Both the position numbers and the translations under genes were made by a program. Below, in pieces: positions 1 through 36,782 of a DNA stretch of 36,782 nucleotides (positions within the stretch are counted from its first letter, which is position 1; each line of letters opens with the position of its first letter). The notes under the pieces are model-generated. The model made no database searches, was not told the origin of the DNA, and saw only the letters and a list, made by a program, of their open reading frames with translations. This DNA is from Desulfobacterales bacterium (lineage in GTDB: Bacteria; Desulfobacterota; Desulfobacteria; Desulfobacterales; C00003060), in contig JAUWXF010000019.1 of assembly GCA_030616475.1 (NCBI GenBank), positions 1-36,782 on the forward strand. The letters run 5' to 3'.

Positions 1-170
1 AAGCTCAAATGACCGAAACATAAGAAATCGTATTCCACAAAAAACCGCGCTGTTTTGAACATTTGGAAATTCGAGTTTTGAATTTGTTTCGGATTTCGAC
101 ATTCGATATTCGGATTTATTTTCTGCCAGAAAAAACACGAATTCTAGAACTAAGGAACTAAGTCCTGGAG
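1..170. other. AT-rich intergenic leader
   Basis: No gene is seen. The stretch is AT-rich and carries repeated short words of the type ATTCGA and TTTCGGAT between about 65 and 120, the same style of short-period repeat as in the gaps further along the chemotaxis cluster. A good ribosome binding site, GGAGGTG, lies at 167-173. Confidence 0.5.
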
Positions 171-179
171 GTGAAGGAT

Positions 180-2498
180 ATGATAAACTGGATGCATAAT
201 CTGCAAAAAAGGACCGGACTTCGCGTCAAGATCCTCGTGGCAACGATCCTGGTGGTCGCGGTATTTACCGGGGCGTTCCTCTATCAAACCGTGACTTTTC
301 ATACAGAGAGCGCCTTGAACCTGGTGACAGAATCGAGCCAAAGCCTGCTCGAAAACACATACAGTGCTATCAAATATCCGATGTCAATCGGAGACAGCAA
401 GACCGTTGAGCAGCAACTGAAGGACATCAAAGACCATATGGAAGACGTTGAGGTCTATATATCAGACTTCCGCAAGAAGCTAACCTATGCCTCAGAAGAG
501 GACCGAATTCATACTGACATTACGCACTATTTGTGGGGAAAAGAGACCCAACAGGGACTTGCCGATGCACTAGGCACAGGGCGGTCGCCTAAGAAATCCT
601 TTACGGAAACCAAAAACGAGGACGCTTTTTTGGTCACCATAAAGCCCCTTTTGAATGAAGACTCATGTCATCACTGCCACGGGGCGAGTCAGAAAGTCCT
701 GGGTGCCATGGTTGTCAAATACCCTGTACAAGAGGTCTATGCCTCTCTCTCTTCAGCCAGAAATCGCTTAATACTGTTTTCTGTCATCGAGATCATTGGG
801 ATCATACTTGTTATCAACTTTCTATTTAGTAGACTGGTAACCCGACGCATTAAAAACTTGGCGGAAAAGACGGGTGAGGTCTCGGCCGGAGATATCTCCG
901 TTGAAGTCCATGATGATTCTCGGGACTCCATTGGAAGGTTAACTCGGAATTTTGACCAGATGATCAAGAACATCCGTGATCGTATGGAATATGCCAATAG
1001 CCTCAAGCTGGGCATCTCAGACCCCTTTATCATGGTCGACCCTGATATGAACCTCACCTATATCAATGATGCCGCTGCCAAATTTGTGGGTGTTCGGCGT
1101 GAGGATGTCCAGGGTAAGAAAACCTGTGAACAGATATTTCAGAGCGATATATGCCACACAGGATGCCCCATAAAAAAGTCAATGGAAACCGGAGAGTCCA
1201 CCGTGGGTTGCAGGGTCACTGCAAAAAGCGCTGAGGGAAAAGAAATTCCCCTCATGGCCAGTGGTGCTGCCCTGAAGGACTCAGCAGGCAAGATCCTGGG
1301 CGGGTTTGAAATTATACGCGATATCTCCAAAGAAGTTGAAGCAGAATCTGTGCTCAGAGACTCTTACCTCAAGGAAGAAGAAGCAAAGAAGAGGTTGCAG
1401 GGCCGAGTCGAAAGCCTTTCAGATATCTTGAAGAACGTTGCAGAAGGTGACCTCACGGTGAGGGCTGAAATGAGCGGAGAAGATGATGCAATGGACCAAC
1501 TGGTCCGTAGAACCAACGAAACCCTTGATCATGTGAAGGAACTCATTAGCCAGACAAAAAAATCCGCCCTGACAGTGGTCATGGGAGTCCGGCACATCTC
1601 TGAAGGAAACATAGAACTGGCCCAGCGCACACAGCAACAGGCCGCCACCGTGGAACAGACGAGCGGAACCGTGCAACAACTGGTATCCAGTATTAACCAA
1701 AACACCGCCAACACCCAGCGGGCCGATACTCTTTCAAAGGAGGCGGTGGCTGTGGCCGTGGAGGGTGGAGAGACAGTTGAAAAGACAACCCAGGCCATGA
1801 ACGACATGTCGGAAGGTAGCCGCAAGATCGTTGAGATGATGGATTTGATCAACGACATAACCTTTCAGACCAACCTTCTTTCGATCAATGCTGCGGTGGA
1901 AGCAGCACGGGCCGGAGAACAGGGGCGGGGGTTTGCTGTTGTCGCCGACGAAGTGCGCAGTCTTGCAAAAAGAAGCTCAGAGGCGTCCAAGGATATTCAA
2001 GGCCTTGTCCGCAATATCATGGATCAGGTTAATACGGGCAAGGAGTGGGTTGGCCAGCTTGAGAACGGATTTAAGAAGATTGTCGAAACCAGTAAACAGG
2101 CTTCCAATGCTCTCAGCGAGGTCTCCTTAGCCACCCAGGAAAGTTCAAGAGGAGTTGAGCAGATTGGCCAGGGAATAAACGAGTTGAATGATGTGATTGC
2201 ACATAATGCATCATCGGTGGATGAATTGGCGAGTGCTACAGAACAGCTCAATCAAAAAGCCGGCTTGCTACAGGCTATGGCTGAGAAGTTCACGTTGGGC
2301 GATCAGGGCGATATCAAGGTTGAAGAGCTCAGTTTCGAGAAAAGGTTCCGAATTCCAAAGAAAAAGAAAGAGAGGCGAGGAACCAAACCGCCTGCTACAA
2401 AGCCCTTACATGAGGAGTTGGCTACTCAGGACCCCATTGAAGAAAAACCAGAAGAGATAATAGAAAAAGAGCTGGATGAGGGATTCGAGGAATTCTAA
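180..2498 (+). CDS. Methyl-accepting chemotaxis protein with c-type heme sensor domain
   Basis: Transmembrane chemoreceptor that passes a periplasmic signal to CheA/CheW. In order it shows TM1 (about residues 14-34), a periplasmic domain of about 160 residues with a CHHCH heme-attachment motif at residues 163-167, TM2 (about 195-218), HAMP, a PAS domain with clustered cysteines (C...DICHTGCP), a second HAMP-like segment and a full MCP signalling hairpin with tip NAAVEAARAGEQGRGFAVVA. The tail is a charged linker ending GFEEF, which fits the aromatic-x-x-aromatic pentapeptide that tethers CheR/CheB. A GTG at 171 is in frame, but GGAGGTG at 167-173 spaces better to the ATG at 180. The stop overlaps the cheW start (TAATG). 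Heme attachment suggests redox or gas sensing; the ligand is not known. Confidence 0.93.
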   Translation: MINWMHNLQKRTGLRVKILVATILVVAVFTGAFLYQTVTFHTESALNLVTESSQSLLENTYSAIKYPMSIGDSKTVEQQLKDIKDHMEDVEVYISDFRKKLTYASEEDRIHTDITHYLWGKETQQGLADALGTGRSPKKSFTETKNEDAFLVTIKPLLNEDSCHHCHGASQKVLGAMVVKYPVQEVYASLSSARNRLILFSVIEIIGIILVINFLFSRLVTRRIKNLAEKTGEVSAGDISVEVHDDSRDSIGRLTRNFDQMIKNIRDRMEYANSLKLGISDPFIMVDPDMNLTYINDAAAKFVGVRREDVQGKKTCEQIFQSDICHTGCPIKKSMETGESTVGCRVTAKSAEGKEIPLMASGAALKDSAGKILGGFEIIRDISKEVEAESVLRDSYLKEEEAKKRLQGRVESLSDILKNVAEGDLTVRAEMSGEDDAMDQLVRRTNETLDHVKELISQTKKSALTVVMGVRHISEGNIELAQRTQQQAATVEQTSGTVQQLVSSINQNTANTQRADTLSKEAVAVAVEGGETVEKTTQAMNDMSEGSRKIVEMMDLINDITFQTNLLSINAAVEAARAGEQGRGFAVVADEVRSLAKRSSEASKDIQGLVRNIMDQVNTGKEWVGQLENGFKKIVETSKQASNALSEVSLATQESSRGVEQIGQGINELNDVIAHNASSVDELASATEQLNQKAGLLQAMAEKFTLGDQGDIKVEELSFEKRFRIPKKKKERRGTKPPATKPLHEELATQDPIEEKPEEIIEKELDEGFEEF

Positions 2499-2950
2499 TG
2501 TCTGAGATTCAGCAACATGTGATCTTTTCAATACATGAACAAATATATGGTATTGAAATCCTTAAGATAAAAGAGGTCTTCAGTTATCGAAAGATCACGC
2601 CTCTTCCCAATATGAGAGGGATTATCAAGGGGATCATTAATCTGAGGGGGATTATTCTGCCGGTATTTGATTTGAGGGAGAAGTTTAATCTTCCGGAAAC
2701 CACATATACCCCTTTCCACATAATCATTGTGATGGAGATATCGGGAAGAGTTATGGGGGTTATCGTAGATGAGATTTCGGACGTGGTGGGGCTCGTGCCC
2801 GAGGAAGTTCAAGCCCCTTCCAATCTTCCTCCTGATGTACAAGCCGAATATATCAAAGGAATTGGGAAAAAAGAACATGAGCTTATCATCCTCTTGGATG
2901 TAGATCGGCTTTTGAGTCCTGATGAACTCGAAATCCTGGATGCCACCTGA
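2498..2950 (+). CDS. cheW: Chemotaxis coupling protein CheW
   Basis: A 150-residue single CheW domain, the usual family length, that couples receptors to the histidine kinase CheA in the cytoplasm. Family features are the N-terminal strand IFSIHEQIYGIEILKIKEV, the RKITPLPNMRGIIKGIINLRG stretch (conserved P and NLRG), FDLREKF, and VDEISDVV near the C-terminus. The start overlaps the stop of the receptor gene by one base, so the two are probably translationally coupled and work together. No CheA is encoded in this window. Confidence 0.95.
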   Translation: MSEIQQHVIFSIHEQIYGIEILKIKEVFSYRKITPLPNMRGIIKGIINLRGIILPVFDLREKFNLPETTYTPFHIIIVMEISGRVMGVIVDEISDVVGLVPEEVQAPSNLPPDVQAEYIKGIGKKEHELIILLDVDRLLSPDELEILDAT

Positions 2951-2964
2951 GATGGTGTGCTCTT

Positions 2965-3519
2965 ATGGTCCCCCTGTCGGAAGCGGAGTTTGAGCTATTC
3001 AGACATTTTATCAAAAAACATGCGGGCATTTCGTTTTCTCGCGTAAAGAGATTGGCTTTACAAAGAAAGCTGGCCTCCAGACTGAGTCACTTGGGGCTGG
3101 AATCATATGAGGCGTATTATCGCTACTTGCTCCACGACAAACAAGCCGGACGGGAACTACGGCAACTTATTAATGCGATTACGGTCGGCCAAACCGCATT
3201 TTTTTAGGCACGCCGAACAGTTTGAGTTTCTGACCAAGGTCGTATTACCTCAAATTGCAACACAGAAGAACACCACCAAGAAGCTGCGTATATGGTCCGC
3301 CGGATGCGCCACAGGCCAGGAAGCCTACAGTATGGACATTATCTTCTGTCGGAACGTGATGATATATTTCGATGCAGAGGGAAAAAAAAGCTCATCGATC
3401 ATTTTTTCCGCATCTTGGAACGAGACGGATTCCTGTGCCTGGGAGCTTCCGAAACTTTGATCGGTATTGACGAGCGTTTTGCCTCGGTGGGCCATTTCAC
3501 CTATCAAAAGAAAGGATAG
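2965..3519 (+). pseudogene. cheR: cheR pseudogene: two frameshifts plus internal deletion
   Basis: CheR methylates receptor glutamates with SAM. The N-terminal helical domain runs from the ATG at 2965 and stops at 3205-3207 after a T7 run, where one T fewer would continue FFRHAEQFEFL. The next frame carries LRIWSAGCATGQEAYS (SAM motif I) and then jumps directly to DIIFCRNVMIYFD. About 85 residues normally lie between these two motifs, including part of the SAM pocket. A second shift in an A8 run near 3382-3389 returns to the first frame (LIDHFFRILERDGFLCLGASETL). The joined length is about 184 residues against roughly 280 for the family. Sequencing error could explain the homopolymer shifts but not the deletion. 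The function is almost surely lost here. Confidence 0.88.
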
Positions 3520-3536
3520 GCGGAAAGGATAGACCC

Positions 3537-4121
3537 TTGTACCGATTTTACAGCCAGAAGTTCAAGAAAACAGTTATCATGCTCACGGCAGGTGAGTATT
3601 TTGCCACTCAAAATGGCGAGGTACTTTACACCGTTGTGGGCTCTTGTATCGCCACCTGCATGTATGACAAGGAAAGAGGAGTGGCCGGGATGAACCATTT
3701 TTTACTTCCGGGCATGGTGCATCCTGATGAAATGCTGTCTTGCGAAGTGGGCCGATACGGTATGTTCGCTATGGAGCTCTTGATCGGTGAACTTATTAAA
3801 TTGGGAGCACGGAGAGAAGGGCTTCAGGCCAAGTTATTTGGGGGAGGCGACATATTGACATTTAGAACGAGTGACGGCGATGTAACCGGATCCAATATTC
3901 GTTTTGCAAAGAAATTCCTGGAACTGGAAGGTATCCCCATAGTGAAGGAAAATGTGGGAGGGAACGGCGGCAGAAAGATCTTGTTTTTTAGTGATAGTGA
4001 TCGAGTCCTCTTGAAACGATTTGATGTCAAAAAAGAGCCACGGTTCGTTCAGGAGGAAGACGCTTACAAGAAAAGGGTTTTCCAAAAACGCGTGGAAAAG
4101 TCACGAGTGATACTCTTCTAG
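3537..4121 (+). CDS. cheD: Chemoreceptor glutamine deamidase CheD
   Basis: CheD deamidates glutamines in chemoreceptors and in some systems binds CheC. The catalytic cysteine is in VGSCIATCMYD and the catalytic histidine in GMNHFLLP; GGGDIL and GGNGGRKILF are further family blocks. At 194 residues it is slightly longer than typical (about 160-200) because of a basic C-terminal tail. The chosen start is a TTG preceded by GGAAAGGA. An internal ATG 39 bases downstream, just before LTAGEYF, matches where CheD homology begins and is an alternative start. It lies 17 bases after the cheR remnant, so the operon continues past the damage. Confidence 0.92.
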   Translation: MYRFYSQKFKKTVIMLTAGEYFATQNGEVLYTVVGSCIATCMYDKERGVAGMNHFLLPGMVHPDEMLSCEVGRYGMFAMELLIGELIKLGARREGLQAKLFGGGDILTFRTSDGDVTGSNIRFAKKFLELEGIPIVKENVGGNGGRKILFFSDSDRVLLKRFDVKKEPRFVQEEDAYKKRVFQKRVEKSRVILF

Positions 4122-4122
4122 T

Positions 4123-4248
4123 ATGTCGGAAATTCTACAACCGGTCGAAATCATAAGCCATTTAATGGCAATAGATTTATGCCGTCCAGATGGAGAGATG
4201 GAGTATGTAGAATCCGTTACGAGTTTCGGGTTACGAGTTCCGAGTTAA
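4123..4248 (+). CDS. Short ORF, possible gene remnant after cheD
   Basis: An open frame of 41 codons starts one base after the cheD stop (MSEILQPVEIISHLMAIDL...). The first codons resemble a second place in the window, 18835-18870, which reads SEILQPIEVIDVY and shares 17 identical bases, so this may be the head of a small conserved gene or a short dispersed word. The last 15 codons run into the inverted-repeat element at 4197, which suggests that the original 3' end is gone. No family is recognised. Confidence 0.25.
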   Translation: MSEILQPVEIISHLMAIDLCRPDGEMEYVESVTSFGLRVPS

Positions 4249-4328
4249 GATTCTTTCAACTATCGACGCGCAACACGTAACTCGTAACACGCAACCTGTA
4301 TTAAGCCCATCACTCCAGTACTCCATTG
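4197..4328. repeat. Nested inverted-repeat element between cheD and cheB
   Basis: Outer arms are GATGGAGTA (4197-4205) and TACTCCAT (4319-4326). Inner arms are two tandem GTTACGAGTT-like words (4216-4245) against GTAACTCGTAACACG (about 4276-4291). Further ACTCCAATACTCCAAT tandem words follow up to 4350. The element has no coding potential and could fold as a long hairpin in mRNA or act as a repeat target. Confidence 0.65.
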
Positions 4329-4376
4329 CTCCAATACTCCAATACTCCAATTGGGGTGAAGCCCCTGAGTTCGAAC

Positions 4377-5402
4377 ATGAAACCAATCCGCGTGCTCATT
4401 GTTGACGATTCGCCTACCGTGCAATCGGCTCTGACGAGTGTTCTCTCGGCAGAGTCTGATATTGAGGTAGTGGGAACTGCTTCGGATCCCTTTGAGGCAA
4501 AGGATTTGATCCTAAAAAAAAGGCCTGATGTAATCACCCTGGACATTGAGATGCCTCGAATGGATGGGATCACCTTTCTGAAACGCCTTATGAGCTTCCG
4601 TCCTCTCCCGGTGATCATGATCAGTTCCTATACCCGCGAAAATAGCATACGCACCCTGGAAGCTCTAAATGCCGGGGCTGTTGATTTTGTTGCCAAGGAT
4701 ATGAAGACCGGTTTCAAGAAATTAGAATATGAGATTATCACTAAGGTAAGAGCGGCAGCACAGGCCAGGATCAAACCCTTTGTCGTATTTGGCAAACCCG
4801 GAAAACCCGTACCGACAGCGAAAATTACGTCCTCGGACAAGATCATTGCCATCGGGGCCTCAACAGGGGGCCCTCTCGCCATACACAGAGTGCTGGGGTC
4901 GATACCTTCGAATGTGAATGGAATCGTCATGGTCCAGCACATGCCGGCTCGCTTTACAAAGGCATTTGCCCAGCAGTTGGACACATCGTTCCCAATGGAG
5001 GTCAAGGAGGCCGAGCACTGGGATCGCCTGGATAGAGGGAAGGTGCTGGTGGCACCCGGTGGATTGCACCTGGAGGTGGCCCGGGACCATAACGGATATT
5101 ATGTGCGGGTGCAAGACGGCCAACCGGTCAAACACCAGCGGCCTTCCGTAGATGTCTTGTTCCACTCGGTTGCAAAGACCGCAGCCAGTAGTGCCATAGG
5201 CATACTCCTCACAGGGATGGGAAATGATGGGGTTGATGGCTTGCTGGCTATGAAGCAGGCCGGGGCTTTTACCATTGCGCAGGATGAATCCACCTCCGTG
5301 GTGTTTGGCATGCCCGGGTCGGCCATCGAACGTGGTGCAGTTGAAGAAGTAGCTGCACTGGATGATATAGCACGTATTGTTCTTTCGAGACTCAAATCGT
5401 AG
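4377..5402 (+). CDS. cheB: Chemotaxis protein-glutamate methylesterase/deamidase CheB
   Basis: CheB removes methyl groups from receptors when phosphorylated by CheA. The receiver domain (residues 1-120) has VDDS and the phospho-acceptor in LDIEMPRMDG. The catalytic domain (about 155-340) has the active serine in IGASTGGP, the histidine in QHMP and the aspartate in LLTGMGNDG. The ATG at 4377 begins at MKPIRVLIVDDS and gives 341 residues, normal for the family. A TTG at 4326 in the same frame would only add residues encoded by the upstream tandem repeat. No strong ribosome binding site is visible, since the repeat element has replaced the sequence upstream. Confidence 0.95.
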   Translation: MKPIRVLIVDDSPTVQSALTSVLSAESDIEVVGTASDPFEAKDLILKKRPDVITLDIEMPRMDGITFLKRLMSFRPLPVIMISSYTRENSIRTLEALNAGAVDFVAKDMKTGFKKLEYEIITKVRAAAQARIKPFVVFGKPGKPVPTAKITSSDKIIAIGASTGGPLAIHRVLGSIPSNVNGIVMVQHMPARFTKAFAQQLDTSFPMEVKEAEHWDRLDRGKVLVAPGGLHLEVARDHNGYYVRVQDGQPVKHQRPSVDVLFHSVAKTAASSAIGILLTGMGNDGVDGLLAMKQAGAFTIAQDESTSVVFGMPGSAIERGAVEEVAALDDIARIVLSRLKS

Positions 5403-5409
5403 GGACTAA

Positions 5410-5493
5410 TGACGAAATCAAGAGAGTACGCCTCTTGTCATTTCGTGCTTTCCTCATTTCGTGTTTTGCGGCGTTCGCCTTGTGAAGAGGCGT
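5410..5493. repeat. Overlapping inverted repeats between cheB and the GGDEF gene
   Basis: ACGAAATCAAGAG (5412-5424) pairs with CTCTTG-tc-ATTTCGT (5432-5446). A second pair, ACGCCTCTT (5428-5436) and AAGAGGCGT (5485-5493), overlaps the first, so the two hairpins are mutually exclusive. The arrangement could be a terminator or attenuator for cheB or another member of the nested repeat family; no clear T-run supports a classical terminator. Confidence 0.55.
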
Positions 5494-5534
5494 GATTATC
5501 TTTTGTTTGTATTGTTTCATATAAGGACTTATCC

Positions 5535-6446
5535 ATGGCCAAAATACTTCTTATAGACGATAGTCGACTGATTGCCCATGTGGCCAAGACGATTTTAACC
5601 AAGCGGGGACATAAGGTCATTTTGGCTCAGGATGGCCTGGCCGGCATGGAGGCAGCCAAATCTGAACAGCCTGACTTGATCCTGTTGGATTTGATCATGC
5701 CGGTCATGGATGGCTACCAGGTGTGTCAAGAGTTAAAAGAGGAGGAGAGCACCAAGGAGATACCCGTCATTATGCTTACGTCAAAGGCCGAGCCCGCCGA
5801 CAAGGTGAAGGGCCTGGAGATAGGGGCTCTGGATTATGTGACTAAACCATTTGACGAAGGCGAGTTGGTAGCGCGTGTGAATGTACAATTACAACTAAGA
5901 CAGCTCCATGAAACCCTTCAGGAGAAAAATCGGCAGCTCCAAGAGCTGGCCAACAAAGACGGACTGACGGGCCTGTACAACCACCGATATTTCCAGGAGC
6001 AGTTGTCAAAGGACTTTTTGCGCGCAAAACGGTATCATGAGAATTTATCGTGCGTTTTGTTAGACATAGACCACTTTAAGGAATTCAACGATACTCACGG
6101 CCATCAGACGGGTGACGTCATATTGAGTACCCTGGGACGTGTAATCGAAGACTCGATCAGGGACAGCGATTTAGTGGCCAGATACGGGGGTGAAGAGTTG
6201 GCGCTCATTTTGTATCACACTGATGGGCCGGCAGCGTTTCATTTGGCTGAACGCCTCCGGCAGACGGTGGAAAGTCATGAGGTCCATGATAAGGGCAACG
6301 TGCTGCATATCACCATCAGCTTAGGGATTGCCACATTTCCGAGCGAGCAAATCAGCGATTCCAAGGAGCTAATTGAATGTGCTGATAAGGCGCTGTATCA
6401 GGCCAAGGAAAATGGCCGAAACCGAGTGGAGGTCTATGGAGACTGA
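5535..6446 (+). CDS. Response regulator with GGDEF output (diguanylate cyclase, PleD-like)
   Basis: Predicted cytoplasmic enzyme making c-di-GMP from two GTP when its receiver is phosphorylated. The receiver covers residues 1-120, with IDDS, the phospho-acceptor in LILLDLIMPVMDG and the lysine in VTKPFD. A short coiled linker follows (about 120-140). The GGDEF domain shows DGLTGLYNHR, DIDHFKEFNDTHGHQTGD and the active-site signature YGGEEL. RDSD five residues before GGEE is the RxxD inhibitory site, so product feedback is expected. The 303-residue length fits REC-GGDEF proteins. Its product is the ligand of the riboswitch near 12.05 kb, and its position after cheB links chemotaxis to surface behaviour. 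Confidence 0.95.
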   Translation: MAKILLIDDSRLIAHVAKTILTKRGHKVILAQDGLAGMEAAKSEQPDLILLDLIMPVMDGYQVCQELKEEESTKEIPVIMLTSKAEPADKVKGLEIGALDYVTKPFDEGELVARVNVQLQLRQLHETLQEKNRQLQELANKDGLTGLYNHRYFQEQLSKDFLRAKRYHENLSCVLLDIDHFKEFNDTHGHQTGDVILSTLGRVIEDSIRDSDLVARYGGEELALILYHTDGPAAFHLAERLRQTVESHEVHDKGNVLHITISLGIATFPSEQISDSKELIECADKALYQAKENGRNRVEVYGD

Positions 6447-6448
6447 AT

Positions 6449-6720
6449 ATTGACTATTGAAAATTGTGGCATCCTTCATTTTCGCCATAAAGTAGTTTAC
6501 ACCTATTGACCAGTGTTCAGGTTTCAGTGTTCAGGTTTCAGGTCTTGCTTTTTCAGTTCCTGACACCTGACACCTGACACCAAAAAGTACGAACAAAAGA
6601 ATTTATCTCTTGGCGCCCGCGTTCTTGAAAAGTGTAAACCGAGGAATGAAGGATGCCAAAATTGTCAATCGAAAGGAAATCAGAAATCAATCTTCAATAG
6701 TCAATCTTCAATAGTCAATT
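6449..6720. repeat. Large three-layer nested inverted repeat
   Basis: The gap consists of arms within arms. The outer layer is TTGACTATTGAAAATTG (from 6450) against TTCAATAGTCAA tandem copies (6693-6719). Next comes GGCATCCTTCATT (6468-6480) against its exact complement at 6645-6657, then GTTTACAC (6495-6502) against GTGTAAAC (6632-6639). The core is two TGTTCAGGTTTCAG copies (6513-6541) against three CTGACACC copies (6560-6581). Each layer is itself tandemly repeated. There is no ORF. Confidence 0.8.
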
Positions 6721-6724
6721 ACCT

Positions 6725-7357
6725 ATGAATCCTTACAGAGCGCCAGCTAACCAAGAGATCCAAAGGATCAACCAGGTCCAGCGCGATTTTTTCAGCGGAC
6801 TTATCCACGTGTTTGACCCGCCTTTGCCGGAAGGCGTGCCGGAGCGTCTGAAAAAGATCGTGGCATCTGCCAGGATAGCTAAGGGCGATGTTGTGCTGGA
6901 TGTAGGTACGGGTACAGGGATATTGGTCCCCCTGATTCAAGAGTATGAGCCTGAGGCCATCTTTGCCTGTGATCTTTCGGAGGTCATGCTGGCTCATCTG
7001 CGAGAACTATACCCGTATGCAAAGACCATTGCTTCAGACGTTCGCGACCTTGCCCTGCCGGATCAAAGTATTGAAGTGATTTTTCTAAATGCTTGTTATC
7101 CAAATATTGTGGACAAACCGAAAAGCTTTGAGAACATAAGCCGGATGATGAAATCAGGCGGGCGCATGCTGATCAGCCATCCCTTGGGAAAATCATTTAT
7201 CGAATTATTGAAGGAAAAATCACCTTTTCCCCTGGATGACTTTCCGGAAAAATCCGAGGCTGAAATCTTGCTTGAGCCTTACGGATTTGACATTACAGAC
7301 TTTGTTGACGAGCCAAAGCTCTATATTCTAATAGCCACAAAGCGGCACGGACGCTGA
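6725..7357 (+). CDS. Class I SAM-dependent methyltransferase
   Basis: Cytoplasmic methyltransferase of the Methyltransf_11/25 type. Motif I is VLDVGTGTGILVPLI (about residues 57-71), the acidic residue closing the second strand is in FACDLSEVML, and motif IV is EVIFLNACYPNI. At 210 residues it is a bare Rossmann methyltransferase domain with no target-recognition domain, so the substrate (small molecule, quinone, metal or protein) cannot be told. It begins four bases after the nested repeat and no clear ribosome binding site is present. The neighbours give no pathway. Confidence 0.85.
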   Translation: MNPYRAPANQEIQRINQVQRDFFSGLIHVFDPPLPEGVPERLKKIVASARIAKGDVVLDVGTGTGILVPLIQEYEPEAIFACDLSEVMLAHLRELYPYAKTIASDVRDLALPDQSIEVIFLNACYPNIVDKPKSFENISRMMKSGGRMLISHPLGKSFIELLKEKSPFPLDDFPEKSEAEILLEPYGFDITDFVDEPKLYILIATKRHGR

Positions 7358-7477
7358 CAGCCCTCGCCGTAGTGAACTCGCGAACCCTCGTCCTGTTCGT
7401 CTTGACATCTTTGCCTACCTGTAATAGCCTCCTCACAACGCGTTGCGAGTTACGGGCGTGACACAACACACCTCCTC
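7358..7477. other. Intergenic gap with short inverted repeat
   Basis: AACTCGC (about 7374-7380) and GCGAGTT (about 7446-7452) are complementary and use the same GCGAGTTACG word as the element upstream of cheB. Nothing else is recognised. Confidence 0.35.
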
Positions 7478-8242
7478 ATGATGCGACCCTATGGAACAAA
7501 ATCCGATGACTTTGAGCCGGTCTTTTTGGGACACAAGTGGATTCAGAATTCCATTTTGGGGTACCGGAGCGGCAAGAGCAAACTTGCATCATTGAAGGGA
7601 AGGGGGGTCATATTTCCTGTAAGGCACTTTGCAGCGGCCCTCATGCACCTTTATGTCGGCACCTTTACCTTTGCCGAAATCGCAGGGATGTGTTCGATTA
7701 TCCCTGGTGAGATAGGCTTCTTGCGCACCCAGATGGATTTCATGATGCTGGTTGACACCCTTAAGGTCTCGTTTACCAGGTATTTCAGGGATAAGCTGAT
7801 TTTGAATGAATATGGACCTGGTGAATATGCCTCCATTGCTGCCGAATACGCCGCTTTTGAAGAGCTTGCCCGAAATCAGATACGTCTTCCCTTGTTCAGG
7901 CGTATGAAAGAGCTTGCTAACTCGATCTCTGACAAGGTAGAGTTCAACCTTTCAGTGGACCTGTACGATCTGCAAACCTTCAAGAAATTGTTCAGCTTTT
8001 TCGTGTTTGAGGAATCTTTTCTTCCGGCCCTGTCAAAACCATCTTTCCCGCACCTGAAAAGGGTTGCAAAGGAAATCGTTTGGAGAAGGTTGAAGGAGGA
8101 TTATGATGGACTCGATTCCTTGCTCTGTGTCGATTTTTTAGGAGATCGTGTGAAGGATGAACTAGGAACGGTTTTTGCTTTCTTGAAACCTCAACAGCCC
8201 GATTTGACTGGCAAACAGCCGATTTGCAGTTGGCGCGTATGA
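7478..8242 (+). CDS. Conserved-looking protein of unknown function, 254 aa
   Basis: I do not recognise the family. The protein is soluble, with no signal peptide or transmembrane segment. Its N-terminal third has a mixed pattern (PVFLGHKWIQNSILGYRSGK, VIFPVRHFAAALMHLYVG) and the C-terminal two thirds look helical. Codon use is like the neighbouring genes and the frame is open over 254 codons, so it is very probably real. Two ATGs are adjacent (7478 and 7481). The tail ends 22 bases before the next gene, suggesting a small operon with the membrane protein and the permease that follow. Confidence 0.7.
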   Translation: MMRPYGTKSDDFEPVFLGHKWIQNSILGYRSGKSKLASLKGRGVIFPVRHFAAALMHLYVGTFTFAEIAGMCSIIPGEIGFLRTQMDFMMLVDTLKVSFTRYFRDKLILNEYGPGEYASIAAEYAAFEELARNQIRLPLFRRMKELANSISDKVEFNLSVDLYDLQTFKKLFSFFVFEESFLPALSKPSFPHLKRVAKEIVWRRLKEDYDGLDSLLCVDFLGDRVKDELGTVFAFLKPQQPDLTGKQPICSWRV

Positions 8243-8264
8243 AAGAAGGGCTCTATGCAGTCAC

Positions 8265-8807
8265 ATGAGTGAGGAAGTAGACTATTTCAAGGAAAAGCTG
8301 AACAACCTCAATCGAAATCGGGCGATTTTGGGTGGTTGCATCTTACTCCTTGTCCTCGTTGGGTTGGGATATTTCGGGATTTTTAGGCCTTTCATTGTCA
8401 TGGATACTGACCAGGCAGGCATTTATGTCAAGAACAAGGGGGGCATGGGTGCACTCATTTACAAGGTAGACGGCTTTTGGTATTGGGCCGGCCACGTAGC
8501 CCTATTGGCCAATATACCTGACATCCACCAGAGGGTTGGTCCGGGGGCAGCCCCGGTCAGATTGCAGATTCCCCATATCCCCATATTTGGCGAGCAAGCC
8601 ACTCAACAAAGCCCTTGCTACATGAAGCTTGCGGTGCGCTATAGGATTCCTGGCATTCCCATATTCAGATATACCACACCGTTGTACTTTGAGTATGATC
8701 CGAACCTTAAAATATGGGGCGCAACAAAGAGCATTCCTCCCAAGTATAGGTCCCTCGGAAACCTTGCGATAGGCAATGTTGGCAAAATTGAACTAAACTT
8801 TCATTAA
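8265..8807 (+). CDS. Single-pass membrane protein of unknown function, 180 aa
   Basis: A polar N-terminus of about 22 residues (EEVDYFKEKLNNLNRNR) precedes one transmembrane helix (about residues 22-45, ILGGCILLLVLVGLGYFGIF). The roughly 135-residue remainder would lie outside and is rich in aromatic residues and prolines, including the similar phrases IPHIPIFGEQ and IPGIPIFRY. This topology would suit an inner-membrane-anchored periplasmic domain. No family is recognised. It lies between the 254-residue protein and an AI-2E family permease, all on the same strand with short gaps. Confidence 0.65.
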   Translation: MSEEVDYFKEKLNNLNRNRAILGGCILLLVLVGLGYFGIFRPFIVMDTDQAGIYVKNKGGMGALIYKVDGFWYWAGHVALLANIPDIHQRVGPGAAPVRLQIPHIPIFGEQATQQSPCYMKLAVRYRIPGIPIFRYTTPLYFEYDPNLKIWGATKSIPPKYRSLGNLAIGNVGKIELNFH

Positions 8808-8839
8808 GGATCTATATGGAGACAGGAGATTAGGTTAGC

Positions 8840-9940
8840 ATGGACGAAAACCGGGGTCATAAGGTGGCCGAACAGCCGTCCACCCAGATGATATTCAGGT
8901 ACTTTCTCATCATATTCCTAATTACCATCTTCTTTATGGGTAAGCTGTTGTGGCCCTTTTTGTCTATTTTAGTACTTGCCTTTGTATTAACCGGCACGTT
9001 TTATCCGGTCTACCGTTTCTTTGCCAAGAAGATGCGGCCGGCCCTATCATCTCTGCTGACGTGTGCGATCATATTCCTGGTGGTTTTTGTGCCTCTCGTG
9101 TTTTTGATAGGAGCCCTTTCCAAAGAAGCATATAGCCTGTATCTCATGGGCACCAGCGCTGCCACAAACCAGGATCTTGATCTTAAGGAACTCCTTCAGA
9201 ACAGCCACATTATGGAACGTATCGAAGGATTTCTTGCAAATTATGACATCAATCTCGGCGCTGAGCACGTTAACAAGGGGCTGTCTGAACTTGGGCGGTC
9301 CGTTGGCCTGTTTCTCTACGAGCAAGTGAGCGCTATTGCTTCAAACATCTTGAAGTTTCTCGTTAATTTTGCATTGATGCTTTTGGTTATTTTCTTCTTA
9401 TTGATCGATGGCAACAAGCTTATCACTTTCCTCGTAGAACTTTCTCCACTTCCTGAGGATCAGGACAGGAAACTAATGGGTAAATTTCACGAGATGGCCT
9501 CGGTCGTCCTCATCGTAAACGGTATATCCGGGCTAATTCAAGGATGTCTGGGTGGTGCTGTTTTTGCCATCTTTGGCTTAAGTTCGCCTCTTCTTTGGGG
9601 GTCTGTCATGGCCATTCTGGCCTTTTTCCCTATCATTGGTATCGGTCTTGTGTTCATCCCGGCCTCTGCCTATCTTTTCCTAAAGGGTAGAATAGAGGCA
9701 GGTATTTTTTTCATCATTTTTTATTTTGTTATTACATCTGTTATAGAATACGTGATCAAACCAAAGCTTGTGGGAAATAAGGTGAGAATTCACACGCTTT
9801 TGGTCTTTATTTCCGTTCTGGGAGGCCTAAAGGCATTTGGTATCCTTGGAATCATCTATGGTCCCCTGGTCATGACCGCGTTCTTGACCCTGACTGACAT
9901 TTATCGCTCAAGTTATGAGACCTACATAAGAAAGGCTTAG
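8840..9940 (+). CDS. AI-2E family transporter (PerM/UPF0118), first copy
   Basis: Polytopic inner-membrane protein of the AI-2 exporter family (PF01594), whose members export autoinducer-2 or act as ion antiporters. Hydrophobic helices run from residue 20 to about 75. A soluble segment follows (about 90-150), then five further helices. The family signatures are GLSSPLLWGSVMAILAFFPI (cf. G...P.lwg...F..iP.iG), IKPKLVGNKVRIHTLLVFIS and GGL.FGILGIIYGPL. At 366 residues the length is typical. It ends 30 bases before a strong terminator. A second, diverged family member is encoded at 21.1-22.2 kb. Confidence 0.93.
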   Translation: MDENRGHKVAEQPSTQMIFRYFLIIFLITIFFMGKLLWPFLSILVLAFVLTGTFYPVYRFFAKKMRPALSSLLTCAIIFLVVFVPLVFLIGALSKEAYSLYLMGTSAATNQDLDLKELLQNSHIMERIEGFLANYDINLGAEHVNKGLSELGRSVGLFLYEQVSAIASNILKFLVNFALMLLVIFFLLIDGNKLITFLVELSPLPEDQDRKLMGKFHEMASVVLIVNGISGLIQGCLGGAVFAIFGLSSPLLWGSVMAILAFFPIIGIGLVFIPASAYLFLKGRIEAGIFFIIFYFVITSVIEYVIKPKLVGNKVRIHTLLVFISVLGGLKAFGILGIIYGPLVMTAFLTLTDIYRSSYETYIRKA

Positions 9941-9970
9941 GGCTTGCGCCAAAAACCAAGAGTCAAAAGT

Positions 9971-10002
9971 AAATGACCCCGCCTCTTGGAGCGGGGTCAT
10001 TT
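9971..10002. terminator. Bidirectional intrinsic terminator
   Basis: AAATGACCCCGC (9971-9982) and GCGGGGTCATTT (9991-10002) form a perfect 12-bp stem with an 8-base loop between two converging genes. The A/T ends supply short U-tracts in both directions, so it can serve the AI-2E permease on + and the CFI-box protein on -. Confidence 0.88.
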
Positions 10003-10037
10003 AACCAGATAGTCACTCACAATCTCCCTGTTAAGGC

Positions 10038-11945
10038 CTACGCTTGCTCACCACCCGTCACCGGCCTGCCAGGCATCCGTAAGAACCAACCCAGCGCGAA
10101 TAGCGCCAGCATGAGTCCGGCCAGAATCCTTGTTGCCACAGACGCCTTGATGAGGACATAGCTAATGCCTACCAGGGGCATAAGTGCCAGACGCACAATG
10201 GGCTTGGACCAGGCGTGAGTGTTGATGAGATCTGCCCAGAATGGACCGTACCGGTAATACATCCTGACAAACCATGTGCCGGACATGTTTGTGAGCAGGC
10301 ATTGATCTCTGAAATCTCTCAACAGTCTTACGTGGGGTTCTGCATATGAGCCGAAGGCTGCGGTTGCAATAAAACATCCACCGTCATGGCTTCCCACGTC
10401 ACCACCTGAAGTAGAGCTCGTCTCAACATCAGTACTGCCTGCCTCGGCAAGGCCGCCCGGGTCCACGATGAAGCCATTGGCTACTCCGTCGCTGTCGCCA
10501 TAGCCGCCGTCCTTCAACTCAACGGTGACAGATCGGCCATCGGTATTGATGGTGGCATGCTCCGAGTAGTTCTGCCAGCCGTTGATCGTGTCATATTTGT
10601 AGAAAGTCCCGGCCTTTGAAATATCTTTTGAGAAATAGATTCTTACCGTGGCCGTGGCTCCAGGCTCATTTACACTTAGGCGATAAGAGAAAAGTCCAAA
10701 GGAAAGATTGCTGGGCCTGTTGGTATTGTCGGAAATGGTTGCCGGATCAATCGTCTCCAGGGCTTCGATGGCCGTAATGGAATCCGAGGCCTTGCAAACA
10801 CCAATGGTGGCATTATAAACCACGGATTGTATGCATTTAATGAGCTCAGGTTGGTTGTTATCAGGAATTTCGTCTCCATTGAGGTCCACGGAATTATCAA
10901 CTTCTTGATCGTCTGGAACGCCGGGAACGCCATGGGGGTCAACATCGTTGTTGTACGAGGCGGTGGTGAACTTAATAGCATCAGAAATAACATCAGACCA
11001 GTCTGAGGGTTCCAGATAGACATCATAGAATCGAACGCGGACATAGTACGTGGTGTCTGGCTTCAGCAGTGTGTGCGGAACGGGCAGTTCTGTGAGGTGC
11101 TCGGTGCCGGTCACATCAAGAATCGGGGCGTCCTTGAAGTCCTCTTGCTTGCTGATCTGCCATTGGCTTTGGCTGTGGTGGTCGCCGTCCGGGTCCGAGA
11201 AAGGTTCGGTGGTGATAAGTAACAGCAGGTCACACTCTATCTCGCCATAATATGGTGATGTGATAACCGGGTCAGGAGGGGCAAGATTCGAGTCTGGGAC
11301 AACTGTGATGGTGACAGTCTCAGAATCGCTTAGCGGTGGTGTACCATCGTCAGTTATTGCGAACAGTACGTCATGGTTGCCAGTATCACCATAGCCAGGC
11401 GTCCAGCTAAAGGTCTGTGTGGCAGGATCAAAGCCGGCATCAGTGGGAAGATTGCTGGCAGAATATGTGAGGGCATCACCATCCGGATCGCTTGCTGTGA
11501 TAGTGAACTCAAGCAATGAGTCCTCATCTACGCTCTTTGCACCAATGGGATTAAGCACCGGCGGAACGTTCGGTTGATAACACACTTCATTGGAATCGCC
11601 ACTCTCGTTGCCAGAAGTATCAAAGGCCCTTACCACGAAATAATAAGTGATACTGTCATCCAACTCATAGATGGTTTCATCAATGGTGCAGCTCGTGTCA
11701 GTCCCTTCCCAGTCCGGATCGTTGTAATTGTAACTCTGGCCATCCTCGCGGCAAAAAACTCTATACCCGGCAAGATCTTCTTCGCTATTAGCATCCCAGG
11801 CCAATGTTACGTCAACTGCATAGACATTTTGGGGGAACAGAAAAAGAATTGGGGCCAAAGCGACAAAGAAGAGAAGACTAAGAAGGAAAAAACCGGAAGA
11901 TCGGGGACGTAAAAATTTTGCTGATAATATATTAAATGATGACAT
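10038..11945 (-). CDS. Secreted multidomain protein with choice-of-anchor U and CFI-box C-terminal domains
   Basis: Predicted cell-surface protein of 635 residues. It has a signal peptide with a long hydrophobic core ending near VYA (about residue 43), a fibronectin III-like domain (about 45-128) and a cadherin/Ig-like domain (about 130-215, IGAKSVDEDSLLEFTITASD). A second Fn3-like domain follows (about 218-330), then a choice-of-anchor U type domain (about 375-505, AGTFYKYDTINGWQNYSEHA). The C-terminus has CFIATAAFGS at residue 524 and hydrophobic segments, the CFI-box sorting-type domain. A role in adhesion or surface display is inferred. Translation starts at GGAGGTGCTGTC-ATG, and this site lies inside a hairpin downstream of a c-di-GMP riboswitch and a sigma-54 promoter. 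Confidence 0.85.
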   Translation of the reverse strand: MSSFNILSAKFLRPRSSGFFLLSLLFFVALAPILFLFPQNVYAVDVTLAWDANSEEDLAGYRVFCREDGQSYNYNDPDWEGTDTSCTIDETIYELDDSITYYFVVRAFDTSGNESGDSNEVCYQPNVPPVLNPIGAKSVDEDSLLEFTITASDPDGDALTYSASNLPTDAGFDPATQTFSWTPGYGDTGNHDVLFAITDDGTPPLSDSETVTITVVPDSNLAPPDPVITSPYYGEIECDLLLLITTEPFSDPDGDHHSQSQWQISKQEDFKDAPILDVTGTEHLTELPVPHTLLKPDTTYYVRVRFYDVYLEPSDWSDVISDAIKFTTASYNNDVDPHGVPGVPDDQEVDNSVDLNGDEIPDNNQPELIKCIQSVVYNATIGVCKASDSITAIEALETIDPATISDNTNRPSNLSFGLFSYRLSVNEPGATATVRIYFSKDISKAGTFYKYDTINGWQNYSEHATINTDGRSVTVELKDGGYGDSDGVANGFIVDPGGLAEAGSTDVETSSTSGGDVGSHDGGCFIATAAFGSYAEPHVRLLRDFRDQCLLTNMSGTWFVRMYYRYGPFWADLINTHAWSKPIVRLALMPLVGISYVLIKASVATRILAGLMLALFALGWFLRMPGRPVTGGEQA

Positions 11946-11947
11946 GA

Positions 11948-12001
11948 CAGCACCTCCAGAATGTGTTTAGCCGTGCTCAACACAGCTTCCAGGAGGTGCT
12001 G
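11948..12001 (-). promoter_or_regulatory. Shine-Dalgarno-masking hairpin (riboswitch expression platform)
   Basis: In the minus-strand RNA, CAGCACCTCC (12001-11992) is perfectly complementary to GGAGGTGCTG (11957-11948), which contains the ribosome binding site of the CFI-box gene. The loop has a further TGTGTT/AACACA pair. The anti-SD arm begins immediately after the riboswitch aptamer, so ligand binding could plausibly open or close this hairpin; the direction cannot be deduced. Confidence 0.75.
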
Positions 12002-12004
12002 CGT

Positions 12005-12100
12005 ATGCCCGGTAGCCCTGCTACCTTATCTTTGCAACCTCAGACTTAGGCCAGCAGCTTTGCGTCCCACCCTTTCGAGTGGTTTGCCTTTTTCGAACAT
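12005..12100 (-). ncRNA. Cyclic di-GMP-I riboswitch (GEMM-I)
   Basis: The minus-strand RNA contains the GEMM-I signature in order: GGCAAACC, a stem capped by the CGAAAG tetraloop, GGGTGGGACGCAAAGC, GGCCTAA, and a closing arm GGTAGC-AGG-GCTACCG. This matches the Vibrio Vc2 aptamer nearly position by position, including the GAAA tetraloop and its receptor. A P1 helix can form between ATGTTC (12100-12095) and GGGCAT (12010-12005). It lies in the 5' leader of the CFI-box surface protein, a typical GEMM target class. Confidence 0.93.
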
Positions 12101-12141
12101 TCTTTTATGCTTTGTAATTCAAAGAAGCTGTCCACTGAAAT

Positions 12142-12157
12142 AGCAACATGCGTGCCA
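12142..12157 (-). promoter_or_regulatory. Sigma-54 (RpoN) promoter
   Basis: Minus strand reads TGGCACG-CATG-TTGCT, a perfect fit to the -24/-12 consensus TGGCACG N4 TTGCW. The predicted start of transcription is near 12131, about 30 bases before the GEMM-I aptamer, so the riboswitch and CFI-box gene form one sigma-54 transcript. Confidence 0.88.
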
Positions 12158-12226
12158 GATGACCCGGCAGAAAGACTGATGGTTGCAATACTTGTTTTTA
12201 TTGGAATATCAGCTAATTACGGGGAT

Positions 12227-12253
12227 GATCAAATCGTTTTATCCGGTTTGATC
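12227..12253. promoter_or_regulatory. Candidate enhancer dyad for a sigma-54 activator
   Basis: GATCAAATCG (12227-12236) and CGGTTTGATC (12244-12253) are inverted arms with one mismatch. The centre is about 109 bases upstream of the predicted sigma-54 start, the usual place for an enhancer-binding-protein site. The adjacent EBP gene is the obvious candidate to bind it. This is inference from position and symmetry only. Confidence 0.5.
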
Positions 12254-12302
12254 CGAGGAGTGGGAATTCGGGGGAAAGGGCATGGCCCAAAAGAGAAATT
12301 TG

Positions 12303-12320
12303 TATTACAAAAGTGTAATA
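12303..12320. terminator. Small hairpin after the EBP gene
   Basis: TATTACA (12303-12309) pairs with TGTAATA (12314-12320) across a 4-base loop, 14 bases beyond the stop of the sigma-54 activator gene. The stem is weak and AT-only apart from one C-G pair, so it may be a weak terminator or a protein-binding dyad. Confidence 0.35.
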
Positions 12321-12334
12321 AAACCTGAAGCTAA

Positions 12335-13699
12335 TCATTTGTTTTTTCGCCAGCGCTGGTGGGTGATACCAAGTTTCCTTATTTTGTAATTTAGAGCCCG
12401 AGGACTGATGCTCAATCGCTTTGCTGCATCCTTCTGGATCCACAGGCTTTCCTCTAAAGCCCCTAAGATCACCTCTTTCTCATGTACTTGCAAAGGCTGT
12501 GTTGGATACGATTTGGATTCAGTTTTTGGCAACCTGATCGGTTTCGGAAGAGAGACATTCTCTTCTCGGATAGTGTGGCTTTCCTCTAGTATGACGGCCC
12601 TTTCGATAGTGTTAGCAAGCTGGCGAATATTGCCGGGCCAGGAATAGGCATTAAACATTTCAATAACCGCTGGAGAGAAGCCGTCAATTTTTTTTCTTAA
12701 ATAACGGCGGGTCTTATCAAGAAGATAGTGCGCAAGAGGTTCGATACACTCTAGTCGTTCTCGAAGAGGAGGAAGATGGACGGTGAGAACATTTATTCGA
12801 TAGTAAAAGTCTTCCCGAAATTTTCCGGCCGCTATTTGTTCTTCTAAAACCCTGTTCGTGGCTACAATGACTCTGACATTTGAGTGGATGGTTTGGTTTC
12901 CCCCCACACGTTCAAAAGATTTCTCGTCTAACACCCGCAACAACTTCGCCTGCAAAGCCCAGGTCAGTTCGCCGATTTCATCCAAAAAAACGGTCCCGCC
13001 ATTGCCCTGTTCAAACCTTCCTACACGGGTCTTGCTGGCACCGGTAAAGGCCCCCTTTTCATGGCCAAATAACTCACTCTCCAGCAGGGTTTCGGGAATA
13101 TTGGTGCAGTTGATCTTGATAAAGGGTTTCTTGCGTCTAGTGCTATTAAAATGGATGGTGCCGGAAAGAAAACTTTTCCCCGTACCCGTCTCTCCTGTAA
13201 TCAAGATGGTTGAGTCTGTTGCAGAAAACTTTTCCAGGGTTGCGATCACTTCTTTCATGGCGGGACTGCGTGCAATGGTCCGATCAAAATCGTATATGAT
13301 ATCTTGCTCACGCCTTAGATAGTTAATTTCATTTTTCAGGCTGCGGTTTTCCAGTGCTTGTTCCACTACGAGCTTTATTCTTTCCGTTGAGTAGGGCTTG
13401 GGAATGAAGTCAAAGGCCCCCTGCTTGACAGCTTTGACAACCAATTCCGCATTTTCTATTTCGCTGGTAATGATGATAGGGGTATAGGGAGCCATTGACT
13501 TTAGCCGTTCCAGCAAGGCAAAAGCGTCTTCCTCCTTTATCTGGAGGTCAAGAATGATCAGATTGCTCTTTTCTCGCCCCAGTTTCTCAGAGATATCTTT
13601 GCCATTTGGCCAATAGGTGAGTTTATACAAACGAGAAAGGGCCTTCGAGAGCACGCTTTTCCAATTATGGCTTTCTTCTATGATAAGTATCTTAGTCAT
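12335..13699 (-). CDS. Sigma-54-dependent response regulator (NtrC family)
   Basis: Enhancer-binding activator that opens sigma-54 promoters with ATP. Receiver at residues 1-118 with the phospho-acceptor D51 in ILDLQ, T78/S79 and K101. AAA+ domain at about 140-370 with Walker A GETGTGKS (169-176), the sigma-54 loop GAFTGA (216-221), Walker B GTVFLDE (235-241) and WPGN (354-357). Fis-type HTH at the end (DAAKRLSISPRALNYKIRKLGI). The ATG at 13699 overlaps the stop of the upstream gene (ATGA), giving 454 residues; the longer open frame to 13867 only antisense-extends through that gene's shifted frame. Downstream lies a perfect sigma-54 promoter, a likely target. Its sensor kinase is not in the window. 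Confidence 0.95.
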   Translation of the reverse strand: MTKILIIEESHNWKSVLSKALSRLYKLTYWPNGKDISEKLGREKSNLIILDLQIKEEDAFALLERLKSMAPYTPIIITSEIENAELVVKAVKQGAFDFIPKPYSTERIKLVVEQALENRSLKNEINYLRREQDIIYDFDRTIARSPAMKEVIATLEKFSATDSTILITGETGTGKSFLSGTIHFNSTRRKKPFIKINCTNIPETLLESELFGHEKGAFTGASKTRVGRFEQGNGGTVFLDEIGELTWALQAKLLRVLDEKSFERVGGNQTIHSNVRVIVATNRVLEEQIAAGKFREDFYYRINVLTVHLPPLRERLECIEPLAHYLLDKTRRYLRKKIDGFSPAVIEMFNAYSWPGNIRQLANTIERAVILEESHTIREENVSLPKPIRLPKTESKSYPTQPLQVHEKEVILGALEESLWIQKDAAKRLSISPRALNYKIRKLGITHQRWRKNK

Positions 13700-15279
13700 T
13701 TTCTCTTTCTGCGAACAAGGCGTCTCCTTACCACTTTCCTGCGGGGTTTTCGGGAAATCACAGATGATTTTGTAACGTCTAGAGACGTTGAAACCATGTC
13801 TTGCAGAGGGCTGTCGCTTGTTTCCCCGGGAAGTTTTTGCCGGTGGCGGCAGGTTGTCCTTGGACATCTTAAGATCGTTTTTCCATCCCTCTCAGTGGAT
13901 TCAATCAAGAATGGATTTCTACATTGTGGGCAAACAATGTGGTACGGTTTGCCCCAGCTTACAAAAACGCAATTCTTGCTGGAACACACGTAGAAAAGCT
14001 TGCCCTTGGCAGTCTGCTCCGGTTTGACCTTACCGGTCGTGCATACCGGGCACACCATCGCCAGGTCTTGTTCAAAAGCTGCAATTTGCCTTTCTATGAG
14101 ATCGTCGGCACTAATCGTCTCATGCGCTTCGGAAACGATATCCGTTTCATATTCGGCCTCAACCGTCGAAGCTGCTTCTTCTGTCAAATCTGCTTTTGTC
14201 TCAGGCTTCTGTACCTCTGTATCTGTCGAAGGGTCTGTTTCTTGTTCTACTGGTTCTGAGACGGGCAATTGCATTTCCTGGTCAGAAGGCAGTTCCTCCA
14301 ATGCTGTATTTCCGGAAACCGTTTCCTCAGGCAAATCGGGCTCTTCAGAACCGGGTTCATACGATATTTCTTGTGTCGTTTCTGCAGATACCGCGGGTTC
14401 CTCGTAAGTGCCTTCAGGGCCTACAGAACCTGGAAGCTCTGTTATCCTTTCCTCCGGTTCCGGTACTGTTGCTTCTTCGGATACTTCTGGTTCTTGAGCC
14501 TCGAAGTCTTCGCGTGTATCTGAAGCAATCTCCGGAGGCTTGTCTCCCTTGGGAAAGAGTTCTCTGACCTCAAACCGGCTTACTTCACCGCTGGCCGACA
14601 CGATCTTGGGTTCAGATGGAGAAGCAGGCGCGGCTTGCGACCTTGTTTCGGCCTGTCGACGGCGATAGATGTCTGATAGTTTCAGCCTTTTTATCTGGGT
14701 GCGTTGCTGCTGGTCTTTGTCGGGTTTTTGTGCCATTTCTGGCTGAGGTCTCTGTCTTGACGGGCTGACTCCTTGCATCTGTATGGTTTGGTCAAATTGA
14801 CTGATCGCCGATTCCAGGTCTTTGCGCCCGGATAGTACCTCACCCATCGTCTGAACAAGGTAGGCAACAAGATTCATCCCGGGCATTGCCGGGAAGACAC
14901 GGTCGAGCAATTGGACCATGCTGATAGCAGTTTTTTCGGCAACAAATCCGCCATCAGAGGCAACACCAATATACCCTTTTCGAATCATGTCCTGGACCGC
15001 TGTCTTCAGGTTTTCGTCCGGTTCGAGACCGATTTCAGCTAAGTCGCTAAGGAATGTCTCATTTGTATAACGTTCGGGTGGACTGGATGGAGAACTTTCG
15101 ATCTCGTTCTCACGCTCCCCAAGAAGAACAAGGCACGATATGGTGTCCAGATTCAAAGCTAGTGCGCCGATACCGAGCCTGGTTCCGATCAGCCGTTCCA
15201 GATGCTGAGCCAACGTAGTATCAAAGTGTTCCCTGACCTCATGTGGCGCAAGTCTGTCTTGTCCGGCATCTTTTTCCAT
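13696..15279 (-). CDS. Protein with two C-terminal zinc ribbons and a long acidic linker
   Basis: The function is not recognised. The N-terminal 160 residues are mostly helical (QHLERLIGTRLGIGALAL, LLDRVFPAMPGMNLVAYLVQ). Residues about 160-400 are a low-complexity linker rich in E, P, S and T. The C-terminus has two ribbons similar to topoisomerase zf-C4: CPVC...CSSKNC and CPQC...CPRTTC. It ends in a basic tail (RKPRRKVVRRRLVRRKRK) that could bind nucleic acid. The first ATG is at 15279; a TTG at 15300 would add seven residues, and neither has a clear ribosome binding site. The stop overlaps the start of the sigma-54 regulator gene, so they are co-translated and perhaps act together. Confidence 0.75.
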   Translation of the reverse strand: MEKDAGQDRLAPHEVREHFDTTLAQHLERLIGTRLGIGALALNLDTISCLVLLGERENEIESSPSSPPERYTNETFLSDLAEIGLEPDENLKTAVQDMIRKGYIGVASDGGFVAEKTAISMVQLLDRVFPAMPGMNLVAYLVQTMGEVLSGRKDLESAISQFDQTIQMQGVSPSRQRPQPEMAQKPDKDQQQRTQIKRLKLSDIYRRRQAETRSQAAPASPSEPKIVSASGEVSRFEVRELFPKGDKPPEIASDTREDFEAQEPEVSEEATVPEPEERITELPGSVGPEGTYEEPAVSAETTQEISYEPGSEEPDLPEETVSGNTALEELPSDQEMQLPVSEPVEQETDPSTDTEVQKPETKADLTEEAASTVEAEYETDIVSEAHETISADDLIERQIAAFEQDLAMVCPVCTTGKVKPEQTAKGKLFYVCSSKNCVFVSWGKPYHIVCPQCRNPFLIESTERDGKTILRCPRTTCRHRQKLPGETSDSPLQDMVSTSLDVTKSSVISRKPRRKVVRRRLVRRKRK

Positions 15280-15300
15280 TTTTTCAGTTTGCCAGGTCAA

Positions 15301-15673
15301 AAAGCTGTCGGCTAAAAGCCGACATCATATCCACATCATATCTTAAGGTAGGAGAATCCCCCTGTCCTCTGAGTCAAAGAAGGCCGGCACTGGTTTTTGG
15401 CCGTTGCTCAGGGATGAAAGGAGAAAGTGATACGGGTCGTGATGTTTTAACACACCAGATCTCCATCTCTGGAATTTGCTGCAAATAGTATGCCGATGGC
15501 AATGGTCTGTGATCTAAGAGTCGGTTTGAAAAAAGACAAGGAGTTTGCCGGGTTGATAGGTGCGAGACCTGTCGTAGGCAGCCCTTGGCATATTTTGTGC
15601 TTTCTCACAAAAAGGCTCTGTTCTTTTCACATGGGGTGAGTTCCCCTTCTAAATCTTTTGCCGGGAGGTTCCT
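15301..15673. other. Divergent intergenic region with hairpins
   Basis: This 373-base gap separates two divergent genes and should hold both promoters. GTCGGCT/AGCCGAC (15307-15323, 3-base loop) is a perfect short hairpin just upstream of the minus-strand gene. A GC-rich stretch at about 15355-15415 can fold (GGCCGGCACTGG...GGCC, with CCTG/CAGG outside), but matches no riboswitch class that I can name. GGGAGG at 15662-15667 is the ribosome binding site for the plus-strand gene. Confidence 0.45.
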
Positions 15674-17731
15674 GTGGCCGCTGTCATATCCCTTAAAGGC
15701 ATTGATCAAGCAATAGCCGACCTTGATTACCAGAACGAGAATACCTTAAAGTACAGGCTTGTTCATGCCATAAGGGCCTTCTACCAAGAAGATGAAAGTT
15801 CTATTCAGACCTTACAGGAGATTGATGCCGAAGTCCTCATCAAGGCCCTTTGGGGCCTTTTGGATACGGGCGACGATCCTGCCGTTGTCAAAGCCAAGCG
15901 CAAAAACCTGAGCAGCACCAAATCATCTGTCAACGCCGATCTGAAAAGACTCTACAAGGACGGAAAAAATTCTGAAGGAATGACCATCGGACGAAGCAAC
16001 ATATTTGTGATGTCCAATGAGGCGAAAGACAAGCTCATTACGAGCTTAAGCCTTGATGAAGCCGCTACCCTGAAGAAGATAGCGGAATCCTTAAGTATTA
16101 TTAAAGAAGTATTATCAAGCCCCGAGGCTTTGGCCGATGTCAAGAGTTCTGACGGCCCGATCAAATTGGAAGATTTACGTGGCACCATACAGGAGTTGGC
16201 AGAGAAACTTGGTTCGGGAGGCGAGGAAGCCGGTCTGTTCGTTCAAACTTCAGAAGATGAGCAGGGTCCGGACGCTGTCGAAGGCGATGCCGAGATAGTC
16301 GAGGAGGTTTTAGCAGAAGAAGAGGAAGAACCCGAACAACTTGAAGAGGCCGAAGAGGTCGACGAAGACGAAATAGAGGAAGTTCTTGAAGCGGTTGGGC
16401 TCGATGATGCCCTTGAGGAAGCTGAGGAAGCCCTTGATGAGGCTGAAGTAGAGGAAGATTTCGAAGAGGTTGAGGCGGAGGAGGCTGTCGAAGAGGTTCA
16501 GGCAGAAGAGGCCCCGGCAGAGGTTGGACACGATGAGGAGGTCGAAGAGGTTGACGAAGGTGATGCCGAGATAGTCGAGGAGGTCTTAGCAGAAGAGGAG
16601 GCAGAGCCTGAAGAAGTTGAAGAGGCGGAAGAGATAGATGAAGACGAACTCGAAGAAGCTCTTGAAGAGGTTGACCTGGATGAAGCCCTTGAAGAAGCTG
16701 AGGAAGCCCTTGATGAGGGTGAAGTAGAAGAAGACTTCGAAGAGGTTGAGGCGGAAGAGGCCGTCGAAGAGGCTGAGGCAGTAGAAGCCCTTGAAGAGGT
16801 GGAAGCCACAGAAGGCCCCGAGGTAGAGATGGGTCTTCCTGCCGGCACTTTAGGTCAGGACTATTCTGACGACGCCTATGGAGAAAATTATGAAATCGAG
16901 AAAGCCACACTTTTGGCCGAGGCTTTTGATGGTTATCTCGGTGCCATGGAAAGGTTTTACAACCAGTACCTACTCATTCCAGAAGGAGAATATATTGTTG
17001 GGAGCAAGGAACCTGAAAAGGATGAACGGCCTGAGCATCGGGTGCGATTGGCGCCTTTTTATATGGGCAAATTTCCTGTCACGAACGCACTTTTTGAGAT
17101 CTTTGTTGAGAAAACCGGGTATAAGACCACAGCGGAAAAAGTGGGGTACGCCACGGTTTATCATGGGCGTCTGCACAAGAAAGTGGATGAGAAGACCGGC
17201 TTGGTCAAATACACGTTTAATGCTGCTATTCGTTGCGAAACCGTCCGTGGGGCATGCTGGAATCAACCGTTCGGTCCAGACAGTACCTTATATGAAAAGA
17301 GAAACCATCCTGTGGTTCAGGTCAGCTTGGAAGATGCCATGGCCTTTGCTGCCTGGATCGGGAAGAGACTTCCCACGGAGAATGAATGGGAAGCCGCCGC
17401 AAGGACTGCACATGGCTACGTGTTTCCCTGGGGGAACGAGATGAAGAGCAACTCCTGTAACATTGAGGAAAGCTCCGTGGCGGATACAACAGTCGTAAAC
17501 AAATACATAGAATTCGAAAATGATTTTGGGATCGTTGACGCAATAGGTAATGTGTTGGAATGGACCTTAGATACTTGCGAACCACCTTCTCACGTGAAAA
17601 ACACCTCTACATACCGTATCGTCAAGGGTGGAAGCTGGATATCAGGCAATCACGTACGGTCATTCAGCCGCTTTAGATGGAACGCTGAATCGCCCTCCAA
17701 CATCCTCGGATTTAGATGCGTCGCGTCTTGA
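15674..17731 (+). CDS. SUMF1/FGE-sulfatase domain protein with tandem acidic repeats
   Basis: The N-terminal 170 residues form an unrecognised mostly helical domain. Residues 205-388 are two near-identical 92-residue glutamate-rich repeats likely to form an extended or coiled-coil linker. Residues about 433-685 are a formylglycine-generating-enzyme-like (SUMF1) domain: IPEGEYIVGSKEPEKDERPEH, RLPTENEWEAAARTA, FPWGNE, GNVLEWTLD, VKGGSW and GFRCVAS. The position of the catalytic cysteine pair in true FGE reads RSFSRFR, so sulfatase maturation is unlikely; many SUMF1-fold proteins are binding or structural modules. No signal peptide is seen. The start is GTG with GGGAGG upstream. The last 20 bases overlap the end of convergent ihfA. 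Confidence 0.85.
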   Translation: MAAVISLKGIDQAIADLDYQNENTLKYRLVHAIRAFYQEDESSIQTLQEIDAEVLIKALWGLLDTGDDPAVVKAKRKNLSSTKSSVNADLKRLYKDGKNSEGMTIGRSNIFVMSNEAKDKLITSLSLDEAATLKKIAESLSIIKEVLSSPEALADVKSSDGPIKLEDLRGTIQELAEKLGSGGEEAGLFVQTSEDEQGPDAVEGDAEIVEEVLAEEEEEPEQLEEAEEVDEDEIEEVLEAVGLDDALEEAEEALDEAEVEEDFEEVEAEEAVEEVQAEEAPAEVGHDEEVEEVDEGDAEIVEEVLAEEEAEPEEVEEAEEIDEDELEEALEEVDLDEALEEAEEALDEGEVEEDFEEVEAEEAVEEAEAVEALEEVEATEGPEVEMGLPAGTLGQDYSDDAYGENYEIEKATLLAEAFDGYLGAMERFYNQYLLIPEGEYIVGSKEPEKDERPEHRVRLAPFYMGKFPVTNALFEIFVEKTGYKTTAEKVGYATVYHGRLHKKVDEKTGLVKYTFNAAIRCETVRGACWNQPFGPDSTLYEKRNHPVVQVSLEDAMAFAAWIGKRLPTENEWEAAARTAHGYVFPWGNEMKSNSCNIEESSVADTTVVNKYIEFENDFGIVDAIGNVLEWTLDTCEPPSHVKNTSTYRIVKGGSWISGNHVRSFSRFRWNAESPSNILGFRCVAS
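16286..16837 (+). repeat. Two tandem 276-bp units encoding the acidic repeat
   Basis: The units start GATGCCGAGATAGTCGAGGA at 16286 and again at 16562, exactly 276 bases (92 codons) apart. Both encode DAEIVEEVLAEEE..., ...DEDE, ...ALEEAEEALDE, EVEEDFEEVEAEEAVEE. The high DNA identity implies recent duplication, and copy number may vary between strains. Confidence 0.85.
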
Positions 17732-18038
17732 CAGGATGTTGCCCAAACAAGGCTCCCTTCCTATTAATCCTATCCCTCAAAACCCCAGAGCATTTGAAGG
17801 TAACCACTCTCCTTTCACCGTGCATCATATCTTCACCAGTCTGAGGATTCCTTCCTCTCCGTTCATGCTTATGCTTGACACAGAATTTTCCAAACCCGCT
17901 GATCAGGACATCTTCGCCATTTGCCAGGGTCTTCTTGATGATTTCTAAGAGAGATTTGACGAGTTGGACCGATTTGGGTTTGGACACCTGAAGCTCGTGA
18001 CGGACTGAGTCTACGATATCTGCTTTTGTCAGGGCCAT
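17712..18038 (-). CDS. ihfA: Integration host factor subunit alpha
   Basis: Histone-like DNA-bending protein of the HU/IHF family, 108 residues. The N-terminus MALTKADIVDSV, the strand-turn GFGKFCVKHKHERRGRNPQTGE (with the DNA-intercalating NPQTGE proline) and the spacing fit IHF-alpha better than HU. IHF bends DNA between enhancer and sigma-54 promoter, so it could assist the promoter at 12.15 kb. It converges on and overlaps the end of the SUMF1 gene by 20 bases. A TTGACA-type promoter lies about 150 bases upstream. Confidence 0.88.
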   Translation of the reverse strand: MALTKADIVDSVRHELQVSKPKSVQLVKSLLEIIKKTLANGEDVLISGFGKFCVKHKHERRGRNPQTGEDMMHGERRVVTFKCSGVLRDRINRKGALFGQHPVKTRRI

Positions 18039-18538
18039 GTAACGATACTCCTATCAGGAATGGGTTTCAGTTGACTGATACCTTAAACCTTCAGCCATGT
18101 TGATGGTCCAAGTTTTGCTTTGGGAGTTATTCAGTAGCTCAAAATACGCAATCAGGAGGCTCTCTCGCCCGCAATTATGGTAATACGGAATTAGTCTAAC
18201 ATTTTCGTTTTGTCAAGAAATTACCAATCCTTGTTCTCCTGCAACTAAAGGGCAGAATTACCGGTAGTGGGAACACGCTTCCGGGGATGCACCGCCGCCT
18301 CTCCTTGCCCGTCTGAGCCGACTATAGTTATTTTCATGATCTACAGCACCCCGCGTTGTGCCATGAACTTTTCCGATTCTGAGCCCGGGCCCGCCCGCGG
18401 CGGATCATGGCTGAAGTCGCTGGAAGCTATTTCATGAATATATCCATTGTCTCACTCGATAGTAAACCATAACCATGTGAGGTACTCGTGCCCCAAAAAC
18501 ATATAACGATTGTAAGAAATGGCAACATCAAGCATAGG
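18039..18538. other. Intergenic region upstream of ihfA
   Basis: About 500 bases without a convincing gene. It contains the presumed ihfA promoter and GC-rich stretches (for example CCCGGGCCCGCCCGCGGCGG near 18385-18404). No RNA gene is recognised. Confidence 0.4.
18188..18216 (-). promoter_or_regulatory. Sigma-70-type promoter for ihfA
   Basis: Minus strand shows a perfect -35 TTGACA (18216-18211), a 17-base spacer and TAATTC (18193-18188) as a weak -10. The untranslated leader would be about 140 bases. Confidence 0.5.
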
Positions 18539-18811
18539 TTACTCCGTAAAGTCCGTCGCAGAAAGTTTGACCAGCATATCACGCTGTGCATCAGAAAGGC
18601 CCATCACCAGATCAGCGGTGGTGTATGGAAAGAGCCTGATAAGGGGAAGCTGAAACGACCTGAAGAACAATGTCTCCAACTCTTCATTGGCTGATTTCAG
18701 AGTCGAGAAGAACCACAAAGAAGACTCTTCATAATTCCATATCAGATCATAAACGTTGGGAGTTGCAGGAATACGCAAGCTCAGAGCACTTGTGACATGT
18801 TCTTTTATCAT
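18539..18811 (-). pseudogene. rdgC fragment (recombination-associated protein), both ends missing
   Basis: A 90-residue open frame reads like the middle to C-terminal part of deltaproteobacterial RdgC-type proteins (RIPATPNVYDLIWNYEESSLWFFSTLKSANEELETLFFRSFQL, then IRLFPYT). RdgC proteins bind DNA and limit RecA loading, and are about 200-300 residues long. The N-terminal half is not found upstream on the minus strand, so the gene is probably a remnant. Assignment rests on recalled family resemblance and is moderate. Confidence 0.5.
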
Positions 18812-19188
18812 TATGACAAAAGCCCCATAATCAACGTCTCGGAAATTCTACAACCTATTGAAGTTATAGATGTTTATTGGCGCTACTGCAAGTTCGATCA
18901 GGGAATAATGCCTGCCCGCCATTGCCACGCACGCTGGCATTGAAACCGTATCCTGTGCCAGGCGTTGGCAGGCGGGGGATGATGGAATATTGGACACGAA
19001 GTGAAGCCTGCGCTCATGATTAAGGAGATACGACCATAATACGGAAAGATGGCACGTGTTTCCTGTTCGCGCTTTCTCGGCGCTGAGACCCCTTGACAAT
19101 TTGTCGCTGACAAGGAATAAAGTGTTTTCGGTCTGCTTCGATCACAAGCGGACGACCAACCTTTTCCAACGACAAACAGACCAAAGCT
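18812..19188. other. Region between rdgC remnant and lepA
   Basis: No complete gene. At 18835-18941 the plus strand reads SEILQPIEVIDVY... and ends at a TGA, echoing the short ORF after cheD. An inverted repeat is present around 18909-18975 (TGCCTGCCCGCC against TTGGCAGGCGGG). A lepA promoter must lie here but no clear boxes stand out. Confidence 0.35.
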
Positions 19189-20985
19189 ATGGCACAGATA
19201 CGCAATTTTAGTATTATCGCCCATATCGATCACGGGAAATCGACACTGGCCGATCGTCTCATTCAACATGCAGGCCTTGTAAACGAACGGCAGTTCCGCA
19301 ACCAGATACTCGATACCATGGACATTGAACGGGAAAGGGGAATTACTATCAAGAGCCAGACCGTCACTCTCCCCTATACCAGCAAGAAGGGGGAAGAATA
19401 CAGCCTCAACCTGATCGATACGCCGGGGCACGTCGATTTTTCTTATGAGGTCTCCCGCGCTCTGGCCTCATGCGAGGGAGTGCTCCTCCTTGTGGACGCC
19501 TCCCAGGGGGTGCAGGCTCAGACGCTGGCCAACCTCTATATGGCGATGGAGCACGATCTGGCGATTGTCCCGGTAATCAACAAGATCGATCTTCCTTCAG
19601 CTGATATAGATCTGGTCAAGGAACAGATTGAAAACGAGCTGGGGCTTGATTCGGAAGCAGCCATCTTGTGTTCCGCTAAAGAAGGGATAGGGATTGAAGC
19701 GATTCTTGAAGCAATAGTAGAACGGATTCCAGCTCCCACGGCTGATACCCATAACCCGCTTACAGCACTGATATTTGACGCCAACTATGACCCTTTTCGG
19801 GGAACCATCATTAGCTGTCGCATTTTTGATGGATCGGTACGGCCAGGAGACATTATCCGGTTGATGTCGAACAACGCCACTTACAAAGTTGAAGAGGTGG
19901 GCATCTTTAGGCTGAACCGGGAGCCGAGAAAAGAGCTTCCCACAGCATCGGTCGGCTATATAATTTCAGGAATAAAGACCGTAAGCGACACTCGGATAGG
20001 GGATACCATCACGCTTGATTCCGATCCGGCCCCCGCTCCTCTTCCCGGATTCAAGGAAGCAAAGCCTGTGGTCTTTTCCTCCATATACCCCGTCTCTTCT
20101 GAGGATTATCCATCCCTTGTGGAAGCACTTGAAAAATACAAACTCAATGATGCCGCTCTGGTCTATCAAAAAGATTCTTCCGCGTCCTTCGGCCAGGGGT
20201 TCCGTTGCGGCTTTCTTGGATTGCTGCATTTGGAGATATTCCAGCAACGACTTGAGCGAGAGTACGATCAGTCTATTATCATGACCGCACCCAGCGTCCG
20301 GTACCGGTTTACATTAAACAACGGCAATACTGTGACTGTTGATAATCCGCAGTATTATCCGGATCCAGCCGAGATCAACAGTGCATCCGAGCCTTTCATC
20401 AAGGCGAGCATCTTCATGCCGGAACGCTATATGGGAGCAGTTATGAAACTTTGCCTGGCACGCCGCGGCGTTAATCCGCGCACCGGCTATCCCACGCCGG
20501 GAAGGATCGAAATCACCTTTGACATGCCGCTTGCCGAGGTGATCTTTGACTTCTATGACAAGATGAAAACCATCACCCAGGGATACGGTTCCTTTGACTA
20601 CGACCTTATTGATTATCGGAAGAGTCATCTGGCCAAGCTGGATATCCTGGTAAATGGCGAGAGGGTTGATGCTTTATCACTCATTGTCCATCGCGATCGA
20701 GCAAGGGAGTGGGGAGTTAGGGTATGCGACCGGCTGAAGGAAGAAATTCCCAGACATCAATTCAAGATTGCCATCCAGGGTGCGGTTGGGGGAAAAATAA
20801 TCTCGCGTTCCACCATCCCGGGCTTTCGCAAGGATGTCACCGCCAAGTGCTACGGAGGCGACATCACCCGCAAGCGAAAGCTTTTGGAAAAGCAGAAGAA
20901 GGGCAAGAAACGAATGAAGATGGTTGGTTCCGTCATGATCCCCCAGAGCGCTTTTGTGGCTGTGTTAAGAACTGACAATGAGTAA
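19189..20985 (+). CDS. lepA: Elongation factor 4 (LepA), translational GTPase
   Basis: Ribosome-associated GTPase, 598 residues, the normal length. G1 is AHIDHGKST, the switch region RERGITI, G3 DTPGHVDF, G4 NKID and G5 SAKEG. The LepA-specific C-terminal domain is present (YRKSHLAKLDILVNGERVDALS, RSTIPGFRKDVTAKCYGGDI, then KLLEKQKKGKKRMK). There is no obvious ribosome binding site before the ATG. The stop overlaps the start of a broken hemW; lepA-hemW is a common gene pair in bacteria, so this is an ancestral operon whose second gene has been lost. Confidence 0.98.
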   Translation: MAQIRNFSIIAHIDHGKSTLADRLIQHAGLVNERQFRNQILDTMDIERERGITIKSQTVTLPYTSKKGEEYSLNLIDTPGHVDFSYEVSRALASCEGVLLLVDASQGVQAQTLANLYMAMEHDLAIVPVINKIDLPSADIDLVKEQIENELGLDSEAAILCSAKEGIGIEAILEAIVERIPAPTADTHNPLTALIFDANYDPFRGTIISCRIFDGSVRPGDIIRLMSNNATYKVEEVGIFRLNREPRKELPTASVGYIISGIKTVSDTRIGDTITLDSDPAPAPLPGFKEAKPVVFSSIYPVSSEDYPSLVEALEKYKLNDAALVYQKDSSASFGQGFRCGFLGLLHLEIFQQRLEREYDQSIIMTAPSVRYRFTLNNGNTVTVDNPQYYPDPAEINSASEPFIKASIFMPERYMGAVMKLCLARRGVNPRTGYPTPGRIEITFDMPLAEVIFDFYDKMKTITQGYGSFDYDLIDYRKSHLAKLDILVNGERVDALSLIVHRDRAREWGVRVCDRLKEEIPRHQFKIAIQGAVGGKIISRSTIPGFRKDVTAKCYGGDITRKRKLLEKQKKGKKRMKMVGSVMIPQSAFVAVLRTDNE

Positions 20986-21090
20986 TGTCGAGAGTCCCGG
21001 TCTTTATATACACGTGCCCTTGTGTAGGGCCAAATGTCCCTTTCACATTCTCCTCCGATACAGAGATCACCATAAAACTAAAGAGCGTCC
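20978..21090 (+). pseudogene. hemW: hemW remnant (radical SAM heme chaperone), frameshifted and truncated
   Basis: It starts inside the end of lepA and reads SPGLYIHVPLCRAKCPF, the exact N-terminal motif of HemW up to the second cluster cysteine of CxxxCxxC. The third cysteine is missing. Restoring two bases after CCCTTT would give CPFC-TFSSDTEITIKLK, a normal continuation, so a 2-base deletion is inferred. Homology then stops at about 21085, next to the word GCGTCCCCCC, and the opposite-strand AI-2E gene begins. About 350 residues are absent. Confidence 0.8.
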
Positions 21091-21111
21091 CCCCCTCTCT
21101 CCTATGCCGGT

Positions 21112-22227
21112 TTATCCCGGCGCTTTCTGGACGTCCCTGCTTTTTCTTTCACTTTGGGAAGGAGGTTCATCAGTTGCTTCAATATTTGATTTAGAGATAA
21201 TTTCCGGTCCAAGTAACACCGCCATCCAGCGTGTGTCATCTCTGCTGTCCAGCGCCATCTTTGCGGTAATTGTTAAAGGTACGGACAACAGCATGCCGAC
21301 CGGACCCAAGACCCATCCCCAGAATAGAAGAGAAAGAAACACTACCAGTGTTGAAAGACCCAAGCCGCGGCCCATAAAACGCGGCTCGACCACGTTACCC
21401 ATCAACAGATTTATCACGACATATCCAGCTGCGGCTATAGCAGCCCTAATAAAACCTAGCTGGATAATTGCGAGAAGCACTGCCGGCACCGCCGCGATAA
21501 TCGAACCGATATTTGGAATATAGTTAAATGCAAACGCCAAAAGGCCCCAAAGCAATGGATAATCAACACCGATGACGATGAGCCAGATGGCGACCAGGAT
21601 ACCACTGGCAAGACTGACCAATGTCTTGATAGCCATATAGTGCTTAACATTGCTGATAAACTTATCGAAATGAACCAGCGAGGACTCGGGGCCACCCAAT
21701 ACGGTGCGCAACTTTGCGGGAAAGCTTGAAGCTTCTAGCAGTATGAAAATCACGGTCATCAGAATTAGAAAACCGTTAGTAAGAACGTTGCCCAGGCCGT
21801 TAAGCAAAGTGGCAACAAGTTTCATGGCTGCCCCCGGGTCAAATATTTCTGTCACTGCAAGGCCGGAAATATCGACACCAAGCTTCTCAAGCCAGCCCAC
21901 TACTAAAGTGGTTTGTTGTCTAAGTTTCGCCTCATAGACCGGAAGGTCACTCGAAAAATCCTTTACCGACGATCCAACCAGACCTGCCATCAATAATCCA
22001 ATAAAGAGAACTCCAAGGATTACGACTAGAAGGGCAAGCCATGTGGACAAGCCCTTGCGCTGCAACCAAAACAACGGTGGTGCACTGATAATAGCGATAA
22101 ATGCAGCCAAGAGGAACGGGACAAGAATGACTTTAGCTGCACTCATGCCTGCTACCACAATGACAAAGGCCGCAATGGTTAGCAGAATTTGAGACCCTTT
22201 TGTTTTGTGGTCAATGGGGACGTTCAT
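21112..22227 (-). CDS. AI-2E family transporter (PerM/UPF0118), second copy
   Basis: Polytopic inner-membrane protein, 371 residues. Family features are two N-terminal hydrophobic segments (residues about 12-75), a soluble segment with FSSDLPVYEAKLRQQ, then YPLLWGLLAFAFNYIPNIGSIIAAVPAVLLA, NLLMGNVVEPRFMGRGLGLS and LFWGWVLGPVGMLLSVPL. It is diverged from the copy at 8.8 kb. The first codons, ATG AAC GTC CC, lie inside the RAYT-flanking repeat and lack a ribosome binding site, so the true start may have been altered when the repeat arrived. The last residues (KSRDVQKAPG) also run through a GGACGTCC word. Confidence 0.92.
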   Translation of the reverse strand: MNVPIDHKTKGSQILLTIAAFVIVVAGMSAAKVILVPFLLAAFIAIISAPPLFWLQRKGLSTWLALLVVILGVLFIGLLMAGLVGSSVKDFSSDLPVYEAKLRQQTTLVVGWLEKLGVDISGLAVTEIFDPGAAMKLVATLLNGLGNVLTNGFLILMTVIFILLEASSFPAKLRTVLGGPESSLVHFDKFISNVKHYMAIKTLVSLASGILVAIWLIVIGVDYPLLWGLLAFAFNYIPNIGSIIAAVPAVLLAIIQLGFIRAAIAAAGYVVINLLMGNVVEPRFMGRGLGLSTLVVFLSLLFWGWVLGPVGMLLSVPLTITAKMALDSRDDTRWMAVLLGPEIISKSNIEATDEPPSQSERKSRDVQKAPG

Positions 22228-23312
22228 AAATAAATAAGTAGCTCAGCCAAGCAGTTGATATTTATTGTGTTTAGCTATCCGTTCTCCCCGACTTACCGCA
22301 TACCCAACACCAGGCTGGCTCATACTAAGCCGTCTGCCCAGTTCCGACAACCCATATCCTAACTCTCTGACAGCCCAGTAGCAAAATAAACTCCTGGCTT
22401 CAACTCGAATCTTTTCCCGACTCTTTAAATAGATATCTTCCGGCTCTATATCGTATATCTCACAGACTTTTTGTTCAGCCCTTTTGAGATCGTACCCCAA
22501 ACTCTTCAGCTCATAATACCGATCCAACTTTTCATCAGCCTCCGCAAGTATCTCCAAAACAAAATCACTATCACCCAGTATACGCTCGTCTCCTCTGACT
22601 CTATCCTTACCTTTCAACCGCTGCTTCTTTGCCTCTAACCAACCCCCAACACTCCTGATCAACCCACCGCCAACAAGCTCCGGACGACGACCTTCATCAA
22701 TACCAGCCCTCACATATGAAAGGTAACGCCTCCTGGCGTCACCGATTCTTTTGCCAAAATACGACAGCACATAGTCTGTGTCCTGCCACTCACATTTCCT
22801 CTTGCTCATCAATACACTATGACCAGAGTATTTGTATCGGTTGAGCTGGCCAATTCCAGAAACCAACTTCGCTCTTACAGGGTTCAGGTGAATATAACGA
22901 ACCAGTTCCTTCAAATAAACGTCTTCCTGGCAGATAATCGACTTGTATCGGTTCTGGAAAAGATGACCGTAACGCTTGTGCCTACGGTTAAAACTCACTG
23001 CATAGCCGGTCAGCAAACGCCTCATTACCGTCGATAGCCCTACGGCTCCTGTCCTAAACAAAAAATGGGCATGATTTGACATCAATGCCCATGCATAACA
23101 AGCCGTCTTGGCTTCAGGCAAAATACTGTTCAAGCGGTCAACAAAATCCTCAAGGTCCGCTTTGTTCAAAAATATCTTGCGACGCCCTATCCCGCGGATA
23201 ATAACGTGATGTAATACCCCAGGTGCATCCAGTCGCGCTAGTCTTGGCATGAACTGGCATATACCACCAAGCCTCCACTATGTCAAGTTACTTATTTAGT
23301 TATGAACGTCCC
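22216..23312 (-). mobile_element. RAYT transposase gene framed by inverted REP-like repeats
   Basis: The left end, GGGGACGTTCATAAATAAAT continuing AAGTAGCT (22216-22243), is the inverted copy of the right end (23286-23312, whose complement reads GGGACGTTCATAACTAAATA then AGTAACT). About 24 of 27 positions match. The transposase gene fills the space between. This looks like a REP-flanked RAYT unit moved as a block between an AI-2E gene and an AGCS gene; single-strand HUH elements make no target duplication and none is visible. Confidence 0.75.
22243..23250 (-). CDS. REP-associated tyrosine transposase (RAYT, Y1/HUH family)
   Basis: Single-strand DNA nickase of the IS200/Y1 superfamily, 335 residues. 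The N-terminus is PRLARLDAPGVLHHVIIRGI, the metal-binding HUH motif is in ALMSNHAHFLFR, and the helix bearing the catalytic-region tyrosines reads LFQNRYKSIICQEDVYLKELVRYIHLNPVRA. The C-terminal 80 residues contain a DnaA-C-like helix-turn-helix (LFCYWAVRELGYGLSELGRRL, then SQPGVGYAVSRGE), known in one RAYT group. RAYTs act on REP repeats in trans, and short G-headed repeats are abundant to the right of this gene. Confidence 0.93.
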   Translation of the reverse strand: MPRLARLDAPGVLHHVIIRGIGRRKIFLNKADLEDFVDRLNSILPEAKTACYAWALMSNHAHFLFRTGAVGLSTVMRRLLTGYAVSFNRRHKRYGHLFQNRYKSIICQEDVYLKELVRYIHLNPVRAKLVSGIGQLNRYKYSGHSVLMSKRKCEWQDTDYVLSYFGKRIGDARRRYLSYVRAGIDEGRRPELVGGGLIRSVGGWLEAKKQRLKGKDRVRGDERILGDSDFVLEILAEADEKLDRYYELKSLGYDLKRAEQKVCEIYDIEPEDIYLKSREKIRVEARSLFCYWAVRELGYGLSELGRRLSMSQPGVGYAVSRGERIAKHNKYQLLG

Positions 23313-25068
23313 TGTTGTTTCCTGTTGTTTCCTTGCCGGCCACTACATCCACGATTGGAGGCCGGCTGTGGGGATGAAATGTTCCGGCTTTGAGACGTTT
23401 AAAATAATTGTCCAGAGCTTTCACGGCCAGGTGTCCCATCGTGAGCACGATCAGCATGTTGGCCCATAACATCCACCCCGTGCCAAAATCGGCCAGGGCG
23501 CCCAGTTCGGTATTGTTTTTCACTAGAAAAGCGCCCACCACAGCCAGAAGAAGGAATAGAAGTTTGTAAGGCAAAACAGATCTTTTGCCAAACATGTATA
23601 CCATGCCCTGCTCACCATAGTAACTCCACGAGATCATTGTCGAGACGGCAAACAACCACGCGGCAAGCGTAACCAGCCACTTGCCAAGTCCGGGGAAGGC
23701 GCGGTCAAAGGCATGACCCGTGAGGGTGGCGCCAGCAAAGTTGCGAAAGACGCCTTTAACGGGTTGGCCCTCTGTGTCAAGGACCCACCGGGCGCCGACA
23801 GGTATTTCTTCCCATTCTATCGTTTGGGGTCTTCCAAGATCATCGCCCTGAATGGTTCCGTATATCCTGATACGTTTCCATTGCCCTTCTTGATCAGCGG
23901 GTTTGCTCAGCAGGAAAAATACCTGTGTGTTAACTTTCCAGCTTTCGCCTACCGGGAGTTCGGGCAAGGCGCTCACTTGGTCCGGCGCGACCAGCGCGAC
24001 CTTGCCGTCCTTTTCCACAAGCTCAACTTCACCGGCCATCTCCCCGGCTGGTCCACGGTTCCATGTGCCAGTGGAAATGATGACCAAAGCAGTCAGGGTG
24101 CATATGCAAAGCGTGTCAATAAACGGGCCCATTCCGCCTACGATTCCTTCCCGAGCCGGTTCATTTGTTTTCGCCGCGGCATGCGCTATGGGCGCGGAAC
24201 CCAGGCCCGCTTCGTTTGAGAATAACGCCCGTTTCATGCCCTGGGCGAAAACAAATCCGAATGTTCCACCCAGAAAGGCGCCCGCAGCCTCCGTCTTCCC
24301 TAAGGCACACTTGAAAATCAGCGCTAACATGGCTGGAATTTCCTGCACGTTCAAAGCCAAAACTGCCAATCCGGAAAGCAGATAAAGAATACACATGACA
24401 GGAACAAGCCTGGCGGCCACCTGGCCAATCCGTTTGATCCCTCCGACGATTACCAAGCCGACCAGAATGGCTAGAACAACGCCGGTTGCTATTTTCGGAA
24501 CCCCGAAATAATTGAACGTCAAGTCAGCCACATTCCAGGTCTGGAACATATTACCCCCCGCCATGGTCATGATCAGCAGTGTGATACAGAAAATGACCCC
24601 GATGGTTTTCGCTACCACCGAACTGAATCCGCCTTTGGCTCCGAGGGTCTTGTCAATGACCCACATAGCCCCGCCGTGCGGATCATCCGGGTCATCGGTA
24701 TTACGGTATAACATGGCCAGGGTGATCTCCACGGATTTGAGCGCCATACCGAGAAAACCAACAATCCACATCCAGAACAGCGCACCGGGACCCCCTAGAG
24801 CTATTGCTACGGCTACACCGCCGATGTTGCCCAAGCCAATGGTGGCGGACAGGGCGGCCGAAAGAGCCTGGAAATGGTTGATGGCGCCCGGATCATCAGG
24901 ATCGTCATATATGCCGCGGGTGACGGCAACCCCATGGGTGAGGACTTTGAACTGTGAGAACTTGGCCCACACCGTAAAAAGTATGCCCGCCCCGAGCAGA
25001 ATATAAAGCGTCCAGGCCCCCCACAGAAAGCCATTGATGTAACCGATCGTTTCCATTAACCGTTCCAT
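23296..25068 (-). CDS. Alanine/glycine:cation symporter (AGCS family) with large inserted domain
   Basis: Sodium-coupled amino-acid uptake permease of the inner membrane. Signatures include GIYDDPDDPGAINHFQALSA, ATIGLGNIGGVAVAI, GPGALFWMWIVGFLGMALK, and FSNEAGLGSAPIAHAAAKT with the following EPAREG. The usual length is 440-500; here 590, because about 110 hydrophilic residues (about 333-450, EVELVEKDGKVALVAPDQ...) are inserted before the GHAFDRAFPGLGKWL segment, probably an extracytoplasmic domain. The start has GAGGAG ten bases upstream. The stop codon TAA and the last codons (RDVHN) are supplied by the RAYT-flanking repeat, so the original C-terminus may be slightly shortened. Confidence 0.93.
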   Translation of the reverse strand: MERLMETIGYINGFLWGAWTLYILLGAGILFTVWAKFSQFKVLTHGVAVTRGIYDDPDDPGAINHFQALSAALSATIGLGNIGGVAVAIALGGPGALFWMWIVGFLGMALKSVEITLAMLYRNTDDPDDPHGGAMWVIDKTLGAKGGFSSVVAKTIGVIFCITLLIMTMAGGNMFQTWNVADLTFNYFGVPKIATGVVLAILVGLVIVGGIKRIGQVAARLVPVMCILYLLSGLAVLALNVQEIPAMLALIFKCALGKTEAAGAFLGGTFGFVFAQGMKRALFSNEAGLGSAPIAHAAAKTNEPAREGIVGGMGPFIDTLCICTLTALVIISTGTWNRGPAGEMAGEVELVEKDGKVALVAPDQVSALPELPVGESWKVNTQVFFLLSKPADQEGQWKRIRIYGTIQGDDLGRPQTIEWEEIPVGARWVLDTEGQPVKGVFRNFAGATLTGHAFDRAFPGLGKWLVTLAAWLFAVSTMISWSYYGEQGMVYMFGKRSVLPYKLLFLLLAVVGAFLVKNNTELGALADFGTGWMLWANMLIVLTMGHLAVKALDNYFKRLKAGTFHPHSRPPIVDVVAGKETTGNNRDVHN

Positions 25069-25225
25069 TGCGAGACAACTCCTCTCTCTTGTATGATTGT
25101 GCGATAAGAAGTCCTTCGAACGTGAAACTTATGCCTAATCCAATCCAAAAACGCAAGCAGCAAGACTCATAGCGTTCAGATCGAGGCACAGGATCGCCAA
25201 AACTTATCCCATATGTTGAACCATT

Positions 25226-25318
25226 AAGCTCTCTTATGGTCGGCGGAAACCCGTGCTTTGCATTGAAATCGACGAGGAACTTCAATACCTGCTCTTGCTT
25301 GCTTAATAGCTCTTCCAT
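25226..25318 (-). pseudogene. lexA-like N-terminal stub
   Basis: The first 31 codons read MEELLSKQEQVLKFLVDFNA and then KHGFPPTIREL, the start of the winged-helix DNA-binding domain of LexA (compare LT.RQ.eiLdFI...i...GyPPSvREI). Resemblance ends abruptly after REL, before the recognition helix, and the frame runs on into sequence upstream of and inside the AGCS gene. It is a truncated remnant. Confidence 0.65.
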
Positions 25319-25606
25319 TCAGAGTAGACTTTATACATGTGAAGGATGGCTTGCATCAAAGAAAAAAAGGCAGAAACCAGCTGGACGGGAATAGGCTTAA
25401 GGCAGGCTTCTGGGGACTTTTTGCAGAGGAGTCGTCGTATAGTGTGGATATTTGTGATTCTTGGGCTAACAAGGCAAATGGGGCCGACCGCTAACCCGCG
25501 TCGTCAAAATTTGAAGTAGGACGGGATAACGTACATAAGTATAAGTTTATATCGGCAACCGCTAGGCCGGCCGCAGCCTATATCCCCAACTAGAAGTGAC
25601 TTGTTA

Positions 25607-25963
25607 CTACGGATTTCTTGGATCACTCGATTGAGTTTTGTCTCCATGATTATCATCCCTCTCGGCAGCGCCATGCAATTGCCTTAAGACGTCTTCAAGA
25701 ATAGGCAAAAGATGTCGATCTCTGGGGTCCTTGGAGAGTCGTTTCAGCGCAACCAGGGTCTCGAGTTTCAGAATCCGAATTCTGTGTCCGCGGAAATCGA
25801 TTTCTTCTGCGTCTGCCATCAACTCATCGTAGCCTCGGCCCTGCTCGATAACTCCCAGCACATCGAGAGGTCCGAGTCGGGTGGCAAACAAAGCGTGCCC
25901 GGGGCCTAACAGGTCACGTTCGTCCCCAAGCTTTCCAAACTTTCCTACAGTCCGTTCTGTCAT
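25607..25963 (-). CDS. C-terminal part of a nucleotidyltransferase-like protein
   Basis: At 118 residues the protein resembles the C-terminal half of small nucleotidyltransferase-fold proteins (TRLGPLDVLGVIEQGRGYDEL, then ...EIDFRGHRIRILKLETLVALK..KDPRDRHLLPILEDVL). In full-length members an NTase core with GG/GS and D-x-D precedes this; here it is missing, so either the protein is a shortened partner or the gene lost its 5' part. The ATG overlaps the stop of the upstream 413-residue gene (ATGA), indicating translational coupling. Confidence 0.5.
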   Translation of the reverse strand: MTERTVGKFGKLGDERDLLGPGHALFATRLGPLDVLGVIEQGRGYDELMADAEEIDFRGHRIRILKLETLVALKRLSKDPRDRHLLPILEDVLRQLHGAAERDDNHGDKTQSSDPRNP

Positions 25964-27201
25964 AGCTGCCTGCTTTGTTGATTCAGGCCAAGTTCTTGAC
26001 CGAGGACCTTGGTGAGAAACCGCCCCTCGAAGACCTCACCCGCAACCAGTTTGCGGATGCGCTCAAAGGTTTCGGTCTTGCGCCCAGCATTTTCAGCAGC
26101 TTTCATGGTGTGGTTGTAAGCCGACCACACGTCCATGCCGGTGACCTCGTATCCGTAACCTTCAACCAGCCACCTAAGCGCTGCCATGCCAGCCTCGATG
26201 GCAAATCGAGGCTCTCTTGCCGCCATGTCCCGTGCAGCCCGGGTGAGAGTTTTGGGGTCGCAGGGTGTCCGGTTGGCGAGTTCGATAGCCTGGCTGTAGA
26301 GCTCCACAGACTTGGCCGCGGCAAACCACTTGCCTTCCTCCCCTGGAGTACCGGCTACGAGATCACGCAGGATATCGCTCGCCTCCTTGTGTGGGTATTT
26401 CTTGGCGATGGTGCGAAACGTCGCAAGATAGGTCGTCTTCTGATTGGCCTCGATAGCGTAGCGGCTGTAGGCTTCTTCGACCATGCCGCTTGACAGCAGG
26501 ATTTCTTCGCAGGCGAGGGCGATAGCAATGGAGCTATCGTTAAGACCACGGGAGTCTTCGGCATAACGAATAGCTTCGGCTTTCTTGCCCACGGCAGCCA
26601 GTGCTTTCACTCCCCACTCTCGATAGTGCCAGGATTTGTAAGGCGCGAGATCTATCAACTCGAGGATTTCGTCATTCCGCTCAGCCCTGAGCAAAGCGCT
26701 CAAGCAGGCTGTTGTGCCCTTGAAATAGCCGTGAAGCTCTGGATCTGGACTCCACGCCATCCGTAAGGTGCCGACAAATTGGTCTGCCCATCGCGAGGCA
26801 CACTCAGGTGTCACGCAGAGATCTCCCCAGTAATCGGTAAGATTCTCAATGTAGGGCATCTCGTCCTCTTGAACAGCGTCCCAAAGGCGCTCCAGCCATT
26901 TGCCGCGCAAATCATCATCAGCCGGTGCTTTGGCGATGACAGGCACCATTGCATCGATGGCGTTATTGACCGCCGTGCCGATGGCGCCAGAGGAACTGTC
27001 CACATGCTCAAGTGCCGGCGACAGTTTTTCCAGCAATAACACCGCGCCTTCAGCGCCCAGAATCGGCTCTTTACGCGCCACCTTCTTGATTTCGGACACA
27101 GCCTCCTTGATTCGCTTTATGGCCGGCTGCGAACGCCAACCGAAGGCGTGTCGCCTAAAGCGGGCGCGGAAGGTCCATTTGTGAGTGCTACGGGGGCGCA
27201 T
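25960..27201 (-). CDS. Helical-repeat protein of unknown function, 413 aa
   Basis: I recall similar unnamed proteins in Proteobacteria starting with the same basic N-terminus (STHKWTFRARFRRHAFGWRSQ). The rest is a string of amphipathic helical pairs like TPR or HEAT repeats (for example YREWGVKALAAVGKKAEAIRYAE, EEILLSSGMVEEAYSRYAIE). No catalytic motif is seen. GC content is higher than that of the genes on either side, suggesting transfer. It is translationally coupled to the nucleotidyltransferase-like gene, so the pair probably works together, perhaps in defence or RNA metabolism; that role is a guess. Confidence 0.7.
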   Translation of the reverse strand: MRPRSTHKWTFRARFRRHAFGWRSQPAIKRIKEAVSEIKKVARKEPILGAEGAVLLLEKLSPALEHVDSSSGAIGTAVNNAIDAMVPVIAKAPADDDLRGKWLERLWDAVQEDEMPYIENLTDYWGDLCVTPECASRWADQFVGTLRMAWSPDPELHGYFKGTTACLSALLRAERNDEILELIDLAPYKSWHYREWGVKALAAVGKKAEAIRYAEDSRGLNDSSIAIALACEEILLSSGMVEEAYSRYAIEANQKTTYLATFRTIAKKYPHKEASDILRDLVAGTPGEEGKWFAAAKSVELYSQAIELANRTPCDPKTLTRAARDMAAREPRFAIEAGMAALRWLVEGYGYEVTGMDVWSAYNHTMKAAENAGRKTETFERIRKLVAGEVFEGRFLTKVLGQELGLNQQSRQL

Positions 27202-27280
27202 TATTCCTATCCTTTGGCACTGAAGTCACCTGCCATCTTTGAACTCAAGGCTAGTAATTTATTTCGGCTATTGGTAGCTA

Positions 27281-27361
27281 GGGGACATACTTTACATTTG
27301 AAGTTCATTCCTTCTGTTTCCTGATTGAGCAACCTTAACTTTAAAACTTAAGAACGTCCCC
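27281..27361. repeat. Head-to-head pair of G-headed REP-like words
   Basis: GGGGACATACTTTACATTTG begins at 27281 and ACGTCCCC ends at 27361, so two G-rich heads face outward around AT-rich arms. The right unit, complement GGGGACGTTCTTAAGTTTTA, shares GGGACGTTC with the RAYT-flanking repeats. This resembles a BIME (paired REP). Confidence 0.5.
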
Positions 27362-27414
27362 GACCAGTCCCCTCCTGATAAGCAATTCTGCCTGCCTGAA
27401 AAACACTGTGTCCT

Positions 27415-27948
27415 TCATCCGGCAACCTCTTCATGACTTCTCGGGACAGTGATATGATATTTTCTGTCGAACCTCCCGTTCGGCACAATCATTCGCTTTC
27501 CTTCTCCGAAATCGATTCTCGCCAGATCAAGCTGCGATACCCACGGATGCTCGTGCTTTTCCGCCATATACATGAAGAGCCTCTTGACCTTGACGGACCG
27601 ACACGTTGCGAGCAGACTCTGAACCGTTTCTGACCGCAGACTGACAAGATTTTCCAAGATCAGAGCAGCTTCCTCAAAGCCGATTCTTCCAGGGACAAGA
27701 TGCAGCATTTCCATGGCGGCTCTTTCAGGCGACGATATCCTTATAGAAAACCCCTTCTCTCTGAACTCTGAAAAGCCGCGTTGACTCTTCACCGGGAATA
27801 GATTGGTCCGCGTCATAATGATATCGACACCAAGACGCTCCCCTTTAAACCAGGCCGGCAATGCCTGCCCCGGCGTTGCGTATAAAAATATCCTGTTTTG
27901 TTTCGTCGGCAGATAATGAGCATACCCCCTATTCCTAGGATGATAATT
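27415..27948 (-). pseudogene. AbiEi-family antitoxin/regulator remnant
   Basis: Homology to the C-terminal part of AbiEi_3-type proteins runs from 27948 (NYHPRNRGYAHYLPTKQNRI, then FLYATPGQALPAWFKGERLG) through ISSPERAAMEMLHLVPG, CRSVKVKRLFMYMAE...HPW and GEGKRMIVPNGRFDRKYHITVP. A TGA stop at 27949-27951 and missing sequence remove the N-terminal winged helix. The longest ATG/TTG-initiated frame gives only 148 residues against about 250 expected. No toxin partner is adjacent, so it is a decayed half of a type IV toxin-antitoxin pair, different from the intact one at 35 kb. Confidence 0.75.
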
Positions 27949-28090
27949 TCAGCCCGAAAAATGCCATTCTAAGACCTTGTTGAGCACGAATTATAACCTT
28001 TTCTTTTCAATGTCATCTAGATGAGATGGCCTGCCACCCACATGTACCATCTAAATGGCCGAATGAACTAATGTCCAAGGGGTCGCCATT

Positions 28091-28209
28091 TAGCTTTGCT
28101 GGTTTCAGTTTGAGGTTCCATGGGGCCGCTACAACGCTCAATTGCTCCTTCTACTTTTTTTGCCGTCATGAACCGGCTCTTACAGGATTACTTAGAAACT
28201 GGAAAACTA
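28091..28209 (+). repeat. Fold-back dispersed repeat, copy A
   Basis: It starts TAGCTTTGCTGGTTTCAG and ends CTTAGAAACTGGAAAACTA, with the inner pair GGTTCCATG / (C/G)TCATGAACC. The right flank is AAGATGTCCCCAAACTTCC as at copy C. It is the most diverged of the full copies. Confidence 0.8.
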
Positions 28210-28330
28210 AAGATGTCCCCAAACTTCCACAGCTTGATGTTCCTCTAAAAGAGTCTCCACCAGGCCAGCTTCAGTCCCCAGGAAGAGGAACGAAGAGGAG
28301 GGACATCCTGTGTTCCTCCTCCCCGTTTCT

Positions 28331-28354
28331 GTCAAGAACGTAGACCCCGTGACC
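28331..28354. repeat. Short dispersed word GTCAAGAACGTAGACCCC
   Basis: About 18 of 24 bases match the word at 29051-29074 (GTCAAGAGTGTAGACGCGAC). It lies just beyond the stop of the flavin reductase gene. Confidence 0.5.
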
Positions 28355-28371
28355 TCACGTTCCACTCCCCC

Positions 28372-28920
28372 CTAAATCGTGACGATTTTTCCTGGCACGC
28401 AGAAGTCCTTGCCTCCCAGGTGATGCAGCGTTTGAGCCTCCTCTTTTTCAACTCTGAGCCGTTCCTCAAAAACCCCCGGCTTAGCCCATACCGCAAGCAC
28501 CTCCCCCACCATGATGCTGTGGTCTCCGGCAATCGGATTAGACTCCAACCTGCACTCAATTGCACCGAGACATTCGCCGATCAGTGGTGCCTCAATGTGC
28601 TTGCCGACAACAGGGGTAAGGCCGCACAGGGCGAATTTGTCCTTCGTTCTTCCGGACTTTGTCCCACAACACCACATCTCTTTGAGTAGTTTACTATTGG
28701 GGACATTTATCGCAAATTCCTTGCCTTGGAGAATCAACTCATGGGAGAATCGCTTCAGCCCAATGGACACGGCGACCATAGGAGGCTTGTGACTTGCCGG
28801 CATGCACCAGGCAGCGGTCATAATGTTCGCCTTTTCTTGATATTTTGAGGTTACAAGGACGGTTGGACCATGGTTAATAAGTTGATTAGCCCTTTCAACT
28901 GGAAGTTCCGTAAATGTCAT
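28372..28920 (-). CDS. Flavin reductase / flavoredoxin-like FMN-binding protein
   Basis: Flavin reductase-like domain (PF01613), 182 residues, as in flavoredoxins of sulfate reducers, which bind FMN and pass electrons. Recognisable blocks are VLVTSKYQEKANIMTAAWCM (T.....ANimt..w), PPMVAVSIGLKRFSHELILQ, KEFAINVPN and ECLGAIECRL. Residues CCGTKSGRTKDKF contain the family's G..SGR..DKf stretch. GGGGAGGAG seven bases before the ATG is a strong ribosome binding site. It stands alone between repeat-rich gaps. Confidence 0.9.
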   Translation of the reverse strand: MTFTELPVERANQLINHGPTVLVTSKYQEKANIMTAAWCMPASHKPPMVAVSIGLKRFSHELILQGKEFAINVPNSKLLKEMWCCGTKSGRTKDKFALCGLTPVVGKHIEAPLIGECLGAIECRLESNPIAGDHSIMVGEVLAVWAKPGVFEERLRVEKEEAQTLHHLGGKDFCVPGKIVTI

Positions 28921-29040
28921 AAGAAAATCTCCTCCCCAAAAGATGGACTTTAGTCATTCTTCAAACTTGTTCGACATACTTACAATGCCGAATGTCAAAA
29001 AGTCACGGACGTCCCGGGCTTCCCCCATCTTCTTTAACAG

Positions 29041-29850
29041 TTGTTTTTTTGTCAAGAGTGTAGACGCGACCCCCTTGTTTTTTTAGAAGCCCTCAGACGG
29101 CTTGGCACTCAGAAGCCAGAAAGCGCCGCTAGTAAGCTGCAGGAATATGCTGCACGGGTCCTCAATACTGCCGACGAGTATGTCGGTACTCTGCAGCTTT
29201 CGCTGGCTCAACACGTCAAACATTACCGGTGTCTTCAAGAAAATGTTGAGCAGTCGGAAAAGGAAATTGCCTTTTGGTTGGCGCAAACACAAGGCGCATT
29301 TCTGACAAGCGTCCGGGGCATTGGTATTGTTCTGGCTGCCGGAGTAACCGCAGAAGTCGGGAACCCATATGATCAGAAGCCATTAAACAATTTGGTTTCA
29401 TATTCTGGAATTATCCCTCGGGTCAAACAAAGCGGTGGCCCTGAAGGCGAAACCTATACCAGGCCAGTTGCAAAGCGCTGCAATCGTATTCTCAAAGACT
29501 ATGTGGTTCAGTCGGCTTCACACTTGGGTTTACATGGACCCGAGGATTTGATGCTCGACTACAAACGTCGTGATGCAGCAGGACAACATGCTGACTTTGG
29601 TATTGCGCGTCGGTATCTGCGTATGGCCATGTGCTTGATGCGAACGTCACAAACCTATCTTCCCCGACACCTGCGACAACCAAGAGTCAAACTACAAGAG
29701 CGGGCCGGTTACTACTTAATGACTTGGCCTTACCTACGGGACAAATGGCAGAAACTCGGCGCACTCGAAGCCGCCTTTGTAAAAGATCGGCCTTTGGGCC
29801 AATGGCGAAATATGATTCAGGATCTCTATGAGATAAAACTCAAAGTCTAA
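29041..29850 (+). pseudogene. IS110-family transposase remnant, catalytic N-terminus missing
   Basis: Homology begins near 29083 (FLEALRRLGTQKP) and covers the coiled middle and the Transposase_20 domain: SVRGIGIVLAAGVTAEVGNP, LVSYSGIIPRVKQSGG, CNRILKDYVVQSASHL, RRYLRMAMCLMRTSQTY. The N-terminal RuvC-like DEDD domain (about 120-150 residues) is gone. The break coincides with a short dispersed word at 29051-29074. The piece cannot be an active recombinase. The downstream flank may keep the element's structured RNA. Confidence 0.82.
29051..29074. repeat. Short dispersed word GTCAAGAGTGTAGACGCGAC
   Basis: Complement GTCGCGTCTACACTCTTGAC. The same family as 28331-28354, placed at the cut end of the IS110 remnant. 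Confidence 0.5.
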
Positions 29851-29902
29851 GTCCAAACTTAAGCTGGACTTAACCTTTGCGGTTACAGGTTTTCGAGGCT
29901 AC

Positions 29903-29997
29903 GGCGGACAGGATGGCTATGTTGAGGGTGTCGCGGTGCTCCACACATAGATGGATGTCATCGACGACTCGGGTCAGAATGCCTTACCCTGTCCGCC
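29903..29997 (+). ncRNA. Candidate structured RNA downstream of the IS110 transposase
   Basis: GGCGGACAGG (29903-29912) pairs perfectly with CCTGTCCGCC (29988-29997). Inside, CTATGT (29917-29922) pairs with ACATAG (29945-29950). IS110-family elements express a bridge RNA from a non-coding end, which in the IS1111 group lies downstream of the transposase, so this could be its remnant. The strand and ends are inferred. Confidence 0.35.
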
Positions 29998-30136
29998 CGA
30001 ACTAAATTATGGCTCTAAGGTACTCTGATCCTGGAACAATCCCAGAGATCTTGTCACACCAGGCTGCCAAAGTCGGGCACTATGGGCAGGGTTGGCCACC
30101 GGCTACGCCGAACCTTGAGAGCCCAAGATCGTGATC

Positions 30137-30180
30137 GTTGAGTCCGGTCTCCATAATGCTCGAAAAAAACCGGACTCAAC
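30137..30180. repeat. Perfect 12-bp hairpin
   Basis: GTTGAGTCCGGT (30137-30148) and ACCGGACTCAAC (30169-30180), with a 20-base loop containing A7. Possible subterminal repeat or terminator of the IS110 element. Confidence 0.7.
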
Positions 30181-30328
30181 CGGCACAGGGGGAGTGTTGT
30201 CTCAAAAGAAGCTGATTTTTCTGCTTGACTTCTTCTTGGTACTCTGACCCCTTTGTCTCCGACCCCTTTGTCTCCCCTACACCAACCCCATAGTTATTCA
30301 ACAAAGTCAACAACGTCCCCACCTCATC

Positions 30329-31714
30329 CTACAAAAGACCCTCCTCTCGTAATACCTGCAGTTTAAGTTGGCGTTTGTCATCGTTAGCTATGTAGATGGT
30401 CCGGGTTGGGAAGGCAAACTCGATGTCTTCTACCTTGAACCTGCGCATGATTTCAAGACATGTTTTTTGGAGCCAGCCTTGGTAGTCCCAGTAGTTGGGT
30501 GGGTGGTACCAAGCAATTACCAAAATATTGAGGCTCCAATCATTGAAGCCGTTGAAAAAGACCCGCGAAGGAAAATCCTCTTTCATTCCCTCATGATTCT
30601 CCAGGATTTCCTGAATAATTTGAACGGCCTTTTCCGCTTTCTCGGGCGGTGTATCGTAGGTAATCCCTATGTTCGTGAGCCACCGGATGTAAGGTCTTCG
30701 CCCAATGTTTTCCAATGCAGAATTGGCGATCTTTTCATTCGGAATGGAAACCAGGTGGCCATTTAGGGCCCGGATGCGGGAGCTTCTAAATCCAACCGAT
30801 TCGACAACACCATCATAGTTATCGACCACAATTCTTTCACCCACCTGAAAGGGCTTGTCGAAGAGGATGGTAAGAGTCCCAAAGAAGTTGGCAATAGACT
30901 CTCTGGCCGCCAGGGCTACTGCCAAACCGCCTATTCCCAGGGAGGCAAGCAGGGGACCAATCTTAACTCCTGTAAGGTTTTGAATAATAATTACACCACC
31001 AATCGCAACAATGAATATTCGAAGCGTTTTCCCCACGAGTGGAGCAAGGACATCATCGATGGTGCTTTCGGTGGAAGCTGCCCATCTTCTGAGTCGAACG
31101 TCGACGATGTCAACCAAACGGTAGATGAACCAAAGAATAGCGAAGGCTCCGGCGACATTGGCGGCTTTTCGTGCCACCAGGTAAACTAGATTAGTGCCCT
31201 CTGGAGTTTGGAAATGGATGAACAGCGGTGACAAAGCCCAATAGATTCCGTAAACCCAAACAAAAAGGGAAAGAGGCTTTGAGCTGGCTGTTAGAAGAAG
31301 ATTCCTCAATGGCACAACGGCCTCTTCAGGAGGGATGGGCCGTAGGCGTGCTCGGATCACCCATCGCAAAACACGTTCAACCAGCACCACTACGAAGACC
31401 AAGAACAAGCAAAAACTGAGCTTCAGCCATGTGATCCCTGAAAAAGCTCTTGTATTGATCCAGCTTCCCATGTGTGAGGAAGCTTTTTCAGTGAATCGAT
31501 CGATGCCTGCACTAATATTCTCTCCGGTTTGATCGATTCTTGTCTTTTCGGTGATGGCTCTCCCTTTTTCAGGTACAGACGGGGCTTGACTGCTAGCGTT
31601 GATCCCTCCTGCCTGTTTTTGAGTTTGGCCCAGGGCATTAGAAGGAGCATTCAACCATATAGTAACCACTAGCAGAAAAAGGCCCCAGAGAATACGGCTT
31701 GTTTTCATATGCAT
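30329..31714 (-). CDS. Small-conductance mechanosensitive channel (MscS family)
   Basis: Inner-membrane channel that opens under membrane tension. It has a signal peptide (about residues 1-30, ending near NALG), a polar N-terminal segment, four or five predicted helices, then the MscS pore and beta domain: ASLGIGGLAVALAARESIAN, FFGTLTILFDKPFQVGERIV, DGVVESVGFRSSRIRALNG and SIPNEKIANSALENIGRR. About 461 residues. AGGAGG lies inside the longest open frame, six bases before the ATG at 31714, so that start is preferred over 31735. It is followed after 30 bases by a GTCCCC repeat. Confidence 0.93.
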   Translation of the reverse strand: MHMKTSRILWGLFLLVVTIWLNAPSNALGQTQKQAGGINASSQAPSVPEKGRAITEKTRIDQTGENISAGIDRFTEKASSHMGSWINTRAFSGITWLKLSFCLFLVFVVVLVERVLRWVIRARLRPIPPEEAVVPLRNLLLTASSKPLSLFVWVYGIYWALSPLFIHFQTPEGTNLVYLVARKAANVAGAFAILWFIYRLVDIVDVRLRRWAASTESTIDDVLAPLVGKTLRIFIVAIGGVIIIQNLTGVKIGPLLASLGIGGLAVALAARESIANFFGTLTILFDKPFQVGERIVVDNYDGVVESVGFRSSRIRALNGHLVSIPNEKIANSALENIGRRPYIRWLTNIGITYDTPPEKAEKAVQIIQEILENHEGMKEDFPSRVFFNGFNDWSLNILVIAWYHPPNYWDYQGWLQKTCLEIMRRFKVEDIEFAFPTRTIYIANDDKRQLKLQVLREEGLL

Positions 31715-31823
31715 GTGCCACCTCCTTTCTTGCATATGTGGAACCCCGGCTGACCTTCATCCAAGTCGCACGATCTCAAAAGGGTTCCCGTAACGTTTAG
31801 CCGGGTATCCAACGTAAATGAAA

Positions 31824-32573
31824 CTAAAAACTTACGATCAGTGTTATCCCCAGGATGGTGTCGGTGTCTTCCAGCGTTTCTGGAACAGGTTCATTATCAT
31901 ACTTGACCACGTAGCTTGCCTTTAGCGAGAGATAGTCGCTTAAGGCTGATATCAGGGCGGTTTCTGAATTCAGATTGTAGTTGTCGCTATCCTCGAAATC
32001 GTACAGGTACTCCAGAGACTGCGAAAACCTGTTCTTGTCTGTGAAGGCATACTCATATTGAGCAAACGCACGTCCTTGGACGTACGCTTCGTCTGTGTGA
32101 TCTGTGTATTCCTCTTTCACCCAGTTTACGCCTGCCTCACCCACCAAGTGATGCTTGGGCCCTATGAGGAATTTGTACCCTATGCCAGGACCCACGTAAT
32201 ACCGCGAGTCAATACCTGCAAACTCGTCCCGCAGGAACCCTCCGAGGGCAAAAGAGTAAAACCGCTCCGTGAATAGATAGTCCGTTCGTAGTTCAGTGAA
32301 GTAGCTCTCTGCATTCTTTTCACCGTCGCTTTCCCCATACAGGGCCCCGATTTTCCAAGCTTCCTGCAACTTCTCGGTGAACTTGTACTTCAAAAGATTT
32401 TGGGCCGACAAGGTCCTGATCTCGGTATTTCCCCCCGTATCGACAAAGGAAAGCTCCGCTTCGTCAGTCCATCTCTTTTCTTGTGCGTATCCTAGCGTGA
32501 CCATGGTGAGAATGACAATCAGAGCCGTAAAGAATCCTAACGGCTTCATCCATCTGTCCAGTATTCTGAACAT
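31824..32573 (-). CDS. DUF481 outer-membrane beta-barrel protein (YdiY-like)
   Basis: 249 residues with a signal peptide (about 1-31, LGYAQ) and alternating-residue beta strands throughout: WTDEAELSFVDTGGNTEIRT, LSAQNLLKYKF, YSFALGGFLRDEF..IDSRYYVGPGIGYKFL, FSQSLEYLYDFEDSDNYNLN. It ends with a hydrophobic strand (ILGITLIVSF) and terminal F as in outer-membrane proteins. The family is linked to salt or osmotic stress in E. coli; its neighbour is a mechanosensitive channel on the same strand, so a joint osmotic role is possible. Confidence 0.9.
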   Translation of the reverse strand: MFRILDRWMKPLGFFTALIVILTMVTLGYAQEKRWTDEAELSFVDTGGNTEIRTLSAQNLLKYKFTEKLQEAWKIGALYGESDGEKNAESYFTELRTDYLFTERFYSFALGGFLRDEFAGIDSRYYVGPGIGYKFLIGPKHHLVGEAGVNWVKEEYTDHTDEAYVQGRAFAQYEYAFTDKNRFSQSLEYLYDFEDSDNYNLNSETALISALSDYLSLKASYVVKYDNEPVPETLEDTDTILGITLIVSF

Positions 32574-33175
32574 AATAGATTCAAAAACATCACCAAAAGG
32601 TTTTTCCTACAAAACCGGTATGATGACCCCTTATGATGAATCCTATTCTACTATCTTATCCATATTCCTTCCACCTCTTCGGGGTTTCCAGTTTGGTGTC
32701 ATGAGCTTTTTCGACGGACAGGACCTCACGCGCTACTCCTGTTAGACCCACTTACGGGCTTGTTCTTCTCTCGTTGCTGAAGGGCAGGTGGCCTGAGGCG
32801 GTTTTTGCGGATCTGCGCCTTGCGCTTGGCATCCCCATATTTTCCAAATCTACCGCCCATGGACACTTCATTCAAACTTTCGCATCAGAGTTATTCAACA
32901 TAGCCTGCCCTGTGAAATCATGTTTGCTTTTATTTAACTGGGGTCAAACAACATCTCGGCCTTACTCGAATACTTAATATTTAAGATGTGACCCTCTCGT
33001 CTCTCTTTAAAATTCAAGATGTGACCCTTTGCTTCTTTTTCCCGGACGTCCCCCTTGCTTCCCTGTTTTCTTGGCCCCCTGATCACTATCTATTGAATAA
33101 TTTAAGGTCGTCCCCCTCGCGTAATAGGCGCTATCCCTACCGCCCGCCTCCTATCGCTTGAATATGGGTCTCTGA

Positions 33176-33259
33176 TCAATAGGGGTCTTTTGCTGAATTG
33201 ACGGCCAACGGCATCTGATTAAACTTGTCGAACAGAAATTCTTCTAACGCAGCAATCAT
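33176..33259 (-). pseudogene. Short gene-start stub with strong ribosome binding site
   Basis: GGGAGGGAACA-ATG is followed by MIAALEEFLFDKFNQMPLAV and then NSAKDPY and a stop. The good start signal and sensible residues followed by immediate termination next to AGGGGTC (a repeat-type word) suggest a gene cut off after 27 codons. No family is recognised. Confidence 0.3.
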
Positions 33260-33308
33260 TGTTCCCTCCCTTGGACGTAATGGGACGTAGACGTAATGGG
33301 ACATCCTA

Positions 33309-33429
33309 TAGTTTTGCAGGTTTCAGTTTGAGGTTCCATGGGTCCGCTGCAACGCTCAATTCCTCCATCCTCCACTTTCTTGCCATCATGAACCGGCTCT
33401 AAAAGGATTACTTAGAAACTGGAAAACTA
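33309..33429 (+). repeat. Fold-back dispersed repeat, copy B
   Basis: TAGTTTTGCAGGTTTCAG at the left and CTTAGAAACTGGAAAACTA at the right are imperfect inverted ends. Inner arms are GGTTCCATG and CATGAACC. Flanks contain ATGGGACATCC on the left and AAAGGGCGCCCCCAAACTTC on the right. Confidence 0.88.
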
Positions 33430-33459
33430 AAGGGCGCCCCCAAACTTCACGCAATCAAA

Positions 33460-34311
33460 TTATCCAAAGATGGTATGGTTAAGGTTCATTGTGTTCAACA
33501 CATCTTCCAGCTCAAACACGACAGCGTGAAGGTCCCTGGTCGTCTGGCCGGGATTAATGCATACGGTATTACCAATTTTGTCCCGGTAACTTCCCGAACG
33601 TGAGGGGGCTTCATGTATATGGCCATGCAATGTGAGGTAAGGCTGGTTTTCTTCGATGAATTGCCGGATGGCGCGGCTTCCAACCGAGCGGCCGTCATAC
33701 AACACGTCTAAATTGGTTCGAAACGGCGGTGCATGCATCACATAGACTGTTTTCTGATACGATTTGGGGACCGGAAGTTTGGCCAGTTCTTTTTCCATTG
33801 TATTATGGCGACTGAAATGCGTAACAGCATCGATCTGTCTTATCCCTTTGTCCGTACTGATACAAACAGCAAAATGTTGAGGTTCTATTGGGGCGTCGGC
33901 AGTGTCCAGACGCTCGCTATCTTTAATGCTGAACGGGGTGGGCGGAACATTGCCGTATCCGATTATTTCAAACCCGTTTGCCAGCCGGTATTTTTTGTTA
34001 TGGAGAAGCCTTACCAACCCGTGGCTTTGTAGCTCCTCAAGATATGGCATATTGATAATCCAATCGTCGTTTCCCATCATAGCATAGACTTCCAACCCTG
34101 GCAGTTCGGCGTGAATTTCCTCCAGCTTTGGTTTCATAAAGCGGATGATAAAATCTCGTTGGTCCTCTACAGAAGTCCCAAAAGACCCATGCTTAGGCAG
34201 CAGGTCCCCACCAATGATTATTGCGTCTACCCTCCAATTGACGGCGAGTCGAAACAGTTGAGAATATAAACCTTCAATACCATGTAGATCGACAACATAA
34301 ATGATTTTCAT
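33460..34311 (-). CDS. Calcineurin-like metallophosphoesterase
   Basis: Predicted cytoplasmic phosphoesterase of unknown substrate, 283 residues from the ATG at 34311 (MKIIYVVDLHG). Metal ligands are visible as DLHG (instead of the common DxHG), IIIGGDLLPK, MGNDDW, VYVMHAPPF and LHGHIHEAP, the full D-x-H / GD / GN(H/D) / H / GHxH series. An upstream in-frame start at 34368 only adds repeat-derived residues. It ends next to fold-back copy B, and GTCCCC repeats lie upstream. It may act on nucleotides or phospholipid head groups; no neighbour informs this. Confidence 0.9.
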   Translation of the reverse strand: MKIIYVVDLHGIEGLYSQLFRLAVNWRVDAIIIGGDLLPKHGSFGTSVEDQRDFIIRFMKPKLEEIHAELPGLEVYAMMGNDDWIINMPYLEELQSHGLVRLLHNKKYRLANGFEIIGYGNVPPTPFSIKDSERLDTADAPIEPQHFAVCISTDKGIRQIDAVTHFSRHNTMEKELAKLPVPKSYQKTVYVMHAPPFRTNLDVLYDGRSVGSRAIRQFIEENQPYLTLHGHIHEAPSRSGSYRDKIGNTVCINPGQTTRDLHAVVFELEDVLNTMNLNHTIFG

Positions 34312-34429
34312 TTGTAACTTTCTGCTTGACAGGAGGACTATAGAATGTCCCCTAAGTTTCCCCTGCAACCAACCAACTAACCACCAAACTATGAGCTTAG
34401 AGCTGTGAGCTATGAGCTAATTCTGCTAA

Positions 34430-34500
34430 TCCCGTAATTCAACATAGTCAACTACGTCCCCTAAGTTTCCTAGTCAACTACGTCCCCTAAGTTTCCCTCT
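34430..34500. repeat. Tandem REP-like words AGTCAACTACGTCCCCTAAG
   Basis: The word TAGTCAACTACGTCCCC followed by TAAGTTTCC occurs twice in a row (34444-34469 and 34470-34495). A related GTCCCCTAAGTTTCCC lies at 34348. A cousin, AAGTCAACAACGTCCCC, is near 30305. All share the ACGTCCCC head. Confidence 0.75.
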
Positions 34501-34558
34501 TCCTTCCAAAAGTTTACAGTAAACAACATTGACCGGCTTCCAGGGTCTTTTGCTTTAA

Positions 34559-34662
34559 CTAGGCCTGCTTCTCATGTTCTGCCTGGATGCGTTCCAGCAA
34601 TACTGAGGCGGGTTCATCTTTGGTGTCTTGGGGACCAGTTCGCCACGGAAAGCGCGGACAAG
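34559..34662 (-). pseudogene. hsdS C-terminal fragment (type I restriction specificity subunit)
   Basis: Minus strand reads VRAFRGELVP, then after loss of one C in a C run near 34629-34632 continues DTKDEPASVLLERIQAEHEK-QA-stop. This is the very conserved C-terminal tail of HsdS (FRGELVPQDPNDEPASVLLERI). Only about 35 residues of some 400 remain. A REP-like word (GAATACTTAAGATTTAAGAC) begins at 34672, directly at the cut. Confidence 0.75.
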
Positions 34663-34760
34663 GCATGTCGCAGAATACTTAAGATTTAAGACGCGCTCCC
34701 TCCGCCCCCTCTTTTTTTTAAAAAGATATCATTATGATCATAAAAAGTCCAATGTCCTTC

Positions 34761-34879
34761 AGTTTTGCAGGTCTCAGTTTGAGGTTCCATTGGTCCGCTA
34801 CAATGCTCAATTCCTCCATCCTCCACTTTCCTGCCATCATGAACCGGCTCTAAAAGGATTACTTGGAAACTGTAAAACC
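34761..34879 (+). repeat. Fold-back dispersed repeat, copy C
   Basis: AGTTTTGCAGGTCTCAG at the left and CTTGGAAACTGTAAAACC at the right. The inner pair GGTTCCAT/CATGAACC is retained. Left flank AATGTCCTTC, right flank AAAGATGTCCCCAAACTTCC. Confidence 0.88.
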
Positions 34880-34991
34880 AAAGATGTCCCCAAACTTCCT
34901 CCCAAAGGATTGTCGGCACCCTAAATGACAAATGAAGATGTGACCCCGGAGACTTAAAAGGATGAAGCTTTGGCGACACTATCGATGCGAC

Positions 34992-35048
34992 TTGACAAAA
35001 TAGCCAAAATTGATAAAAATACCAACATAAAATAAAAAGTGTAGGTAT
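34992..35048 (+). promoter_or_regulatory. Promoter and candidate operator of the AbiE operon
   Basis: TTGACA (34992-34997), a 16-base spacer and TAAAAA (35014-35019) make a fair sigma-70 promoter. ATACCAACAT (35019-35028) and GTGTAGGTAT (35039-35048) are inverted arms (8 of 10 paired) between promoter and ATG. AbiEi proteins repress their own operon through inverted repeats, so this is the likely operator. Confidence 0.5.
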
Positions 35049-35055
35049 ATATATC

Positions 35056-35682
35056 ATGAAATCCCGAAGCGACGATAACCAGACCTCCCGATTCGACAGA
35101 GCCATCACCATTTTCAAAAAGTATGGTGGCATGCTCAGAACGGGGCAGGCCCTCCGTGCGGGCATCCACCCGAGTACGCTTTACGCTATGCGTGATGCCG
35201 GGACGCTGGAGGTGGTCAGCCGCGGTGTGTATCGCCCTGCTGGCAGCGAGCCGCTGGGGAACCCCGACCTCGTGACCATCGCAACCCGAATTCCCGGCGG
35301 AGTGATCTGCCTGATCTCTGCGCTGGCGTTTCACGAGCTCACCACCCAGATACCCCACGAGGTCCACGTGGCACTGCCGCGCGGCGCAGAGGAACCCCGT
35401 CTGGACCACCCGCCGATCAAGACCTACCGGTTCACTGGCGAGGCGTTTACGAAGGGAGTGGAGGCCCATGAACTCGACGGCGTAAGCGTGCGGATCTACA
35501 GCCCGGAGAAGACGCTCGCCGACTGCTTCAAGTTCCGCAACAGGGTCGGTCTGGACACGGCCGTGGAAGCCGTTCGATTTTACCGCGAACGGAGAAGCGT
35601 CAACGTGGACGAGCTCATGCGTTATGCTGCGATCTGCCGGGTGGGAAAGATCATTCGGCCCTACCTTGAGGCAATCCTGTAA
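35056..35682 (+). CDS. Type IV toxin-antitoxin AbiEi-family antitoxin/autorepressor
   Basis: 208 residues. The N-terminal winged helix spans about 12-65 (KYGGMLRTGQALRAGIHPST, then LYAMRDAGTLEVVSRGVYRP). The C-terminal AbiEi domain has ICLISALAFHELTTQIPHEV and YSPEKTLADCFKFRNRVGLD. AbiEi neutralises AbiEii by changing its phosphorylation or activity rather than by direct complex, and represses the operon. GC content is clearly higher than surrounding DNA, a sign of transfer. TAATG overlap with the toxin gene. Intact, unlike the AbiEi remnant at 27.4 kb. Confidence 0.9.
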   Translation: MKSRSDDNQTSRFDRAITIFKKYGGMLRTGQALRAGIHPSTLYAMRDAGTLEVVSRGVYRPAGSEPLGNPDLVTIATRIPGGVICLISALAFHELTTQIPHEVHVALPRGAEEPRLDHPPIKTYRFTGEAFTKGVEAHELDGVSVRIYSPEKTLADCFKFRNRVGLDTAVEAVRFYRERRSVNVDELMRYAAICRVGKIIRPYLEAIL

Positions 35683-36593
35683 TGGCCAAAAGCATCAAGA
35701 ACATTGCCGCGTCGGTGCATCAACGTCTTCTCAACAAGGCCAAGCAATCCTCGCGTCCCTTCAACGAGCTTTTGCAGCACTTCGCCAACGAGCGGTTCAT
35801 CTACCGGCTCTCCAAGAGTCCCCACGCAGACAGGTTCATCCTCAAAGGGGCCTTGATGTTCTCTGCGTGGAGCGGACCCGCGTCACGGCCTACCATGGAC
35901 ATCGATCTTCTGGGGAGAATCGACAACAGCCTCGAAGTAATCGTCGCCGCCATGAAGGACGCCTGCAGGATGGATGTCAAGGCGGACGGCATGTACTTCA
36001 ATCCTAAGATGGTGACGGCAGGCAGGATCACGGAGGATGCCGAATACGAAGGCGTGCGTGTCCGTGTCCAGGGCGGCCTTGGCAACGCACGAGTCTCTCT
36101 GCAGATCGATATCGGATTCGGGGATGTGATTGTTCCGGTCCCCAGCAAGGTCGCGTATCCTGCGCTTCTTGACTTTCCAGCGCCTGAACTGAAGGGCTAT
36201 ACCATGGAGAGCACTATCGCCGAGAAGTTCCAGGCCATGGTGAAGCTCGGCGTTCTGAACAGCCAGATGAAGGACTTCTACGACATCTGGATGCTGTCCC
36301 GCACGTTCGACTTCAGGGGCGAAATGCTCGCCGAGGCGGTTGAGAAAACATTCGAGAACCGAAACACGCCGATTACTGTGGACCCCGCGGTCTTCGATCC
36401 TTCGTTCGGGAAGGATGGGGACAAGAAGGTTCAATGGCAGGGGTTCATCAGGAAGGCCAAGCTCGCCAACGCGCCGGGGGCCTTCGAGGATGTCGTCGCG
36501 GCTGTCAAGGTTTTCCTCGAACCTCTCGTAGCCTCTCTTGTCAAGCTACGGGCGTTCCGCAGCAACTGGAACCCTCCCGGACCGTGGCGGTGA
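35682..36593 (+). CDS. Type IV toxin AbiEii-family nucleotidyltransferase
   Basis: 303 residues of the nucleotidyl transferase AbiEii/AbiGii family (PF08843). The NTase core is FILKGALMFSAWSG...RPTMDIDLLG (K-G-x-h and D-x-D). Then come IDIGFGDVI, the family block YTMESTIAEKFQAMVKLGVL, and SQMKDFYDIWMLSR. Such toxins modify tRNA or other RNAs with NTP and arrest growth during phage infection. It is translationally coupled to AbiEi. Like its partner it is GC-rich. Repeat copies D and E follow. Confidence 0.9.
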   Translation: MAKSIKNIAASVHQRLLNKAKQSSRPFNELLQHFANERFIYRLSKSPHADRFILKGALMFSAWSGPASRPTMDIDLLGRIDNSLEVIVAAMKDACRMDVKADGMYFNPKMVTAGRITEDAEYEGVRVRVQGGLGNARVSLQIDIGFGDVIVPVPSKVAYPALLDFPAPELKGYTMESTIAEKFQAMVKLGVLNSQMKDFYDIWMLSRTFDFRGEMLAEAVEKTFENRNTPITVDPAVFDPSFGKDGDKKVQWQGFIRKAKLANAPGAFEDVVAAVKVFLEPLVASLVKLRAFRSNWNPPGPWR

Positions 36594-36624
36594 TCTGCCC
36601 GCTTTCATTCATCCTTGCAATGGA

Positions 36625-36724
36625 ATATCCCCCATTGGTCCCTTCACAATCTTCATCTATCTTCGACTTTTTTGCCATCATGAACCGGCTCTAAAAGGAT
36701 TACTTAGAAACTGTAAAACTAAAG
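36625..36724 (+). repeat. Fold-back dispersed repeat, copy D (left half degenerate)
   Basis: The right half (TTGCCATCATGAACCGGCTC to CTTAGAAACTGTAAAACTAA) is well kept at 36671-36722. The left half is only weakly similar (CCCATTGGTCCC...CTTCATCTATCTTC). It follows the AbiEii gene by about 30 bases. Confidence 0.7.
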
Positions 36725-36742
36725 GGCGTCCCGCTTGTTCCT

Positions 36743-36782
36743 TAGTTTTGCAGGTTTCAGTTTGAGGTTCCATGGGTCCGCT
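36743..36782 (+). repeat. Fold-back dispersed repeat, copy E, cut by window end
   Basis: TAGTTTTGCAGGTTTCAG followed by TTTGAGGTTCCATGGGTCCGCT matches the left half of copy B base for base. It is in tandem with copy D, separated by GGGCGTCCCGCTTGTTCC. Confidence 0.85.

Follow-up and report, generated by a model that had tools for sequence, protein, structure and literature searches.

The stretch of DNA analysed here, referred to as the window, is 36,782 nt long and comes from a Desulfobacterales bacterium. On its minus strand, a gene for an Fn3/CFI-box protein is preceded by a hairpin over its SD, a c-di-GMP-I (GEMM-I) aptamer and a sigma-54 promoter, and upstream of these is a gene for a sigma-54-dependent response regulator. 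The features of the locus are listed in Table 1. Elsewhere in the window, the plus strand carries a chemosensory cluster at positions 171-6446 (MCP, CheW, a short CheR ORF, CheD, CheB and REC-GGDEF), the output of which may be c-di-GMP. A REP-associated tyrosine (Y1) transposase-like gene (22243-23250, minus strand), which scores above the Pfam but below the NCBIfam cut-off, adjoins a gene for an AI-2E family transporter.

Table 1. Features of the locus, with the basis on which each was assigned
Feature	Position	Strand	Basis
Fn3/Ig-like/choice-of-anchor U/CFI-box-CTERM protein, 635 aa, putatively exported	10038..11945	-	Pfam, NCBIfam
SD arm GGAGGTGCTG, RBS of ATG 11945	11948..11957	-	10/10 pairing, covariation, RNAalifold
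Middle strands GCTGTGT (11986-11980) and GCACGGC (11976-11970)	11970..11986	-	Alternative pairings
Anti-SD arm CAGCACCTCC	11992..12001	-	10/10 pairs with SD arm; compensatory changes
c-di-GMP-I (GEMM-I) aptamer	12005..12100	-	RF01051, 79.3 bits; RF03167, 68.9 bits
Sigma-54 (-24/-12) promoter TGGCACGCATGTTGC	12143..12157	-	0 mismatches to consensus
Palindrome TTACACTTTTGTAA (TTACA-N4-TGTAA), candidate activator binding site	12305..12318	.	Upstream alignment conservation
Sigma-54-dependent response regulator (REC, AAA+ with GAFTGA, Fis HTH), 453 aa	12335..13696	-	PF00072/PF00158/PF02954

The protein contains fn3 and He_PIG (Ig-like) domains as defined by Pfam and matches NCBIfam NF041770 (92.4 bits, cut-off 40) and NF041766 (91.2 bits, cut-off 32), which are the CFI-box-CTERM/choice-of-anchor U models. 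Its N-terminus is a hydrophobic signal-like segment, and it is probably exported. The preliminary description of this locus, made without database searches, had called it a secreted Fn3/choice-of-anchor U/CFI-box protein, and the domains were all recovered, with export as a prediction. The minus-strand letters of the locus agree in full with that description. We know of no function for either the CFI-box or the choice-of-anchor U domain. No relative with a solved structure was found, and no paper was found under either domain name in the literature searched, the coverage of which was incomplete.

The promoter matches the consensus TGGCACGN4TTGC exactly, with GG at -24, GC at -12, the 10-nt spacing and the consensus flanks all present, and is the only exact match within the window. 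A sigma-54 site had previously been placed here at 12157-12142, and was located at 12157-12143. Counting from the GC at -12, transcription is predicted to start near 12131, approximately 34 nt ahead of the aptamer. The genome to which the window belongs encodes sigma-54 (PF04552), and also an activator with the GAFTGA motif, namely the response regulator in Table 1, for which ATG 13696 is the likely start. In homologous copies, the sigma-54 site is kept 44-78 nt upstream of the aptamer.

Clear orthologues of the response regulator were found in 10 genomes, all scoring at least 550 bits (the best match below them reached 375 bits), and in seven of these the gene is near a sigma-54-GEMM/Fn3 locus. 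In the window genome, G018, G006 and G012, it is immediately upstream in the same orientation; in G002, G051 and G049 it shares a contig with the aptamer and lies within a few kb of it. G005 has retained the response regulator, with neither an aptamer nor an Fn3 gene seen adjoining it. This response regulator is the probable activator of the promoter. The palindrome TTACA-N4-TGTAA, some 150 bp ahead of the -24 element, is its putative binding site. Alignment of the upstream regions shows it conserved in six copies (L001, L062, L002, L060, L066 and L067), including some whose examined flank shows no response regulator. The genome contains six such sites, compared with one for a control pattern, and each of the two paralogous sigma-54-GEMM promoters has one of the six. 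Two tandem copies of the palindrome (G000:C151:12384-12413; L282 and L283) were also seen about 285 bp from a 10/11 sigma-54 site that precedes a CxxCH cytochrome-like ORF, and possibly mark a second target of the same activator.

The aptamer had been described as near-perfect GEMM-I, and the Rfam scan bears this out. The match to RF01051 spans 12008-12098 (gathering score 35, E value 8e-16) and is the top of the eight c-di-GMP-I matches in the genome. P1 consists of 7 bp (12100-12094 with 12011-12005), and P2 carries a GAAA tetraloop. Using numbering carried over from the paper on the cGAMP riboswitch structure (PMC6274999), alignment places the ligand contacts G20, A47 and C92 at 12088, 12061 and 12012, respectively. 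As an A-to-G change at base 20 converts a cGAMP aptamer to c-di-GMP selectivity (PMC6456294) and base 20 is G here, c-di-GMP is the ligand expected from the sequence.

That the ligand is instead 3′,3′-cGAMP or some other dinucleotide appears very improbable. cGAMP-sensing GEMM-I relatives are numerous in Geobacter (PMC8835794), and Rfam clan competition run without guidance picks the sister model RF03167, c-di-GMP-I-GGC. However, although the window scores above the RF03167 gathering score of 59, it has A at the A47 equivalent where the RF03167 consensus has G (ACGC-A-AAG vs ACGC-G-AAg), and membership of that family was dropped because of this signature base. The GGC in the family name we take to be the three ligand-contact bases. 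The G at the base-20 equivalent is likewise of the c-di-GMP type, and cGAMP or a variant ligand was dismissed on bases 20 and 47. The window's own REC-GGDEF protein (5535-6446) has GGEEL and an RxxD I-site, and its selectivity position is occupied by the c-di-GMP-type Asp rather than by Ser. In the leader (12130-12105), a TCTTTGA-like box was noted approximately 10-20 nt before the aptamer here and in L002, L055, L060, L065, L066 and L067. It is conserved in same-genus copies and, because its distance from the promoter varies, looks like an RNA element.

Between the aptamer and the start codon, the two arms CAGCACCTCC and GGAGGTGCTG form a hairpin in which all 10 positions pair and which covers the SD of ATG 11945. 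The minimum free energy is -32.5 kcal/mol (z -5.84), and none of 200 shuffled sequences was as stable. Among 12 homologues, 94 % of the cells in the SD hairpin are paired and compensatory double changes were found in 6 of the 10 pairs, which none of 500 shuffles matched, though this count used hand-picked arms and hence leans toward structure. RNAalifold, applied unguided to a sequence-only alignment of ten copies, returned the same SD hairpin together with the inner hairpin. The perfect 10-bp hairpin burying the RBS that was originally reported is thus confirmed, and its stability and covariation are as expected of an SD-sequestering platform. An intrinsic terminator was ruled out, as the hairpin is not followed by a U-run.

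The stack is not confined to the window. A paralogue in the same genome (contig C180) combines an exact promoter, an aptamer and, with GGGGGTGCTG, an SD hairpin, and likewise encodes an Fn3 protein; in relatives from several families, too, this stack precedes an Fn3 protein of this kind. In a comparison set of 127 c-di-GMP-I sites from 96 relatives in the order, a sigma-54 site matching at least 9 of 11 positions was found within 110 nt upstream of 14 aptamers (approximately 0.4 expected), though these 14 include homologues and are not all independent. The controls yielded 0/123 and 1/127. Sixteen aptamers have a homologue of the window protein downstream, leaving out the weaker matches L108 and L146, whereas many other aptamers precede flagellar-type genes and have terminators instead. 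A genome-wide pattern scan that proved too loose returned 117 stretches, of which only about 9 passed filtering as real aptamers and most were chance matches; among named genomes, it added real cases from Deltaproteobacteria MAGs, from a Desulfobulbaceae MAG and from Bacterium HR37. Because it was found again in many related genomes, the stack of sigma-54 promoter, aptamer and masking hairpin looks like a genuine conserved control module, and at the level of sequence its association with the activator and the Fn3 gene is established. We have high confidence in the architecture of the locus (promoter, aptamer and SD-masking platform). Each component is of an already known kind and it is the combination that is conserved; no description of a c-di-GMP riboswitch behind a sigma-54 promoter was found in the literature searched, which was incompletely covered.

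Some aptamers are found in other settings. L059, L084, L087 (G001), L064 (G021) and L075 (G003) have the aptamer and the same downstream hairpin but have lost the start codon, with ATC, AGT, AAC, GGC and ATC, respectively, following the hairpin. No sigma-54 site was seen at any of them, and in three the next gene, 150-230 nt away, encodes a small MERR..DRR membrane protein. These are possibly re-used leaders. In G060 (C102:7438-7794), four tandem c-di-GMP-I aptamers are ahead of one apparently exported protein.

The middle strands have more than one potential partner. Paired with each other, they form the inner hairpin within the masking hairpin (84 % kept). Alternatively, GCTGTGT can pair with ACGCAGC (12004-11998), which overlaps the anti-SD arm (90 % kept, no double changes), and GCACGGC can pair with the P1 3′ strand CCGGGC (12012-12007), in which case the SD is free. 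Most relatives, from several lineages, have a masking-hairpin loop that could pair with the P1 3′ strand, and the pairing is retained with altered sequences in, among others, L030 and L167 (CCGGGCGAGA/UCUCGGUCGG), L180 (CCGAGCAAA/UUUUGCGCGG) and L275 (CCGGGCAAG/CUUGCGCGG). Across homologues, the duplex gave a Fisher p of 7e-4, a value that is indicative only as the sequences are related; for the window copy alone, p was 0.44. A linker-shuffle test of this pairing gave mixed results (window, 0.79).

In nascent transcripts lacking the SD arm, 8 of 10 copies favour pairing of the P1 3′ strand with the mid-loop, the exceptions being the window (0.02) and L065. When the bound aptamer was forced, SD accessibility fell or was unchanged in 9 of 10 homologues; the sole clear drop was in L060 (0.40 to 0.08), and L065 showed a negligible rise (0.003 to 0.004). 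In the energy model, SD accessibility in the window copy is 0.041 both free and bound, i.e. the SD is masked either way. Since the SD hairpin dominates, whole-transcript equilibrium folding says nothing about polarity in most copies. Given the ligand-independent masking of its SD and its weak anti-P1 pairing, the window copy would have to switch kinetically.

The mechanism we propose is as follows. The adjacent response regulator, acting via TTACA-N4-TGTAA, would activate the sigma-54 promoter and give rise to an mRNA starting with the c-di-GMP-I aptamer, which would act on translation initiation. Without ligand, the P1 3′ strand and the anti-SD strand would pair with the middle strands, leaving the SD free. 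With c-di-GMP bound, P1 would be locked and its 3′ strand could not hold the middle strands; these would then fold on each other, the anti-SD arm would take the SD, and translation would be off. We infer that c-di-GMP binding and hairpin switching of this kind occur here. That c-di-GMP turns translation off is quite likely, though the signal for this sign is weak in the window copy. The full reading, in which sigma-54 and the activator permit transcription and c-di-GMP represses translation, is favoured by a modest degree.

If the same parts worked with the opposite sign, c-di-GMP would free the SD and the protein would be made at high c-di-GMP, as an adhesin might be. We consider this unlikely, though it deserves to be taken seriously. 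In Vibrio cholerae, the Vc1 element upstream of the attachment-protein gene gbpA acts in the ON direction (PMC4744006), and in Geobacter sulfurreducens KN400 a GEMM riboswitch precedes an FNIII gene that the authors link to attachment and biofilm (PMC13194489). In addition, the ACGCAGC/GCUGUGU pairing begins right after P1 and could stack on it. Against this, the SD-freeing fold uses the P1 3′ strand in most homologues, so that locking P1 costs pairs, and forcing the bound aptamer gave no meaningful gain in SD accessibility in any homologue.

It is less likely again that SD masking by the hairpin is constitutive, or is relieved by an sRNA, a ribosome from an upstream start or a helicase, with the aptamer uncoupled or acting in some other way. 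The identical accessibility of the window SD in the free and bound models would suit this explanation, as would an upstream frame (ATG-CAG-CAC) that overlaps the hairpin and the start codon in several relatives, e.g. L180. However, aptamer and hairpin are kept together at near-constant spacing at many loci, the P1 3′ strand complements the hairpin loop in several lineages, and the window has ACG in place of the upstream ATG, which several relatives lack. The frame itself, MQHLL(E/K)AV.., runs through the hairpin in L002, L055, L066, L067, L059, L084 and L180, ending in L180 in ATGA at the main start, and may allow translational coupling where it overlaps that start. Upstream-ORF coupling was rejected as a conserved requirement, as the ATG, present in L002, L055, L066, L067 and L180, reads ACG in the window and in L062 and is absent elsewhere.

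Several known systems resemble the locus. For Vc2 of V. cholerae, translational repression through RBS masking is reported (Inuzuka 2018, cited in PMC9262584). The window shares with Vc2 (RF01051) the aptamer fold (P1/P2/P3, tetraloop and contacts G20/A47/C92) and, going by that citation, control at the RBS, but differs in the sequence of the expression platform, the sigma-54 promoter and the Fn3/CFI-box target gene. In Cd1 of Clostridioides difficile, a c-di-GMP OFF switch, aptamer and terminator coexist, as opposed to an antiterminator (PMC9262584). The logic proposed here is the same, in that the OFF hairpin would form alongside the bound aptamer and the P1 3′ strand would be drawn into the ON fold; however, Cd1 acts on transcription termination, whereas the target in the window would be the SD, with no U-run after the hairpin. 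The Geobacter case (KN400_1971) also has a GEMM-class aptamer before a fibronectin III protein, a likeness drawn on aptamer class and gene only. No sigma-54 promoter is mentioned for it in the available part of PMC13194489, and many Geobacter GEMM-I RNAs sense cGAMP.

The dual control by a sigma-54 activator and c-di-GMP proposed in the preliminary description is strongly supported, as the stack recurs and the activator gene adjoins it. The same account had the protein made only at the right level of c-di-GMP; control by c-di-GMP stands, but no direction had been given and the anatomy favours OFF. Its suggestion that such tight control points to a surface-attachment role was not borne out: the protein is probably exported and is Fn3/Ig-like, but we know of no function for its CFI-box and choice-of-anchor U domains and no relative with a solved structure was found. 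An OFF sign is a poor fit to a plain c-di-GMP-induced adhesin.

More broadly, one sigma-54 activator, via TTACA-N4-TGTAA, together with low c-di-GMP might control several Fn3/CFI-box proteins through a bistable four-strand SD switch in this deltaproteobacterial order, and these proteins might serve a low-c-di-GMP motile or dispersing state and not attachment; this we put forward tentatively. Together the loci make up a collection of natural c-di-GMP-I RNAs whose translational platform covaries, a type of which few examples have been characterized. The conserved link to a sigma-54 activator and c-di-GMP offers a handle on when CFI-box/choice-of-anchor U proteins are made, and the predicted OFF state at high c-di-GMP would separate a role as an adhesin from one in motility or dispersal.
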